Source: Streptomyces nigrescens (GTDB lineage Bacteria; Actinomycetota; Actinomycetes; Streptomycetales; Streptomycetaceae). Taken from it: a stretch of DNA of 64,000 bases. The translations under genes were made by a program, and so were the position numbers. Where the stretch lies: the NCBI GenBank assembly GCA_024349765.1, contig AP026073.1:6758001-6822000 (forward strand), written 5' to 3'. The notes beneath the pieces are model-generated. The model ran no database searches and was not told where the DNA came from. It was given only the letters and a program-made list of their open reading frames with translations. This document shows, in pieces, positions 1 to 64,000 of this stretch (the first letter of the stretch is position 1; each line of letters starts with the position of its first letter).

Positions 1-2
1 CC

Positions 3-1157
3 GGAGTGGCCACCTTCGCCCTCCTGTATTCGACCCAGGCACTGCTGCCCGCCATCTCCGGCGACCTCGGGGTCTCCCCGGACCAGGCGAGCTGGACCGT
101 CTCGGCGGCCACCTTCGGACTGGCCCTCGGCGTGATCCCGCTGAGCGCGGTGTCCGAACGCTTCGGGCGGCGCACGCTCATGACCGCGTCGCTCGCGGTC
201 GCCGCGGTGATCGCCCTGCTGGTGCCGTTCGCGCCGTCGCTCGGCGTCCTGATCGCCCTGCGCGCCGTCCAGGGCGTGGCGCTGGCCGGGCTGCCGGCAT
301 CGGCGATGGCCTTCCTGGCCGAGGAGGTACGTGCCAAGGCACTGGTGGCGGCCATCGGACTGTTCGTGGCCGGCAACAGCATCGGCGGGATGTCCGGCCG
401 GATCGTGACCGGCTGGGTCGCCCAGGCCTGGGGCTGGCGGGCCGCGCTCGGCGCGGTCGGGCTGATGGCCGTGGTGTGCGCGGTGACGTTCCGGCTGCTG
501 GTGCCCAAGGCCCGGCACTTCGTGCCCCGTTCGGTCGGCCCGCGGGCGCTGGCCCGTACGCTCGGCGGCCACCTCGCCGATCCGCTGCTCCGCCGGCTCT
601 ACGGCATCGGCGCGCTGTTCATGACGGTCTTCGGCGCGGTCTACACGGTCATCGGCTACCGCCTGGTCGCCGAGCCGTTCAACCTCCCGCAGGGCATCGT
701 CGGTTCGGTCTTCGTGATCTACCTGGTCGGTACGGTCTCCTCGGCGGCGGCCGGCCAGCTGGTCGCCCGGGTGGGCCGCCGCGGCGCGCTCTACCTGGCC
801 GTCGGCACCACCTCGGCGGGCCTGCTGCTCACCCTCGCCGACTCGGTCGCCGCGGTGCTCGCGGGCCTGGTCCTGATCACCGCCGGCTTCTTCGCGGGCC
901 ACGCGGTCGCCTCGTCGTCGGTCAGCCGCACCGCCAAGACGGCCCGCGCCCAGGCGTCGGCCCTCTACCAGTGCGCGTACTACGTCGGCAGCAGCCTGGG
1001 CGGCGCGCTGGGTGCCGCCGCCTTCCACGCGGTCGGCTGGCAGGGCACCGTCCTCCTCGGCCTCGCCGCGATGCTCGGCGCCGCGTCGATCACCCTCTAC
1101 GCCACCCGCAAGGCCGTGGCGGAACAACGCCTGCTCCACCTGGCCCGCGCGGCATAA
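3..1157 (+). CDS. MFS transporter, 5'-truncated by the window edge
   Basis: Membrane efflux or uptake permease of the major facilitator superfamily. The frame is already open at the first bases of the window and the visible protein enters within what should be the first membrane segment, so the true start lies upstream. It shows alternating long hydrophobic segments. The motif 'SERFGRRTL' around residues 48-56 is the conserved loop between helices 2 and 3 of MFS proteins, and 'GRRGALYL' is its repeat in the C-terminal half. The overall pattern resembles YnfM-like drug/arabinose exporters. The substrate cannot be told from sequence. A strong hairpin follows the stop codon. Confidence 0.85.
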   Translation, partial: GVATFALLYSTQALLPAISGDLGVSPDQASWTVSAATFGLALGVIPLSAVSERFGRRTLMTASLAVAAVIALLVPFAPSLGVLIALRAVQGVALAGLPASAMAFLAEEVRAKALVAAIGLFVAGNSIGGMSGRIVTGWVAQAWGWRAALGAVGLMAVVCAVTFRLLVPKARHFVPRSVGPRALARTLGGHLADPLLRRLYGIGALFMTVFGAVYTVIGYRLVAEPFNLPQGIVGSVFVIYLVGTVSSAAAGQLVARVGRRGALYLAVGTTSAGLLLTLADSVAAVLAGLVLITAGFFAGHAVASSSVSRTAKTARAQASALYQCAYYVGSSLGGALGAAAFHAVGWQGTVLLGLAAMLGAASITLYATRKAVAEQRLLHLARAA

Positions 1158-1206
1158 CCCCACCCGGCCGGGACCACCACAGGCCCCGCCCGCCCCTCGG
1201 TCCGAA

Positions 1207-1243
1207 GGGCCCGCCCCACCACCTGTCCTGGTGGGGCGGGCCC
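1207..1243. terminator. Intrinsic terminator-like hairpin, probably bidirectional
   Basis: A perfect 15-bp inverted repeat (GGGCCCGCCCCACCA and its complement) is separated by a 7-nt loop and lies between the convergent MFS and deoA genes. There is no long T tract, as is usual in Streptomyces. It can serve both genes. Confidence 0.8.
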
Positions 1244-1316
1244 TTCGTCGTCGTTCGCCGTCAGTCGACGGGGAACGCGCTCGTGTCGAGGGTGAGACGT
1301 ACGGGAAACCCGCAGG

Positions 1317-2594
1317 TCAGCCGATGCGTTCCAGGACCACCGGGCCCGCCGTGAAGGTGGTGTCCGGGGCGCCGATAAGTACTCCGCCGTCCAGGGCCTC
1401 CAGGGCGTAGGGGAGCTTTTCGGGGGTGTCGGTGTGGAGGGTGAGGAGGGGCTGGCCGGCGGTGACGCGGTCGCCGGGCTTGGCGTGGAGTTCGATGCCG
1501 GCGGCGGCCTGGACCGGGTCCTCCTTGCGGGCGCGGCCGGCGCCCAGGCGCCAGGCGGCGAGGCCGACGGCGTAGGCGTCGAGGGTGGTGAGGGTGCCGG
1601 TGCCGGCGGCGGTGACGGTGTGCTGTTCGCGGGCGACCGGAAGCGGGGCGTCCGGGTCGCCGCCCTGGGCGGTGATCATGCGGCGCCAGTGGTCCATGGC
1701 GGAGCCGTCGGCGAGCGCCTTGGCCGGGTCGGCGTCCGGCAGGCCTGCCGCGTCGAGCATCTCGCGGGCGAGGGCGAGGGTGAGGTCGATGACGTCCTGG
1801 GGGCCGCCGCCGGCCAGTACCTCGACGGACTCGCGGACTTCGAGGGCGTTACCGGCGGTGCGGCCGAGCGGGGTGGCCATGTCGGTGAGCAGGGCGACCG
1901 TCCGTACGCCGTGGTCGGTGCCCAACTCGACCATGGTGGAGGCGAGTTCGCGGGCGTCGTCGAGGTGCTTCATGAACGCGCCGGAGCCGACCTTGACGTC
2001 GAGGACGAGGGACCCGGTGCCCTCGGCGATCTTCTTGGACATGATCGAGGAGGCGATCAGCGGGATGGACTCGACGGTGCCGGTGACGTCGCGCAGCGCG
2101 TAGAGCTTCTTGTCGGCGGGGGCGAGGCCGTCGCCGGCGGCACAGATCACCGAGCCGACGTCACGGAGGACGTCCAGCATCTCGGCGTTGCTGAGGTGCG
2201 CGCGCCAGCCGGGGATGGACTCCAGCTTGTCGAGGGTGCCGCCGGTGTGGCCGAGGCCGCGGCCGGAGAGCTGCGGTACGGCGGCGCCACAGGCGGCGAC
2301 GAGCGGGGCGAGCGGCAGGGTGATCTTGTCGCCGACGCCGCCGGTGGAGTGCTTGTCGGCGGTGGGGCGGGGCAGCGAGGAGAAGTCCATGCGCTCGCCG
2401 GAGGCGATCATGGCGGCGGTCCAGCGGGCGATCTCCGTGCGGTTCATGCCGTTGAGGAAGATCGCCATCGCCAGGGACGACATCTGTTCGTGGGCGACCT
2501 CGCCGCGGGTGTAGGCGTCGATGACCCAGTCGATCTGATCGGGGGTCAGTTCGCCGCGGTCGCGCTTGGTACGGATGACGGAGATGGCGTCCAT
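1317..2594 (-). CDS. deoA: Thymidine phosphorylase
   Basis: Catalyses reversible phosphorolysis of thymidine to thymine and 2-deoxyribose-1-phosphate in pyrimidine salvage. The 425 residues match the usual length of the family. The phosphate/nucleoside-binding stretch 'KHSTGGVGDKITLPLAPL' (about residues 81-98) and 'SGRGLGHTGGTLDKLESIPG' (about 109-128) are family signatures. The ATG start is preceded by AAGGAA at good spacing. In other Streptomyces this gene normally lies directly behind the cytidine deaminase gene (my recollection of gene order). Here about 6 kb of unrelated genes separates the two, so deoA must now rely on a promoter in the preceding ~200 bp or on read-through. Confidence 0.95.
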   Translation of the reverse strand: MDAISVIRTKRDRGELTPDQIDWVIDAYTRGEVAHEQMSSLAMAIFLNGMNRTEIARWTAAMIASGERMDFSSLPRPTADKHSTGGVGDKITLPLAPLVAACGAAVPQLSGRGLGHTGGTLDKLESIPGWRAHLSNAEMLDVLRDVGSVICAAGDGLAPADKKLYALRDVTGTVESIPLIASSIMSKKIAEGTGSLVLDVKVGSGAFMKHLDDARELASTMVELGTDHGVRTVALLTDMATPLGRTAGNALEVRESVEVLAGGGPQDVIDLTLALAREMLDAAGLPDADPAKALADGSAMDHWRRMITAQGGDPDAPLPVAREQHTVTAAGTGTLTTLDAYAVGLAAWRLGAGRARKEDPVQAAAGIELHAKPGDRVTAGQPLLTLHTDTPEKLPYALEALDGGVLIGAPDTTFTAGPVVLERIG

Positions 2595-2801
2595 GGACGG
2601 TTCCTTTCGAACGGGTAGGTCCCATCCCGTTCTACACGCATAGATGCCGGGGGGCCAGATGTGGGCGGACGAACCCTCGCGGCGGCCCTGGGGGCGCGGC
2701 CCCTGAGGTGCGGTGGGCTTCGCCCTGTCTCCGATGCCGGCTACATCGTCCAGCGGTGAACCGTCCGGCCGGTGCGGTGTAGGTCACGCGGCGGACGGTC
2801 C

Positions 2802-3107
2802 CTAGCGCTTCGACCTTGGCGCCCGGGGCTTGCGGTGCCTGCCGGTGCCTGCGCCGAGCTTGGGCGCCGCCCCCGAGGCCGGGGGCTCGATGACCTCGGG
2901 GTACAGGTTCTGTTTCGCCTCGGCGAGATCGGATGCGAAACCGTGGGGTTCCCAGGAGTATCCGTTCCATCGCTGGATGGCACAGGGTGCATCCGGGTTC
3001 AGATGCGAGCCTTTGGGGCCGTCACCGGTGACAAGGGGAATTACGCGGAGCCTTCCGACCTTCGCGTAACGGCGCTCCGCCCATTCCGACAACGGTTCGT
3101 CGTCCAT
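2802..3107 (-). CDS. DUF6087 family protein
   Basis: Small (101 aa) basic actinobacterial protein of unknown function. It starts with 'MDDEPLSEWAERR', has a tryptophan-containing centre ('CAIQRWNGYSWEPHGF') and ends in a Lys/Arg/Pro-rich tail. This arrangement is typical of the DUF6087 family found mainly in Streptomyces accessory regions. The ATG is preceded by AAGGAT at 8-nt spacing. It lies about 75 bp downstream of the methyltransferase remnant on the same strand and may share its transcript. No catalytic motif is visible and I cannot assign a function. Confidence 0.7.
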   Translation of the reverse strand: MDDEPLSEWAERRYAKVGRLRVIPLVTGDGPKGSHLNPDAPCAIQRWNGYSWEPHGFASDLAEAKQNLYPEVIEPPASGAAPKLGAGTGRHRKPRAPRSKR

Positions 3108-3181
3108 CTCGCATCCTTACGATTCGGCGGCTGCTCCCCAGGAGGGTAGGGGGCCGCCGGGGTTGATCGCCTCGCGCTCGT

Positions 3182-4349
3182 TCACGCGAGGCGGTGGTGC
3201 CAGCGCAGCGACGGGCTGTCCTCGATCCCATATGTGTGGGCCTTGTTGTCGATCTGGAGCTGTACGGCGGTGATGCCGGGGCTTCCCGTGTCCTGCCATG
3301 CGGTGAGGGCCTGCTCGATGTCGTCCCACAGGGCCACCGGGCCGCCCTGGCGGACGGTCCAGCCATCGCCGTCAGACGTGAATTGCGCGAAGGACTCGCG
3401 CTCTGGGTCGAAGAGGTACAGGAGCTCTCGTTCCTCGCGCGTCGAGGCGCGAACGAGGTGTGCGCCGGGCGCGGCAAGCTGGGCGAGGAAGGCGGGCATC
3501 CACTCCTCCAGCATGACCGGCGCTACCTTCGTCGCGCGCTCGCTGTCGGGGTAGGCCGTGCGTGCGGACAGGTCGCCGGCCGGCGGGACCACGGCTTGCG
3601 CCCGAGCCTGCATGAACGAGGAGCGGCCGATGATCCGGCCCTCGGCGGTCCCATCTTCGCCCACGGTCACCATTGCCAGACCCGTGCCGTAGGGCCAGGA
3701 GCCAATGGTCGTGAGGATGATGCCGCCCGGCTTCGTCTGCCGGATCCAGGTGTGGGGGATGCGGCGTACGGCACAGGTGGCAATCACCCGGTCATACGGG
3801 GCGCGGCGGGGGTGCCCCAGGAGACCGTCCCCCGTCACCGTCCATGTCGAGAACCCGGCTGTTTCCAGCGCGGCGTCTGCGCGGGCCGCCACGTCGGGGT
3901 CTACCTCGACGGTGGTGACGTTGTCTTCGCCGAGGCGGTGACACATCAGGGCCGAGGAGTAACCGGTGCCGGTGCCGATCTCCAGCACTTGGTGCCCGTC
4001 TTCCACATCCAGGCTCTCGATCATGCCGACTACGGTGACGGGCGTGGTGGACGAGGACGTGGGCACACCTGTCACGAGGTCAGCGGCCTGGTCGGCGGTG
4101 AGACGACCATCGAGCTGAGTGGTCAGGGACTGGTCGCTGTAGGCGATCTCCGCCCACTCCGCCGGGTCGGCTCCAACCGCTGTGATCGGTCGCCAGCGGC
4201 CGCCGTCCACGGGCAGGAAGACCCCAGGGTGCAAGAACAGCTCACGCGGTACGGCCTCGACCGCCGCCCGCCATTGGGGGGGTCGAGAGGACACCGGCCT
4301 TCTCCAGCCGGTCAGCAAGGGCACGTCGCTCGGATGCGGTTTCAGTCAT
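3182..4349 (-). pseudogene. ATP-grasp peptide maturase system methyltransferase (tgmC-like), frameshifted
   Basis: Class I SAM methyltransferase related to protein-L-isoaspartate O-methyltransferases, of the kind encoded with ATP-grasp RiPP (graspetide) maturases (TIGR04188-type). The SAM-binding motif is 'VLEIGTGTGYSSAL'. Translation should begin at the ATG at 4349, which overlaps the stop of the ATP-grasp gene as ATGA. That frame gives 'MTETASERRALADRLEKAG' and then runs out in a G7 tract on the + strand (4276-4282). Removing one base there restores '...VLSTPQWRAAVEAVPREL', the expected join to the remaining ~370 residues. As read, the N-terminal ~23 residues and the catalytic body are in different frames. 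This is either a real +1 frameshift or a homopolymer sequencing error. Confidence 0.8.
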
Positions 4350-5128
4350 GGGGCGGGCTCTCCTCGGGTCAGCAGGTCGGCGAATGCGGCGGACATTTCC
4401 AGGCCGGTCTTCTCTTCCAGCCACCCCCATTGGCCGTTCGGATTCAGCTCCAACCACCAGTAGTCACCCGCCCGGTCAACGGCGAGGTCGAAGCTCCCGG
4501 ACACCAGCCCGAAGCGGTCCAAGTAGGCAAGGAGCGCCTTGTCCACGTGGTCCGGCAGGTCTACCACGCTGTAGGAGAGGGCGGAGTAGTCCTTGCGCCA
4601 GTCCAGGAGTTCAGAGTCGATCCGCACGGGGAACGCTCGTCCGCCGACCACCAGCACTCGCACGTCGGCGGCCTTGTCCACGCGGGCTTGGAACAGGTGC
4701 GGTGTCACGCGCACGCTGTCATCGATCTCCGCAGCGGTGACCGGGTCTGCCCACCCTGTAACCGGAACTCCGTCTCGCTTGTACGAGGTCCACCGCAGAG
4801 TCTTGTAGAGCACCTGACCGTGTGCGGCGATGAACTCCCGAGCCTCACCCGGGTCATTGGTCACAAGGGTCGACGGCACTGCGAGGCCAAGCCGCTGGGC
4901 GACAGCGAGTTGAGCAGGCTTGTAGTCGGCCGCTGCGTTACGAAGGGGATGATTAACCCATAGTGGACCTTCGAGGGCGTAAAGGGTACCGCCGAGCCCA
5001 TAGCGAACCTGCGCAGCGGCGAACCGCGCATCGTCGTCGCTCAAGTACGGGAAGTCGGGCCAGACGGGGCGGCGCCAGTACACCGCTCGCACGTGATCCA
5101 GGTCGACGGTTCTCGACAGGGTACGCAC
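4346..5128 (-). pseudogene. ATP-grasp ribosomal peptide maturase (tgmB-like), N-terminally truncated
   Basis: ATP-grasp ligase of the SAV_5884 family (TIGR04187-type), which forms ester or amide side-chain links in graspetide RiPPs. The 260 visible residues start at 'RTLSRTVDLDHVRAVYWRRP'. Family members normally have about 60-70 residues before this segment, so the N-terminal pre-ATP-grasp part is missing. The rest looks intact, including 'HPLRNAAADYKPAQLAVAQR' and the C-terminal metal/ATP site 'LELNPNGQWGW'. The GTG at 5128 is only the first available start in this frame and has no separate ribosome-binding site. Directly upstream, in another frame, is the precursor leader. I infer a deletion of roughly 0.3 kb that removed the peptide core and the maturase N-terminus. 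Confidence 0.8.
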
Positions 5129-5316
5129 CTGCCCTCGACCACCTGGCCGGCATGGTCGCGGAACACGCCGAGTTGCGTGGCGGGGTCGACGGTGACCGTG
5201 GCGTACGAACGGCGCAACGTGGTCGGATACGGCGCGAGTCGGCCGGCCCCCCAGGGGCGGGTGCTGGTGGGGTGGGTAGCGGACGTTGCGCTCTCGATCT
5301 CAGCGGTCGCGGCCAT
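5041..5316 (-). pseudogene. Graspetide precursor (tgmA-like) leader, core lost by deletion
   Basis: From the ATG at 5316, with AAGGGGG upstream, the frame encodes 'MAATAEIESATSATHPTSTR' followed by 'PWGAGRLAPYPTT' and 'YATVTVDPATQLGVFRDHAG'. This is the leader signature of putative ATP-grasp target RiPPs (TIGR04186-type). In intact precursors the leader is followed by a Gly/Thr/Ser/Asp-rich core. Here, after 'QVVEG' (about 5130-5145), the frame instead reads the maturase gene out of register ('RCVPCREPSTW...'), to a stop at 5041. The product would be a 91-residue chimera with no recognisable core. Transcription and translation signals look intact, so the leader may still be made. Confidence 0.75.
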
Positions 5317-5459
5317 GCCGCGCCCCCTTTCTCTCGTCGGTCCCGACCCGGGCCGGGCGCGGGGGTGCCCGTCCGTCGCCACGGATCGGGCTCTGCCACC
5401 GGTCGGGCTGTCGTGATGGCGACAGCCGATCCGGCGGGTGAATATGCACCGCGCCCGGA

Positions 5460-5828
5460 TCAGTCGAACCCGTCTGCGGGAAGCCGTGACTCGCCGCCCT
5501 CGCCGCCGCCCGGAGCGGCATCGCCCTCGGGTTCGTCGTCGTCCGGGGCGGGCAGCCGTGCGCCTCTGCTCTCCGCTACTCGGTGCACATCGGCGAGGGA
5601 GGCGGTCAACACGCATGCCAGTATGTGGACTTCGTCAGGGGTCCAGGTCCGTCCGGCGAGGAGGGGACGGGCTTCCTCGATCAGTTCAGCGGCCGAGCTG
5701 AGCTGTGCCACCTCCACGTTGTCGGCCAGGCGGGACACGTATCCGTTGCCGTCGCCTGCCAGGTAGCACGGCTTCCCGTCCGGGCTGGACCACGGCAGCA
5801 GCCGTGGCTTCTCCATGGGGTTCAGCAC
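5460..5828 (-). CDS. Hypothetical small acidic protein linked to XRE regulators
   Basis: A 122-residue protein with N-terminal 'MEKPRLLPWSSPDGKPCYLA' and a central, probably helical part ('SRLADNVEVAQLSSAAELIE'), ending in an Asp/Glu/Gly/Pro-rich tail. Proteins of this type recur in Streptomyces next to XRE-type regulators; their function is unknown to me. The preferred start is the GTG at 5828, which has GAGG upstream and overlaps the previous gene's TGA, suggesting translational coupling. The ATG at 5816 is an alternative. It lies upstream of the graspetide remnant on the same strand. Confidence 0.6.
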   Translation of the reverse strand: MLNPMEKPRLLPWSSPDGKPCYLAGDGNGYVSRLADNVEVAQLSSAAELIEEARPLLAGRTWTPDEVHILACVLTASLADVHRVAESRGARLPAPDDDEPEGDAAPGGGEGGESRLPADGFD

Positions 5829-6142
5829 GCCGCCACCTCAACTCCGCGAATCCGGCGCGGCCCTGCGTCGACGCCGTCAACGGCCAGCCACAACGCCCGT
5901 CCCGGCCGGCTCTGCAAGCGGCGCGCGTACAGCTCTCCGGTCGTCAGGACGTATGGGCGGATCAGGGCCGCGTCCTCGCCACGCAGGAGACCAGGCTGCC
6001 GAACGGGCACACGGGGAAGGGCGAGCGTCGGCGCGTCCTCACGCCTCGCCGCCGGCTGCGTACGGTCCGTCCGGTGGCGGCCCTGCGCCGGAAGCAGCAG
6101 CCGCAGCAGCAGGAGTAAGAACCTCGCTGTAGCGTTGGACAT
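5822..6142 (-). CDS. Hypothetical protein, 106 aa, coupled to the downstream gene
   Basis: Start chosen at the ATG at 6142, because AAGGAG lies at ideal spacing just upstream. A further in-frame ATG at 6172 would place that ribosome-binding site inside the gene. The N-terminus is 'MSNATARFLLLLLRLLLPAQ', a short Leu-rich hydrophobic stretch followed by Arg-rich sequence. The C-terminal half ('LTTGELYARRLQSRPGRALW') looks like a small soluble fold. The stop overlaps the start of the next gene. I do not recognise the family; context suggests membership of the XRE-controlled accessory unit. Confidence 0.5.
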   Translation of the reverse strand: MSNATARFLLLLLRLLLPAQGRHRTDRTQPAARREDAPTLALPRVPVRQPGLLRGEDAALIRPYVLTTGELYARRLQSRPGRALWLAVDGVDAGPRRIRGVEVAAC

Positions 6143-6529
6143 GTTGTCAACTCCTTGGTGGTTGATGGCCATGCCCCCGGACGTCAGCAGCGTCGCGGGG
6201 GTCTTCCGTGATCTAGCGGTGACGATGGTCAGAGGCCGACCGCGCTTGCGTGTTCACCGTGGCCTCCGGTCACCGTGTCGCGGGCAGGCCACGATGAGCC
6301 AGACGCGCATGCCGTCGTCACCGGGAGTGGTGACAGCGCCAGCTGTGAGGAGAAGGCTGTGCGTGGCTCCGCACCAGTAGCGCCCTCGCCGTGCAGTCGG
6401 ACGGTGCTTACGTCGGGATCCGCGGAGGATGGAGTTGTTGCTGCGGTCACGGTCTCTCCCTGCGCCGTCGGGCTCAGGAAGAGATTGGCCCCGCCTGTAC
6501 CCCTCAAGTACCCCTGCGAGGGGTACCGT
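6143..6529. other. Intergenic region upstream of the small-gene unit; only a weak ORF
   Basis: 387 bp between the XRE gene stop and the 106-aa gene. One minus-strand frame (6229-6507) stays open for 92 codons, but it starts with TTG, lacks a clear ribosome-binding site and resembles nothing I know, so I do not call it a gene. The right-hand end holds a repeated palindromic operator (listed separately). The leader could carry the promoter for the genes running toward 2.8 kb. Confidence 0.4.
6497..6526. promoter_or_regulatory. Candidate XRE operator: three AGGGGTAC half-sites
   Basis: The octamer GTACCCCT occurs at 6497-6504 and again at 6508-6515, and is followed by its inverse AGGGGTAC at 6519-6526. 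The two right-hand copies form a perfect palindrome with a 3-bp centre, and the two direct copies are spaced one helical turn (11 bp) apart. It sits 4 bp below the stop codon of the XRE gene and ahead of the accessory genes on the same strand, so it is a plausible site for that regulator. Confidence 0.6.
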
Positions 6530-7720
6530 TCAGACGCTCGCCCCGGCGTGACACCACTCGGCGAAGCTCGTCAGACTCTCGGCGTCCGCACGCTTCAGAC
6601 GACGCAGCGTTGCTGCATCCTCCCGCACCCAACGGTGCTCCCGGGCGTGCTGCGGTGCGATCCGGCGGGCCGCCTTCAGCGACTCGAACGCGGCACCCGG
6701 CCGACCGGCCCAGAGTTGAACGCGGCCGAGTTCGATGTAGAAACCCGAGCGGCGCTCCGCCGGCAGGCTCTGCGGCGGCTTCCATTCGCGAGCCAGCCGG
6801 AGAGCGCGGTCCAGGTAATCGTCACCGAGGCTCACGGCCACCGAGACCTCGTGGATACGCACACTGTCCGGCCCGAACGCCGTCCCTCCGTATACGTTCT
6901 CCCGCACCCGGTCACCGAAGGCGCGGGCGGCATCGAGGTGCAGCGCCGCCGCGTCACCGTCGCCGGCTCGTCCGGCGACCACCGCGGCCCGCATGTGCAG
7001 CGCGCCACGGGCCGCCAGGACCTCAGGGACATCACTGCGCGGAGCGCGATCCAGGGCCTGTTCAAGGGCACGCAACCCCACGGCATGCGTCTGGGCACCG
7101 AAGTGGACTTCCGTACGGACGTAGGCCACCGTGGCATCCACGAGTGGGTTGCGAGCCTGAGGGGCAGCCCACCTCATGAGGTCGATGAGACGGGCCGAGA
7201 GATCCTTCGCACCGTGCTTGAACGCGACGGCATCCGCGGCCCGGCACGCGTCCACGAGCAGCCGTGCCACCATCGGCCGGTCGTGCGGCGATGCGCTCTG
7301 GAGCACACGGCACAGTTCAGCAAGGAGCCCGGGGACGATGCGGCTGATACGCGCGTACTGCGCGCTCAGCCGGTAGCCGACGATCGATGCGACAGCCTCA
7401 CTGAGCGCCCGCAGTTCGCGGCACGGCCCATCCTCCGGCGCTTCGTATGCGGCGAGGACCGCGGACAGCCCCGGCATCGCCTCGTGCACACGGTCGTCCA
7501 GGCGTTCCCCGTCCGGCAGCAAACGGGTGGGGTCGGTGTCCAGTGCATCCGCAACGGCAGCCAGGACAGCGTCGGAAACACCGCGTTCGCCCCGCTCGAT
7601 CTTCCGGATCGTGCCCAGTGCGACCCGGGCGGCACGGGCGAGATCGACTTGGGTGAGGCCGGCGATGCGCCGCTCGTAGGCGATGCGGGGGCCTACCCCT
7701 TGGTAGACGATGCTGGGCAC
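6530..7720 (-). CDS. XRE family transcriptional regulator with long C-terminal helical domain
   Basis: The N-terminal helix-turn-helix (about residues 10-60) reads 'RRIAGLTQVDLARAARVALG' then 'TIRKIERGERGVSDAVLAAV'. The remaining ~330 residues are Ala/Leu/Arg-rich helices of the TPR-like type common in Streptomyces XRE regulators. The GTG at 7720 is chosen because GGAGGG lies 7-8 nt upstream; a longer reading from 7801 is possible but its extra 27 residues look non-coding. It is on the same strand as the graspetide remnant and probably controls it, possibly through the operator just past its own stop codon. Confidence 0.8.
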   Translation of the reverse strand: MPSIVYQGVGPRIAYERRIAGLTQVDLARAARVALGTIRKIERGERGVSDAVLAAVADALDTDPTRLLPDGERLDDRVHEAMPGLSAVLAAYEAPEDGPCRELRALSEAVASIVGYRLSAQYARISRIVPGLLAELCRVLQSASPHDRPMVARLLVDACRAADAVAFKHGAKDLSARLIDLMRWAAPQARNPLVDATVAYVRTEVHFGAQTHAVGLRALEQALDRAPRSDVPEVLAARGALHMRAAVVAGRAGDGDAAALHLDAARAFGDRVRENVYGGTAFGPDSVRIHEVSVAVSLGDDYLDRALRLAREWKPPQSLPAERRSGFYIELGRVQLWAGRPGAAFESLKAARRIAPQHAREHRWVREDAATLRRLKRADAESLTSFAEWCHAGASV

Positions 7721-7824
7721 ACGGTCTCCCTCCGGCGCGACCACTACGAACCGTACCCAAACCGTCACTGTCCGGGACACGAACGCGTCGCCCCACGTCA
7801 CGTAGGCAAGGCCGTACGGTCATC

Positions 7825-8466
7825 TCACTCCGGCAGGAAGAGGTTCGCCAGCTCCGCAAGACTCCCGATCCGCCAGTCCGCGGCCCGCGCGTACTCGCTG
7901 TCCGCCCACAGGTGCCCCAGCGGCCCGCGGCGCAGGTGCGCGGTGCGCATCCCTGCCCGAGCCGCCGGCACGACGTCATTCTGCGGGTGATCACCGACGT
8001 ACAGAACTTCGTCTGCCGCCGCGCCGGCCAACTCGATCGTGCGGGCGAAGAACGAAGGGGCCGGCTTGGCTACGCCCCACTCCCCGGACACGGCGAGCGC
8101 ATCCACCGGCAGGTCGAGGGCGCGCAGCAACTCCCCTGCCCGTCGGGTCTGATTGCCGGCGACGACCACTCGAATCCTGGCCTCCCGGAGCGCGGCCAGG
8201 GACGGCCGGACATCGGGGTACAGGTCGGACTCATCAAGGGATTCGCCACGGCCGGCCCTATCCATCGCGGCCCGCTCGGCCTCGATGTCGATGTCCGGCC
8301 GAACCAGCCGGAGCGCGTCGGCGTTGTCCCGGCCCTGCGCCACCACCGCGCCGACCAGCGCGGACAGCGTGTGCCGACTGACATCGAGCCAGTCAGCCCA
8401 TGCCCCCCAACCTCGGTCGTCCCTGATGAGGGTCTCGCCGATGTCGAACGCCACTGCACGGATCAT
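7825..8466 (-). CDS. HAD family hydrolase
   Basis: Haloacid dehalogenase-superfamily phosphatase of 213 residues. Motif I is 'AFDIGETLIRDD', with the usual second Asp replaced by Gly-Glu as in several HAD subfamilies ('FDxGxT'). Motif II is the Asn in 'VVAGNQTRR'. Motif III includes the Lys of 'GEWGVAKPAPSFF'. Motif IV is 'VLYVGDHPQNDVVPAARAGM'. A helical cap domain lies between residues ~20 and 95. The substrate is unknown. It is on the same strand as the XRE gene with a gap of about 100 bp, and an inverted repeat lies just upstream of its start. Confidence 0.85.
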   Translation of the reverse strand: MIRAVAFDIGETLIRDDRGWGAWADWLDVSRHTLSALVGAVVAQGRDNADALRLVRPDIDIEAERAAMDRAGRGESLDESDLYPDVRPSLAALREARIRVVVAGNQTRRAGELLRALDLPVDALAVSGEWGVAKPAPSFFARTIELAGAAADEVLYVGDHPQNDVVPAARAGMRTAHLRRGPLGHLWADSEYARAADWRIGSLAELANLFLPE

Positions 8467-8474
8467 GCGAGCAG

Positions 8475-8522
8475 CCTAGGGGTGGGTGGCGGGGGTCGGT
8501 GGCACCCCTAGGGCCGTACGAC
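8475..8522. repeat. 10-bp inverted repeat upstream of the HAD gene
   Basis: CCTAGGGGTG at 8475-8484 and its exact complement CACCCCTAGG at 8513-8522, separated by 28 nt. It may be a terminator for cdd transcripts or an operator for the HAD gene. Its AGGGGT core resembles the half-sites of the candidate XRE operator at 6497-6526. Confidence 0.5.
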
Positions 8523-8581
8523 AAGGGCTGCCGCCCCTCAGCGCGTCGGATGCCTCAGCGCGTCAGCCCCCGCCCAGCCCC

Positions 8582-8977
8582 TCACCCCGCCAAATGCCCC
8601 GCCCCGAACGCGTCCGGCAGCAGCTCCGACAGCGGGCGGATGCCGGCCGGGGTGTCCACCAGCAGTTCCGGGCCGCCGTGTTCCCACAGCAGTTGGCGGC
8701 AGCGGCCGCACGGGACGAGGAGCTCGCCCGCGCCGTCCACACACGTAAAGGCGGTCAGGCGGCCGCCGCCGCCGGCGAACAGGGCGGAGATCAGGCCGCA
8801 TTCGGCGCACAGGCCGAGACCGTAGGAGGCGTTCTCGACATTGCAGCCGGTGACCGTGCGGCCGTCGTCCACGAGAGCGGCGGCCCCGACGGGGTAGCCG
8901 GAGTACGGGGCGTAGGCCCGGGACATCGCGTCCCGGGCCTGCGCCCGCAGCGACTCCCAGTCGGGAGTGGTGCTCAC
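8582..8977 (-). CDS. cdd: Cytidine deaminase
   Basis: Zinc-dependent hydrolytic deamination of cytidine/deoxycytidine to uridine/deoxyuridine. The 131 residues fit the homotetrameric class. Substrate-binding 'GCNVENASYGLGLCAE' is followed by the zinc ligand and catalytic Glu in 'CAE', and the other two Cys ligands lie in 'PCGRC'. The GTG at 8977 overlaps the upstream permease stop by 4 bp, so it is translationally coupled to the ABC transporter operon and processes imported nucleosides. Confidence 0.95.
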   Translation of the reverse strand: MSTTPDWESLRAQARDAMSRAYAPYSGYPVGAAALVDDGRTVTGCNVENASYGLGLCAECGLISALFAGGGGRLTAFTCVDGAGELLVPCGRCRQLLWEHGGPELLVDTPAGIRPLSELLPDAFGAGHLAG

Positions 8978-10263
8978 TTGCCTTGGCCTCTCCGGTAGAT
9001 CTTGCCGATGGCCTTCGGTGGCCGCAGTCGTTGCGAAGCCAGCGAGAGCACCAGCAGCGTGGCGATGTACGGGGCGACACCGACGATCTCCAGCGGGACC
9101 GTGTCGGTGGTGGCGTACCAGACGGCGAGCAGCACGGCGACGACCAGGCTGATCACGGCCTGGGGGCGCTGCCCGGCGCGCAGCTTCCACACCGCCAGGC
9201 CGACCAGCAGCACGGCGAGCAGGAGCAGCAGCGCGTGGACGGTGGGTCCGCCGCCGCGCAGCTGGAGCGCGTCCATGAAGCCGAACAGGCCGGCGCCCAT
9301 GGCGACGCCGCCCGGCCGCCAGTTGCCGAAGATCATGGTGGCGAGGCCGATGTAGCCGCGGCCGCCGGTCTGGCCGTCCTGGTAGATGTGCACGTAGATC
9401 GCGAGGAACGCGCCGCCGAGGCCGGCCAGCGCGCCGGAGACGACCACCGCCGCGTACTTGTAGCGGTAGACGTTGACGCCCAGCGACTCGGCCGCGATCG
9501 GGCCCTCGCCGCAGGAGCGCAGCCGCAGGCCGAAGGCGGAACGCCACAGGACGAAGAAGCTGAGCACGAAGACGACGACGGTCAGCAGGGTCAGCCAGGA
9601 GACGTTGGTGACCAGGGAGCCGAGGATGCCGGCCACATCGGAGACCAGGAACCAGTGGTGCTGCTCGATGGAGGAGAGCCAGTCGGACAGACCGGGGACG
9701 GTGAACGTCGGCATGTCGGGCATCGGTGGCGACTGCTTGTCGTTGCCGCCGGCGGCCGCCGCCGCGCTGCCGTCCGCGCCGAACCACAGCTTGGCGAGGA
9801 ACTGGGTCAGGCCGAGCGCCATGATGTTGATGGCGACGCCGGAGATGATGTGGTCGACGCCGAAGGTGACGGTGACGACGGCGTGCAGCAGTCCGCCGAG
9901 CGCGCCGCCGACGACACCGGCCGCCGCCGCGGCCCAGGGGCCGTGCTGCCAGCCGACCGCGCCCGCGGAGAAGGCGCCCAGCATCATCATGCCTTCGAGG
10001 CCGATGTTGATGACGCCGGAGCGCTCGGACCACAGACCGCCGAGGCCGGCCAGGCCGATCGGCACGGCGGCGTTGAGCGCGGCGGTGTACTGACCGGATT
10101 CGGTCAGGTTGTTGGCGCCGGTGATCACCCGCAGCAGGGACAACAGGATCAGGCTGCCCGAGATGATCAGCAGGACCTTCGGGTAGCTGAGCTTGGCCCG
10201 GGAGGCCTTGGGCTTGTGGTGGTGGGGGCTCTGGTCGACCGGAGCCGTGAGGTTCGTGCTCAC
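8974..10263 (-). CDS. ABC transporter permease, nucleoside type (second permease)
   Basis: Inner-membrane permease of the BPD_transp_2 class (LivH/RbsC-like, YufQ/NupQ type) with 429 residues and about ten membrane segments. The family signature 'RSGVINIGLEGMMMLGAFSA' is present, followed by Gly/Ala-rich membrane helices. It is preceded by a ~25-residue polar tail with a His-rich patch. It overlaps the partner permease (10260-10263) and cdd (8974-8977) by 4 bp each, so the three are one transcriptional and translational unit. Nucleoside substrate is inferred from cdd in the operon and from the BMP-type binding protein upstream. Confidence 0.9.
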   Translation of the reverse strand: MSTNLTAPVDQSPHHHKPKASRAKLSYPKVLLIISGSLILLSLLRVITGANNLTESGQYTAALNAAVPIGLAGLGGLWSERSGVINIGLEGMMMLGAFSAGAVGWQHGPWAAAAAGVVGGALGGLLHAVVTVTFGVDHIISGVAINIMALGLTQFLAKLWFGADGSAAAAAGGNDKQSPPMPDMPTFTVPGLSDWLSSIEQHHWFLVSDVAGILGSLVTNVSWLTLLTVVVFVLSFFVLWRSAFGLRLRSCGEGPIAAESLGVNVYRYKYAAVVVSGALAGLGGAFLAIYVHIYQDGQTGGRGYIGLATMIFGNWRPGGVAMGAGLFGFMDALQLRGGGPTVHALLLLLAVLLVGLAVWKLRAGQRPQAVISLVVAVLLAVWYATTDTVPLEIVGVAPYIATLLVLSLASQRLRPPKAIGKIYRRGQGK

Positions 10264-11366
10264 GAGGACACCTCCGCCTTCTCGGTCTTACGGGCCTGGG
10301 CGGCGAGCTCCGCGCCGACCTGCCGCTGCTGGAGTCTGAGGCCGTAGCGCCGGACGAGTTCGTAGGCGACGACGACGCACAGCACGATGACGCCCTGCAT
10401 CACGCCGACGATCTCCTGCTGGTAGTCCTCGAATTCGAGCTGGGTGCCGGTGCGCTCGAGGAAGCCCCACAGCAGCGCGGCGGCGGCCATCCCGAGCGGG
10501 TGGTTGCGGCCCAGCAGCGCGATGGCGATGCCGGTGAAGCCGATGCCGATGGGGAAGTCGGTGCCGTAGTTGTACGACGACCCGAGCAGCGTCGGCATGC
10601 CGATCAGGCCCGCCGCGGCGCCGGACAGCAGCATGGAGGTGACGATCATCCGCTGGACGCTGACGCCGCCCGCCTCGGCCGCGGACTCGGACTGGCCGAC
10701 CGTGCGGAGGTCGAAGCCGAAGCGGGTGCGGTTGAGCACGAACCAGTACACGAAGCCGACGACCACGGCGATCACGAGGAAGCCGTCGAGCGGAGCGGGC
10801 TGGGTGGGGATGGTGAAGAAGTGGCTGGAGGCCGGGAGGTTCGGCGTGTGGAAGAGGTTGCCGTCCTTGACCGCGAGCCGGCCGTCCTGGAGGAAGTAGC
10901 CGATGACCGCGGCCGCGATGGCGTTCAGCATGATCGTGGTGATCACCTCGCTGACGCCGCGGGTGGTCTTCAGCAGACCCGCGATGCCTGCCCAGACCGA
11001 GCCGACCAGCATCGCGACGATGATGATGATCGGGATCTGGAGGAAGCCGGGGAGGGTCAGCGCACCACCGACCACCGCGGCGAAGAACGCCGCGATGCGG
11101 TACTGGCCGTCGACGCCGATGTTGAAGAGGTTCATCCGGAAGCCGATGGCGACGGCCAGCGCGGACAGGTAGTAGGGGACCGCCTTGTTGATGATCCAGA
11201 CCTGGCTGTCGCTCTTGGAACCGAAGTCGGCCATCACCAGGTAGGCGTGGATCGGGTCCTTGCCGGTGGCCAGGATGATCACCGAGGTGATGGCCAGTGC
11301 CGCGACGATCGCCAGGACGGGCGCCGCGATGCCCAGGATCAGCTTGTTCTTGTCGATCTTCTTCAC
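10260..11366 (-). CDS. ABC transporter permease, nucleoside type (first permease)
   Basis: A 368-residue membrane permease of the same class (YufP/NupP type) with about nine to ten hydrophobic helices. 'YYLSALAVAIGFRMNLFNIG' then 'VDGQY' is the conserved loop equivalent to the 'INIGLEG' loop of its partner. It begins inside the last codons of the ATP-binding gene (ATGA-type overlap at 11363-11366) and ends inside the start of the second permease, implying tightly coupled stoichiometry. A short Lys/Arg-rich tail faces the cytoplasm. Confidence 0.9.
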   Translation of the reverse strand: MKKIDKNKLILGIAAPVLAIVAALAITSVIILATGKDPIHAYLVMADFGSKSDSQVWIINKAVPYYLSALAVAIGFRMNLFNIGVDGQYRIAAFFAAVVGGALTLPGFLQIPIIIIVAMLVGSVWAGIAGLLKTTRGVSEVITTIMLNAIAAAVIGYFLQDGRLAVKDGNLFHTPNLPASSHFFTIPTQPAPLDGFLVIAVVVGFVYWFVLNRTRFGFDLRTVGQSESAAEAGGVSVQRMIVTSMLLSGAAAGLIGMPTLLGSSYNYGTDFPIGIGFTGIAIALLGRNHPLGMAAAALLWGFLERTGTQLEFEDYQQEIVGVMQGVIVLCVVVAYELVRRYGLRLQQRQVGAELAAQARKTEKAEVSS

Positions 11367-12991
11367 TCGGACTCCCCCTCCTGGGACGAGCGCGGCTCCT
11401 GCTCCGCGGCGGAGTCGTTGTCGGAATGCGTGAGATGGCCGCTGGCGGCGCCGGTCATGGCCGAACCCAGCTCCTCGGGGGTGATGGTGGCGGGGTCCGC
11501 GTCCGCGACGAGCCGGCCGCGGTACATCACCCGCAGGCCGTCGGACAGGCCGATCAGCTCGTCCAGGTCGGCGGAGATCAGCAGGACGGCGAGACCTTCG
11601 TGGCGGGCGGTACGGATCTGGTCCCAGATCTGTGCCTGGGCGCCGACGTCCACGCCCCGGGTGGGGTGCGCGGCGATCAGCAGTTTGGGGTGGTGGCTCA
11701 TCTCACGGCCGAAGATCAGCTTCTGCTGGTTGCCGCCGGAGAGCGAGGCCGCGGTGACCTCGATGCCGGGGGTGCGGACGTCGTACTCGGCGACGATCCG
11801 CTCGGTGTCCGCGCGGGCGGCCTTCAGGTCGAGCAGCCGGCCCTTGGCATTGGGCTTCTGGGTGACGTGGCCCAGGATGCGGTTCTCCCACAGGGGGGCC
11901 TCCAGCAGCAGGCCGTGCCGGTGGCGGTCCTCGGGGATGTAGCCGATCCCGTCCTCCCGCCGCGTGCGGGTGGGCAGGTGGCTGATGTCGATGCCGTCCA
12001 GCGTGATGGTGCCGCCGTCGGGGTCGCGCATCCCCATGATCGCCTCGACCAGTTCGGCCTGGCCGTTGCCCTCCACCCCCGCGATGCCCAGGACCTCGCC
12101 CTTGTGGATGGTCAGCGATACGTCCTCCAGGACGGTGCGCTCCACCCCTTCCGCGTCGGCGGTGGTCAGCCGCAGCCCTTCGACCTGCAGCATCTTCACG
12201 TCCGTGACGGTGGACTCGCGGGTCTGCGGCGAGGGCAGTTCGCTGCCGACCATCAGCTCGGCGAGCTGCTTGGGCGTGGTCTCGCCGGGGACGACGGAGG
12301 CCACGGTGGTGCCGCGCCGGATGACGGTGATGTCGTCGGCGACCGAGAGCACCTCGCCCAGCTTGTGCGAGATGAAGATGACGGTCAGGCCCTCGGCCTT
12401 GAGTTCGCGCAGGTTGTCGAAGAGCGCGTCGACCTCCTGCGGGACCAGCACCGCGGTCGGCTCGTCGAGGATGAGCGTGCGGGCGCCGCGGTAGAGGACC
12501 TTGAGGATCTCCACGCGTTGGCGGTCGGCGACACCGAGGTCCTCGACGAGGACGTCGGGGCGGACGCCGAGGCCGTAGCGGTCGGAGATCTTGAGGATCT
12601 CGGCGCGGGCCTTGGCGCCGATGCCGTGCAGTTTCTCACCGCCGAGAACGACGTTCTCCAGGACGGTGAGATTGTCGGCGAGCATGAAGTGCTGGTGCAC
12701 CATGCCGATGCCGCGGGCGATGGCGTCGGCCGGGCTGTGGAAGCTGACCTGGTCGCCGTCGATGCGGATGGTGCCCTCGTCCGGCTTCTGCATGCCGTAG
12801 AGGATCTTCATCAGCGTGGACTTGCCCGCGCCGTTCTCGCCGACCAGCGCGTGCACGGTGCCGCGGTGGATGGTGATGTCGATGTCATGGTTGGCGACGA
12901 CTCCCGGGAACCGCTTGGTGATCCCGCGGAGTTCCACCGCTGGTGCCGCGGCGGGGGCGCTGTCTGCCTGGGGGCTGCTGGACGCTTTGAT
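11363..12991 (-). CDS. ABC transporter ATP-binding protein, duplicated (nucleoside type); possible ATC start
   Basis: Energising subunit with two ABC cassettes in one chain (RbsA/YufO-like). The first Walker A is 'GENGAGKST'. The first half also has 'LILDEPTAVL'; the second has the ABC signature 'LSGGNQQKLIFGREM'. Homology starts at 'VELRGITKRFPGVVANHDID' (GTG at 12937), but no ribosome-binding site precedes that codon. Reading 18 codons further upstream reaches ATC at 12991, with GAGGAG ideally placed 8 nt before it. The added 'IKASSSPQADSAPAAAPA' resembles the polar N-terminal tails of such proteins. I therefore give 12991 as the likely start, with 12937 as the conservative alternative. Confidence 0.85.
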   Translation of the reverse strand: MKASSSPQADSAPAAAPAVELRGITKRFPGVVANHDIDITIHRGTVHALVGENGAGKSTLMKILYGMQKPDEGTIRIDGDQVSFHSPADAIARGIGMVHQHFMLADNLTVLENVVLGGEKLHGIGAKARAEILKISDRYGLGVRPDVLVEDLGVADRQRVEILKVLYRGARTLILDEPTAVLVPQEVDALFDNLRELKAEGLTVIFISHKLGEVLSVADDITVIRRGTTVASVVPGETTPKQLAELMVGSELPSPQTRESTVTDVKMLQVEGLRLTTADAEGVERTVLEDVSLTIHKGEVLGIAGVEGNGQAELVEAIMGMRDPDGGTITLDGIDISHLPTRTRREDGIGYIPEDRHRHGLLLEAPLWENRILGHVTQKPNAKGRLLDLKAARADTERIVAEYDVRTPGIEVTAASLSGGNQQKLIFGREMSHHPKLLIAAHPTRGVDVGAQAQIWDQIRTARHEGLAVLLISADLDELIGLSDGLRVMYRGRLVADADPATITPEELGSAMTGAASGHLTHSDNDSAAEQEPRSSQEGESE

Positions 12992-13124
12992 GGCGCACTC
13001 TCCTCGGGGGACAGGGAGTGGTACGAAGGAGCGGGGAGGTGAAGATATCGCGCCAACTCCGCGCTACGCGCGTAGTGTTGACGCCGAAAAAAGCCGAAAA
13101 CCTGCCGGGTCGATCCGGCGAAGG

Positions 13125-13159
13125 GCCCGGCGCGGCGGCGGGTGGCCGTCGCGCCGGGC
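13125..13159. terminator. Hairpin between the BMP lipoprotein and ABC ATPase genes
   Basis: A 10-bp perfect inverted repeat GCCCGGCGCG / CGCGCCGGGC with a 15-nt loop, about 10-45 bp after the lipoprotein stop codon. Such hairpins often let the binding protein be made in excess over the membrane components, by partial termination or by 3'-end protection. Confidence 0.6.
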
Positions 13160-13169
13160 TGGGGAGACC

Positions 13170-14207
13170 CTACTGCTTGGCGGGGGTTTCGCTGACCTTC
13201 ACCTGGCCCGACGCGATCTTCTTCTTGGCCGCGTCGATCTTGGCCTGGATGTCCTTGATGAAGCCACCCGACGTGGACAGCCGCACGCCGTCGTCCTTGA
13301 GCGTGTAGCTCTTGTTGCCGGTCAGCGGCTTCTTGTCGTGCACGCTCTTGACCAGGTCGTACACCGCCACGTCGACGTTCTTCATGACCGACGTGAGGAT
13401 CGAGTTCTTGTACTGGGCCAGACCCGGCTGGAGGTACTGGTCGGAGTCGACGCCGATCGCCCAGGTGCCCTTCTTGCCGGCCACCGTCTCGATCGAGCCG
13501 TTGCCGGACTGACCGGCCGCGGTGTAGATCACGTCGATACCGGCGTCGAGCATGCCCTTGGCCTTGCCCTTCGCGGCGGCCGGGTCGTTGAAGCCCTTGT
13601 CGTCGTTGGCGTAGAGGTACTCGGAGGTGACCTTCGTCTTGGGGTCGGTGTCCTTGACGCCCTGCTCGAAGCCGGCCTGGAACTTCTGGATCAGCGCGTT
13701 GTTCACACCGCCGATGAAGCCGACCTTGTGGGTCTTGCTCTTCAGCGTGGCGGCGACACCGGCGAGGTAGGAAGCCTCGTTCTCGGCGAAGACCATGCCG
13801 TAGACGTTCTTGGCCTGGGAGGCGGAGTCGACGACGCCGAAGGTGGTCTTCGGGAACTGCTTGGCGACCTTGTTGACGGACTTGCCGTAGTTGAAGCCGA
13901 CGCCGATGACGGGGTTGTACCCCGCCTCGGCCAGCGAGGACAGCCGCTGCTCGCGGTCCGCCTCGGTCTCGCCGTTCTTGGCGGTCATCATCTTGGACTT
14001 CACTCCGAAGTCCTTCTCGGCCTTGTCCACGCCACGAGCCGCCGCCTCGTTGAACGAGTGGTCGTCCCGGCCGCCGACGTCGAAGGCGAGCCCGACGCCC
14101 TTGTCCTTGCCGCCGGACTCGGTGGACGACTCGCCACAGGCGCTCAGGGAGAGTGTGAGGGCCGCGGTGGCAATGCCCGCGGCAACGATCTTGGATACCC
14201 GGTGCAC
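13170..14207 (-). CDS. BMP family nucleoside-binding lipoprotein
   Basis: Extracytoplasmic substrate-binding protein (Bmp/PnrA family) for the adjacent ABC transporter, 345 residues. The signal peptide ends in the lipobox 'LSLSACGESS', giving a lipid-anchored Cys near residue 24. The mature part starts at 'KGVGLAFDVGGRDDHSFNEA', and 'FDVGGRDDHSFNEAA' matches the conserved nucleoside-binding loop of the family. The GTG at 14207 has AAGGGG upstream; the 28 residues before it are not signal-like. The 5' leader contains a 6-bp stem hairpin (14227-14244). Confidence 0.92.
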   Translation of the reverse strand: MHRVSKIVAAGIATAALTLSLSACGESSTESGGKDKGVGLAFDVGGRDDHSFNEAAARGVDKAEKDFGVKSKMMTAKNGETEADREQRLSSLAEAGYNPVIGVGFNYGKSVNKVAKQFPKTTFGVVDSASQAKNVYGMVFAENEASYLAGVAATLKSKTHKVGFIGGVNNALIQKFQAGFEQGVKDTDPKTKVTSEYLYANDDKGFNDPAAAKGKAKGMLDAGIDVIYTAAGQSGNGSIETVAGKKGTWAIGVDSDQYLQPGLAQYKNSILTSVMKNVDVAVYDLVKSVHDKKPLTGNKSYTLKDDGVRLSTSGGFIKDIQAKIDAAKKKIASGQVKVSETPAKQ

Positions 14208-14528
14208 GAGGGCCCCTTCGACTCGTAGCGCCTCCTTCGGCGCTGGCTTGTCGGAGATTAACGCGCGTAGACCTGGCGGAAAACCCTCCACTGTGTGGAC
14301 GTTATCGATTTGTCTCTCAGGGCCTTGATCGCGATGCGGCGGGCGCCCCGGCCTCCGTTGCGACGTTCAAGATCGCACCGAGGCGGCCGGGCGGCCGGGG
14401 AGACGGCCCCCGGCGGCTCCGGCGGTGATCCGGCAGCCGGGTGCGTGGCCGGAAATCGCGGCGCCCTGGAAGCTCGCGGACGCTCGCGCAGGGGGCGAGC
14501 TGCCCGCGAGCTCCGGCTCCGCGTTCCC
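14208..14528. other. Intergenic region: promoter side of the nucleoside transporter operon
   Basis: 321 bp between the amidohydrolase stop and the BMP lipoprotein start. Toward the lipoprotein it holds an inverted repeat AGCGCC/GGCGCT (14227-14232 / 14239-14244) and a locally A+T-richer stretch (about 14255-14330), the probable promoter. The other half is very G/C-rich with no convincing gene. Confidence 0.5.
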
Positions 14529-15779
14529 CTATGGGAGAAGTTCTGCGGAGAGCAGCGCCGCCGCGGTGAAGAGTTCAACCCCGGCCTTGATCGCCTGCTC
14601 GTCGACGTCGAAGTCGCCGCGGTGCAGGTCGTACCGGCCGAGGTCGCCGGGGCGGCGGACGCCGAGGCGAGCCATGGCGCCGGGGACCTCCTCCAGGTAC
14701 CAGGAGAAGTCCTCGCCGCCCAGGGACTGCTCGGTGTCCTCCACGCTGTGGGTGCCGCGCCGGGCGGTCATCGCGTCCTTGAGCAGCGTCACACTGCCGG
14801 CCTCGTTGACCACCGGCGGCACCCCGCGCACGTAGTTGATCTGCGACTTGGCGCCGTGCAGCGTCGCGACCTCGTCGATGGCGGCGTGCACCATGTCCGG
14901 GGCCTTGCGCCAGGCGTCGAGATCAAGACACCGGACCGTGCCGGACAGCTCGGCGCGCTGCGGGATCACGTTGCAGATGTGCCCGGACGACAGCCGGCCC
15001 CAGGTGACGGCGAGCCCGGCCCGGGCGTCGACCCGGCGGGCGATCAGCGCCGGCACGTCAAGGGCGACCCGGGCGGCGGCGGTGACCATGTCGGTGGTCA
15101 GGTGCGGGCGGGCGGTGTGCCCGCCGGGGCCGTCCAGCTCGACCTCCAGCCGGTCGCAGGCCGAGGTGATCGCGCCGGTCCGCAGCCCGATCTTGCCGGC
15201 GTCCACGCGCGGGTCGCAGTGCACGGCGAGGATCCGGCCGACGCCGTCCAGCACCCCGGACTCGATGGCGTCCGCGGCGCCGCCCGGCAGCACCTCCTCG
15301 GCGGGCTGGAAGATCAGCCGCACCGGGCGGGGCAGCGCGCCGTTGCGGGCCAGCGCGGCCAGCACCAGCCCGGCGCCGAGCACGACGGTGGTGTGCACGT
15401 CGTGGCCGCAGGCGTGCGCCCGGCCGGGGACCGCGGAGGCGTAGTCCACGGTCTTGGTGTCCGGGATGGGGAGGGCGTCGATGTCCGCGCGGAGGGCGAG
15501 CAGCGGGGCGGTTCCGTCGCCGTACGCGGTGTCCGTGCCGATGTCGCACATCAGGCCGGTGCCGGTGGCGAGCACCCGGGGGCGCAGTCCGGCCTGCTCC
15601 AGCCGCTCCTTGATCGCCGCGGTGGTACGGAACTCCTGGTTTCCGAGCTCGGGGTGGCGGTGCAAGTCGCGGCGGAAGTCGATGAGTTCGGCACCGAGCG
15701 CCTCGGGCAGCGTGCCGGGGAGCGGGGCCCCGGCGGCGGTGTCGGCGGGGGCGTCGGCGTCGTCGGAATCGCGGGACAT
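14529..15779 (-). CDS. M20 family metallopeptidase / amidohydrolase
   Basis: Zinc/cobalt-dependent aminoacylase of the M20D (HipO/AmhX/IAA-amino acid hydrolase) type, removing acyl groups from N-acyl amino acids or related amides; the exact substrate is unknown. Metal-binding motifs are 'HACGHDVHTTVVLGAG' in the N-terminal half and 'GGEDFSWYLEEVPGAMARLG' near the C-terminus. A dimerisation lid domain is expected between. Its 416 residues match the family. The ATG at 15779 is preferred because AGGTGA lies about 9 nt upstream; a GTG at 15791 is an alternative. It is not obviously part of either neighbouring pathway. Confidence 0.88.
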   Translation of the reverse strand: MSRDSDDADAPADTAAGAPLPGTLPEALGAELIDFRRDLHRHPELGNQEFRTTAAIKERLEQAGLRPRVLATGTGLMCDIGTDTAYGDGTAPLLALRADIDALPIPDTKTVDYASAVPGRAHACGHDVHTTVVLGAGLVLAALARNGALPRPVRLIFQPAEEVLPGGAADAIESGVLDGVGRILAVHCDPRVDAGKIGLRTGAITSACDRLEVELDGPGGHTARPHLTTDMVTAAARVALDVPALIARRVDARAGLAVTWGRLSSGHICNVIPQRAELSGTVRCLDLDAWRKAPDMVHAAIDEVATLHGAKSQINYVRGVPPVVNEAGSVTLLKDAMTARRGTHSVEDTEQSLGGEDFSWYLEEVPGAMARLGVRRPGDLGRYDLHRGDFDVDEQAIKAGVELFTAAALLSAELLP

Positions 15780-15952
15780 CAGTTGGTTCACCTGTTGAAG
15801 ATTAGGGCCACCGATGGGGCAACTGTCCCTCGATCAACAAAAGTTCAGCCCCTTAGGGGAAGAAAATCTAGGCCGCTCGGCGCATGGACGGTTTATGGGA
15901 GGGGTATGAAGTACGGCTTCCCGCCACGGCCCTCGCCATGCCCGCGCTCCGC

Positions 15953-17269
15953 TCAACCGGTGGCCATCCGCTGCCCGAACGGAAGTCGCTGCACGTCGCG
16001 GGCGGTCCCGGTGACCCCGTCGAGGAAACCCTGTGCGCGCGGTGAAGCGTTGGCCGTCAGCCACTCCGGGTCGATGTCGCAGACCGCGACCCGGACCTCC
16101 GTACCGGCCAGGGCGAGCGGCAGGGTGTGCACGACCGTCGACGGGAAGCTGACGATCAGCCGGCCGACCGGGCCGCGGCGGGCGATCAGTTCGAGCGGCA
16201 GGTCGGGGCGGACGATCTCCAGTCCGGTCGCGCCGGCGAGGCGGTGCAGCTTGTCGGTGCCCTCGCGGCGGTGGGCGAAGTAGCGGGTGGCGCCGTGCGT
16301 ACGGGCCAGGGTGCCGACCGCCGCCAGATAGCGGTCGGCGTCGACGACCCCGGTCTCCACGAGCGAGGTGCCGACGATGTCGGCGGCGCCCATCACGCGG
16401 GGCGGGCCGAACCGCGCCCGGGTCCAGGCGAAGTCGTTCCTGGCGAGGCGCACACCGGGCGGTGCCTCGACGGGCATCGAGCTGAACACCCCGACGGTGC
16501 GCCGGCCGCCCTCGGGCCGCGGGGTGAGCCGGCGGCGCGCGGTGGCCGAGAACGGGGCGAAGACCAGGTCCCGGGCGCCGCGTCCGCCGCCGCTGCGGTG
16601 CCAGCGCACCAGCCGTTCGCCGCGGGCGAGTTGGGAGATGAACTCCATGGTGGCGGTGCCGTCGTCGACCACGACCAGGTCGGGGGCGCCGGTGAGGGCG
16701 AGCAGCAGCTGGACGTAGCGGGAGAACGGGTCGCCGATGACGATCCGGCGGGCCCGGCGCAGCAGCGGGGTGAGGCCGCCGATGGTGCGCAGCGGCGCGG
16801 TGGGGCCGCCGCGGGCCTCCTCCCAGCGCACGGTGTGCCCTTCGTCGCGGGCGAGTTCGGCCATCCGGCGCAGCTGGCCGCGGGTCATCGGGTCGTGCGG
16901 GGAGAGCACGACGATGGTGACCTCGGTGGCCGGCCGCTCGGGACCCCCGCCGTCCGGTGCGGTGCCTTCCGGCGCGTCGGCGTCCGGCGCGGCGGTCTCC
17001 GGTCCGGCGGTCTCCGGTCCGGCGGTCTCCAGGGATGCCGCGTGTGCCCATTCCAGGACGTTGAGCAGCTGCACCGGGCTCTCGACGAAGGCGAGGGTGC
17101 CGGTGCCGGGGGCGGCGGCGCGGGCGGTGGCACCGGGTGCGGTGCGGGTGCGGTGGCGCTGCCGCGGCACCCCCAGGAGACGACGGGCGGGAGTACCCGC
17201 CGTCTCCTGGGGCGGGACCGCGGCGCCGGGCGTGGAGGGCGCGGCGCGGGTCCCTTCAGGTGAGCTCAC
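15953..17269 (-). CDS. Polysialyltransferase-family (PF07388-like) glycosyltransferase
   Basis: Putative CMP-nonulosonate-dependent glycosyltransferase, last gene of the minus-strand glycopolymer operon. After a Pro/Ala-rich N-terminus the fold begins at 'LAFVESPVQLLNVLEWAHAA' (about residue 58), interrupted by a low-complexity Glu/Thr/Ala/Gly/Pro insert (about 80-112). Motifs of bacterial sialyltransferases are visible: 'VVVDDGTATME' (D/E-D/E-G) and 'SFPSTVVHTLPLAL' (S-S/T region). Where the His-Pro motif is expected there is 'YFAHRREGTDKL', i.e. His-Arg. The GTG start has GGGAG upstream and lies 29 bp after neuB. Polymerising activity is inferred from family and context. Confidence 0.75.
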   Translation of the reverse strand: MSSPEGTRAAPSTPGAAVPPQETAGTPARRLLGVPRQRHRTRTAPGATARAAAPGTGTLAFVESPVQLLNVLEWAHAASLETAGPETAGPETAAPDADAPEGTAPDGGGPERPATEVTIVVLSPHDPMTRGQLRRMAELARDEGHTVRWEEARGGPTAPLRTIGGLTPLLRRARRIVIGDPFSRYVQLLLALTGAPDLVVVDDGTATMEFISQLARGERLVRWHRSGGGRGARDLVFAPFSATARRRLTPRPEGGRRTVGVFSSMPVEAPPGVRLARNDFAWTRARFGPPRVMGAADIVGTSLVETGVVDADRYLAAVGTLARTHGATRYFAHRREGTDKLHRLAGATGLEIVRPDLPLELIARRGPVGRLIVSFPSTVVHTLPLALAGTEVRVAVCDIDPEWLTANASPRAQGFLDGVTGTARDVQRLPFGQRMATG

Positions 17270-17298
17270 CTTGTCTCCCGTCGGCTGGTGGGCCGGTG

Positions 17299-18231
17299 TC
17301 AGACTGCCGCGGGCTGGGCCTCGGCGGCCTCCGTCTCGGCGACCACGCCGGCGACCCGGCGCAGCTTCTTCATCGGGCCGAGCTCGGACTCGTAGACCTT
17401 CTTGACGCCGTCACCGAGGGACTCCTCGATCGTGCGGATGTCGCGCACGAGGCGGGACAGGCCGCCGGGCTCGACCGAGGCGGCCTGGTCGGAGCCCCAC
17501 ATGGCGCGGTCGAGGGTGATGTGCCGCTCGATGAAGGTGGCGCCGAGGGCGACCGCGGCGAGGGTGGTCTGCAGACCGGTCTCGTGGCCGCTGTAGCCGA
17601 TCGGGACGTTGGGGTACTCCTCCTGCAGGGTGTTGATCATCCGCAGGTTGAGCTCCTCGGCCTTGGCCGGGTAGGTGCTGGTGGCGTGGCAGAGCAGGAT
17701 GTTGTCGCTGCCCAGGACCTCGACGGCGTGCCGGATCTGCTTGGGGGTGGACATGCCGGTGGAGAGGATGACGGTGCGGCCGGTGGCGCGCATGGCGCGC
17801 AGCAGCTCGTCGTCGGTGAGGGAGGCGGAGGCGACCTTGTAGCAGGGCACGTCGAACTTCTCCAGGAAGGCGACGGACTCCACGTCCCACGGGGAGGCGA
17901 ACCAGGCGATGCCGCGCTTCTTGCAGTACTCGTCGATGGCGCGGTAGCCGTCCTCGTCGAACTCCACACGGTGGCGGTAGTCGATGTAGGTCATCCGGCC
18001 CCAGGGGGTGTCGCGCTCGATGTCCCACTGGTCGCGCGGGGTGCAGACCTCCGGGGTCCGCTTCTGGAACTTCACCGCGTCACAGCCGGCGTCGGCGGCG
18101 GCGTCGATCAGCGCGAAGGCGTTCTCCAGGTCGCCGTTGTGGTTGATGCCGATCTCACCGGTGACGTAGACGGGGCGGCCGGGGCCGGCCTCGCGGGCAC
18201 CGAGCTTGCGGAGGCGGGAGTTGGTGCTCAT
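17299..18231 (-). CDS. N-acetylneuraminate synthase family protein (NeuB-like), without SAF domain
   Basis: PEP-dependent condensing enzyme making a nonulosonic acid from a hexose precursor. The TIM-barrel motifs of the family are present: 'VTGEIGINHNGDLENAFALI', 'DAVKFQKRTPEVCTP', 'KVASASLTDDELLRAM', 'STGMSTPKQI', 'IGYSGHETG' and 'ERHITLDRAMWGSDQAASVE'. It has 310 residues, ending soon after the barrel, whereas typical NeuB proteins are ~340-350 with a C-terminal SAF (antifreeze-like) domain. That domain contributes the Arg that contacts the N-acetyl group in Neisseria NeuB. Its absence suits a non-acetamido substrate such as mannose (or its 6-phosphate), giving Kdn. The ATG is preceded by AAGGAA. 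Confidence 0.88.
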   Translation of the reverse strand: MSTNSRLRKLGAREAGPGRPVYVTGEIGINHNGDLENAFALIDAAADAGCDAVKFQKRTPEVCTPRDQWDIERDTPWGRMTYIDYRHRVEFDEDGYRAIDEYCKKRGIAWFASPWDVESVAFLEKFDVPCYKVASASLTDDELLRAMRATGRTVILSTGMSTPKQIRHAVEVLGSDNILLCHATSTYPAKAEELNLRMINTLQEEYPNVPIGYSGHETGLQTTLAAVALGATFIERHITLDRAMWGSDQAASVEPGGLSRLVRDIRTIEESLGDGVKKVYESELGPMKKLRRVAGVVAETEAAEAQPAAV

Positions 18232-18316
18232 GGGGAGATTCCTTCGTGTGGATAAGGGGTGTGCGGGGTGGGGTTCAGGGGGTGGGGTGGGCTACGCGGG
18301 GACGGGCGGGTGGGAG

Positions 18317-19519
18317 TTACAGGGAAGGGCCCAGCAGCCAGCCGGCGATCTCACGGATCGCGCCGCTGCCTCCGGGCGTGGCGGTGACGGCGCGGGCCGC
18401 GCCGCGCACCACGTCGTGCGCCCCGGCGACCGCCACCGGCCAGCCGACGAGGTCGAAGCACGGGAGGTCGTTGACGTCGTTGCCGACGTAGAGCACGCGC
18501 TCGGGCGCGACTCCGGCCTCCTCGCACCACTGCTTGAGGGCGAGGTCCTTGCGGTCGATGCCGTGCAGGACGGGCACCCGCAGCTTGCGGGCCCGGGCGG
18601 CGACGACCGGGTTGGTCTCGGTGGAGAGGATCAGCAGCTTCAGCTCGGCCCGGCGCAGGGCGGCGATGCCGAGGCCGTCGCCGCGGTGGACCGCGACGAT
18701 CTCCCGTCCGTCGGCGTCGATCAGCACCCGGTCGTCGGTCTGGGTGCCGTCGAAGTCGAGGACGACGGCGTCGATGTCGTCGCGGGTCGGCAGGGCGCCG
18801 GGCCGCGGAGCGTCCAGCAGCGGGGCCAGCGCGCGGGCGCGGGCGAGGTCGTGCGGGTCGTCGACCTCCAGCACCCGGGCCGGGTCGGTGCGGACGAGTT
18901 CGGTGCGGCCGAAGAAGCGGTGGCCGCTGGCGCGGAAGCCGGCCGCGTCCATGGCGTAGGCGGCGCCGGTCTCCAGCAGGTCCTGGGGGCGGTCCTGGCG
19001 GCGCGGCCGGAAGGACTTGTCGTGGTTGACGCCGTGGCCGCCGTCGGTGGCGGTCGCGCCGCCCACCGCGGGCTCGGCGTCGCGCCAGACGAAGCCGTGG
19101 AAGGGTGCCACGGTCAGCGCGCTGTCGGCGCCGTCCTCGACGACCGCGGCGGCCACCCCGTCGACGTCCTCGCGGACCAGGAACGGGCTGGTGCACTGGA
19201 CCAGCAGCACCGCGTCGACGGTGGTGCCCTGCTCGGCCTCGTACGCGTCCATGGCGTGCAGGACGGCGGCCTCGCTGGTGGCGGTGTCGCCCGCGATGTC
19301 GCCGGGGCGCCGGACGACGACGGCTCCGGCGCTGCGCGCGGCGGCCGCGATCCCGGCGTCGTCGGTGGAGACCACGACGTCGGTGACCAGGCGGGCGGCG
19401 CGGCATTCGCGGACCGCGCGGGCCACCAGGGGCACGCCCCCGACGGCGGCGAGGTTCTTGGCGGGCACGCCCTTGGATCCGCCGCGGGCGGGGATGACGG
19501 CAACCACGGTGGGTGGCAT
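18317..19519 (-). CDS. Acylneuraminate cytidylyltransferase fused to a HAD phosphatase
   Basis: Bifunctional protein of 400 residues. Residues ~1-225 form a CMP-nonulosonate synthetase: 'VVAVIPARGGSKGVPAKNLA' is the nucleotide-binding signature, followed by 'VVSTDDAGIAAAA' and 'VQCTSPFLVREDVDG'. Residues ~235-400 form a KdsC/CMAS-type HAD phosphatase: motif I 'VVLDFDGTQTDDRVLIDADG', motif II 'LLILSTETN', motif IV 'VLYVGNDVNDLPCF'. The expected partnership is dephosphorylation of a 9-phosphate product of the neighbouring synthase, then CMP activation. The ATG at 19519 has AAGGAG upstream; the 38-bp gap to the upstream gene indicates one operon. Confidence 0.9.
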   Translation of the reverse strand: MPPTVVAVIPARGGSKGVPAKNLAAVGGVPLVARAVRECRAARLVTDVVVSTDDAGIAAAARSAGAVVVRRPGDIAGDTATSEAAVLHAMDAYEAEQGTTVDAVLLVQCTSPFLVREDVDGVAAAVVEDGADSALTVAPFHGFVWRDAEPAVGGATATDGGHGVNHDKSFRPRRQDRPQDLLETGAAYAMDAAGFRASGHRFFGRTELVRTDPARVLEVDDPHDLARARALAPLLDAPRPGALPTRDDIDAVVLDFDGTQTDDRVLIDADGREIVAVHRGDGLGIAALRRAELKLLILSTETNPVVAARARKLRVPVLHGIDRKDLALKQWCEEAGVAPERVLYVGNDVNDLPCFDLVGWPVAVAGAHDVVRGAARAVTATPGGSGAIREIAGWLLGPSL

Positions 19520-19557
19520 TGCGGGCTCCTTGGTCGGGCCGGGGGCAGCGAAGTCAG

Positions 19558-20877
19558 TCACAGCTGCCCCCAGCGGCGGATGGCGGGGGCGACGCGCTGG
19601 ACGCCGTGGCGGTAGGCGCCGCGGGCGGCCTCGCGGACCGTCTCGCGGGCGATCCGGCGCAGTCCGCCGGTCTCCTCGGGGGCGTCGGTGTGGCCGGGGA
19701 GCGGGGCGCCCTGCGGGTCCAGGCCGTGCCGGGCGAGGATGCCGGGCAGGTAGCCGGGGGCGGTGCGCGGTGTGTAGTACGGGCGCAGCGGCGGCAGGCT
19801 CGCGGCCTCGCGGAGCTCGGTGACCCGGGCGCGGGCGGCGTCGAAGGCACTCTCGTATGCGCCCTCGGCGGCGACTCCCTGGCGGGCCAGCCAGTCCGGG
19901 TCGGGCTCCGGGCGGTGGCCGGCGTCCAGTTCGTCCCAGGAGGCCAGGCAGCCGGAGCCGAGGAAGTGGTGGTTGCCGAGGACCTCGCGGATGCCGAGGT
20001 CGGTGAGGACGGCGGTGGGGATGCCGCGGTGCAGGGATTCCAGGGCGGCGGTGGAGCTGACCGTCACCAGCAGGTCGGTGCGGTCCAGGACCTCGCCCAT
20101 GTTGCCGTACACCAGGCGGCAGTTGGCGGGCAGTCCGCCGGGGATCTTGGCGGCGAGCTTCTGGTAGGGCAGTTCCTCGATGTGCGTGGTGTGTTCGCCG
20201 GGCTTGCTGCGGAGCTTGATCAGCACCTCGCGGCCGGGGTGCTTGCGGGCGTGCTGGGCGGCCCGGCGCAGCAGGTACGTCCGGTCGGCGCGGTTCTCCG
20301 GGACGGAGGGCTGGGCGGCGAACACCACGGTGTAGGGGTCGCGTTCGGCCGGGTAGCGGTCGCCGCCGAGGAACGGCAGGGCGCACTCGACGACGCTGCC
20401 GTCGTCGGCGCCGACCCCGCGGTAGACGGCGCGGAACCGGTCGGCGTCGTGCCGGGAGTTGGCGAGGACGACGTCCGCGCCGTGCCGCAGCAGCAGCCCG
20501 TCGGCGAGCTTCTCGTAGACCACTCCGACGTAGCCGGTGACGACCACGGGGCGACGGGCGCTGCCGTTCCAGGTGCGGGCGAGGCCGTGCAGCATCGCCT
20601 GGACCGCGCCGCCGACGCAGGCCAGCACGACCACGTCGTAGCGGGTGCGGTCGATGGTGCGCACGAAGTCGACGCCCCGGATCTCGCGCAGCGCGTCCGC
20701 CCGGGCCCCGACCTCGTCGAGCTGGCGGACCGTGGGAGTGGCGCGGCCGCGGAGCAGATACCCGTCGAGCCGGATGTCCGATTGGATTCGGTACGCTGTC
20801 AAAGCGCCCCATTTCCATCGGGTATCCGAGTCGGCGAGCACGGCGACTCGCGGCGAGGAAGCGGTACGTGATGGCAC
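19558..20877 (-). CDS. DUF6716 putative glycosyltransferase
   Basis: About 439 residues, first gene of the minus-strand glycopolymer operon. It starts with a Rossmann-like strand 'VAVLADSDTRWKWGALTAYR' and has a GT-B-like layout with 'VVLACVGGAVQAMLHGLA', 'VVTGYVGVVYEKLADGLLLR' and 'LIKLRSKPGEHTTHIEELPY'. 'LVTVSSTAALESLHRGIPTA' resembles the nucleotide-sugar side of GT-B transferases. Such proteins sit beside NeuB/NeuA and polysialyltransferase genes in actinomycetes. A GTG at 20877 with a TAGCGT -10 element exactly 7 nt before it suggests a leaderless message; a TTG at 20916 would add 13 residues but overlaps that promoter. Confidence 0.8.
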   Translation of the reverse strand: MPSRTASSPRVAVLADSDTRWKWGALTAYRIQSDIRLDGYLLRGRATPTVRQLDEVGARADALREIRGVDFVRTIDRTRYDVVVLACVGGAVQAMLHGLARTWNGSARRPVVVTGYVGVVYEKLADGLLLRHGADVVLANSRHDADRFRAVYRGVGADDGSVVECALPFLGGDRYPAERDPYTVVFAAQPSVPENRADRTYLLRRAAQHARKHPGREVLIKLRSKPGEHTTHIEELPYQKLAAKIPGGLPANCRLVYGNMGEVLDRTDLLVTVSSTAALESLHRGIPTAVLTDLGIREVLGNHHFLGSGCLASWDELDAGHRPEPDPDWLARQGVAAEGAYESAFDAARARVTELREAASLPPLRPYYTPRTAPGYLPGILARHGLDPQGAPLPGHTDAPEETGGLRRIARETVREAARGAYRHGVQRVAPAIRRWGQL

Positions 20878-20884
20878 GTCGAAG

Positions 20885-21057
20885 ACGCTAGGAAGGCATT
20901 CCGTTTGTCGGGCCAACTGGGTCGCAACAAAGGGTTAACAGCGGGTCGACGAATGGCGAACCGGCCCGATAACCGGCCCGGTTAACCATCCCGCCATTCT
21001 TCGTTCACCCCGGTGTCCACACCGCGTAAAGACGAATGCCGGACCGGCACCTAACGT
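20885..21057. promoter_or_regulatory. Divergent leaderless promoters of the glycopolymer cluster
   Basis: Left-facing -10 TAGCGT (20890-20885) and right-facing -10 TAACGT (21052-21057) each end 7 nt before a GTG start, in the shared context CCTA(A/G)CGTC. No good -35 box is visible for either. Between them lie two GTTAAC sites (20934-20939 and 20981-20986), the second within the palindrome GGTTAACC; these are possible binding sites for a shared regulator. Confidence 0.55.
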
Positions 21058-21064
21058 CACCCGG

Positions 21065-22042
21065 GTGGTTAAGCTCTCCGTCATCGTGCCGTTCTACAAC
21101 GTGCAGACATACGCGCCCGACACCCTGAAAAGTCTCGCGGCCAATGCCCGCGACGACTTTGAATTCCTGCTCGTCGACGACTGCTCGCGCGACGAGACCC
21201 CGGAGATCCTCGCGCGCGCCGAGCGCGAGCTGCCGGGCGCCAGACTGCTGCGGCACGAGCGGAACGGCGGCCTGGCCACCGCCCGCAACACGGGTCTGGA
21301 CCAGGCACGCGGGGAGTACCTCACCTTCCTCGACGGCGACGACTGGCTGGCGCCCGGCTACTTCGCCGAACTCCTCGGCGCCATCGAGGGGTTGGGGTGC
21401 GACTTCGTGCGCACCGACCACGTCCAGTGCACCGCCAGGGCGCGCACCGTGCACCGCGTCCCGCACGGCCGGCGCGGCGTGGTGATGGATCCGCGCGAGG
21501 TGATCCTGCCCGCGGACCGCTCCACCTCGGTCGACTACGCGTACGCCTGGGCCGGGATGTACCACCGCCGGCTGCTGGACGACGGGGTGCTGCATTTCAA
21601 GGACGGTCTGCGCACCGCCGAGGACCGGCCGTGGATCTGGCGGCTGCACCGCGAGGCGAAGTCCATGGCGGTGGTCGGTCTGCTCGGTGTTTTCTACCGG
21701 CGCGGGGTGGCCTCGTCGCTGACCCAGATCGGCGACGTGCGGCAATTGGATTTCATCCGGGCATTCGACCAGGTGATCGAGGAAACCGCACAGGATCGCG
21801 ATGCGGACCGATTGCTTCCGAAAGCGGTCCGGACCTATTGCGCGATCATTTCCCACCATCTCGGTTCGATCGAACGGTTCGAACCGCAGGTGGCCCGTAA
21901 ATTGCGTTCGATGAGTGCCGCGGCCATGAAGCGCATGCCGCAGGACGTACTGAAGGAAGCCCTGGATTCGATGGATGTGCAGCGTGCGTCCCGACTGCGC
22001 CGGCTGCGCCGTCGCCCGGTCCCCGCGGAGGTGGCCGCCTGA
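21065..22042 (+). CDS. Glycosyltransferase family 2
   Basis: GT-A glycosyltransferase, 325 residues. 'LSVIVPFYNVQTYAPDTLKS' opens the nucleotide-binding domain; 'LLVDDCSRDETPEIL' and the DxD-type 'YLTFLDGDDWLAPGYFAELL' give the metal/nucleotide site. The C-terminal half is basic and ends 'ASRLRRLRRRPVPAEVAA'. It resembles TagF/CsbB-like polymer glycosyltransferases. The GTG start appears leaderless. Its stop overlaps the next start as TGATG, so the three plus-strand genes form an operon facing the NeuB-side operon. It probably adds hexose or initiates the polymer. Confidence 0.88.
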   Translation: MVKLSVIVPFYNVQTYAPDTLKSLAANARDDFEFLLVDDCSRDETPEILARAERELPGARLLRHERNGGLATARNTGLDQARGEYLTFLDGDDWLAPGYFAELLGAIEGLGCDFVRTDHVQCTARARTVHRVPHGRRGVVMDPREVILPADRSTSVDYAYAWAGMYHRRLLDDGVLHFKDGLRTAEDRPWIWRLHREAKSMAVVGLLGVFYRRGVASSLTQIGDVRQLDFIRAFDQVIEETAQDRDADRLLPKAVRTYCAIISHHLGSIERFEPQVARKLRSMSAAAMKRMPQDVLKEALDSMDVQRASRLRRLRRRPVPAEVAA

Positions 22043-23397
22043 TGCCCACCCGAGCCCGCACCCAGATCTTCGTGGCGTCCACGCTGTACGGCGCGGCGAC
22101 GCTCGCCGCGGCACTGGACGCCGACCGGTTCGCGCCTGCCGGCCGCCGGCTGCTGCTGCTCAGCAACAACGCCACGACCCCGGAGACCACCGCGTCCCTG
22201 GACACCATGCCCGGCTTCGAGCGGCTGCGCGGCCGCTTCGACCGGGTGCTGTCGTGGAACGAGACGATCAGCCCCTTCCACCCGGGCGGCTGGTCCCCCC
22301 GCGCGGACGACGTCCCGCTGTGGGAGCGGTACCTGCGGCTGCTGTGGGGCCTGGGTGACGACCAGGTCGAGCTGATCGTGGAGTCCATCCAGGTCAACCC
22401 GGCGCTGGCGATCGCCCAGCTCTTCCCGGACGCACCGGTCGAGGTCTACGCGGACGGGCTGATGAGCTACGGCCCGACCCGCAACAAGCTCGACCCGCTG
22501 GTCGGCACCCGGATCGGCCGGCTGCTGCACCTGGACCTGGTGCCGGGCCTGTCGCCGCTGCTGCTGACCGAGTTCGACGTGCCCGCGGAGACGGTCCCGA
22601 CCGACGCCTTCACCAAGGTGCTGTCCGAACTCGCCGACGCCAGCGGCCCGTTGGACGTCCCGGAGGGCGGGGCGCTGCTCCTCGGGCAGTACCTCTCCGC
22701 GCTGGGCATCCTCACCCCGGAAGAGGAGGAGGAGCTGCACGTGCGGATGGTGCGCGGCGCCGCCGGGCGCGGGCACCGCGAGATCGTCTTCAAACCGCAC
22801 CCGTCCGCACCGGCCCGCTGGTCGCGGCTGCTGGAGCGGGAGGCGGAGAAGCTGGACGTGGCCCTGACGGTGCTGGACAGCCCGGTGCTGGCCGAGGTCC
22901 TCTACCAGCGGATGCGGCCCGCCCTGGTCGTCGGCTGCTTCTCCACCGCGCTGCTGACCGCGGCCACCTTCTACGGCCTGCCGGTCGCCCGTGCCGGGAC
23001 CGATCTGCTGCTGGAGCGGCTGACGCCCTATCAGAACAGCAACCGCATCCCGGTGACGCTGGTGGACGCCCTGGTCCCGGACCTGGAGGACACCGGCGAA
23101 CGGCCGGGCACGATCGCCACCGCGGCGTCCGTCGAAGGGCTGGTCGCCGCGGTCGGCTATGCCATGCAGCACCAGATCTACCCCGGTCTGCGGCCGGACG
23201 CCGAGCGCTATCTCGCCGCCCACCTCGACGCGCGGACCTGGCGCTACTTCAAGCGCCGCCGGCTGACCGCGCTGGCGCTGCCCGGCGCGATCCCCTCGCA
23301 GCTGTCGTTCATCCCGCGCAACGCCACGGTCCGCCGGGTCGCGCGCCGGGCCCGGGCGGTGCAGCGGCGGCTGAAGAAGCGGGCCGTCTTCGGATGA
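22042..23397 (+). CDS. Polysialyltransferase-family glycosyltransferase (second copy)
   Basis: 451 residues with the bacterial sialyltransferase motif set: 'VEVYADGLMSYGP' (D/E-D/E-G-like), 'IVFKPHPSAPARW' (His-Pro motif, with the His thought to act in CMP handling) and 'VVGCFSTALLTAATFYGLP' (S-S/T motif). It begins 'RTQIFVASTLYGAATLAAAL' with a Rossmann strand. It is clearly distinct from the other copy at 15953-17269, which lacks the His-Pro pair. Overlaps of 1 bp upstream and 4 bp downstream show translational coupling with the GT2 and acyltransferase genes. Likely role: chain extension of a CMP-activated nonulosonic acid. Confidence 0.82.
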   Translation: MPTRARTQIFVASTLYGAATLAAALDADRFAPAGRRLLLLSNNATTPETTASLDTMPGFERLRGRFDRVLSWNETISPFHPGGWSPRADDVPLWERYLRLLWGLGDDQVELIVESIQVNPALAIAQLFPDAPVEVYADGLMSYGPTRNKLDPLVGTRIGRLLHLDLVPGLSPLLLTEFDVPAETVPTDAFTKVLSELADASGPLDVPEGGALLLGQYLSALGILTPEEEEELHVRMVRGAAGRGHREIVFKPHPSAPARWSRLLEREAEKLDVALTVLDSPVLAEVLYQRMRPALVVGCFSTALLTAATFYGLPVARAGTDLLLERLTPYQNSNRIPVTLVDALVPDLEDTGERPGTIATAASVEGLVAAVGYAMQHQIYPGLRPDAERYLAAHLDARTWRYFKRRRLTALALPGAIPSQLSFIPRNATVRRVARRARAVQRRLKKRAVFG

Positions 23398-24554
23398 CGA
23401 CGACCCCGCCGCTGGCGACCGGCGCGCCACCCGTCGCGCCGGGCCTCGTCACCCCCGCCCCGCAGCGCCTGATACCTCGGCGCAGCCGCGACGGAGCACC
23501 GTCCCGGCTGCGCGCCCTCGACGGGCTGCGGCTGCTGGCCGCCCTGATGGTCGCCGCGTACCACTACGGTGGGCGCGGCGGCGAGATAGCCGGGGCCTGG
23601 GGCGGCACCCCGGCCCATCAATTCCCCACCCTGGCGCCGCTGTTCGCCTACGGCTGCCTGGGCGTCCAGATCTTCTTCGTGATCAGCGGGTTCGTGATCT
23701 GCCTGTCCGGCTGGGGCCGGACCCTGCGGGCCTTCGTCGCCTCCCGCATCTCCCGCCTCTATCCCGCCTACTGGGCCGCGATCCTGCTGGTCACCGCGGT
23801 GTTCGCGCTCCCCTTCGTCGCCTACAAGGCGCTCGCGCCCAGCGAGGTCCTGACGAACCTCACCATGCTCCAGCAGCCGCTCGGCGTGCACCGCGTCCTC
23901 GGCGTGTGCTGGACCCTCTGGGCGGAGATGCGTTTCTACGCGCTCTTCGCGCTCTGCGTGGTCCTGCCGGGCGCCACCCGCGGCCGGGTGGTCCTGTTCT
24001 GCGCCGGCTGGACGCTGGCCGCCGCGCTGGCCCAGGCCGCGCACCAGCCGCTGCTGGACGTCGTCCTGATGCCCGAGTACGCGCCGTTCTTCATCGGCGG
24101 CATCGGGCTGTACCTGCTGCACCGCTACGGCCCCCGCGACCCGGTCGCCTGGGCGATCGTCCTGGTCAGCTGGCTCATCGGGCAGCACTTCGCGGTCGCC
24201 GGGCTCTGGCACGCCCCGTCGGTGCACGCCTTCTCCTACCGTTCGACGGCCGGCATCATCGCCGTCGTCACCCTCGGCTTCGTCCTGGTCGGAGCCGTCG
24301 CCCTGGGCGCCCTGCGGTGGGCGGACTGGCGCTGGCTGACCGTCGCCGGCGCGCTCACCTACCCCTTCTACCTGGTCCACGAGCACCTGGGCTGGGTCGT
24401 GGTGCGTGCCCTGCACCGCGGCCTCGGTCTGCCGTCCGCCGTCACGCTGGTCCTGACGACCGTGCTGATGCTGCTGCTGGCATGGGTGCTGTACCGCTGC
24501 GTGGAGCGTCCGCTGACGCCCCGTCTGAAGCGGGCGCTGGATCCACGGCGCTGA
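23394..24554 (+). CDS. Membrane acyltransferase, family 3 (OatA/ExoZ-like)
   Basis: Integral membrane O-acyltransferase, 386 residues with about ten hydrophobic helices. It opens with 'SRLRALDGLRLLAALMVAAYHYGG', of which 'LDGLRLLAALMV..YHY' is the family signature. It contains 'FFVISGFVICLSGWGRTLRA' and 'FVASRISRLYPAYWAAILL', and ends in a typical 'CVERPLTPRLKRALDP'. It starts within the previous gene (ATGA overlap) and probably O-acetylates the glycopolymer made by this operon. Its TGA abuts the TetR gene's stop (TGATCA), so the two convergent genes have no spacer. Confidence 0.88.
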   Translation: MTTTPPLATGAPPVAPGLVTPAPQRLIPRRSRDGAPSRLRALDGLRLLAALMVAAYHYGGRGGEIAGAWGGTPAHQFPTLAPLFAYGCLGVQIFFVISGFVICLSGWGRTLRAFVASRISRLYPAYWAAILLVTAVFALPFVAYKALAPSEVLTNLTMLQQPLGVHRVLGVCWTLWAEMRFYALFALCVVLPGATRGRVVLFCAGWTLAAALAQAAHQPLLDVVLMPEYAPFFIGGIGLYLLHRYGPRDPVAWAIVLVSWLIGQHFAVAGLWHAPSVHAFSYRSTAGIIAVVTLGFVLVGAVALGALRWADWRWLTVAGALTYPFYLVHEHLGWVVVRALHRGLGLPSAVTLVLTTVLMLLLAWVLYRCVERPLTPRLKRALDPRR

Positions 24555-25238
24555 TCAGCGGCCGGCCCGGGCCTCCGGGCCGGCCGTCGCCTCGATGCCC
24601 GCGAGGATGATCCGCAGGCCGGCCTCGAAGCTGCGGTCGAGGTCGCCGAACATCTCCCGGCCGGCCTGTGCCGCGAGCGGATAGCGCTCCCCCAGGTGCG
24701 CCTCGCGCTGGTCCAGGTCGTAGGCCGGGTCACGGTTCTCCGGCCGGCCGGGCTCCGGGTACACCGACTGCTCCTCTATCACCAGCCCGATGGTGAAGTT
24801 GTACGCGGTCCACCATGCGTGCGCCGCCTCGCCCGTCGTGAAGCCGGCCGTGGTGAGCCGGCGCAGGAAGCCGTCGAGCGGCCCGGCGTAGCTGGTGTCC
24901 GTCATCCGCGTCCCGCTGAAGACCTTCCCCCCGTCGCGGTAGCCGAGCAGTGCCTGGCGCAGGCCACGGCAGGCGGTGAGCAGCAGCTCCTGCCAGGTCC
25001 CTTCGAAGACCGACCCGTCCGGCCCCTGGCCGGTGAGCGGCGCGGCCATCCGCCGGAAGATCTCGGTGGCCATCTCGTCGAGCAGTTCCTGCTTGTTCTT
25101 GAAGTGCCAGTAGAGCGCCGGGGCCTTGACGTCCAGCTCCGTGGCGATCCGGCGCAGGCTCAGGCCGTCGAGGCCGACCTCGTTCAGCAGCCGCAGGGCG
25201 GTGATGACCACTTGTTTCCGGTCGATGCGCGAAACCAT
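24555..25238 (-). CDS. TetR/AcrR family repressor (TetR C-terminal domain type)
   Basis: 227 residues. The N-terminal HTH reads 'ITALRLLNEVGLDGLSLRRI' and 'ATELDVKAPALYWHFKNKQE', identical in layout to the TetR class proper. The C-terminal ligand/dimerisation domain ends in 'FEAGLRIILAGIEA'. The ATG at 25238 is 7 nt behind a TTAAGT -10 element, so the message looks leaderless. The -10 overlaps palindromic operator 1, implying autoregulation together with repression of the divergent monooxygenase. The inducer is probably the monooxygenase substrate. Confidence 0.9.
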   Translation of the reverse strand: MVSRIDRKQVVITALRLLNEVGLDGLSLRRIATELDVKAPALYWHFKNKQELLDEMATEIFRRMAAPLTGQGPDGSVFEGTWQELLLTACRGLRQALLGYRDGGKVFSGTRMTDTSYAGPLDGFLRRLTTAGFTTGEAAHAWWTAYNFTIGLVIEEQSVYPEPGRPENRDPAYDLDQREAHLGERYPLAAQAGREMFGDLDRSFEAGLRIILAGIEATAGPEARAGR

Positions 25239-25239
25239 G

Positions 25240-25297
25240 TTGACAACTTAACACCGTTAAGGCCATCCTCGGAACCATGGAACTTAACAGCGTTAAG
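25240..25297. promoter_or_regulatory. Divergent promoter with two TetR operators
   Basis: For the rightward gene there is -35 TTGACA (25240-25245), an 18-bp spacer, -10 CATCCT (25264-25269), then 7 nt to the ATG at 25277. Operator 1, CTTAACaccGTTAAG, fills the spacer (25247-25261) and overlaps the leftward -10. Operator 2, CTTAACagcGTTAAG, lies at 25283-25297 inside the first codons of the monooxygenase gene. The centres are 36 bp apart. Confidence 0.85.
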
Positions 25298-26854
25298 GGC
25301 ATGAGCGGTCAGCCGGACACCCTTCCCACGGCCGTGGACGTACTGATCGCCGGCGCGGGCCCGACCGGCCTCGCGCTCGGCATCGACCTCGCCCGTCGCG
25401 GTGTGCGCGCCCTGATCGTCGAGCGCCAGGACCGCCTCTCCCCCGGCGCCCGCGGCACCGGCCTGCAGCCGCGCACCCAGGAGGTCTACGAGGACCTCGG
25501 GGTGCTGGACGCGATCCGCGCGGTCGGCGGCGACTACCCGGTCACGGCCCGCTGGGAGGACGGCCGGATCACCGGCACCGAGGTGATGATCGAGCGGGTC
25601 GATCCGACGCCCGCCGCACCGCACTCGAACGCGATGATGGTGCCGCAGTTCCGCAACGTGGAGGTGCTCCACGAACGGCTGACCGAGCTCGGCGGCAGCG
25701 TCCTCCTCGCCACCGAACTCACCGATTTCACCCAGGACGCGGACGGTGTGACGGCCCGTCTGTGCACCGCCGACGGCACGCCGCACACCGTGCGCGCCGC
25801 CTATCTGGTCGCCGCCGACGGCGGGCGCAGCACGGTCCGGCGGGCGCTCGGCACCGGGATGAGCGGGCCGGGACGGCTGGAGCTGGAGCCCGGTGCCGCG
25901 CTGCTCGCGGACGTCCGGATCAGCGGTCTCGACCGCGACCACTGGCACCGCTGGGAACTGCCGCAGGGCGGTTTCATCGCCCTGCTGCCGCTGGCCGGCA
26001 CCGACCTCTTCCAGAGCATGATCGCGGCCTTCAGCGAGGCCCCGGACCCCTCACCCGAGGCGGTCCGCGCGGCGATCGCGGCACACACCCACCTCACCGC
26101 CGAGCAGGTCACCGACGTCGTCTGGACCTCCGTCTTCCGGCCCAAGGTGGGCCTGGCCGACACCTTCCGCACCGGCCGGGTCTTCCTCGCCGGCGACGCC
26201 GCGCACATCCACTCCCCGGCCGGCGGCCAGGGCCTCAACACCAGCGTCCAGGACGGCTACAACCTCGGCTGGAAACTCGGCCTGGTGCTGCGGCACGGCG
26301 CACCCGACACCCTGCTCGACAGCTACGAGGCCGAGCGCCGCCCGATAGCCGAGCGCATCCTCGACACCAGCACCCGGCTGCACCGCTCGCGCACGCTGCG
26401 CCGCGGCCGCGACCTGCACCAGCTCGACATCGGCTACCCGGAGAGCCCGCTGACCCGCGAGCTGCGGACCGGCCTGCCCGAGGGCGCGCTGCGGGCCGGC
26501 GACCGGGCGCCCGACGCCCCCTGCCACACCCCCGACGGCAAGGCCGTCCGGCTCTTCGACGTCTACCGGGGCCCGCACTTCACCCTGCTCGCCCTCGGCG
26601 ACACCGACCTCGACGCCACCGCGCTCGCCGCGGACCCGGCCCTGCTGCGGATCGTCCGGGCCGGCGGCCCGGACCCCGACCTGATCGACACCGACGGCCA
26701 CCTCCGCGCCGCCTACGGGGACGGCCCCGCCGTCCTCCTCGTCCGCCCGGACGGCTACCTCGCCCTCGCCGCCCCGGCCGCCGGCGCCACCACCGCGGTG
26801 GCCGACACCCTGGCCGCGTACACCGGCACGCCCGCCCCGCAGCCGGCCGCCTGA
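25277..26854 (+). CDS. FAD-dependent aromatic monooxygenase (PheA/TfdB-type, rifampicin-monooxygenase-like)
   Basis: Flavoprotein hydroxylase, 525 residues. The FAD-binding motif 'VDVLIAGAGPTGLALGIDLA' is at residues ~18-37. The second FAD motif 'VFLAGDAAHIHSPAGGQGLN' is followed by 'TSVQDGYNLGWKLGLVL'. A C-terminal thioredoxin-like domain begins around residue 410 ('GDRAPDAPCHTPDG' to 'AAYGDGPAVLLVRPDGYLAL'), as in antibiotic-modifying members. The ATG at 25277 is supported by the promoter 7 nt upstream. Control by the divergent TetR protein points to inducible detoxification or tailoring of an aromatic compound. The substrate is not predictable. Confidence 0.88.
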   Translation: MELNSVKGMSGQPDTLPTAVDVLIAGAGPTGLALGIDLARRGVRALIVERQDRLSPGARGTGLQPRTQEVYEDLGVLDAIRAVGGDYPVTARWEDGRITGTEVMIERVDPTPAAPHSNAMMVPQFRNVEVLHERLTELGGSVLLATELTDFTQDADGVTARLCTADGTPHTVRAAYLVAADGGRSTVRRALGTGMSGPGRLELEPGAALLADVRISGLDRDHWHRWELPQGGFIALLPLAGTDLFQSMIAAFSEAPDPSPEAVRAAIAAHTHLTAEQVTDVVWTSVFRPKVGLADTFRTGRVFLAGDAAHIHSPAGGQGLNTSVQDGYNLGWKLGLVLRHGAPDTLLDSYEAERRPIAERILDTSTRLHRSRTLRRGRDLHQLDIGYPESPLTRELRTGLPEGALRAGDRAPDAPCHTPDGKAVRLFDVYRGPHFTLLALGDTDLDATALAADPALLRIVRAGGPDPDLIDTDGHLRAAYGDGPAVLLVRPDGYLALAAPAAGATTAVADTLAAYTGTPAPQPAA

Positions 26855-26870
26855 CCCGGGCTCAAGAAGC

Positions 26871-26915
26871 GCGCGAGGCCGTACGGGCGGGAATTCCGCT
26901 CGTACGGCCTCGCGC
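26871..26915. terminator. Strong bidirectional terminator hairpin
   Basis: A 15-bp perfect stem (GCGCGAGGCCGTACG and complement) extended by an imperfect inner GGCGG/CCGCT stem around GGAATTCC. It lies between the convergent monooxygenase and gluconate permease genes. Confidence 0.85.
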
Positions 26916-26990
26916 CGGGAACGGGCGCCTTGAGGGGGGTTGAGGCGCCCGGGGCGGCGGGGGTCCGCCCGAAAGGTCCACGAACAGGGG

Positions 26991-28388
26991 CTACACGACC
27001 AGGGAGAGCAGCAGCACGCACCCGATGCCGACCACCGAGATCAGCGTCTCCATCACCGACCAGGTCTTCAGCGTCTGGCCGACGCTCATCCCGAAGTACT
27101 CCTTGACCAGCCAGAAGCCGGCGTCGTTGACATGGCTGAAGAACAGCGAGCCGGAGCCGATCGCCAGCACCAGCAGCGCCACATGAGTGGTGCTCATGTC
27201 CGCGGCGAGCGGGGCCACCAGACCGGCGGCCGAGATGGTGGCCACCGTCGCCGAGCCGGTCGCGAGCCGGATGGCGACCGCGATCAGCCAGGCCAGCAGC
27301 AGCGCCGACAGGTGCCAGCCCTTGGAGACGTCCATGATCATCTGGCCCACGCCGCAGTCCACCAGCGTCTGCTTGAAGCCGCCGCCCGCGCCGACGATCA
27401 GCACCACGCCGGCGATCGGGCCGAGCGACCGCTCCACCGTGGCCGCGGTCTGCCCGCGGCCGAAACCGGCCGCCCGGCCGAGCGTGAACATCGCGACGAT
27501 CACCGCGGTCAGCAGCGCGATCAGCGGCGACCCGACCACGTCGAAGACCCGCTGCACACCGGCCTGGGGATCGTCGACGACGACGTCCACCAGCGCCTTG
27601 GCCAGCATCATCACGACCGGCAGCAGCACGGTGGCCACGGTGATCGCGAACCCGGGCCGCTTCTCCAGGTCATCCGAGGCCCGCTGGGGCATCATCTTCT
27701 CCGGCGGGCGGATGTCCACCCAGCGGGCCGCGTAACGGGAGAACAGCGGGCCCGCGATGATCGCGGTCGGCACGGCGACGACCACGCCGAGCGCCAGGGT
27801 GATGCCGAGGTTCGCGCCGACCGCGTCGATCGCCACCAGCGGGCCGGGGTGCGGCGGGATCAGCCCGTGCATGACGGACAGTCCGGCCAGCGCCGGGATC
27901 CCGATCCGCATCAGCGAGAAGTTGCCGCGCTTGGCGACCAGCAGGACCACCGGGATCAGCAGCACGATGCCGACCTCGAAGAAGATCGGCAGCCCGACGA
28001 TCCCGGCGATCAGCACCATCGCCCAGGGCATCGCCCGCCGGCTCGACCGCGCCAGGATCGTGTCGACGATCTGGTCCGCGCCACCGGAGTCCGCGAGCAG
28101 CCGGCCGAGGATCGCACCCAGCGCGATCAGCACCCCGGTCCCCGCGACGGTCGTCCCCAGCCCCGTCGAGAAGCTGGCGATGACCTTGTCGAGCGGCGCC
28201 CCGGCCACCGCGCCGAGCACCAGCGAACCGATGATCAGCGACAGGAAGGCGTGCAGCTTGAACTTGGTGATGAGCAGGACGATGACGGCGATGCCGGCCA
28301 GGACGGCGATGCCCAGCTGCGCGTGACCGGCCGAGGTGATCGGCACGGTCGCGTCCGCTGCGAGCATCTCGACGCTGAGATGGGTCAC
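26991..28388 (-). CDS. gntP: Gluconate:H+ symporter, GntP family
   Basis: Inner-membrane gluconate uptake permease of 465 residues with 12 or more hydrophobic segments. Family hallmarks are 'VIASFSTGLGTTVAGTGVLI', 'GLPIFFEVGIVLLIPVVLLV' and 'FFSHVNDAGFWLVKEYFGMS' near the C-terminus. The GTG start has AAGGGA upstream. It lies 36 bp after the gluconokinase gene on the same strand, so the pair form an operon for gluconate import and phosphorylation. Confidence 0.93.
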   Translation of the reverse strand: MTHLSVEMLAADATVPITSAGHAQLGIAVLAGIAVIVLLITKFKLHAFLSLIIGSLVLGAVAGAPLDKVIASFSTGLGTTVAGTGVLIALGAILGRLLADSGGADQIVDTILARSSRRAMPWAMVLIAGIVGLPIFFEVGIVLLIPVVLLVAKRGNFSLMRIGIPALAGLSVMHGLIPPHPGPLVAIDAVGANLGITLALGVVVAVPTAIIAGPLFSRYAARWVDIRPPEKMMPQRASDDLEKRPGFAITVATVLLPVVMMLAKALVDVVVDDPQAGVQRVFDVVGSPLIALLTAVIVAMFTLGRAAGFGRGQTAATVERSLGPIAGVVLIVGAGGGFKQTLVDCGVGQMIMDVSKGWHLSALLLAWLIAVAIRLATGSATVATISAAGLVAPLAADMSTTHVALLVLAIGSGSLFFSHVNDAGFWLVKEYFGMSVGQTLKTWSVMETLISVVGIGCVLLLSLVV

Positions 28389-28424
28389 GGCGCTTCCCTT
28401 GGTTGGACGGGAGGGGGGAGGGGG

Positions 28425-28955
28425 TTACCCGGCGGATGCGGCCAGCGCGCGCAGTGCGGCCACCGCCCGCCCGGCGATCTGCTGCGGGGTTCCGGAGACG
28501 TCGACCGCCACGCCCGCCTCGTCCGGCCCGAGGGGTTCGAGCGTGGCGAACTGCGAGTCGAGCAGCGCGGTCGGCATGAAGTGGCCCTTGCGCTCGGCCA
28601 TCCGCGCCTCGATCAGCGCGCGGTCACCGGTCAGATGCAGGAAGACGAGGCCGGGGGCGGCGGCCCGCAGCCGGTCGCGGTAGGCCCGCTTCAGCGCGGA
28701 GCTGCTGACCACCCCGCCGTGCCCGGCCCGGTCGTGCGCCCAGGCACCGATCGCATCCAGCCAGGGGCCGCGGTCGGCGTCGTCAAGCGGGACGCCGGCC
28801 GTCATCTTGGCGATGTTGGCCGGGGGATGGAAGTCGTCGCCCTCGGCGTACGGGACGCCCAGTTCGGCGGCCACCAGCGGGCCGATGGTGGTCTTGCCGG
28901 TGCCGGCCACGCCCATCACGACGATGACGTCAGGGGCGGCGTCGGGAGTGCTCAT
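28425..28955 (-). CDS. gntK: Gluconokinase
   Basis: Phosphorylates D-gluconate to 6-phosphogluconate for the pentose phosphate pathway. The 176 residues match the thermoresistant GntK/IdnK size. The P-loop 'VVMGVAGTGKTTIGPLVA' is at the N-terminus, followed by the substrate-binding 'YAEGDDFHPPANIAKMTAGV' and 'PLDDADRGPWL'. 'VSSSALKRAYRDRLR' is another family block. The ATG has GAGG about 9 nt upstream. First gene of the permease operon; the divergent GntR-type regulator is the obvious controller. Confidence 0.95.
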   Translation of the reverse strand: MSTPDAAPDVIVVMGVAGTGKTTIGPLVAAELGVPYAEGDDFHPPANIAKMTAGVPLDDADRGPWLDAIGAWAHDRAGHGGVVSSSALKRAYRDRLRAAAPGLVFLHLTGDRALIEARMAERKGHFMPTALLDSQFATLEPLGPDEAGVAVDVSGTPQQIAGRAVAALRALAASAG

Positions 28956-29087
28956 CCCGGGTTACCTCGCTGTCTTCCTTGACCCCGTGCGTCCCCCACT
29001 GAAACCCATTAGGTACGACGTATTCAAGAGTCTGTGATGCAAACGTCATACTTAATTGGCCGGGGTGCGGGAACGTACCCTTACTCC

Positions 29088-29789
29088 ATGGAGAACGAGG
29101 GGAAGGGCCTGCACGGCCGCGTGCTGGAGGCCCTCGGGCCCGAGATCACCGCGGGCGACCACCCTCCGGGCACGGTCCTGCGCACCGACGAACTGGCGCA
29201 GCGCTTCGACGTCTCGCGCACGGTCATCCGCGAGGCGGTCCGGGTCCTGGAATCCATGCAGCTGGTCGCCTCCCGGCGCCGGGTGGGGGTGACCGTCCGC
29301 CCCACCGAGGAGTGGAACGTCTACGACCCGCGGGTCATCGGCTGGCGCCTGACCGGCCGGGACCGCCCCCGCCAGCTGCGCTCACTGACCGTTCTGCGCT
29401 CGGCCGTCGAGCCGGTCGCCGCGGGGCTCGCCGCCGAGCACGCCACCCCCGCCCAGTGCGCCGAACTCACCGAGCACGCGATGGGCATGGTCGCCACCTC
29501 GCGCGGCCAGCAACTCGACGCGTACCTGGTCCACGACGTGGCCTTCCACCGCGTGATCCTCACCGCCTCCGGCAACGAGATGTTCGCCCGCCTCGCGGAC
29601 GTCGTCGCGGCCGTCCTGACCGGCCGCACCCACCACCACGTCATGTTCACCGACCCCGACCCGGCCGCGGTCACCCTCCACGTCCAGGTCGCGGAGGCGG
29701 TCCGCACCGGCGACGCGGGCGCCGCGGAGCGGCTGACCCGCGAGATCACGACCGGGGCGATGGCCGAACTGGACGTCCTGGCGCCGTAG
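29088..29789 (+). CDS. FadR-subfamily GntR regulator of the gluconate operon
   Basis: 233 residues. The winged helix contains 'EITAGDHPPGTVLRTDELAQ' and 'RFDVSRTVIREAVRVLESMQ', the classic GntR-type HTH. The all-helical FCD effector domain follows ('LRSAVEPVAAGLAAEHATPA', 'HDVAFHRVILTASGNEMFARL'), with His/Asp residues that usually bind a metal and a carboxylate. The ATG at 29088 is 6 nt behind a TACCCT -10, suggesting a leaderless message. A 9-bp palindrome TACGACGTA at 29012-29020 lies between the divergent genes and could be part of the operator. Effector probably gluconate or its phosphate. Confidence 0.88.
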   Translation: MENEGKGLHGRVLEALGPEITAGDHPPGTVLRTDELAQRFDVSRTVIREAVRVLESMQLVASRRRVGVTVRPTEEWNVYDPRVIGWRLTGRDRPRQLRSLTVLRSAVEPVAAGLAAEHATPAQCAELTEHAMGMVATSRGQQLDAYLVHDVAFHRVILTASGNEMFARLADVVAAVLTGRTHHHVMFTDPDPAAVTLHVQVAEAVRTGDAGAAERLTREITTGAMAELDVLAP

Positions 29790-29795
29790 TTGGGC

Positions 29796-29880
29796 CCCCA
29801 CGTACCTAGCCGTCCCGCCGCGGATGTTGTTCGCCGTGGCGCCTGCGGCGGGCTGGATGGTTGTCGGGTGCGGTGCCGGC
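29796..29880 (+). repeat. Intergenic repeat element, copy 1
   Basis: About 85 bp starting just after the GntR-type stop codon. It contains CGTCCCGCCG, then TTCGCCGTGGCGCCTGCGGC, then GGGCTGGATGGTTGTCGGG. The same sequence occurs in inverted orientation with roughly 80% identity at 30210-30295. A hairpin can form within it and between copies. I believe this type of element recurs at Streptomyces gene ends, which a genome search would confirm. Confidence 0.75.
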
Positions 29881-29949
29881 CCTCCAGACTTCGTCCTCCG
29901 GTCCGGCCCCTCCCGTTGGAGGTGAGGAAAAGACCGGTGGGGGCGCACG

Positions 29950-30162
29950 TCAGAACAGCGGCTGCTGGCCGGGGAAGGGTGGCTCCTCGGGGTCGAAGAG
30001 CCGCTCGGCAGGCGCCATCAACGGGGCGATCCGCCGCGACCCCGGACAGGAGATCAGCTCCAGCCCCGTCCGCCGCCCCGGCGGGTCATGCCGCGCGAAG
30101 CGGCCGCCGACAACGGCGATCTCTCGAGTACACACGGGGCACGCACGACGCGGACTGGACAT
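29950..30162 (-). CDS. Small zinc-ribbon-like protein
   Basis: A 70-residue protein, 'MSSPRRACPVCTREIAVVGG...', with one CPVC pair at the N-terminus, a single Cys ('LISCPGSRR') later, several His/Arg residues and a C-terminal 'FDPEEPPFPGQQPLF'. This looks like a small treble-clef or zinc-ribbon protein common in Streptomyces, function unknown. The ATG at 30162 is chosen because it starts the conserved-looking part; the longer upstream frame reads through the repeat element. The gene is bracketed by inverted copies of an ~86-bp repeat. Confidence 0.6.
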   Translation of the reverse strand: MSSPRRACPVCTREIAVVGGRFARHDPPGRRTGLELISCPGSRRIAPLMAPAERLFDPEEPPFPGQQPLF

Positions 30163-30209
30163 GCGTCCATTGTTCCCCGCGCCCTTGCCGGCGACGGACC
30201 ACCCCCACC

Positions 30210-30295
30210 GGCCCGTCACCGCACCCACAAACCACCCAGCCCGCCGCAGGCGCAACGGCGAGAAACCACCACGGCGGGACAGACAGGTATGTGGG
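30210..30295 (-). repeat. Intergenic repeat element, copy 2 (inverted)
   Basis: Reverse complement of the element at 29796-29880, with shared blocks TGTCCCGCCG, TGCGCCTGCGGCGGGCTGG and GGGTGCGGTG. It abuts the stop codon of the acyl-CoA mutase gene, as copy 1 abuts the GntR-type stop. Both copies therefore lie just 3' of genes transcribed toward them. Confidence 0.75.
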
Positions 30296-31894
<1,599 letters not shown>

Positions 31895-32065
31895 GGAAGT
31901 ACGCCTCCGCCTGGGTGACCCGATCCGGTGGTCCTTTTCCGACGGTCGGTGCACCGTCGTCACGGTTTTACGCCTTGCTCACAGCATGCCCGCAGGTTCG
32001 CCACGCCGCAGCGCTGGGAAGCATCTCCACTGGCCGGTCGGGCCGCCCAGATCCGGGGGTAGCGC

Positions 32066-32935
32066 ATGAGGCGGAGCAGCGGAAGACGTACGGCGCCGGT
32101 GGCGGCCGCGGTGCTGGTGGTGGCCGCGCTCGCGGTGGGCTGCCGGCCGGTGACGGTGACGAGGACCGGCGCGCCGGACAGCAAGGGCGTCCGCTACGCC
32201 CCGACCACGCCCGCTCCCCCACCGCTGACCGCGCATCCCGCGCCCGCCCGGCACACCGCCCCGGCCCGCCCGCACCGCACGGGGCATCCGGCGCCGCGGG
32301 CCCCGCGCGCGGTGATGGCGGTGGGCGCACGCGGTGCGCAGGTCCGTGAACTCCAGGCGCGATTGACCCAGCTGGGTCTGTTCGACCGCGCCCCGACGGG
32401 CTACTACGCCTCGGTCACCGCCGCCGCGGTCGCCACGTTCCAGAAGCAGCAGCGGCTGCCGCGTACGGGCACGGTGCAGCCCGCGGCCTGGCGTGCGCTG
32501 CGGGCCCGGACCCGCGAGCCGTCGCGCACGGAGCTCTATCCGCCGACGACCAGGCCGGTCGGCGTCCCGGATGCGCGCTGCATGCGGGGCCGGGTGATCT
32601 GCATCAGCAAGCGGAGCAACACCCTGGCCTGGGTGGTCGACGGGCGGGTGGTGTCCGCGATGGACGTGCGGTTCGGCTCGCAGTACACCCCGACCCGGGA
32701 AGGCACCTTCGCCATCGCCTTCAAGAGCCGGCGCCACGTCTCGACGCTGTATCACACGGCCATGCCGTACGCGATGTTCTTCAGCGGGGGCCAGGCGGTC
32801 CACTATTCCGCCGACTTCGCGGCCCGCGGCTACCGCGGCGCCTCGCACGGCTGCGTCAACGTCCGGGACAAGGACAAGGTCGCGGCGCTGTTCGCCGCGG
32901 TGCACAAGGGGACCAAGGTGGTCGTCTACCACTAG
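32066..32935 (+). CDS. L,D-transpeptidase with peptidoglycan-binding domain, lipoprotein
   Basis: Cell-wall cross-linking enzyme (YkuD family) forming 3-3 peptide bridges or attaching proteins. The N-terminus has twin basic residues and a lipobox-like 'VAALAVGC' at about residues 20-27, so it is likely lipid-anchored. A Pro/Ala/His-rich spacer is followed by a PG_binding_1 domain ('GARGAQVRELQARLTQLGLF', 'AVATFQKQQRLPRTGTV'). The catalytic YkuD domain ends in 'ASHGCVNVRDKDK', with the His-Gly-Cys motif holding the nucleophile. Length 289 aa. ATG start with GGGGGT upstream. Confidence 0.9.
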   Translation: MRRSSGRRTAPVAAAVLVVAALAVGCRPVTVTRTGAPDSKGVRYAPTTPAPPPLTAHPAPARHTAPARPHRTGHPAPRAPRAVMAVGARGAQVRELQARLTQLGLFDRAPTGYYASVTAAAVATFQKQQRLPRTGTVQPAAWRALRARTREPSRTELYPPTTRPVGVPDARCMRGRVICISKRSNTLAWVVDGRVVSAMDVRFGSQYTPTREGTFAIAFKSRRHVSTLYHTAMPYAMFFSGGQAVHYSADFAARGYRGASHGCVNVRDKDKVAALFAAVHKGTKVVVYH

Positions 32936-32962
32936 GGGTGGATCACCGAGGAGAAGGAGAAG

Positions 32963-33001
32963 GGCGCGGGCAGGGCCGGGGGAACGTGCCCCGCCCGCGC
33001 C
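32963..33001. terminator. Hairpin between convergent genes
   Basis: GGCGCGGGC (32963-32971) pairs with GCCCGCGCC (32993-33001), with further inner G/C pairing. It lies between the L,D-transpeptidase and the anti-sigma-like gene, which converge. Confidence 0.7.
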
Positions 33002-33099
33002 AAATGCGCTGAGCCGTGGGTACGGGGGGAACCCCGGCTCCTCGCGCAGCCGATGACCAGTCGGCTTCACTCAGTACTGCGTCACCGGCTCGAAAAACG

Positions 33100-34137
33100 T
33101 CACACCCCGCCGGAGGCGGTGGCGCTCGGGGTCGCCCCGGCGGGATTCGTACCGGTCACGGACGGCGTGGGGGCGGGGGTGGAGGCGCCGGGGGACTGGG
33201 TGGGCTGGTCGCCCTCCTCGTCGCCGGAGCCGGCGGAGCCACCGCTCTCGCCGGTGCCGCCGGTGGGTGCGGTGCCGCCGGTGAGGCTGCTGCCGAAGCC
33301 ATCGTTGTCACCCGAGCCGCCGCCGGACTGATAGCGCGCCAGATACGCGCGGCAGAAGGCGTGCACCTTCTCCGCGCCGCCGGCCCGGCGTTCGAGGCGC
33401 TGCCGCGTCTCGCGGTCCATGCGGTCCCGGTTGCCGGACTCGTACTCCTGACAGAGCGTGAGCAAAAGTTTCTTCTTGGCGCCCCGGCCGGGGTCGCCCT
33501 TCTTGCCGCCCTGGTCGCCGTGCCGGCCGGGCGTACCGCTGCCCGGCACGCCGGTCGCGCCGGGGCTGGCTCCGGGCGTCGCGGTGTCGGAGGGCGCGGT
33601 GGATGTCCCGCCGTGCGTGGCGTCGGGCGTGCTGCCCGTGGTGCCGTCGGTCTGGGCCTCGCCGGGCTCAGTGGTGGCCACCGGTCCGGGCGTCTCGGCG
33701 GACGAGGCGCTGGATCCCGGTTCGGGACCACCGCCACCGCGGAAAGGGCCGGGCAGGACTCCCGCCCCGGCCGCGACGGCGACCCCGCCGATGGCGCAGG
33801 CCGCGAGCGCGACGGCGAAGCCGCGCCGGAAGGGGCGGGCGAACCGGGTGCGTTCGGTGACGGCGGTGGTGTGGACCGTCGGCACGGCGGCGTCGGAGCC
33901 GCGGCCCGCCGAACGGGCGCCGGAGCCGTGCGGAACGGCCCGGCGGAACGCGGCGACGGCGGCCTCTTCGCCGGGCAGCGGCGCGGCCTCGGGGGCCCGC
34001 GCGCCGACCGCGGCGGCGGCCGCCAGCAGCTGTTCGAGTTCCTGTGCGCCGGCGCCGTACGGGGAACTGACCCGTTCACCACGCAGCATTCGCTCCGCGG
34101 TGTCCTTGTCGAGCCAGTCGTACCGATCGTCGGCCAT
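33100..34137 (-). CDS. Membrane protein, putative anti-sigma factor or sigma-coupled wall protein
   Basis: 345 residues: a cytoplasmic N-terminal ~100 residues ('MADDRYDWLDKDTAERMLRG'), one membrane segment (about 104-126, 'FAVALAACAIGGVAVAAGAG'), then a long Ser/Thr/Gly/Pro-rich outer region. A compact two-cysteine helical module follows ('LLLTLCQEYESGNRDRM' to 'KVHAFCRAYLARY'), then a second low-complexity tail. It starts at the sigma gene's stop (TGATG), so it is coupled to it. This topology and position are those of anti-sigma factors, although no His-Cys zinc anti-sigma motif is present. The function is inferred from context. Confidence 0.65.
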   Translation of the reverse strand: MADDRYDWLDKDTAERMLRGERVSSPYGAGAQELEQLLAAAAAVGARAPEAAPLPGEEAAVAAFRRAVPHGSGARSAGRGSDAAVPTVHTTAVTERTRFARPFRRGFAVALAACAIGGVAVAAGAGVLPGPFRGGGGPEPGSSASSAETPGPVATTEPGEAQTDGTTGSTPDATHGGTSTAPSDTATPGASPGATGVPGSGTPGRHGDQGGKKGDPGRGAKKKLLLTLCQEYESGNRDRMDRETRQRLERRAGGAEKVHAFCRAYLARYQSGGGSGDNDGFGSSLTGGTAPTGGTGESGGSAGSGDEEGDQPTQSPGASTPAPTPSVTGTNPAGATPSATASGGV

Positions 34138-34808
34138 CACATGTCCTTCTGCGTTCGTGCGGCCGATTCCGTCACACCCCGTAGGCGGGAATCCGCCACG
34201 CCCCCGGGGCGCTGCTGTTCGGGGAGGTGGTCCCCGGCGCCCTGCGGGTCGCCGATCAGTTCGGCGAGCTTCCGGAGTCCGCGGTGTGCGGCGGTGCGTA
34301 CCGCACCGGGCCGTTTGCCGAGCACCTCGGCCGCGCTCTTGGCGTCGAGCCCGACCACCACCCGGAGCACCACGGCCTCGGCCTGGTCCTGCGGCAGCCG
34401 GGATATCAGCTGCATGGTGCGGCCGGTACCGAGGGCCTCCAGGGCCTCACCGGCGGTGTCGGACGTCGCCGGGGTGTCGGCCAGTTCGCTCTCGTCGCCG
34501 CCGATCGCCGGGCGCCGGCCGCGCATCCGGATGTGGTCCAGGGCGCGGTTGCGGGCAATCCGGGCGGCCCAGCCGCGGAAGCGGTCGGCGTCGCCGCTGA
34601 AGCGGGCGAGGTCGCGGGTTATCTGCAGCCATGCCTCGGAGGTGACGTCCTCAACGTCCGCTTCGCTCACCAACGTCCGTACATACCCCAGAAGTCGGGG
34701 GTGTACGGCGCGGTAGACGGTACGGAACGCTGCCTCGTCGCCGTCCTGCGCCGCCTGTACGGCCACCGTCAGCCGGCGGTCGTCCGGCTGAATGTCGTCC
34801 CCTCGCAC
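34137..34808 (-). CDS. ECF-type RNA polymerase sigma factor
   Basis: 223 residues. Sigma region 2 spans 'AFRTVYRAVHPRLLGYVRTL' and 'DRFRGWAARIARNRALDHIR' with the DNA-melting/-10 helix. Region 4 is 'LPQDQAEAVVLRVVVGLDAK' and 'SAAEVLGKRPGAVRTAAHRG', a normal sigma-70 HTH. Region 1.1/3 is absent, as in group IV sigmas. The GTG at 34808 is preferred (AGGAT about 8 nt upstream); more upstream in-frame sequence is repeat-rich and not protein-like. It overlaps the membrane protein gene. It probably directs an envelope-related regulon. Confidence 0.85.
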   Translation of the reverse strand: MRGDDIQPDDRRLTVAVQAAQDGDEAAFRTVYRAVHPRLLGYVRTLVSEADVEDVTSEAWLQITRDLARFSGDADRFRGWAARIARNRALDHIRMRGRRPAIGGDESELADTPATSDTAGEALEALGTGRTMQLISRLPQDQAEAVVLRVVVGLDAKSAAEVLGKRPGAVRTAAHRGLRKLAELIGDPQGAGDHLPEQQRPGGVADSRLRGVTESAARTQKDM

Positions 34809-35450
34809 GGGTCCATCCTGTCGCACGTGGAATGTCCGCCGCCCGGTCCTTGCTGCTTCAGTGCTTCGCTTCGCCGTCGATCGGGGCACTTGGGGGAAAA
34901 CCCCCGGTAACCCCGCCGTTCCTGCTGACCGTAACCCGTGCGCACATCCGCTCCGCACCCGGGCCGGAATGCGGGCCGCACGGGACCGGAAAACGGGAGA
35001 CCGTGCGCCCACCGGCGCGGATGCGCACGTTACGGGCCTGGCCGGGCCCGCGTCCAGACCACTGGCCGTACCACCGCCCGCACCCCGTGTGACGCTTTCG
35101 GGCCGTCCGGCGCTGTACCGGATAGAGGGCCGACACGGCCCTCCACGAACGACGGCCGGGGCCTCTCCTGTGGGGGGTGGCGGCCCCGGCCGTCCTCGTG
35201 GGCTCAGGCCGTCGCGGAACCTGATGCCGCATTCACCACCCCCGTCGCGAGAGAGCCTCACCCCGTATCGGGGGGTGGCGGCCCCGGCCGTCCTCGTGGG
35301 CTCAGGCCGTCACGGAACCTGATGCCGCATTCACCACCCCCGTCGCGAGAGAGCCTCACCCCGTATCGGGGGGTGGCGGCCCCGGCCCGCCCTCGTATCT
35401 CTCACCCGTTTCTTACCGGGTGGCGGCCCGCTCGGCGGGCGCGTTCCTCA
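34809..35450. other. Gene-poor region with a 98-bp tandem duplication
   Basis: 642 bp between the sigma gene start and the GH20 stop. Several frames are open by chance but none has a start signal or protein-like composition. Near the right end, a 13-bp stem (35151-35163 / 35182-35194) precedes two and a fraction copies of a 98-bp unit. The region should contain the sigma-factor promoter and the hexosaminidase terminator. Confidence 0.6.
35172..35387. repeat. 98-bp tandem repeat, 2.2 copies
   Basis: Unit 1 is 35172-35269, unit 2 is 35270-35367 and a 20-bp partial third copy is 35368-35387. Units start GGGGGGTGGCGGCCCCGGCC and end with CTCACCCCGTATC. Copies 1 and 2 differ visibly at one position (GTCGCGG versus GTCACGG), indicating a recent duplication. 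The unit length is not a multiple of 3, as expected for non-coding DNA. Confidence 0.92.
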
Positions 35451-37118
35451 TCAACCGGACAACCCCGCCTTCTTGGCCAGGGCCGTGAAGGCCGTCCAGG
35501 ACAGCGCCGGCGTCCGCGGGTCCCAGGTCTTCTGCGCCAGTGCCGCCAGCGGCATCCGGATCCCGGCGGCCACCTGCGGTGCGGTCTGCGCCTGGGACCG
35601 GTCGCACCAGATCGCGAAGCGCGCGCCGGGGATCCGGTCCGGCCCGGTCATGGAGGCGGGGACGTTCACCGCCCGGGTGCCGCGGATGACCGTCGGCGTC
35701 CAGTCCCGATAGATGCGCTCGCCGGTGGGATAGGTGAACTGGTTGGGCTGGCCGAGGACGTAGTAGAGGTACTCGTCGTTGAAGTTCAGCACGTTGCGAC
35801 CCTCCTTCAGGAACGCCTCGGGGGGCCGCTTGCCGATCTCCTTGCCGGTCCAGTAGGCGACCGTCCGGTTCTTGTCGGCGGAGACCACCCCGCCGGTGAA
35901 GAAGCCGTCGTTCCAGGCCTCGATCCGGTTCTTGCCCTGGCCCTCGACGGTCTTCTGCCGGTCGTTGAGCCAGCCGGTGGTCAGGTCCTCGATGGTGCCG
36001 TTGTTCCCGTACTTCTGCCGCGCGGCCCGGGCCAGCTGCGGGTACGAGGTGGACGGCGAGGACGACATCAGCGCCTGGTACTCGTCACCGCCCAGGTGCC
36101 AGTAGGCGGGGGCGCCCTTGGGGTTGGTGAACAGCTGGCTCATCTCGCGCAGCAGCGAGTCGATCAGCGGACCGGCCTTGGGGTTGGAGATGTCGATCGC
36201 GCCCCGGATCACCCGGCCCGAGGCGTTGCGCAGCTGGAGGTCGGGAAAGTGGTCCAGCACGGCGCCGAGGTGGCCGGGCGAGTCCAGTTCCGGGACGACG
36301 GAGATGTGCAGGCTGCGGGCGAGCGCGATGATCCGGCGGACCTGGGCCTTGGTGAGGTGGTCGGCGGAGACCACCTCGGGGTGGGTGTCGCTCTGGATGC
36401 GGAAGCCCTGGTCGTCGGAGAAGTGCAGCTGGAACTGGTTGAGCTTGAGGTCGGCGATCTCCCGCAGCCGGGCGTTGATCCAGCCCTCGGTGAACGGCTT
36501 GCGGGCGTTGTCCAGCGACATTCCGCGCTGCGGCCGGCCCGGGCGGTCGTTGATGGTGCCCTCGGGGAGCCCGCCGGCGGCGCGGACGGCCTGCTTGATC
36601 GTGCGGGTGCCGTAGAAAATTCCGGCGTCGGTGGGGGCCGTGAGAGTGAGCCGGGTCCCTTCGGCGGTGAGGGTGTAGGCCTCGTCGGCGGCGCCCTGGA
36701 CGGGCAGGTTGTTGCCCTGTTTTCCGCCATTCTTCCCGGAGAGCTTCACCTCGATGTCTCCGGGGCGTACCGGCTCGTCGCCGTAGACGACGGTCAGGCC
36801 GCCCAGGTCACGGGCCATCAGGGCGGCCTCGTCGGCGACGTTGCTCCCCTTGCCGGCCGGGACCACCACCCGGGCTCCCTTGGAGGGGCGCCAGCCGCGC
36901 CCCTCGGCCCGGCGGAAATCGCGTACGGCCGGGATGACCTGCGGCGTTCCCGTCACCGGCGCCCAGCTGGGGGTCGCTGCGGCCGAGGGGTTCACCTTGG
37001 CGCTGGTGCTGCCGGGGGACTCGGTGTCGGCGGAGTGGGAGCAGCCGGTGAGCAGCAGCGCGCCGGTGAGCGCCGCGGCCGGCAGCGCGGCGCGCGACGG
37101 CCGCATCGGGTTCGACAT
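35451..37118 (-). CDS. Beta-N-acetylhexosaminidase, GH20 lipoprotein
   Basis: Secreted exo-glycosidase releasing GlcNAc/GalNAc from chitin or wall oligosaccharides. 555 residues with signal peptide and lipobox 'LTGALLLTGCSHSAD', so anchored at Cys ~22. A GH20b-like N-terminal domain precedes the barrel, which contains 'PQRGMSLDNARKPFTEGWIN', 'LNQFQLHFSDDQGFRIQSDT' and the catalytic Asp-Glu pair in 'YWHLGGDEYQ'. The ATG at 37118 has AGGA 8-9 nt upstream; 34 additional in-frame residues before it are not signal-like. It stands alone, with no obvious DasR-type operator that I could recognise upstream. Confidence 0.92.
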   Translation of the reverse strand: MSNPMRPSRAALPAAALTGALLLTGCSHSADTESPGSTSAKVNPSAAATPSWAPVTGTPQVIPAVRDFRRAEGRGWRPSKGARVVVPAGKGSNVADEAALMARDLGGLTVVYGDEPVRPGDIEVKLSGKNGGKQGNNLPVQGAADEAYTLTAEGTRLTLTAPTDAGIFYGTRTIKQAVRAAGGLPEGTINDRPGRPQRGMSLDNARKPFTEGWINARLREIADLKLNQFQLHFSDDQGFRIQSDTHPEVVSADHLTKAQVRRIIALARSLHISVVPELDSPGHLGAVLDHFPDLQLRNASGRVIRGAIDISNPKAGPLIDSLLREMSQLFTNPKGAPAYWHLGGDEYQALMSSSPSTSYPQLARAARQKYGNNGTIEDLTTGWLNDRQKTVEGQGKNRIEAWNDGFFTGGVVSADKNRTVAYWTGKEIGKRPPEAFLKEGRNVLNFNDEYLYYVLGQPNQFTYPTGERIYRDWTPTVIRGTRAVNVPASMTGPDRIPGARFAIWCDRSQAQTAPQVAAGIRMPLAALAQKTWDPRTPALSWTAFTALAKKAGLSG

Positions 37119-37543
37119 CGTGCAATCCTCACTTTTCGGTGCGAAGGCATTGCCAGGTGTGCGGGGCCGGTCGTCCACCGGATGCGCCGAGGCTCTCCCC
37201 TCCGGGTGAAATTCGCGCATCCGTCGGACAGCTGTCGACAGGCGTCGTTAGCGTGGCGTCCTCGTTCGTCACCCCTTTCCCAGGGCTCTCCTGGAACCAC
37301 CGGATACCGCCGGGGTGTCGTGTTCCACGCACCACCGCCACACCCGTCGCCGCTTCGTTCCGCGTCCCGGCGTCGGTCCGCTTCCCTCAGCTTCCGTCAG
37401 TCGCCCGCCCCGCACCTGTCGAAAAGACCCGATCGCATCCGTCCGAGGAGCCCACGCTGTCCGGTGACACCCCGGCCGCCCGGCCGACGCTGCGCCCCCA
37501 GCCCGCACGGTGCGGCATACCTTCGCAGGTCCCCTCCGCCGCC
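37119..37543. other. Divergent intergenic region, GH20 lipoprotein / uraD-like gene
   Basis: 425 bp with both promoters presumably inside. The plus-strand frame of the decarboxylase is open from 37139, but its first 135 codons have a composition rich in Pro/Arg/Ser and resemble nothing, so I treat them as non-coding. No repeats or clear operators are visible. Confidence 0.4.
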
Positions 37544-38032
37544 GTGCCCCGGCCCCGCCCCGACGGCACGGGGCTGCGCCGCCTCAACGCCCTGGACCGG
37601 GACGGCGCCCTGGCCGCGCTGCTGCGCTGCTGCGGCAGCCGCGAGTGGGCCGGTCAGCTCGCCGACCGGCGCCCGTACCGGGATCCGGAGGCGCTGCTCG
37701 CCGCCGCCGACCGGGTGTTCGCCGGCCTCCCGGCGGCCGGCCTGGACGAGGCACTCGCCGCCGAGTCCCCGCCGCGGCCGCCGACCGGCGCCCACGGACT
37801 CGGCACACCGGCCGCCCGTACCGCCCTGAATGCCGCATACGCCGCATACGAGCAGCGCTTCCGTCACGCTTTCGTGATCTGCCTGGACGGCTGCCGGGAG
37901 GAGGAGGCGCTCGACCAGATCCTGTTCGGCATCCGCATACGGCTGGGCAACGGCCCGGACGAGGAGCGGGCGGCCACCGCGGAGCAGCTCCGGCGGGTGG
38001 CCCGCGGCCGGCTGCGCCGCCTCGCGGCCTGA
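37544..38032 (+). CDS. OHCU decarboxylase (UraD-like)
   Basis: 2-oxo-4-hydroxy-4-carboxy-5-ureidoimidazoline decarboxylase, third step of urate breakdown to allantoin. The 162-residue protein shows the family layout: 'LRRLNALDRDGALAALLRCC', 'SREWAGQLADRRPYRDPEAL', 'AYEQRFRHAFVICLDGC', then a C-terminal 'IRLGNGPDEERAATAEQLRR'. The usual catalytic His and 'HPxIG' block is not obvious; 'SPPRPPTGAHGLG' stands at its place. Substrate specificity or activity is therefore uncertain. The start is uncertain: GTG at 37544 gives a normal family length. No other urate genes lie nearby. Confidence 0.75.
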   Translation: MPRPRPDGTGLRRLNALDRDGALAALLRCCGSREWAGQLADRRPYRDPEALLAAADRVFAGLPAAGLDEALAAESPPRPPTGAHGLGTPAARTALNAAYAAYEQRFRHAFVICLDGCREEEALDQILFGIRIRLGNGPDEERAATAEQLRRVARGRLRRLAA

Positions 38033-38110
38033 GACCGGCGCCCGCCACCGACACGGGCCCGAGCGCGCAGCAATCACGCCGTACGACCCGTAAAGGGCCG
38101 GTTCGTCCTT

Positions 38111-38144
38111 GTGTGATAGCCCGTTGGTGCCTGTTTGATCACAC
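38111..38144. promoter_or_regulatory. Inverted repeat in the sdh promoter region
   Basis: GTGTGAT (38111-38117) and ATCACAC (38138-38144) are exact inverse copies 20 nt apart, about 130-165 bp before sdhC in an otherwise plain A+T-richer stretch. It resembles split CRP-type half-sites (TGTGA / TCACA) with unusually wide spacing. The protein that binds it, if any, is unknown. Confidence 0.45.
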
Positions 38145-38276
38145 CTAAGGACCCCCGCGCGAGGAACCGACAGCTCGTCGATACGATGACGAGCGGCCGG
38201 TGGACCGTACCCGGCCGGGCCCGACCGACAGAGAAGCCGGCTGGCGCCCCAATCCCCGCTCCCGGAGGGTTTTTCC

Positions 38277-38657
38277 GTGCCGGCTGGAACGCTGTACCGC
38301 GGCCGGGAAGGCATGTGGTCCTGGGTGGCTCACCGAGTCACCGGCGTCCTCATCTTCTTCTTCCTGTTCGTACACGTCCTCGACACCGCTCTCGTCCGCG
38401 TCTCCCCCGACGCGTACGACAACGTCGTTGCGACCTACAAGACGCCGATCGTCAATGTGATGGAGTACGGCCTGGTGGCCGCCATCCTCTTCCACGCGCT
38501 CAACGGCCTGCGGGTCGTCCTGGTCGACTTCTGGTCGAAGGGCCCGAGGTACCAGAAGCAGATGCTGTGGACCGTCGTGGGTGTCTGGGTCGTGCTGATG
38601 GCCGGTGCCTTCTACCCCGTGCTGCAGCACACGCTGCGCACGCTGTTCGGGAGCTGA
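38277..38657 (+). CDS. sdhC: Succinate dehydrogenase cytochrome b556 subunit
   Basis: Membrane anchor of complex II, 126 residues, three hydrophobic helices. 'GTLYRGREGMWSWVAHRVTG' holds the conserved Ser/Arg quinone-side segment, and 'AAILFHALNGLRVVLVDFW' includes the heme-ligand region His. The GTG start follows GGAGGG with typical spacing. First gene of sdhCDAB, 6 bp from sdhD. Confidence 0.95.
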   Translation: MPAGTLYRGREGMWSWVAHRVTGVLIFFFLFVHVLDTALVRVSPDAYDNVVATYKTPIVNVMEYGLVAAILFHALNGLRVVLVDFWSKGPRYQKQMLWTVVGVWVVLMAGAFYPVLQHTLRTLFGS

Positions 38658-38663
38658 CGCGAG

Positions 38664-39140
38664 ATGTCCGCTGAAACCACTTCCGCAGACGCCACCGCGA
38701 GCGACGTCCGCCTCTACGACGTGGACAACCCGGCCCCGGTCATCGAGCCGCCGCGCAAGCGCACCAAGAAGACCGGCCGCGCCTCCCGGGGCAACTTCGA
38801 GATGCAGGCCTGGCTGTTCATGCGGCTGTCCGGCATCGTGCTGGTCGTCCTGGTCCTGGGCCACCTGCTGATCCAGCTCGTGCTCGACGGCGGTGTCTCC
38901 AAGATCGGCTTCGCCTTCGTCGCCGGCCGCTGGGCCTCGCCGTTCTGGCAGGTCTGGGACCTGCTGATGCTGTGGCTGGCCATGCTGCACGGCGCCAACG
39001 GCCTGCGCACCGTCATCAACGACTACGCGCAGCGGGACAACACCCGCTTCTGGCTGAAGATGCTGCTGTACACCGCGACGGTGTTCACCGTCCTGCTGGG
39101 CACGCTGGTGATCTTCACCTTCGACCCGAACATCTCCTGA
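38664..39140 (+). CDS. sdhD: Succinate dehydrogenase hydrophobic membrane anchor subunit
   Basis: Second membrane subunit of complex II, 158 residues. A ~45-residue polar N-terminal tail ('[20 protein letters not shown]') precedes three helices: '[20 protein letters not shown]', '[20 protein letters not shown]' and '[20 protein letters not shown]'. The His of 'VLGHLLIQL' and of 'MLHGANG' are candidates for heme/quinone contacts. The ATG lies directly behind sdhC and 20 bp before sdhA. Confidence 0.94.
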
Positions 39141-39160
39141 AGCCGGGGCTGACTGGAACC

Positions 39161-40915
39161 ATGAAGATCCACAAGTACGACACCGTCATCGTCGGCGCCG
39201 GCGGCGCGGGCATGCGTGCCGCCATCGAGGCGACCAAGCGCAGCCGCACCGCGGTCCTGACGAAGCTCTACCCGACCCGCTCCCACACCGGCGCCGCCCA
39301 GGGCGGTATGGCCGCCGCCCTCGCGAACGTCGAGGAGGACAACTGGGAGTGGCACACCTTCGACACGGTCAAGGGCGGTGACTACCTGGTCGACCAGGAC
39401 GCCGCCGAGATCCTGGCGAAGGAGGCCATCGACTCGGTCCTCGACCTGGAGAAGATGGGCCTGCCGTTCAACCGCACGCCGGACGGCACGATCGACCAGC
39501 GCCGCTTCGGCGGTCACTCCCGCAACCACGGTGAGGCCCCGGTCCGCCGGTCCTGCTACGCCGCGGACCGCACCGGCCACATGATCCTCCAGACGCTGTA
39601 CCAGAACTGCGTCAAGGAGGGCGTGGAGTTCTTCAACGAGTTCTACGTCCTCGACCAGCTGATCACCGAGGTCGACGGCGTCAAGAAGTCGGCCGGTGTG
39701 GTGGCGTACGAGCTCGCCACCGGCGAGATCCACGTCTTCCAGGCGAAGGCCGTCATCTACGCCTCCGGCGGCTGCGGCAAGTTCTTCAAGGTGACCTCCA
39801 ACGCGCACACCCTGACCGGTGACGGCCAGGCCGCCGTCTACCGCCGCGGGCTGCCGCTGGAGGACATGGAGTTCTTCCAGTTCCACCCGACCGGCATCTG
39901 GCGGATGGGCATCCTGCTGACGGAGGGCGCCCGCGGTGAGGGCGGCATCCTCCGCAACAAGGACGGCGAGCGCTTCATGGAGAAGTACGCGCCGGTCATG
40001 AAGGACCTCGCGTCCCGTGACGTCGTCTCGCGCTCCATCTACACCGAGATCCGCGAGGGCCGCGGCTGCGGTCCCGAGGGCGACCACGTCTACCTCGACC
40101 TGACGCACCTTCCGCCGGAGCAGCTGGACGCCAAGCTCCCGGACATCACCGAGTTCGCGCGCACGTACCTCGGCATCGAGCCCTACACGGACCCGATCCC
40201 GATCCAGCCGACCGCGCACTACGCCATGGGCGGCATCCCGACCAACGTCGAGGGTGAGGTCCTGGCGGACAACACCACGGTCGTCCCGGGCCTGTACGCG
40301 GCCGGCGAGGTCGCCTGCGTCTCCGTGCACGGCGCCAACCGCCTCGGCACCAACTCGCTGCTGGACATCAACGTCTTCGGCCGCCGGGCCGGCATCGCGG
40401 CGGCGGAGTACTCGGCCACCGCCGACTTCGTCGAGCTCCCCGAGGACCCGGCGAAGCTGGTCCAGGAGCAGGTCGAGCGGCTGCGCACCGCCACCGGCAG
40501 CGAGCGGGTCACCGAGATCCGCAAGGAGCTGCAGGAGACCATGGACGCCAACGTGATGGTGTTCCGCACCGAGCAGACGATCAAGACCGCGGTCGAGAAG
40601 ATCGGCGAGCTGCGCGAGCGGTACCTGAACGTGTCCATCCAGGACAAGGGCAAGCGGTTCAACACCGACCTGCTGGAGGCCATCGAGCTGGGCAACCTGC
40701 TCGACCTGGCCGAGGTCATGGCCGTGTCCGCACTGGCCCGCAAGGAGTCCCGCGGCGGTCACTACCGCGAGGACTACCCCAACCGCGACGACGTCAACTT
40801 CATGCGGCACACCATGGCGTACCGCGAGGTGGGCGACGACGGCGCCGAGTCGATCCGTCTCGACTACAAGCCGGTCGTGCAGACCCGCTACCAGCCGATG
40901 GAGCGTAAGTACTGA
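39161..40915 (+). CDS. sdhA: Succinate dehydrogenase flavoprotein subunit
   Basis: Oxidises succinate to fumarate with covalently bound FAD. 584 residues. The FAD Rossmann motif '[20 protein letters not shown]' starts at residue 5. '[16 protein letters not shown]' is the covalent FAD-His segment. 'FQFHPTGIW', '[20 protein letters not shown]' and '[20 protein letters not shown]' are active-site blocks. Its TGA overlaps the sdhB ATG by one base. Codon usage is extremely biased toward C/G third positions, as expected of a highly expressed gene. Confidence 0.98.
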
Positions 40916-41691
40916 TGGCTACCCCGACCCTGGACAAGGCGGCCGAGGCCGGCCAGCCCGAGCCCGGCTTCGCCGACTCCCCGTACATCACGGTCACCTT
41001 CCGGATCCGCCGGTTCAACCCGGAGGTCTCCGAGGAGGCCAGCTGGCAGGACTTCCAGCTGGAGATCGACCCCAAGGAGCGCGTCCTGGACGCCCTCCAC
41101 AAGATCAAGTGGGAGCTGGACGGGTCGCTGACCTTCCGCCGTTCCTGCGCCCACGGCATCTGCGGTTCGGACGCCATGCGGATCAACGGCCGCAACCGTC
41201 TCGCCTGCAAGACGCTGATCAAGGACATCAACCCGGAGAAGCCGATCACGGTCGAGGCCATCAAGGGCCTGACGGTGCTGAAGGACCTTGTCGTCGACAT
41301 GGAGCCCTTCTTCCAGGCGTACCGGGACGTGATGCCCTTCCTCATCACGACCGGCAACGAGCCGACCCGTGAGCGCCGGCAGTCCGCCGAGGACCGCGAG
41401 CGCTTCGACGACACCACCAAGTGCATCCTGTGCGCCGCCTGCACGTCCTCGTGCCCGGTGTTCTGGAACGACGGCCAGTACTTCGGCCCGGCGGCGATCG
41501 TCAACGCGCACCGCTTCATCTTCGACTCGCGCGACGAGGGCGGCGAGCAGCGCCTGGAGATCCTCAACGACAAGGACGGCGTCTGGCGCTGCCGGACGAC
41601 CTTCAACTGCTCCGAGGCGTGCCCGCGTGGCATCGAGGTCACCAAGGCCATCCAGGAGGTCAAGCGGGCGCTGATCACGCGGCGCTTCTAG
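40915..41691 (+). CDS. sdhB: Succinate dehydrogenase iron-sulfur subunit
   Basis: Electron-transfer subunit of complex II, 258 residues. The 2Fe-2S cluster is bound in 'RRSCAHGICGSDAMRINGRN' plus 'LACKTL'. The 4Fe-4S/3Fe-4S clusters are bound by 'CILCAACTSSCPVFW' and 'CSEACPRGIEVTKAI'. It starts in the sdhA stop codon. A strong hairpin 70-105 bp downstream ends the operon. Confidence 0.98.
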   Translation: MATPTLDKAAEAGQPEPGFADSPYITVTFRIRRFNPEVSEEASWQDFQLEIDPKERVLDALHKIKWELDGSLTFRRSCAHGICGSDAMRINGRNRLACKTLIKDINPEKPITVEAIKGLTVLKDLVVDMEPFFQAYRDVMPFLITTGNEPTRERRQSAEDRERFDDTTKCILCAACTSSCPVFWNDGQYFGPAAIVNAHRFIFDSRDEGGEQRLEILNDKDGVWRCRTTFNCSEACPRGIEVTKAIQEVKRALITRRF

Positions 41692-41700
41692 TACCGCCGT

Positions 41701-42549
41701 TCAGCGCCGGACGGCGGCCCGGGCCGTGGCCCGGACGCCGGCCGGGACCGGAACGTCCCCGAGGGCCCCGCCCCCGTACGCACGGGAGCGGGGCCCTTCG
41801 GCGTGCCCGGCCGCGGCGCGGGGCCCTCCGGCGGGTCCGGCCGGCTCCCGTTCCGCCGCCGGGTAGACCAGCACCGGCGGCAGCGCGTCGTCCACCAGCG
41901 CGATGGGCACGCCCCGGCAGAAGTACGAGGGCACGAACACCAGCCCCCGCCCCTGGAGGAACAGCTCCCGCTCCACCGGGTACGCCACCTCCAGCACCGG
42001 CGGCCGCCAGCGCATCACCGGCCCGAACGTCCGCAGCATCGCCTCCGCGCCGGACTGCGCCAGGGCGTGCACCCGCAACGCCCGGTCCGCGCCCACCCGC
42101 CCGGCGATCCGCGGCCAGGCCGGCGCGACCGCCAGGTGGTGGTACGTGCGCAGGTTGCGCGCCAGTTGGCGCAGCGCGGCCGGTTCGCCCTCCCCGATGC
42201 CGCGCGCCTCGCCCGGCAGCGCCCGGTGCCCCGCCAGCAGCGCCACCTCGGCGCGCAGCCGCGTGCGCGGGGTGCGCATCACCGCCTCCAGCCCCGGTTC
42301 GACGCCCTCCAGCGCCGCGTAGGGCGTGAGGAAGTCCGGGAAGTAGCCGCGCAGCGGCACCAGCGGGAACAGGGTCCGCACCGGCCCGGGGCCGTGCCGC
42401 ACCGCATGCTGGCGCCAGGCGGCCAGCGCCGGCTCGCCGCGGTCCTCCCGCAGGATCTGCAGGCTCAGCGCGGTCTCCCAGAGCGGGTCGGCACCCTCCG
42501 CCACTCTGGTACGCGCCAGATCCTGCCCGGTGAAGTGCACTCGTAACAC
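41701..42549 (-). pseudogene. DUF5937-type ArsR-like regulator lacking its HTH domain
   Basis: From the GTG at 42549 (AGGGGG upstream) the protein reads 'VLRVHFTGQDLARTRVAEGA', 'YFPDFLTPYAALEGVEPGLE' and 'VERELFLQGRGLVFVPSYFC', the N-terminal DUF5937 domain of ArsR-type Streptomyces regulators. In the relatives I know, ~80-90 residues of winged helix follow 'LVYP'. Here the frame becomes Gly/Pro/Arg-rich within ~15 residues and runs through the sdh terminator hairpin to a stop 10 bp from sdhB. No other frame contains the missing HTH, so it seems deleted rather than frameshifted. The product could still bind a ligand but not DNA in the usual way. Confidence 0.65.
41763..41796. terminator. sdh operon terminator
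   Basis: A 14-bp stem (41763-41776 with 41783-41796, one mismatch) with a 6-nt loop, followed by CTTCG. It lies 72 bp after sdhB and inside the tail of the opposing regulator remnant. Confidence 0.8.
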
Positions 42550-42667
42550 GGCAGCCCCCTGCTTCCCCACCGCTCCCCCGAACGGCGTGCACACGAGGAT
42601 CGGCCGGGCGGGCGGGTCATGGCAAGCGGAAAGCGCAAGAAGCTTTACGGCCTTCTTGGGGCGGGCG

Positions 42668-42732
42668 CGTCCTTGGCGGGTGGGCGGGCGTCCTTGCCGT
42701 GTGGGCGGGCGCGCCCTTGCCGTGTGGGCGGG
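42668..42732. repeat. 21-23 bp direct repeat, three copies
   Basis: CGTCCTTGgCGgGTGGGCGGG (42668-42688), CGTCCTTGcCGtGTGGGCGGG (42689-42709) and a diverged third copy (42710-42732) stand in tandem between the MerR gene's 3' end and the regulator remnant. Non-coding; meaning unknown. Confidence 0.7.
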
Positions 42733-42770
42733 CCCGCCCGGGGCACCGGCCGCCGTCCCGGGCGGGGCGC

Positions 42771-43169
42771 TCAGGCCGAGCGCAGGGCCAGGGCCGCCAG
42801 CGCCTCGTCCTCGGCCTGCCGCTGCCGCATGGTCCGCGCGTACGCCTCCAGAGCGGCCCTGCGCCGCGCCAACTCCTCAATTTCCGCGTCGAGTTGGGCC
42901 ATCCGCCGCGCCACCACCCCACTGGAGTGGGTGCACGGCACCAGCCCGGGGCCGCCCTGGGCGCAGGGCAGCAGGCCGCGGATCTCGTCGGTGTTCAGAC
43001 CCGCGGCGAGCATCTCCCGGATCCGCCGGACGCTCTCCACCGCCTCCTCACCGCGATAGCGCCGATAGCCGTTCGCATCCCGCTCGGCGCTCAGCAACCC
43101 CTGCTGCTCGTAGTAGCGCAGCACCCGCACGCTGGCCCCCGTACGCCGCGACAACTCACCGATCCGCAT
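42771..43169 (-). CDS. MerR family transcriptional regulator
   Basis: 132 residues. The N-terminal winged HTH 'MRIGELSRRTGASVRVLRYY' and 'EQQGLLSAERDANGYRRY' matches the family, followed by a coiled-coil dimerisation helix ('RRMAQLDAEIEELARRRAAL'). Two Cys ('LPCAQGGPGLVPCTH') between the domains may sense metal or redox. It is divergent from an alpha/beta hydrolase gene whose promoter has the elongated spacer and dyad expected for MerR control. Confidence 0.9.
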   Translation of the reverse strand: MRIGELSRRTGASVRVLRYYEQQGLLSAERDANGYRRYRGEEAVESVRRIREMLAAGLNTDEIRGLLPCAQGGPGLVPCTHSSGVVARRMAQLDAEIEELARRRAALEAYARTMRQRQAEDEALAALALRSA

Positions 43170-43266
43170 CCGACCGACCCCTCTTCGTACCGAATCCTCG
43201 TACCGCATCCGCGTACCGGCCCAGCGGCCCGGAGATCGGCCACCACCTTCCGTTCTGGCCGCCGAC

Positions 43267-43298
43267 TTGACCCTGACACCGGTGTCACACTGCAACCT
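43267..43298 (+). promoter_or_regulatory. MerR-type promoter of the alpha/beta hydrolase gene
   Basis: -35 TTGACC (43267-43272) and -10 CAACCT (43293-43298) are 20 bp apart, longer than the usual 17-18 bp and characteristic of MerR activation. The perfect 14-bp palindrome TGACACCGGTGTCA (43274-43287) lies in the spacer. Seven nt separate the -10 from the hydrolase ATG, implying a leaderless message. Confidence 0.8.
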
Positions 43299-43305
43299 CT
43301 TCCGC

Positions 43306-44118
43306 ATGACGCAGATTCCCGCATCCTCGACCACCCTTCCGAAGCTGGCCACCACCGTCGCCGGTGACCCCGCCGGGCCCGGCCTCCTGCTGGCCCACGG
43401 CGCGACCGGCAGCGTCAAAAGCAACTACGGCGACCTCATACCGGCCCTGACCGCCACCGGCCACCACGTCGTGGCCCCCGACTACCCCGGCTCGGGCAAC
43501 ACCCCGCGCGCCACCGGCCCGTTGGAGCTGGACGCCCTGGCCGACGCCCTGGTCGCCGAGGCCACCGCGGCCGGTATGGACACCTTCACCCTGATCGGCT
43601 ACTCCATGGGCTCCGCCGTGGCCGTACGGGCCGCGGCCCGGCACCCCGAACGGGTCCGCGGGCTGGTCCTGACCGCCGGTCTCGCCAAGGCGGACGCCCG
43701 GACCACGGTCTGGCTCGACCTCTGGCTGCACCTCCTGGAGCGCGGGGATCACGTCGGCTTCGCCCAGGTGCGGGCCCTCAGCGGCCTGGCCCCCGAGAGG
43801 TTCAACGCCCTCTCCCCCGCCGAGCGCGCGGCCGTCCTGGACCCCGACCCGTCCCTGCCGCCCGCCGGCTCGGCCGAACAGGCCGCGCTGGTACGCGTCC
43901 TGGACACCACCGCCGACCTGCCCGCGATCACCGTGCCCACCCTGGTCATCGCCACCACCCTGGACACCCTGCTGCACCCGTCCCACTCCCGATACCTGGC
44001 CGACCACATCCCCGGCGCCGAGTACGCGGAGATCGCCACCGGGCACCTCCCGTTCGTCGAACGGCCGGCGGAGTGGCAGGAGTTGATCCACACCTTCCTG
44101 GCCAAGCACGCACTGTGA
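43306..44118 (+). CDS. Alpha/beta hydrolase
   Basis: 270 residues with a standard alpha/beta hydrolase fold. The oxyanion-side 'GLLLAHGATGS' is followed by the nucleophile elbow 'LIGYSMGSAVAVRAA' (Ser), the acid-loop region near 'LVIATTLDTLLHP', and the catalytic His in 'IATGHLPFVERP'. The ATG at 43306 is fixed by the promoter 7 nt upstream. Expression is probably induced through the divergent MerR regulator. The substrate is unknown. Confidence 0.88.
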   Translation: MTQIPASSTTLPKLATTVAGDPAGPGLLLAHGATGSVKSNYGDLIPALTATGHHVVAPDYPGSGNTPRATGPLELDALADALVAEATAAGMDTFTLIGYSMGSAVAVRAAARHPERVRGLVLTAGLAKADARTTVWLDLWLHLLERGDHVGFAQVRALSGLAPERFNALSPAERAAVLDPDPSLPPAGSAEQAALVRVLDTTADLPAITVPTLVIATTLDTLLHPSHSRYLADHIPGAEYAEIATGHLPFVERPAEWQELIHTFLAKHAL

Positions 44119-44207
44119 GGCGGCGGTCCGGTACTCACGAACGTTCCTGTCGTCCCCTGACTTTCGTCAGTACCGTCCGCGCACCGCCGTCCTTACGCTC
44201 GACCCCC

Positions 44208-45554
44208 ATGAACCCCATGACTCCCATGACCCAGGTGAAGCATGTGAAGCATGTGAAGCATGTGAACCACTTCCGCCATCAACTCCGCCGCGGCGCGGTC
44301 GCGTTGGCCCTCGCCGCTACGTTGCCGCTGCCGCTCGCCGGCGCCGCCCTCGCCGCTACGTTGCCGCTGCCGCTCGCCGGCGCCGCCCTCGCCGCCCCCC
44401 ACGCGGCCCAGGCGGCGCCGGCCGTCGCCCCGGCTCCCCCGGCGGCCACCACGCTCCACCTCCCGCGCCCCACCGGCCCCTACGCCATCGGGCGCGACAC
44501 CCTGCACCTCACCGACCCGCAGCGCCGGGACCCCTGGGTGCCCTCCGCGGGCGCACGGGAGCTGATGGCCTCGCTGTACTACCCGGCGCGCCCGGGCACC
44601 GGCCACCACCGCGCCCCGTACATGAACACCGAGGAGGCCCAGCTCTTCCTGCGGGGCATCCACCGCGCCGACGTGCTGCCGGCCGAGACGCTCGCCGCCA
44701 CCCGTACCCACGCCCGCACCGACGCCCGGCCGGCCCCCGGCAGGCACCCGCTGGTGGTGCTCTCCCCCGGCTTCTCCCTCAACCGCGCCACGCTCTCCCT
44801 GCTCTCCGAGGAACTCGCCTCGCACGGCTACGTGGTCGCCCTCCTCGACCACGCCTACGAATCCTTCGGCACGGCCTTCCCCGGCGGCCGCACCCTCACC
44901 TGCGTCGCCTGCGACACGGTCGAGAAGGCACCGAAGGACGTACGGAAGCGGCTGATGGCCAAGGTCGCCACCGGCCGCGCCGCCGACATCCGCTTCGTCC
45001 TCGACGCCCTGACGAGGACGGACCGGCACGGGAAGCACGGGCTCCGCGGGACGCACCCCGCCTGGCGCCACTCCGCCATGATCGACACCCGGCGGATCGG
45101 CGTCGCCGGGCACTCCATCGGCGGCAACAGCGCCGCGGCCGCCATGGCGGCCGATCCCCGTATCCGCGCCGGCGTCAACATGGACGGCACATTCTTCGCA
45201 CCCGTCCCCCACGGCGGGCTCGACGGCCGCCCGTTCCTGATGCTCGGCGCGCTCAACGGCCACTCGCCGCACGACGAGGACACCAGCTGGCTGCGCGACT
45301 GGCGGCGGCTGGACGGCTGGAAGCGCTGGCTCACGGTCCGCGACGCCGGCCACTTCAGCTTCATCGACATCCCGGTCCTGGGCGCCCAGCTCGGTGTCAC
45401 CGACCCCACCGCCCCGCTCCCCGGCAAGCGCTCCGGCGAGATCACCCGCGACTACGTCACCGCCTTCTTCGACCGGCACCTGCGCGGCCTCCCGCGCCCG
45501 CTGCTGGACGGCCCGTCCGCGGCCAACCCGGAGGTGCTGTTCCAGAACCCATGA
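44208..45554 (+). CDS. Secreted alpha/beta hydrolase, PAF-acetylhydrolase-like
   Basis: 448 residues. The N-terminus 'MNPMTPMTQVKHVKHVKHVN' includes a short 'HVK' repeat. It is followed by Arg residues and a long Ala/Leu signal peptide whose core is duplicated ('LAATLPLPLAGAA' twice), ending near 'APHAAQAAPAV'. The catalytic domain has 'LVVLSPGFSLNRATLSLLSE', the nucleophile elbow 'GVAGHSIGGNSAAAAMAADP' and a late His ('VRDAGHFSFIDIP'). This is the pattern of platelet-activating-factor acetylhydrolase/chlorophyllase-type esterases. Probably a secreted esterase or lipase. Start chosen at the first Met of the cluster of three. Confidence 0.8.
   Translation: MNPMTPMTQVKHVKHVKHVNHFRHQLRRGAVALALAATLPLPLAGAALAATLPLPLAGAALAAPHAAQAAPAVAPAPPAATTLHLPRPTGPYAIGRDTLHLTDPQRRDPWVPSAGARELMASLYYPARPGTGHHRAPYMNTEEAQLFLRGIHRADVLPAETLAATRTHARTDARPAPGRHPLVVLSPGFSLNRATLSLLSEELASHGYVVALLDHAYESFGTAFPGGRTLTCVACDTVEKAPKDVRKRLMAKVATGRAADIRFVLDALTRTDRHGKHGLRGTHPAWRHSAMIDTRRIGVAGHSIGGNSAAAAMAADPRIRAGVNMDGTFFAPVPHGGLDGRPFLMLGALNGHSPHDEDTSWLRDWRRLDGWKRWLTVRDAGHFSFIDIPVLGAQLGVTDPTAPLPGKRSGEITRDYVTAFFDRHLRGLPRPLLDGPSAANPEVLFQNP
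44310..44387 (+). repeat. 39-bp tandem duplication inside a signal peptide
   Basis: Two identical 39-bp units, 44310-44348 and 44349-44387, each encoding 13 residues 'LAATLPLPLAGAA'. The duplication is in frame and lengthens the hydrophobic core of the signal peptide of the secreted hydrolase. No mismatch is seen, so it is recent. Confidence 0.95.
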
Positions 45555-45564
45555 GGCAAATGAC

Positions 45565-45604
45565 GCGAGGGCGCGCGAGGGGCCATCCCCTCACACGCCC
45601 TCGC
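45565..45604. terminator. Bidirectional terminator hairpin
   Basis: GCGAGGGCG (45565-45573) pairs with CGCCCTCGC (45596-45604); an inner GAGGGG/CCCCTC stem (45577-45582 / 45587-45592) stacks inside. It lies between convergent genes. Confidence 0.8.
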
Positions 45605-45615
45605 TCATCCCGCGC

Positions 45616-46116
45616 TCAGCCTTCCAGCACCTTGTCGAGAAACTCGTCCAGGTTCCGCACCGTGCGCTCGATCCGCGCCTCCAGCGGCAGCGTCTCCTCG
45701 TGTCGCCCGGCGAGCTGGGACTGCTTGCGCCCGCGTACGTACAGCGAACACGCGAGGTCGGCGCAGAGGTACGTCCCGACGGTGTTTCCCTGCCGCCCGG
45801 ACGGCCCGGCCCGCCGCGCGGCCAGGAGACTGACCCCCGACCCCGGATGCCCGGTCATGCAGACCGAGCAGACCGTCGTCTTGGTGAAACTCCGCCGCAC
45901 CCCCTGCGGCACCCTGAGAGTGACACCGACGAGCCCGTCACCCCGCGGCGCCACCAGGTAACTCCGGTCCGGCGCCCCGGGATCCCGCCACCCCAGAAAG
46001 TCCAGGTCCTCCCACGGCAGCCCGGCCAGCCCCACCGGCAGATTGATCCGGCTCGCCTCCCCCTTCGAGCAATTCACAAAGGAGGCACGTATCGCTTTTT
46101 CACCTACGGGGTCCAT
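45616..46116 (-). CDS. FBP domain-containing protein (treble-clef zinc finger)
   Basis: 166 residues. The N-terminus 'IRASFVNCSKGEASRINLP' matches the start of actinobacterial FBP-domain proteins (named after a mycobacterial fibronectin-binding protein; PF16571-like). 'TTVCSVCMTGHPGSG' and 'TYLCADLACSLYVRGRK' provide four Cys of a treble-clef zinc site, and the C-terminal helix ends 'RNLDEFLDKVLEG'. It is probably a nucleic-acid- or ribosome-associated protein, and the 'fibronectin-binding' label should not be taken literally. The neighbouring secretion genes are on the same strand but 70 bp away. Confidence 0.82.
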   Translation of the reverse strand: MDPVGEKAIRASFVNCSKGEASRINLPVGLAGLPWEDLDFLGWRDPGAPDRSYLVAPRGDGLVGVTLRVPQGVRRSFTKTTVCSVCMTGHPGSGVSLLAARRAGPSGRQGNTVGTYLCADLACSLYVRGRKQSQLAGRHEETLPLEARIERTVRNLDEFLDKVLEG

Positions 46117-46186
46117 AACGCCCGAAGTTAACAGCGGCGGCCCGGCCGCGTCGTCCGAATTTCCCCGCCGCGCGAGCAGGTGACCA

Positions 46187-46846
46187 TCAGGCCCCCGGCC
46201 TCATCATCCACGCCCGGGTCGTCTTCTGCGTGAGCCCGGCCCGTTCCGCCCGCTCCACGCGTTCGGCGCCGGCCTGCGCACGTTGCGGCGCCAGCTTGTC
46301 CCAGTCCGCCGGCTTCAGGAACAGCATCGCATCACCGTCGGGCGCCACCATGACGCCACCGAACGGCAGATCACCGGCGACCCAGACACCGCCGTCCAGC
46401 CCCTGCGGCCAGCAGCGCCTCCCCGCCGCGTTGACGGCCTTCATCAAGGGCGCCCCGTGCCGGCCCCGGGTGGAGACCCGCACGGTGAAGACATTGCCGT
46501 ACCGGGTCCATTTCTCGCCCTTCTTGGACACCCGGGTATGGAATTCGAGGGGGTAGTGGCGCAGTACACGCGCGCACCGGGCGACCCGAATTCCATACCC
46601 GAGCCGATAGAAAGTGAAGGCGGCCACGAACATCCCGGCGACCGTCAACAGCCACACGGCGAAGACGTTGGGGACACCGAGACGGACCAGCACTACGGGC
46701 AGCGCGCACAGCCCGAGGGCGAGAACGAGACGCAGCACGAGCAGCCGTACGAGAGCCGCGTAGTTGCGCCTCACCACCCGCGCCACGTCCATTGCACCGT
46801 CCGCCGGCCCGTCAGTCAGCCCGTCCGTCAACCCGTCCGCCGGCAC
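46187..46846 (-). CDS. Membrane protein of the type VII secretion mini-operon
   Basis: 219 residues: two adjacent membrane helices (about 34-58, 'LLVLRLVLALGLCALPVVLV', and 60-85, 'VFAVWLLTVAGMFVAAFTFY') followed by a cytoplasmic or wall-side globular part ('HTRVSKKGEKWTRYGNVFTV', 'GVMVAPDGDAMLFLKPADW'). The GTG at 46846 is 8 bp below the mycosin stop; an ATG at 46792 would skip the odd 'GLTDGLTDGPADGA' leader and is equally possible. I do not recognise the family. Position as last gene after the mycosin suggests a role with it. Confidence 0.65.
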   Translation of the reverse strand: MPADGLTDGLTDGPADGAMDVARVVRRNYAALVRLLVLRLVLALGLCALPVVLVRLGVPNVFAVWLLTVAGMFVAAFTFYRLGYGIRVARCARVLRHYPLEFHTRVSKKGEKWTRYGNVFTVRVSTRGRHGAPLMKAVNAAGRRCWPQGLDGGVWVAGDLPFGGVMVAPDGDAMLFLKPADWDKLAPQRAQAGAERVERAERAGLTQKTTRAWMMRPGA

Positions 46847-46854
46847 GGCCCGGC

Positions 46855-48036
46855 TCAGCCCCAGGCCTGGTTGCCGTTGTTGTTGCGACGGCGGGTCGCG
46901 ACGACGATGCCGATGACGATGCCCGCGACCACCAGCACGCCGAGGGCGATGCCACCGATGAGCAGGGCCTTGTCCTTGGCGCCCATGGGGGGGTTGGGGT
47001 CGGAGCCCTTGTCGGCGGCCGTGTCGGAGTACTTGCCCTTCGGCATCGGCAGCGGGCCGGCCGCCGGACCTGCCGCGATGTCACGGCGCAGGGCCGGGCC
47101 CGGCTGGATGAAACCGTAGCCGTAGTGGGCGTCCGGGAGCTTGAGGTGCTTGTCCTTCTCGGCCTGCGCGAGACCGGCGGTCTTCACCAGGCGATTGGCG
47201 ATCTGACCGGGGGTGAGGTCGGGGAACTTCTGCTTGAGCAGGGCCGCTGCGGCGGACACGTAGGCGGTGGCGGCGGAACTGCCGTTCGCTGCGGTGTCGT
47301 AGTCGTGGTCGCTCTTGCCCATGGCGACGGCGACCTTCTCACCGGGCGCGAGCAGGTCGGTGTCGGCGTTGTAGTTGTTGGCGTCGGCCGCCTTGCCGTA
47401 CTGGTCGACCGAGCCCACACCGATCGCGCCGGGGCAGCCGACTGGGTAACTCTTGTGCGTCCAGCCGTCGTTACCCACGCCGGCCACGACCACGACGCCC
47501 TTGTCGAGGGCGTAGTGGATGGATTCGCAGGTGTCGCCCTCCAGGTCGCCGCCGTAGGACATGTTGATCACGTCCGCGCCGTGATCCACGGCCCATCGCG
47601 TGGCCTGTCCGGAGTTCTTGTACTCCGGGACAGGGAGGATCTTGGCGTCGGGCGCCAGGCCCTTGACGCCTTCGGAGCCGCCCGGCCCGTGGCCGTGCCC
47701 CGCGATGATCCCGGCCATCGCGGTGCCGTGGTCGCGGATGTCCTCGTTCGGCTTGAGGTGCTTGGCACCTTCGGCCTCCGTCGCCTTTCCGAAGTCCGGC
47801 CCGGGAAGGAACTGCCCTGTCAGGTCCTGGTGGGTCGTACGGAAACCGCTGTCGAGCACGGCGACCGTCACGCCCTTGCCGGTGGCCTCCTTCCAGAGCT
47901 GCTGGGCCCCGAACGCCTCCAGCGGCCACTCGGCCTTCCGCACCTGGTCCGCGGAGGCTGTGCCGCCCGCGGACAGCAGCAGTGCTCCGGTCAGCGCAGC
48001 ACCCACCGTCGCGCGCAGTGTTCGGGTGACCCTCAT
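46855..48036 (-). CDS. mycP: Type VII secretion-associated serine protease, mycosin
   Basis: Membrane-anchored subtilisin-like protease (S8) of ESX systems, 393 residues. Signal peptide 'RTLRATVGAALTGALLLSAG'. Triad: Asp in 'VAVLDSGFRTTHQDL', His in 'DIRDHGTAMAGIIAGHGHG' and Ser in 'NGSSAATAYVSAAAALL'. 'VVVAGVGNDG' supplies the oxyanion Asn. A C-terminal membrane helix ('LLIGGIALGVLVVAGIVIGI') and a basic tail anchor it. The ATG at 48036 follows AAGGAG. A strong terminator-like hairpin separates it from the gene upstream. Confidence 0.9.
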   Translation of the reverse strand: MRVTRTLRATVGAALTGALLLSAGGTASADQVRKAEWPLEAFGAQQLWKEATGKGVTVAVLDSGFRTTHQDLTGQFLPGPDFGKATEAEGAKHLKPNEDIRDHGTAMAGIIAGHGHGPGGSEGVKGLAPDAKILPVPEYKNSGQATRWAVDHGADVINMSYGGDLEGDTCESIHYALDKGVVVVAGVGNDGWTHKSYPVGCPGAIGVGSVDQYGKAADANNYNADTDLLAPGEKVAVAMGKSDHDYDTAANGSSAATAYVSAAAALLKQKFPDLTPGQIANRLVKTAGLAQAEKDKHLKLPDAHYGYGFIQPGPALRRDIAAGPAAGPLPMPKGKYSDTAADKGSDPNPPMGAKDKALLIGGIALGVLVVAGIVIGIVVATRRRNNNGNQAWG

Positions 48037-48080
48037 CCTTCGCTCCTTCTTGCCGTGCTGTCCGGCGGCCTTTTCCGCCT

Positions 48081-48122
48081 GAGGAAAGGCCCCGCACACA
48101 TGAGAGTGCGGGGCCTTTCCTC
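48081..48122. terminator. 17-bp perfect hairpin upstream of the mycosin gene
   Basis: GAGGAAAGGCCCCGCAC (48081-48097) is complementary to 48106-48122, with an 8-nt loop. It lies between the end of the WXG-protein gene and the mycosin start, both on the minus strand, so it should terminate or attenuate the upstream transcript. Confidence 0.85.
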
Positions 48123-48150
48123 ATTGGCCGCATGCGACGTTATCGTCGGC

Positions 48151-49563
48151 CTACTCGATGACGCGAGGGGCAACGTTACGTTGCGGGTTCCAGGTCTCCT
48201 CGTCCTCGACGAGGTAATCGGGGCGCTGCCCTGTGGTGCGCTCCTTCTCCTTGCCCTTGCCCTTCGCTCCGGCGGCGCCCATCATGCCCGCCTGCTTGCC
48301 ACCGCGGCTGCGGTGCAGGCCCGAGCCGCCCTGCTTCGCACCGCCCGCGGGGCCGCCCGGCTTGCCGACCAGTCCGCCGCGGGTACGCGCCTGCGGACCG
48401 CTGCGCCCGGCCGCGCCCTTGACGCCGCCTGCCTTGCCGGCCGCTCCGGCGCCCGGCATGCCGCCGCGCATCCCGCCGGCACCGCCGGCGCCCCGGGATC
48501 CGCCCATGCCGCCGGGCATGCCGATGACACCGGGCGGGACCGCGCCGCCTGGGAAGCCCCCCGTGCCGCCGGTCACGCCGTGGCTGCCGCCGGTCGTCCC
48601 GCCGCTGAAGGTGCCGCCGCCCGTCGGCGGGGCGATGGTGCCGCCCTGCACGCTGTCGAGACCGGTGGTCACGGGCAGTTCGGGACGGCTGATCTTCGGG
48701 CTGTCGAAGCCTTCCGGTACGGCGCCGCCGCCCGCGCCGTTCGGCATCTTCGGGGTCGCGGACTGATGCGGGTGGGTGCCGCCCGTGATGGGCATGCGCA
48801 CCGGAGGCGGCGGCGTGTGCGTCGACGGCTGCTTGGGCCAGTCACCGGTGGGGCCGGCCGGGTCGGTGTCTTCCCTGAGGATGCCGCCGTGGCCGTCGTA
48901 GTTGGCCGCCAGCTCGTCCATCACGATGACCGCCTCGACCTGACGCTCCTTGCTCAGGGACAGATTGTCCCGGTTGAGCTCCAGCGCCATGCGGGTGTCC
49001 ATCTTGGGGTTCGCCATGTCCCGCTTGAACTGGCTGTCGTCGCCGCTCTCGTCGGTCGCCCGGTCCACGACCCCCGGGTCATGGATCTTCGACATGGCTT
49101 TCTTGGCTTCGCGAAGATTGTGGGCGACACCGACTTCCGGCCCGGACATCCTCGAACCGATCAGCGTGGATTCCACATTCCGGGAAAGCTGATACGTCCG
49201 ATCGATCTTCTCCAGCACCTTGCCGGCTTCCCTGCGGAACGCCTGAGCCGCCGAGCCCTCCCAGTGCGCGGAGGCGTGGTCGACCGCGTCCATGAAGGCC
49301 TTGCGGATGCCGCCACGGCCGTCCTCGCCGCCCAGGCGGTCGGCGGAGGCGCGCCAGTGGTGGCCGGAGGTCTCGATCGCCTCGGGGCTGGCGTGTTCGA
49401 TCATGGCGCGGAGCGCGTTGATGCCGTGGTGATGGAAGTCGGACGGAGAACGAGGGGTGAGACGCTGGCCCTTGAACGACTTCAGCCGCTCTTCCCGCTC
49501 GTGGTTCTTGCGCTGCTGCTCCATCGCCTTGGCGCTGTCGTACTCCTGCTTGGCGTCAACCAT
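48151..49563 (-). CDS. Large WXG-type putative type VII secretion substrate, Gly-rich
   Basis: 470 residues. The N-terminal ~230 residues are helical and contain one W-x-G motif ('HASAHWEGSAAQAFRREAGK', about residue 112), like WXG100/PPE-related proteins. Residues ~235-440 are Pro/Gly/Thr/Met-rich low complexity ('GGMGGSRGAGGAGGMRGGMP'). A conserved-looking tail 'PDYLVEDEETWNPQRNVAPR' closes the protein. 'YLVED' in this tail matches the Y-x-x-x-[D/E] type VII export signal. 56 bp separates it from the Esx-like gene upstream, so the two are probably co-expressed partners. Such tails recur in Streptomyces Esx-linked proteins. Confidence 0.78.
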   Translation of the reverse strand: MVDAKQEYDSAKAMEQQRKNHEREERLKSFKGQRLTPRSPSDFHHHGINALRAMIEHASPEAIETSGHHWRASADRLGGEDGRGGIRKAFMDAVDHASAHWEGSAAQAFRREAGKVLEKIDRTYQLSRNVESTLIGSRMSGPEVGVAHNLREAKKAMSKIHDPGVVDRATDESGDDSQFKRDMANPKMDTRMALELNRDNLSLSKERQVEAVIVMDELAANYDGHGGILREDTDPAGPTGDWPKQPSTHTPPPPVRMPITGGTHPHQSATPKMPNGAGGGAVPEGFDSPKISRPELPVTTGLDSVQGGTIAPPTGGGTFSGGTTGGSHGVTGGTGGFPGGAVPPGVIGMPGGMGGSRGAGGAGGMRGGMPGAGAAGKAGGVKGAAGRSGPQARTRGGLVGKPGGPAGGAKQGGSGLHRSRGGKQAGMMGAAGAKGKGKEKERTTGQRPDYLVEDEETWNPQRNVAPRVIE

Positions 49564-49619
49564 GCAGGCCCCCCTTCATCTCCATCTCCGCCCTTCGTGC
49601 GCGCGTCGCCGTGTGGTGC

Positions 49620-49931
49620 TCAGCCATTCATCGAGGTCTTCGTCTGGTGCTCCTGGTCCTCGTACGCACCGCGGCTGGCTTCCGTCTTCTCGCCGAACTT
49701 GTGGATGAGGTCCTGGAGCGCGTCGATGACCTGCGACATGTACGACTGCATGTCGTCATGGGCCTTCGCGAGGTCGCCCGCCTCGAGGAAATTGACGCCG
49801 AAGGCCGACTTCGGAATGGTCGTGCTGTATTTCACCTTCTGGCTGGGTTCGTCCATGTCACCCCGAAGGTGGCGGAGTTGGCGCACCACGCTGTCCAGTT
49901 CGTCGAGATCGACCCTGAAGCGCTCGCTCAT
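49620..49931 (-). CDS. Esx/WXG100-like small protein
   Basis: 103 residues forming two predicted helices: 'VDLDELDSVVRQLRHLRGDM' and 'LAKAHDDMQSYMSQVIDALQ'. The turn is 'SAFGVNFLEAGD', so the canonical Trp-x-Gly is replaced, as in several Streptomyces Esx relatives. The C-terminus contains 'AYEDQE', a Y-x-x-x-E export motif. The ATG at 49931 has GGAG a few nt upstream. First gene of the operon and a likely heterodimer partner of the 470-residue protein. Confidence 0.78.
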   Translation of the reverse strand: MSERFRVDLDELDSVVRQLRHLRGDMDEPSQKVKYSTTIPKSAFGVNFLEAGDLAKAHDDMQSYMSQVIDALQDLIHKFGEKTEASRGAYEDQEHQTKTSMNG

Positions 49932-50018
49932 TCCTTCTCCCCGTTCCCCGTCTGCCCTGCCCGTTCCCCCACGCACCGCCCCGTGAAGCCGTCGGTAAGG
50001 GCAACATAAAGTCAATAA

Positions 50019-50048
50019 ATACTAGGGAGTTGGGCGCCTTCGATGCAA
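50019..50048 (-). promoter_or_regulatory. Promoter of the Esx/mycosin operon
   Basis: On the minus strand, -35 TTGCAT (50048-50043), an 18-bp spacer and -10 TAGTAT (50024-50019) sit in an A+T-rich pocket (about 50007-50030) that stands out from its surroundings. The leader to the Esx ATG would be about 80 nt. Confidence 0.65.
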
Positions 50049-50163
50049 GATCGAAAGTCATGATCTGTCCGATTTAGCGCGGGATGGTGCCGCACTTTGT
50101 AGAGGGGTTGTTACCTGCGGACGCAACCTGCTCGCCCCCTACCCTAAGGCGATCACACCCGCC

Positions 50164-51507
50164 TCATGCCCGCAGGGAGGCCAGTTCGACCACCGTGACG
50201 TCCGGGGGCGCTCCCAGCCGTACGGGCGGTCCCCAGGCGCCCGCGCCGCGGGTCACGTACAGCTGGGTGTCGCCGTAGCGCTCCAGGCCCGCGACGGTCG
50301 GGTTCGTGGCCTCGGCGACGTAGGTGAAGGGCCACATCTGGCCGCCGTGGGTGTGGCCGGAGAGCTGGAGGTCCACCCCGTACCGGACGGTGTCGTGGAT
50401 GGTGACCGGCTGGTGCGCCATCAGGACGACGGCGCGGGCCGGGTCGCGGTCGCCCAGCGCCAGGTCGTAGTCGGGACCGGCGTGTTCGGTCGCACCGGCG
50501 AGGTCGTTGACGCCCGCGAGGTCGAAGCCGGGCAGCGCGGTCCGCGCGTTCTCCAGCGGATGGATACCCAACTCCCGTACGTGGTCCACCCATTGGGCGG
50601 CACCCGAGTAGTACTCGTGGTTGCCGGTGACGAAGTACGCGCCGTGGCGGGCGCGCAGCTCGCGCAGGGGCTCCGCGGCCGGGCCGAGGTCGGCGACGCT
50701 GCCGTCGACCAGGTCGCCGACGACGGCGATCAGGTCCGGAGAGGTCCGGTTGACCGTGTCGACGACGCGCCGGGTGTGGGCGCGGCCGAGGATCGGGCCC
50801 AGGTGGATGTCGCTGACCACGGCGATGCGGAAGCCGTGGGCCGCCCGCGGCAGTTTGGCCAGCGGCACGGTCACGCGCTTCACGGACGGGCCGCGGAAGG
50901 TGGTCGCGGTCCCGTACCCGACGGCGGCCGTGGCGGCCAGGGACGCTCCGGCGGCCACCGCCCGGGCGAGGAAGAGCCGCCGGGGCGGGGTGGGGAGCGG
51001 GGGCAGCGCGGGGGTGCGGGGCGGCAGGAGGGTGGGGGCGGAGGAGGGCGTGGGTACAGGGGACGGGGTGGCCGTGCGGGGGCCGTCGGGGGCCTCGCGG
51101 CCTTCGAGGCCTTCGAGGCCTTCGAGGCCTTCGAGGGATGGGGAGGGGGACGGGACCGGGAGTGCGGCGGGGGCCGGAGTCGCCGGTGCCTCCCGCTCCC
51201 GGAGGAGGCGCAGGCCCACCGCTCGTACGACCTCGCCGGCCAGCAGTGCCAGGACGAGGTACAGCAGCAGGGCCAGCCAGAGGTACCCGGGCCAGGCCAG
51301 CACCTGCTGGAGCACGAACGGGACGCCGGCCCGGCCGGCGAGGAGGGCGCCGAGGGAGAGCAGCGGGAGGGCGAAGGCGGCGACGGTGCCGGCGCGGCGG
51401 GTGCGGCTGCCGGGTGCCGTGGTGTCGCGGACCAGGCGGCACCAGACGTAGCGGTGCACGCCGAAGAACAGGCCGAGGACCGGCACCGCGATCAGGGCAA
51501 AGACCAC
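50164..51507 (-). CDS. Membrane-bound metallophosphoesterase
   Basis: 447 residues. Three to four N-terminal membrane helices ('FALIAVPVLGLFFGVHRYVW', 'VAAFALPLLSLGALLAG', 'WLALLLYLVLALLAGEVVRA') and a Pro-rich linker (about 105-165) precede the YkuE-type phosphoesterase domain. Metal-binding motifs are 'VVSDIHLGP', 'VVGDLVDGS', 'VTGNHEYYSG', 'LMAHQP' and 'LSGHTHGGQMWPF'. The linker contains a 9-bp DNA repeat read as 'LEGLEGLEGLEG' (51102-51137). The substrate is unknown; lipid or cyclic-nucleotide phosphate are options. The ATG/GTG at 51507 starts directly in the first helix. Confidence 0.85.
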   Translation of the reverse strand: MVFALIAVPVLGLFFGVHRYVWCRLVRDTTAPGSRTRRAGTVAAFALPLLSLGALLAGRAGVPFVLQQVLAWPGYLWLALLLYLVLALLAGEVVRAVGLRLLREREAPATPAPAALPVPSPSPSLEGLEGLEGLEGREAPDGPRTATPSPVPTPSSAPTLLPPRTPALPPLPTPPRRLFLARAVAAGASLAATAAVGYGTATTFRGPSVKRVTVPLAKLPRAAHGFRIAVVSDIHLGPILGRAHTRRVVDTVNRTSPDLIAVVGDLVDGSVADLGPAAEPLRELRARHGAYFVTGNHEYYSGAAQWVDHVRELGIHPLENARTALPGFDLAGVNDLAGATEHAGPDYDLALGDRDPARAVVLMAHQPVTIHDTVRYGVDLQLSGHTHGGQMWPFTYVAEATNPTVAGLERYGDTQLYVTRGAGAWGPPVRLGAPPDVTVVELASLRA

Positions 51508-51733
51508 CGCGTCTCCCTAGCTCCAGTTGTACCGGGAACTTCAGGTGTCCCGGGAACGGGAACTCCCGGTTCCCCGTGAACTCCCGGCGCCCCAGGAGTT
51601 CCAGATGACCCGACAGCTCCTGACGCCCCGACAGCTCCAGACGTTCCGGGCGAGCACGCTATCGGGCGGGCGGCCGGGGACGGGGAAGCGGCACCCGGCG
51701 GAGAGACCGGGGACGGGAAAGCGGCGCCCAGCG

Positions 51734-51774
51734 GTGGGGGCGGGCCCCCGGACACCCGGTCGGCCCGCCCCCAC
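51734..51774. terminator. Terminator hairpin after the YqcI-like gene
   Basis: A 13-bp perfect stem GTGGGGGCGGGCC / GGCCCGCCCCCAC with a 15-nt loop, 10 bp beyond the stop codon of the minus-strand YqcI-like gene and ahead of the metallophosphoesterase promoter region. Confidence 0.8.
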
Positions 51775-51783
51775 GCGCTTCGC

Positions 51784-52509
51784 TCAGGCCCCCGACGGGG
51801 TCAGCGCCCGGTCCAGGTCCCGTTCCCGCTCCCCGTCCCGGTCCTGGCCCGCTTCGCGGGGGACGGGGACGAACGGGCACTGCCATTCGGCGGGCTTGGG
51901 GCGGCCGGAATAGCGGCGGGCCTCGGAAAGCTCCTCGTATTCCTGCAGATTCGGATTGATGTCGCCCTGCAGCTTGATGTCCTGCTTGCGTATCTTCTCC
52001 GCCAGGCGGTCCCACATTCCGGCGCCCTTGATGCGGGTGAACTGCTCGTGGGAGTTGAAGGCGAGCATCGGGAAGGGCGGGCGGCGGCCCCAGCGGCGGT
52101 GGGTCTCGTGCAGGCCGATCACGAAGAACGGGTGCCCGGCCACGCTGTACGCGAATTCCCTGGCCTGCGGGTCCGAGGCGTAGCCCGTCGCCCACTGGTG
52201 GTTCTCCGCGTCCTGCTCGTGGAGGAGCTGGAGCTGCTGCCAGAGGAGTTCCTCGAAGCGCAGTTCGTCCACGCCGCGGGGTTGCTCGAAGGTGGCGATG
52301 AAACTGGTGAAGGACCGGGCGCTCCAATCCGCCGAGCCGACGAATTCCGCGAGATCGAGCGCCATCAGCCGGGCGGCCTCCTCGCTCCCCAGCACGTCGT
52401 AGTGCCGGTGTGTGATGCCGCCCTGGCGCCAGGCCGAGCGGCCCGCCAGGCAGGAGAACCGGTCTCCCAGGATGAACGCCTCGACCTCACCACGCGCGTT
52501 TGACGTCAT
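51784..52509 (-). CDS. YqcI/YcgG family protein (GntA-like)
   Basis: 241 residues. 'GDRFSCLAGRSAWRQGGITH' near the N-terminus, 'GHPFFVIGLHETHRRWGRRP' and 'LAFNSHEQFTRIKGAGMWDR' in the middle are typical of the YqcI/YcgG family (PF08892-type). One characterised member, GntA, is a heme-dependent guanidine N-hydroxylase of guanitoxin synthesis; whether this one hydroxylates anything is unknown. The conserved Cys in 'FSCL' and the His residues are candidate ligands. The ATG at 52509 has AAGGAAGG upstream. It stands alone. Confidence 0.75.
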   Translation of the reverse strand: MTSNARGEVEAFILGDRFSCLAGRSAWRQGGITHRHYDVLGSEEAARLMALDLAEFVGSADWSARSFTSFIATFEQPRGVDELRFEELLWQQLQLLHEQDAENHQWATGYASDPQAREFAYSVAGHPFFVIGLHETHRRWGRRPPFPMLAFNSHEQFTRIKGAGMWDRLAEKIRKQDIKLQGDINPNLQEYEELSEARRYSGRPKPAEWQCPFVPVPREAGQDRDGERERDLDRALTPSGA

Positions 52510-52867
52510 GGTCAGCCTTCCTTCCACCTACATGCCTCCTCGACGGGAGATCATCTCCTTCACGCATCCGATAGCACCCACCCCGCTCCGACGGCACCCG
52601 CGGCCGGGGACGGCACACGGCAGCCGTGACCGCACCCGGGCAGCGCCGGGTCCGCGGAAGGACGGGGGAAGTCGCTCGGTGATTGTGACCGGCCGAAGCG
52701 GATCTGGGAAAACCCCGCAGCAAAATTCCTCGCGACGAATCGCTCACAATCCGGGACGATTACGGCGGTTCACGGAGGGTGAGGGGGCCCGGGGGGGGCG
52801 GGTCGGCTCCCCCGCCCGGGCCACGGACCGCCCACCGCCCGCCCGTTGGCCGGCCGCCGCTCGTCCG
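52510..52867. other. Intergenic region with a G8 run and terminator-like hairpin
   Basis: 358 bp between the YqcI-like start and the SCO4848-like stop, both on the minus strand. GGCCCGGG (52786-52793) pairs with CCCGGGCC (52815-52822) around a G8 run and forms the likely terminator of the SCO4848-like gene. The rest shows no gene or repeat; it should hold the YqcI-like promoter. Confidence 0.5.
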
Positions 52868-53119
52868 CTACTTGTCCGCCGCCTCGCGGCGCAGGGCCCG
52901 TACGCCACGGAACCCGATCACGCCGATTGCCGTCCCCAAGAGAAAGGACGTCACGGCCAGCAGCAGATGGACCCAGAAGTACGCCGTCGGGTCGCCGGCG
53001 TCGTTGAAGGCCAGACCGCTCCCGTCCTTGCAGAGGTTTTTGACGAAAGTGATCCAGATGAACCAGCTCCAGACCCCGAAGGCGAGCAGGAACCAGGACA
53101 CGGGGCGAGAGAGCTTCAT
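52868..53119 (-). CDS. SCO4848 family membrane protein
   Basis: 83 residues with two membrane helices: 'VSWFLLAFGVWSWFIWITFV' and 'WVHLLLAVTSFLLGTAIGVI'. Between them is a short outer loop 'KNLCKDGSGLAFNDAGDPTA'. Small membrane proteins of this family lie next to a D-Ala-D-Ala carboxypeptidase gene in Streptomyces (SCO4848/SCO4847 in S. coelicolor), as here. The function is unknown, probably in the cell envelope. ATG at 53119 begins 'MKLSRPVSW'. A longer frame upstream overlaps the divergent gene and is not credible. Confidence 0.85.
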   Translation of the reverse strand: MKLSRPVSWFLLAFGVWSWFIWITFVKNLCKDGSGLAFNDAGDPTAYFWVHLLLAVTSFLLGTAIGVIGFRGVRALRREAADK

Positions 53120-53219
53120 GGGTTCCAGTATGGGCAGCGGCTCCATCCGGCCGTCGGGAGGGGCACTCTTCCGTGGGGTGCTGTCGGCGACCGGGGCGAA
53201 GAGGGGTACGTTCAGCGAC

Positions 53220-54590
53220 GTGCCGACGACCTTCAGTGCTTTCACGGCTTCCGTCCCTGCCCGCCCCTCCACGTCCCCCGGCGCCCCGGACGCTCTTGAG
53301 GCGTCCGGCACGTCCGGTCCGGCCGGCGCCGCCGGAGCATCCCGTACCGCCGGTGCCACCGGGCGCGCGGCGGTGCGTCGCGGCCGGTCGCTGCGTGCCG
53401 CCGCCGCACTGGCCGTCTCCGGGCTGCTGACCTCCCCGCTGCTGGCCGGCACCGCGTACGCCGACCAGAAGGACCCCAAGGCCCCCGCGCCGCCGGCCAA
53501 GATGTCGCAGATCGGCGGGGAGCTGATGGGCGCGCCCGGCGTACACGTGCAGCCGAAGCCCGGTGCGCCGAAGCTGCCGGGGCCGGACGCGCTGACCGCC
53601 CGGTCCTGGATCATCTCGGACGCCGCGTCCGGCAAGGTGCTGGCCGCGAAGAACCCGCACTGGCAGCTGGCGCCGGCCAGCACGTTGAAGATGCTGTTCG
53701 CGGACACCGTCATGCCGAAGTTCCCGAAGAACCAGAAGCACACGGTCAAGCCCGCCGACCTCGCGGGCATGGGCGTGGGCAGCAGCCTGGTCGGGATAAA
53801 GGAGAACCTGACCTACACGGTCCACGACCTGTGGCTCGGGGTGTTCCTGCGCTCCGGGAACGACGCGGTGCACACGCTCTCCGCGATGAACGGCGGGACG
53901 AAGGCCACCGTCACGCAGATGCAGCAGCGCGCGAAGGAACTGAACGCCAACGACACGCACGTCGTCACGCCGGACGGCTACGACGCGCCGGGGCAGGTCT
54001 CCAGCGCGTACGACCTGAGCCTGTTCGCCCGGGCCGGGCTGCAGAACCCCGACTTCCGCGAGTACTGCTCGACCGCGAGCGCCCAGTTCCCCGGGGACAA
54101 GGGCAAGGACGGCAAGCGGGCGACGTTCGGGATCCAGAACACCAACCGCCTGCTGAGCGGGGACTACGACATGAAGCCGTATCCCGGGATCGAGGGCGTG
54201 AAGAACGGCTCGACGACCAACGCCGGGTCGACCTTCACCGGGCTGGCGCAGCGCGGTGACCGCAAGCTGCTGGTCACGGTCATGAACCCGGAGAAGAAGG
54301 TGCACAACGAGGCCTACCGCGAGGCCGCCAAGCTGCTCGACTGGGGTTTCGCGGCGGCCGACAAGGTCGAGCCGGTCGGCCGGCTGGTCGGGCCGCGCAG
54401 CGAGGACGACGGCACCGGCGCGGTGGCCGCCCAGGGCAAGCGCCACAAGGGCGGGCACGGCAGCACCCAGGCGGCGCTGGACAGCACCGGCTCGGGCGGC
54501 ACCTGGACCGCGGTGGGGATCACCGGCGGTGCGGTGGTGGTGCTCGGCGCGGTGGCGCTGCTGGTACGCCGGCGCCGCGCCGCGAAGTGA
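53220..54590 (+). CDS. D-alanyl-D-alanine carboxypeptidase (S11), membrane anchored
   Basis: 456 residues from a GTG at 53220, 7 nt behind a TACGTT -10 (leaderless). A ~60-residue Ala/Pro/Ser-rich cytoplasmic tail precedes the signal/anchor 'LRAAAALAVSGLLTSPLLAG'. Penicillin-binding motifs: 'ASTLKML' (SxxK), 'RSGNDAVH' (SxN) and 'VKNGSTTNAGSTF' at the KTG position, which reads Lys-Asn-Gly. A C-terminal membrane helix ('VGITGGAVVVLGAVALLVRR') completes the DacA-like topology. It trims stem-peptide D-Ala. The S. coelicolor counterpart SCO4847 has been linked to wall glycopolymer traits, which fits the cluster at 16-24 kb. Confidence 0.87.
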   Translation: MPTTFSAFTASVPARPSTSPGAPDALEASGTSGPAGAAGASRTAGATGRAAVRRGRSLRAAAALAVSGLLTSPLLAGTAYADQKDPKAPAPPAKMSQIGGELMGAPGVHVQPKPGAPKLPGPDALTARSWIISDAASGKVLAAKNPHWQLAPASTLKMLFADTVMPKFPKNQKHTVKPADLAGMGVGSSLVGIKENLTYTVHDLWLGVFLRSGNDAVHTLSAMNGGTKATVTQMQQRAKELNANDTHVVTPDGYDAPGQVSSAYDLSLFARAGLQNPDFREYCSTASAQFPGDKGKDGKRATFGIQNTNRLLSGDYDMKPYPGIEGVKNGSTTNAGSTFTGLAQRGDRKLLVTVMNPEKKVHNEAYREAAKLLDWGFAAADKVEPVGRLVGPRSEDDGTGAVAAQGKRHKGGHGSTQAALDSTGSGGTWTAVGITGGAVVVLGAVALLVRRRRAAK

Positions 54591-54591
54591 G

Positions 54592-54661
54592 CCGGGCGGC
54601 GGCCGCGCGGGACGGCGGGTGAACTGAACCGGGCGGCGGCCGCAAGGGACGGCGGGTGAAG
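54592..54661. repeat. ~33-bp direct repeat in the convergent spacer
   Basis: CCGGGCGGCGGCCGC(gc/aa)GGGACGGCGGGTGAA occurs at 54592 and again at 54629 (37-bp period) between the carboxypeptidase stop and the terminator hairpin. Non-coding. Confidence 0.75.
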
Positions 54662-54673
54662 CGGGGGCGGGGG

Positions 54674-55591
<918 letters not shown>

Positions 55592-55730
55592 GGCGCTCCC
55601 CTCGTACGGCAGTCGGTCGCCCCGGTGATCCGGAACCCTAGGGTCCGACTACCCCGTAACGGCCTCCGGACATCCGGCCGGCGGCCGCCTCACACCAAGG
55701 GGACGGCCGGCGGCGGCCCGTGCGCCGGGG

Positions 55731-56315
55731 TCAGCAGGAAGGGGCCGGGGGGCGGGAGAGGTCGGCGGCCTGGCGGGGGACGGCGGGGGTCTGCGGGCCG
55801 AAGGGGTACTCGCGCTCCAGGCGCCAGACGGCGTCCGCGCCCTGCTGGTAGAGCGCGAACCCGGCGATCGTCCAGGTCGCGGAGAAGTCCGCGAGCTCGG
55901 CCCGGGCGCGGTCCATGGCGTCATCGGCGATGCCGTGCGCGACCGTCACGTGCGGGTGGTACGGGAACTGCAGGTCACGGGCGCACGGGCCGGAGGGGAC
56001 GCGGACCCGGGCCTGGAGGGCGGTGCAGCCGGCCGCGCCCTCGGTGACCTTCACGAAGACGACCGGGGAGAGCGGGCGGAAGGTGTCGGTGCCCTCCAGC
56101 CGGAGCGGGAAGGGGCGGGAGGAGGCCGCGACGCCGGCCAGATGGCGCTCGATGGCGGGCAGCGCGTCGGCCTGGACCTCCGTGGGCGGGAGGAGGGTGA
56201 TGTGGGTGGGGATGCCGTGTGCGGCGGGGTCCCCGAAGCTCGCGCGCTTCCGCTGGAGGAAGCTGCCGTACGGCTCCGGGACCGCGATCGAAACGCCCAG
56301 CGTTACGGTCCCCAC
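55731..56315 (-). CDS. 2'-5' RNA ligase / 2H phosphoesterase family protein
   Basis: 194 residues with the two His-x-Thr signatures of the 2H superfamily: 'GIPTHITLLPPTEV' and 'YHPHVTVAHGIADD'. This is the LigT/ThpR type, which in vitro hydrolyses 2',3'-cyclic phosphates or ligates 2'-5'; the physiological role in Streptomyces is unknown. The C-terminal ~25 residues are Pro/Gln-rich. It lies downstream of trpS on the same strand with a ~185-bp gap, so co-transcription is possible. Confidence 0.85.
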   Translation of the reverse strand: MGTVTLGVSIAVPEPYGSFLQRKRASFGDPAAHGIPTHITLLPPTEVQADALPAIERHLAGVAASSRPFPLRLEGTDTFRPLSPVVFVKVTEGAAGCTALQARVRVPSGPCARDLQFPYHPHVTVAHGIADDAMDRARAELADFSATWTIAGFALYQQGADAVWRLEREYPFGPQTPAVPRQAADLSRPPAPSC

Positions 56316-56499
56316 TGGCTTCTCCCTCCTGACGTGTGTGCGGCGCGCTCGCGCACCCTCTTAGTGTGCCGGGTGCGCACCCCCGACGGGGAGCGTCCCC
56401 GGCCCTCGGACGGCCGGGCCGTTGTGCCCCCGTGAGTGGAGGCGGCGGCCCTGGCGGGGTCCGCGCGGCCGGCCGGGGCGGGCCGCGCGGACCGTTCCG

Positions 56500-59101
<2,602 letters not shown>

Positions 59102-59144
59102 GGCGTCCTCCGGGGCGGTCGATCGGTGGTCCGGTCGTGGTCCC

Positions 59145-59230
59145 GGGGTGCCCAGGCGGGGCGACACCTCGTGGCGGTGGCCACGCAGCGCTCCCTCGGG
59201 GTCGTTTCCCCGTACGCCAGTCGCGATGCG
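59145..59230 (-). ncRNA. ZMP/ZTP (pfl) riboswitch upstream of glyA
   Basis: Read on the minus strand, the leader contains CGCGACTGGCG (59225-59215), then a GGGGAAACGACCCC hairpin (about 59210-59197), then GGGAGCG (about 59195-59189), and finally CCGCCTGGGCA (59159-59149). The pfl consensus is a P1 helix with CGACUGGCG, a GGGAGC-type junction, and a downstream CCGCCUGGGCA hairpin loop forming a pseudoknot; all three blocks are present in order. The gene controlled, glyA, is one of the commonest targets of this RNA. The glyA ribosome-binding site lies about 45 bp below, so translational control is plausible. Confidence 0.85.
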
Positions 59231-59238
59231 CACCGCCG

Positions 59239-59244
59239 AGTCTA
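59239..59244 (-). promoter_or_regulatory. Probable glyA -10 element
   Basis: TAGACT on the minus strand at 59244-59239, about 10-15 bp upstream of the first riboswitch helix, where the transcript should start. The -35 region is G/C-rich and not clear. Confidence 0.5.
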
Positions 59245-59501
59245 GACGGCCGCGCGCGGCCCGGTGCCGGGAACACCCGTTCCGTCCCACCGCGCGGCGC
59301 CGGGAACGCCGCACGGCCCAGTGCCGGGAACGCCCCTCGGCCCGGTGCCGGCACTGTCCGGCCGCCCCGGCCACCCCGGCCGCCCCGGCCACCCCGGCCG
59401 CCCCGGCGCCTTCCGGACGAACGACCCGAGGAGCAATATAGAGGGGCATATGGGGTACCTCACTCCATGCGCCCCGTACGGTCTACCGGAACGGAGTCAC
59501 G
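59245..59501. repeat. Divergent spacer with G/C-rich tandem repeats
   Basis: Between the glyA promoter and rocD. Imperfect GTGCCGGGAAC-containing units (about 59262-59350) are followed by a clean 18-bp repeat CCGGCCGCCCCGGCCACC in 2.8 copies (59358-59407). The final ~90 bp before rocD are A+T-richer (for example CAATATAGAGGGGCATATG around 59433) and should hold the rocD promoter. Confidence 0.7.
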
Positions 59502-60719
59502 GTGACGTCCACGGAACCCGGCGTCGCAGCCGCCCTCGCCGCCGCCGAAGCCCACAGCGCGCACAACTACCACCCGCTCCCCGTGGTCGTGGCGACCGCC
59601 GAGGGTGCCTGGATGACGGATGTGACGGGCCGGCGCTACCTGGACATGCTCGCCGGGTACTCCGCGCTGAACTTCGGGCACGGCCACCCGCGGCTGCTGG
59701 CCGCCGCCCGGGCCCAGCTGGAACGGGTCACCCTCACCTCCCGCGCCTTCCACCACGACCGGTTCGCCGACTTCTGCGCCCAGCTGGCCGAGCTGTGCGG
59801 GATGGAACTGGTGCTGCCGATGAACACCGGCGCCGAGGCCGTGGAGACCGCGCTGAAGACCGCCCGCAAATGGGGCTACCAGGTCAAGGGCGTCCCGGAC
59901 GGCCGGGCGAAGATCGTCGTCGCGGAGGGCAACTTCCACGGCCGGACCACCACCATCGTCTCGTTCTCCACCGACCCCGAGGCCCGCGCCGGCTTCGGCC
60001 CGTACACCCCCGGTTTCGAGGTCGTCCCCTACGGCGACCTGGCCGCGATGGAGGCGGCGCTCGACGACCGGACCGTCGCGGTCCTGCTGGAGCCGATCCA
60101 GGGCGAGGCGGGCGTACGGGTGCCGCCGCCCGGCTATCTGGCGGGCGTACGGGAGCTGACCCGGCGGCGGAACGTGCTGTTCGTCGCCGACGAGATCCAG
60201 TCCGGGCTGGGCCGCACGGGCCGGACCTTCGCCTGTGAGCACGAGGGCGTGGTGCCGGACGTGTACGTGCTCGGCAAGGCGCTGGGCGGCGGGGTGGTGC
60301 CGGTGTCGGCGGTGGTGTCCTCGCGCGAGGTGCTGGGCGTCTTCGCGCCGGGGGAGCACGGCTCGACGTTCGGCGGGAACCCGCTCGCCTGCGCGGTCGC
60401 GCTGGAGGTCATCGCGATGCTGCGGACCGGCGAATACCAGCAGCGGGCAACGGAGTTGGGCGAGCACCTGCACAGCGAGCTGGGGCTGCTGGTGGGCGGC
60501 GGGACGGTGGACGCGGTGCGCGGCCGCGGACTGTGGGCCGGCGTGGACGTCAACCCGTCCCGCGGCACCGGGCGCGCGGTCTCCGAGCAGCTGATGACGC
60601 GTGGCGTCCTGGTCAAGGACACCCACGGCGCGACGATCCGGCTCGCGCCGCCCCTGATGATCAGCAAGGAGGACCTGGACTGGGGGCTGGAACGGCTGAG
60701 GGACGTCCTGGAGGCGTGA
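59502..60719 (+). CDS. rocD: Ornithine--oxo-acid transaminase
   Basis: PLP aminotransferase converting ornithine plus 2-oxoglutarate to glutamate semialdehyde, in arginine/ornithine catabolism or proline synthesis. 405 residues. 'YLDMLAGYSALNFGHGHPRL' and 'NTGAEAVETALKTARKWGYQ' are class III signatures; 'FVADEIQSGLGRTG' carries the PLP Asp, and 'LGKALGGGVVPVSAVV' the Schiff-base Lys. 'HGSTFGGNPLACAVALEV' follows. The GTG at 59502 has GGAG upstream. The residue pattern favours ornithine over other omega-amino donors, though this rests on family resemblance. Confidence 0.9.
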   Translation: MTSTEPGVAAALAAAEAHSAHNYHPLPVVVATAEGAWMTDVTGRRYLDMLAGYSALNFGHGHPRLLAAARAQLERVTLTSRAFHHDRFADFCAQLAELCGMELVLPMNTGAEAVETALKTARKWGYQVKGVPDGRAKIVVAEGNFHGRTTTIVSFSTDPEARAGFGPYTPGFEVVPYGDLAAMEAALDDRTVAVLLEPIQGEAGVRVPPPGYLAGVRELTRRRNVLFVADEIQSGLGRTGRTFACEHEGVVPDVYVLGKALGGGVVPVSAVVSSREVLGVFAPGEHGSTFGGNPLACAVALEVIAMLRTGEYQQRATELGEHLHSELGLLVGGGTVDAVRGRGLWAGVDVNPSRGTGRAVSEQLMTRGVLVKDTHGATIRLAPPLMISKEDLDWGLERLRDVLEA

Positions 60720-60917
60720 GAAGCGGGCGTGGGGGCGGCGCGCCGGGGACGTGCGGGGGCGACGGACGTGCAGCGGGCGGCCGGCGGCGGGTGCGAGGCC
60801 CTGGCCGCCCGCTGCGCCAGCCCCGTACCGCGTACGCGTCCCGCCCGGGTCCCGCAGGTCCCCCGGGGCCGCCCGCGTCAGCCCGCGTCAGCCCGCGTCA
60901 GCTCGCGTCAGCTCGCG

Positions 60918-62108
60918 TCAGCGGATCACGTGCGGGAGGAAACGGGCGTACTCGTCCGTGACCGGTCCCGCCGACTCGCGGATGCCGAGGCCGGCCGCCT
61001 CGTCCTCGACGACCCAGGCACCCAGCACCACCCGGTTGCCGTCGAAGTCCGGCAGCGGCGCCAACTCCTGGTAGCAGCACGGGTCGTCGGGCCCGCGCGG
61101 CGCCGGCTCGTCGCCCGGCCGGTGCAGGGTGACGCCGGCGCCCTCCCGGCCCAGCAGCGGCTTGGCCGCGTAGCCGCGGGTGTGCGCCAGCTCGCGCGGC
61201 CCGTCCAGGTAGGCGGGCAGCAGGTTCGGGTGGCCGGGGTAGAGCTCCCACAGGATCGCCAGCAGCGCCTTGTTGGAGAGCAGCATCTTCCAGGCGGGTT
61301 CGATCCAGAGGGTGGAGCCGGTGCCGCCGCCGTTGTCGAGGGTGTCCAGGACGTGCGGGCCGAAGTCGTCGGTGGCCAGCCACTCCCACGGGTAGAGCTT
61401 GAAGCAGGCCCGCACGAAGCGCAGCCGCTGGTCGACGAAGCGGCCCGAGAGCCGGTCCCAGCCGATCTCCTCCACGGGGATGCTGACGGTCGCGAGGCCC
61501 GCCTGCTGGGCCGTCTCCTCCAGGTAGGCGACGGTCATCAGGTCCTCGCCGAGCTCGTCGCCCGCGGAGTGCGCGAAGTGCACCGGGGCGCCGGGCGGCA
61601 GCAGCGGGGCCTGCCGCTTCCAGGCCGCGACCAGCCGCTCGTGCAGCGAGTTCCACTGGTCGGCGCCGGGGAAGCGCTCCTCCATCCAGAACCACTGGGG
61701 GCTGGCGGCCTCGACCAGTGAGGTCGGCGTGTCGGCGTTGTACTCCAGCATCTTGGCCGGGCCGGTGCCGTCGTAGTGCAGGTCGAACCGCCCGTAGAGG
61801 GAGGGGAGTTCGGCGCGCCGGCGCCAGGACTCGGCGACCAGCGCGGCCAGGCGGGGATCGGTGATCCCGAGGTCGGCGAAGCGGTCGTGGGCGACGATGT
61901 GCTCGGCGGCGGCCAGGCACATGCCGTGCAGCTCCTCGACGACCTCCTCCAGCGCCTCGACCTCCGGGAGGGTGAAGGAGTAGTACGCGCTCTCGTCCCA
62001 GTAGGGGCGCAGCGAGTCGTCCGGGTAGCGGGTGAGCGGGTAGATCAGGCCCTGCGCCTCGACGGTCTGCTGCCAGCCGGGGCGGGGCTCGATGGTGTGG
62101 CGTTCCAT
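60918..62108 (-). CDS. Glutathionylspermidine synthase-like ATP-grasp amide ligase (YgiC type)
   Basis: 396 residues of the GSP_synth fold. N-terminal 'GLIYPLTRYPDDSLRPYWDE' and 'LPSLYGRFDLHYDGTGPAKM' lead to 'LEYNADTPTSLVEAASPQWF' and 'IEPAWKMLLSNKALLAILWE' with 'KPLLGREGAGVTLH' in the ATP-grasp part. Only the synthetase domain is present; the CHAP amidase of E. coli Gss is missing, as in YgiC/YjfC. Streptomyces use mycothiol rather than glutathione, so the true substrate is likely a different peptide or amine. The ATG at 62108 is 17 bp from the upstream lipoprotein gene, which resembles its usual partner. Confidence 0.85.
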   Translation of the reverse strand: MERHTIEPRPGWQQTVEAQGLIYPLTRYPDDSLRPYWDESAYYSFTLPEVEALEEVVEELHGMCLAAAEHIVAHDRFADLGITDPRLAALVAESWRRRAELPSLYGRFDLHYDGTGPAKMLEYNADTPTSLVEAASPQWFWMEERFPGADQWNSLHERLVAAWKRQAPLLPPGAPVHFAHSAGDELGEDLMTVAYLEETAQQAGLATVSIPVEEIGWDRLSGRFVDQRLRFVRACFKLYPWEWLATDDFGPHVLDTLDNGGGTGSTLWIEPAWKMLLSNKALLAILWELYPGHPNLLPAYLDGPRELAHTRGYAAKPLLGREGAGVTLHRPGDEPAPRGPDDPCCYQELAPLPDFDGNRVVLGAWVVEDEAAGLGIRESAGPVTDEYARFLPHVIR

Positions 62109-62125
62109 GGCCGTACGGTGTCCGT

Positions 62126-62521
62126 TCAGCCGCCGAAGGAGCCGTGCCCGCCGTGCGAGCCGGAGCAGCCGAAGCCGCCGCGGTTGACGGCCGTGGTCCG
62201 GCTGAAGGTGCCGTTGTCGGCGTACTTGCCGCCGCCGCTGTCCGGGTCGTAGTACCACTGGGCGTCGGCCGGGCGCTTGCCGCGGCCCGACGTACCGGAT
62301 CCGGCGCCGCCGGTCCCCGAGCCGCCGGTGGACGAGCCGCCGCCCGCCGAGCAGTTCTTGGCGTCGACGACGCGGTAGCCCTTGACGACGTCGTAGCTGT
62401 TGCGGTCCACGCAGCGCTTGTCCGGGTCCGAGCCGCAGGACGTCAGGGCGGCGGCCAGGGCGCCCATACCGCCCAGGATCACCGTGCTCGACCGCAGTCG
62501 GCGGCGTGCTTTCTCGGCCAT
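62126..62521 (-). CDS. Small Gly/Ser-rich lipoprotein, YgiB-like partner of the YgiC-type ligase
   Basis: 131 residues. A basic N-terminus and hydrophobic stretch end at a lipobox-like 'AAALTSCGSDPDKRCVD'. The mature part has Cys residues ('RCVDRNSYDVV', 'DAKNCSAGG'), a Gly/Ser/Thr-rich spacer, an acidic 'WYYDPDSGGGKYADNGTFSR' and a C-terminus 'GGFGCSGSHGGHGSFGG'. The layout and the immediate position before a YgiC-like gene parallel the E. coli ygiB-ygiC pair. The function is unknown. The two genes are an operon with a 17-bp gap. Confidence 0.78.
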   Translation of the reverse strand: MAEKARRRLRSSTVILGGMGALAAALTSCGSDPDKRCVDRNSYDVVKGYRVVDAKNCSAGGGSSTGGSGTGGAGSGTSGRGKRPADAQWYYDPDSGGGKYADNGTFSRTTAVNRGGFGCSGSHGGHGSFGG

Positions 62522-62673
62522 TTTCCGTCTCCCCCGTGATCCCCCGTGGACGGACTCGGGTGAGCGCGTCGACGGGAACGAACTTGGTGTGCGCCCGTCA
62601 GCCTAGAAGGGGCCCGCCCGCTGTCCGGGAGGGCCCCCGTCCGGTTCCCGGCTTGGCCCCCTACAGTCGCTTC

Positions 62674-63546
62674 ATGCTCCTTGGGATGGTCTGTGCCCTC
62701 GCCTCCGCGGTGTGCTTCGGCACCGCCTCCGTCTTCCAGGCCGTCGCCGCGCGCTCCACCGCGCCGGGTACGGACTCCGGCGTCGATCCGCGGCTGCTGC
62801 TGCGGGTGCTCGGGCAGTGGCGGTATCTGGCCGGTCTGGCCCTGGACGGGCTGGGCTTCGTGCTGGAGCTGGTCGCGCTGCGGGCGCTGCCGATCTACAC
62901 GGTCGGGGCGGCGCTCGCGGCGACCCTCGCGGTGACGGCCGTGGTCGCCGCGCCGGTGCTGCACACCCGGCTGCGCCCCGGCGAGTGGGCCGCGGTGGCG
63001 GTGGTCTGCGGCGGGCTGGCGATGCTGGCGCTGGCCTCCGGCGAGGAGGGCCATCTGCGGGGCACCCCGGGCCTGCGGATCGCGACGCTGGTGTTCGCGG
63101 TGGCGCTGCTGCCGGCCGGCGCGCTGGCGGGGCGGCTGCCGGAACGGTCCCGGGCCGCGGCGCTCGGCCTGGGCGCCGGTTTCGGCTTCGGCGTGGTGGA
63201 GGTCGCGGTCCGCCTGCTGGACGACTTCGCGCCGCTCGCCCTGCTCACCAACCCCGCCGCGTACGCCCTGCTGATCGGCGGCGGCGCGGCGTTCCTGCTG
63301 CTGACCACCGCCTTCCAGCGCGGCTCGGTGACCACCGCCACCGCGGGCATGGTGATCGGCGAGACCATCGGCCCGGCCCTGGTCGGCGTCGCCTGGCTCG
63401 GCGACCGCACCCGCGAGGGCCTGGCCCCGCTGGCGGTACTGGGTTTCGCCCTGGCCATCACCGGCGCACTCCTCCTGACCCGCTTCGGGGAGGCACCGGC
63501 GGAACGGGAACAGACCCCGGACGCGGTGCCGGCGGTCGACGGGTAG
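62674..63546 (+). CDS. EamA/DMT-type integral membrane transporter
   Basis: 290 residues, about ten membrane helices, starting 'MLLGMVCALASAVCFGTASV' with no signal peptide. 'LAGLALDGLGFVLELVALRA' and 'LPIYTVGAALAATLAVTAVV' are typical of the DMT superfamily, and the second half repeats this layout ('GMVIGETIGPALVGVAWLGD'). The substrate is unknown. The ATG at 62674 is 6 nt behind a TACAGT -10, so the transcript is probably leaderless. It is divergent from the lipoprotein/ligase operon. Confidence 0.85.
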   Translation: MLLGMVCALASAVCFGTASVFQAVAARSTAPGTDSGVDPRLLLRVLGQWRYLAGLALDGLGFVLELVALRALPIYTVGAALAATLAVTAVVAAPVLHTRLRPGEWAAVAVVCGGLAMLALASGEEGHLRGTPGLRIATLVFAVALLPAGALAGRLPERSRAAALGLGAGFGFGVVEVAVRLLDDFAPLALLTNPAAYALLIGGGAAFLLLTTAFQRGSVTTATAGMVIGETIGPALVGVAWLGDRTREGLAPLAVLGFALAITGALLLTRFGEAPAEREQTPDAVPAVDG

Positions 63547-63614
63547 GGCGCCACAACCGCGGCGTGCCTAGGGTGAGTTCACCGCCTCCGCTCCGCTCGA
63601 AGGATGACGCACCC

Positions 63615-64000
63615 ATGACGCACGCCGGCCGCCCCTCCCCCGCCCCGCTCCCCGGGGACCTGTCGCTGCGCCACCCCGTACCGTCGGACCACCCCCGCCT
63701 CCAGACGGCACTCGCCGACTGGTGGGGCGGCCTGGGCGGCGAAGCCGGCGCACTGCAACGGAAGTTGCTCGTCCCCCGCCTCTTCCTTCAGCACTTCGCC
63801 GACACCAGCTTCCTCGTCGAGCGCCCCGACGGCACCCTGCACGCCTTCCTGATCGGCTTCCTCTCCCGGACCGACCCGGCGACGGCGTACATCCACTTCG
63901 TCGGCGTCTGCCCGGACGGCAAGCGGGGCGGCGTGGGCAGGGCCCTGTACGAACGCTTCTTCACCCTCGCGCACGAGGCCGGCCGCACCCGGGTCCGCTG
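63615..64000 (+). CDS. GNAT family N-acetyltransferase, 3'-truncated by the window edge
   Basis: Reading from the ATG at 63615 (AAGGA upstream) gives 128 residues to the window end without a stop. 'LSLRHPVPSDHPRLQTALAD' and 'LFLQHFADTSFLVERPDGTL' lead to 'AYIHFVGVCPDGKRGGVGRA' with 'LYERFFTLAHEAGRTRVR'. The second block is the acetyl-CoA-binding motif A of GNAT enzymes, with the canonical R/Q-x-x-G-x-G/A modified to 'KRGGVGRA'. The substrate is unknown. It runs in the same direction as the transporter, 68 bp downstream. Confidence 0.85.
   Translation, partial: MTHAGRPSPAPLPGDLSLRHPVPSDHPRLQTALADWWGGLGGEAGALQRKLLVPRLFLQHFADTSFLVERPDGTLHAFLIGFLSRTDPATAYIHFVGVCPDGKRGGVGRALYERFFTLAHEAGRTRVR

Follow-up and report, generated by a model that had tools for sequence, protein, structure and literature searches.

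Probable recent inactivation of a graspimiditide operon by a 282-bp deletion in Streptomyces nigrescens

How does the leader of a graspetide precursor come to be fused, in the wrong frame, to a maturase without its N-terminus? The question is raised by a 64,000-nucleotide stretch of Streptomyces nigrescens DNA (contig AP026073.1, positions 6,758,001 to 6,822,000; hereafter the window), in which a first-pass annotation had described such a fusion at about 5129-5140. The leader is of the precursor type found in graspimiditide operons: its residues 19-61 match TIGR04186 (53 bits, where the cut-off is 25; positions 1-43 of the 72 in the profile), the E-value of 2.1e-14 rules out chance similarity, and Pfam PF14408 also matches (E 7.4e-8). 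When aligned to the tgmA gene of Streptomyces sp. NRRL S-337 (hereafter S-337), it corresponds to codons 1-61 of tgmA (5134-5316, minus strand), and the core is missing. The described fusion is indeed present: at 5134/5133, with one ambiguous junction base, the leader gives way to maturase sequence that matches TIGR04187 in a different frame. The resulting chimeric open reading frame (ORF) of 91 codons runs from the ATG at 5316 to a stop at 5041 (5041-5316, minus strand) and consists of the leader followed by 30 out-of-frame residues. The same frame is also listed from a further-upstream ATG at 5616; we prefer the ATG at 5316 as start codon, since this is where tgmA of S-337 aligns, behind AAAGGGGG. 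The tail of the chimera (5041-5133, minus strand) has no Asp and contains two CxxC motifs (CVPC...CERC) that are probably due to chance.

What is left of tgmB (4346-5133, minus strand) lacks about 62 N-terminal codons, as judged from TIGR04187 and an alignment to relatives. Its first in-frame start is the GTG at 5128, with GAGG 4 nt 5' of it, which opens a maturase frame of 260 codons (5128-4346). The remnant scores 349 bits against TIGR04187 (cut-off 350) over positions 55-312 of 312, short of a full-length match, and reaches 353.9 bits, above the cut-off, over positions 49-312 in a six-frame search. In an alignment with 19 relatives that we chose for this purpose, all 103 invariant columns are retained in the remnant, and 34 of the 62 lost positions are at least 90% conserved. 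A structural model of S-337 TgmB, on which we do not rely as its pLDDT is only 58, suggests that the lost part forms a strand-helix-strand-strand arrangement at residues 9-49. Compared at the sequence level, the closest solved relatives of the maturase are 9bou, 7m4s and 5ig8.

A third gene, absent from the first-pass annotation, carries a second lesion. Downstream of tgmB lies tgmC (3182-4349, minus strand), whose PIMT-like body, predicted to encode an aspartyl O-methyltransferase, matches TIGR04188 with 482 bits and whose frame is broken near its 5' end. Read from the expected ATG at 4349, this frame is shifted after about 23 codons and ends after 35; the body is open from a GTG at 4324, from which a protein with an altered N-terminus may be made. 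The shift is caused by a run of seven C (4276-4282, minus strand; seven G on the plus strand) that is unique to the window, since S-337 has five C there and all 53 readable copies in relatives have five or fewer. The frameshift is thus apparently either a one-base slip in the C run or a sequencing error at that point. Runs of at least seven C or G occur three times in the window, the tgmC run included, and not at all in the S-337 contig. Directly 3' of tgmC is an open gene (2802-3107, minus strand) encoding a DUF6087 protein (PF19565). Of 48 named tgm loci, 19 have such a gene in this position, some with a partial match, and it is a possible fourth member of the operon; a literature search on DUF6087 found no paper with the term.

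The closest relative among the matches listed is S-337 (contig NZ_JOIX01000074.1), which shows the same DNA as the contig of G194. The window and the S-337 contig are collinear across most of the 64 kb, so that synteny is conserved, and at the orthologous site S-337 has all three genes at full length, unlike the window: its tgmA encodes 94 residues and its tgmB 322, the two overlapping at TGATG. The base-by-base alignment contains a single gap, in which the window lacks exactly 282 bp. These 282 bp comprise in S-337 the 33-residue core MGKHGTSSGTETSTTTNSDSQNDQGHDQDSQQD, the overlap of the tgmA stop with the tgmB start and, from tgmB, the initial ~62 codons, which agrees closely with the single deletion of about 0.3 kb, hitting both genes and removing the core and 60-70 maturase residues, that had been proposed from the window. 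The core with Thr/Ser and Asp residues that takes the ester links is accordingly present in S-337 and absent from the window. Sequence on either side of the gap is identical, over 71 bp towards the leader and 68 bp towards the maturase (the shared base being counted in both), so the comparison with a sister strain that had been suggested does reveal the extra DNA between matching flanks of ~70 bp. Over longer distances, identity is 96% for the 1953 bp from the junction onward and 94% for 266 bp towards the leader, and the leader with ~0.9 kb upstream is 92-93% identical to S-337. The tgmA ribosome-binding site is retained, as had been claimed; for the promoter, said to be kept as well, what we find is similar upstream DNA rather than an intact promoter. 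Although 282 is a multiple of three, the deletion fuses the genes out of frame because tgmA and tgmB overlap in different frames.

The breakpoints, judged on the S-337 DNA, have a single base in common and are free of direct repeats. Two candidate repeats were rejected: the 10-bp repeat ACCGTCGACC is situated beyond the two breakpoints and has a spacing of 365 rather than 282, and if the deletion had gone through the GGGCA pentamer found close to each breakpoint, the window would have three bases more than it does. With no repeats at the site, illegitimate end joining is the probable route of the deletion. The same feature bears on whether the true chromosome might still hold the 282 bp and have a tgmC C run one base shorter, both lesions being artefacts of assembly or sequencing. 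A homopolymer such as the one in tgmC is prone to sequencing error, but misassembly would be expected at a direct repeat, so the breakpoints speak against an error of that kind, and the source genome is in 2 contigs. Furthermore, of the 45 S-337 ORFs compared, 38 have a single-frame match in the window that covers >93% of their length, the other seven being two tgm genes, three unmatched ORFs, one at the window edge and one that matches without 8 N-terminal residues. Within the scope of this comparison, from which tgmB was filtered out and which leaves gene ends aside, tgmC is the sole split frame, making a real event the more likely origin of its lesion. We consider an artefact improbable.

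The deletion is derived and recent. In a whole-locus search of 392 Streptomyces genomes, the source genome included, no listed match from another genome continues beyond the junction for over 38 bases, and close relatives, among the matches listed, are matched separately on either side of it. Likewise, no joined form reaching beyond 38 bases past the junction was found among 150 relatives, a set that partly overlaps the first and in which 11 genomes, window included, gave a match, and none occurs in 65 other loci that we classified after picking them from among the matches listed. A relative with the same compact arrangement, which would have spoken against a deletion, was thus seen neither among the matches listed nor among the classified loci. 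In a tree of tgmC the window is nested among intact loci, and the core and the maturase N-terminus are found in intact loci across the tree. Comparison of the window with S-337 gives a dN/dS of 0.24 for what remains of tgmB and of 0.32 for the body of tgmC; for the leader it is 1.1, a value based on 8 changes only. When changes were assigned to lineages with outgroups, synonymous and non-synonymous changes numbered 6 and 5 in the window and 5 and 5 in S-337 for tgmB, and 7 and 10 in the window and 5 and 7 in S-337 for tgmC. Relaxed selection as a proof of decay is thus seen neither in the dN/dS of the tgmB remnant and the tgmC body nor in the lineage changes. Similar changes on both lineages and low dN/dS suggest that too little time has passed for loss of constraint to become visible, which fits a recent event and yields no independent sign of decay.

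Taken together, these findings lead us to read the locus, with a probability of roughly 0.92, as a recently inactivated graspimiditide (group 13 graspetide) operon, tgmA-tgmB-tgmC, that has undergone the 282-bp deletion and, in tgmC, the C-run slip or a sequencing error. The gene set of precursor, ATP-grasp ligase and PIMT-like methyltransferase is that of graspimiditides, as given in the accessible portions of two papers (PMC13001092, PMC10787088), and the same three families make up the operons of fuscimiditide, amycolimiditide, albusimiditide and SsfA. By analogy with fuscimiditide, amycolimiditide and SsfA, as far as these sources describe them, tgmA in intact relatives would encode the precursor and tgmB an ATP-grasp maturase that, with ATP and guided by the leader, would join Thr/Ser and Asp residues of the core by ester bonds; the tgmC product would then methylate one Asp, leading to aspartimide formation. 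In keeping with this, the S-337 core is Thr/Ser-rich and then Asp-rich after Glu61, and appears comparable, though unaligned, with GluC fragment 63-97 of SsfA in the available text of PMC10787088. In the window, a single deletion removed the whole core together with the N-terminal part of the maturase, and a one-base slip in the C run, or a sequencing error there, shifts the tgmC frame. According to the parts of these papers accessible to us (PMC10787088, PMC13001092), the methyltransferases of graspimiditide type that have been studied are inactive on the linear precursor and need the cyclised peptide. Because the core is gone, the conserved N-terminus of the maturase is lost and such methyltransferases need a cross-linked peptide, no product is expected from the window, in which it differs from known graspimiditide operons, and we infer that the operon is dead. 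The same methyltransferase family is used by type I and II pamtides (imiditides), of which type I consists of precursor and methyltransferase only, again on the accessible text of these sources (PMC13001092, PMC10787088); the window differs from them in that the 30-residue tail of the chimera offers no Asp and the methyltransferase is frameshifted.

Could the altered genes nevertheless work? The 91-residue chimera keeps the native start and ribosome-binding site and its ORF is open, so it might be translated and serve a separate function, such as that of a non-cyclised peptide or, given its two CxxC motifs, a metal-binding one. Its tail is an out-of-frame reading without Asp and hence not an evident methyltransferase substrate, and as the joined state is recent and unseen elsewhere, among the matches listed and in the 65 other loci, no conservation backs such a role, which we regard as very improbable. 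Slightly less probable again is that an N-truncated maturase made from the GTG at 5128 acts in trans on another precursor. The 260-codon frame, the GAGG before its start and the retention of all 103 invariant columns would suit this, and the genome does contain another precursor-maturase pair (C1:3344540-3345646); against it, the lost segment is strongly conserved (34/62 positions), and the maturase belonging to that pair is complete, with 35% identity. The genome also carries a third maturase-like gene (C1:4712112) that scores under the family cut-off; it and the pair are 35-40% identical to the window maturase. Finally, an ancestral compact arrangement, to which the core and N-terminus were added in relatives, is a proposal for which we found no support; it can be dismissed, as both parts occur in intact loci throughout the tgmC tree and the window is nested among those loci.

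The surroundings of the inactivated operon differ from those in S-337 at a few places. A segment with a 423-residue HTH regulator and a HAD-type hydrolase (6210-8492) has no S-337 counterpart; between the same collinear flanks S-337 has other ORFs, which we take to resemble a different regulator and a NUDIX protein. On sequence comparison this segment is a variable spot adjoining the operon. Near position 1297, S-337 has an extra 197-codon ORF that the window lacks. Two ORFs upstream of tgmA (5460-5828 and 5822-6172, minus strand) were found in S-337 only, out of 48 named loci, and have no NCBIfam or Pfam match at E 0.1.

We asked how often such operons are damaged in related genomes. Of 66 loci, window included, that were picked from among the matches listed, in which weak remnants with tgmB or tgmC only may be missing, 40 look intact and 26 damaged, with the reservation that sequencing errors may account for frameshifts in draft genomes. 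A strict three-gene test was passed by 34 loci. To these we added the loci of G046 and G173, in which inspection revealed a complete tgmA with core, and those of G058 (two loci), G075 and G057, in which the flagged tgmB stop lies at residues 317-321 of 322; G303 was counted as damaged, there being no leader upstream of its tgmB. One distant locus (L140 of G051, 40-45% identity) and the two paralogues in the window genome (L159 and L160) were left out of the 66. Among the damaged loci, seven retain a full-length tgmC but no tgmA, their tgmB being either truncated or missing altogether, three show a tgmB frameshift only, one (G303) has lost the tgmA leader only, one has a tgmC frameshift only, and the remaining 14, including the window, have several losses. 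Damage is therefore limited to the tgmAB side in 11 loci and to tgmC in one, a bias with a one-sided P of 0.0045 by gene length (0.008 without G303), kinship being ignored in both values.

The seven lone tgmC genes (L121, L122, L123, L124, L127, L128 and L130) differ in their surroundings. The tgmC gene of L122 is extended at its 5' end by a new stretch, MIAPTETTETDTETKSDTE, which follows an AGGAG of its own, and in L124 an ORF that resembles a transposase gene lies beside the cut tgmB. The flanks of the G180 locus match those of the intact-type locus of G096, the deletion spanning early tgmA to late tgmB, and a close relative of G180, G165, has a different deletion. Nearest-neighbour dN/dS is 0.18-0.39 for the seven lone copies and 0.12-0.38 (median 0.23) for 44 others, these controls being all copies not called lone and so including loci with damaged tgmA or tgmB; the copy of G180, at 0.39, is above all 44. 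In the tgmC tree the lone copies of G358 and G390 group as sisters (dS 0.45, dN/dS 0.26 between them), and no shared DNA was found outside tgmC in the ~7 kb compared.

One reading of this pattern is that loss of graspimiditide operons is directional, tgmAB being deleted and tgmC kept by selection for a substrate that does not depend on the cross-link, with the window as an early step. We regard this as doubtful. The window's own tgmC is frameshifted, lone and other tgmC copies have about equal dN/dS, which also fits recent independent losses, and the copy of G180 exceeds all controls while G358 and G390 share only tgmC DNA in the ~7 kb compared. If the reading were true, it would suggest a way in which stand-alone aspartyl methyltransferase systems might arise from graspimiditides. 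Lone tgmC genes could be useful on their own, or the losses could simply be recent, or deletions could tend to enter from the 5' side.

By itself, the inactivated operon of the window is an ordinary set of pseudogenes of a known kind. It is unusually clean because an intact sister exists: it represents a polarised inactivation of a RiPP operon in which both breakpoints can be read against a sister that is ~4-6% diverged. At the level of titles and abstracts, we found no literature on graspetide operon decay or on graspetides together with pseudogenes, which is not proof of absence. The locus also holds a warning for genome mining, as a six-frame family search passes the cut-off for all three families here, yet no gene is intact. 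In relatives this type of operon is often lost, and the recurrent lone methyltransferase is a modest lead. The 26 damaged loci among 66 provide a usable set for studying in which order a RiPP operon decays and why the methyltransferase often outlasts the peptide.
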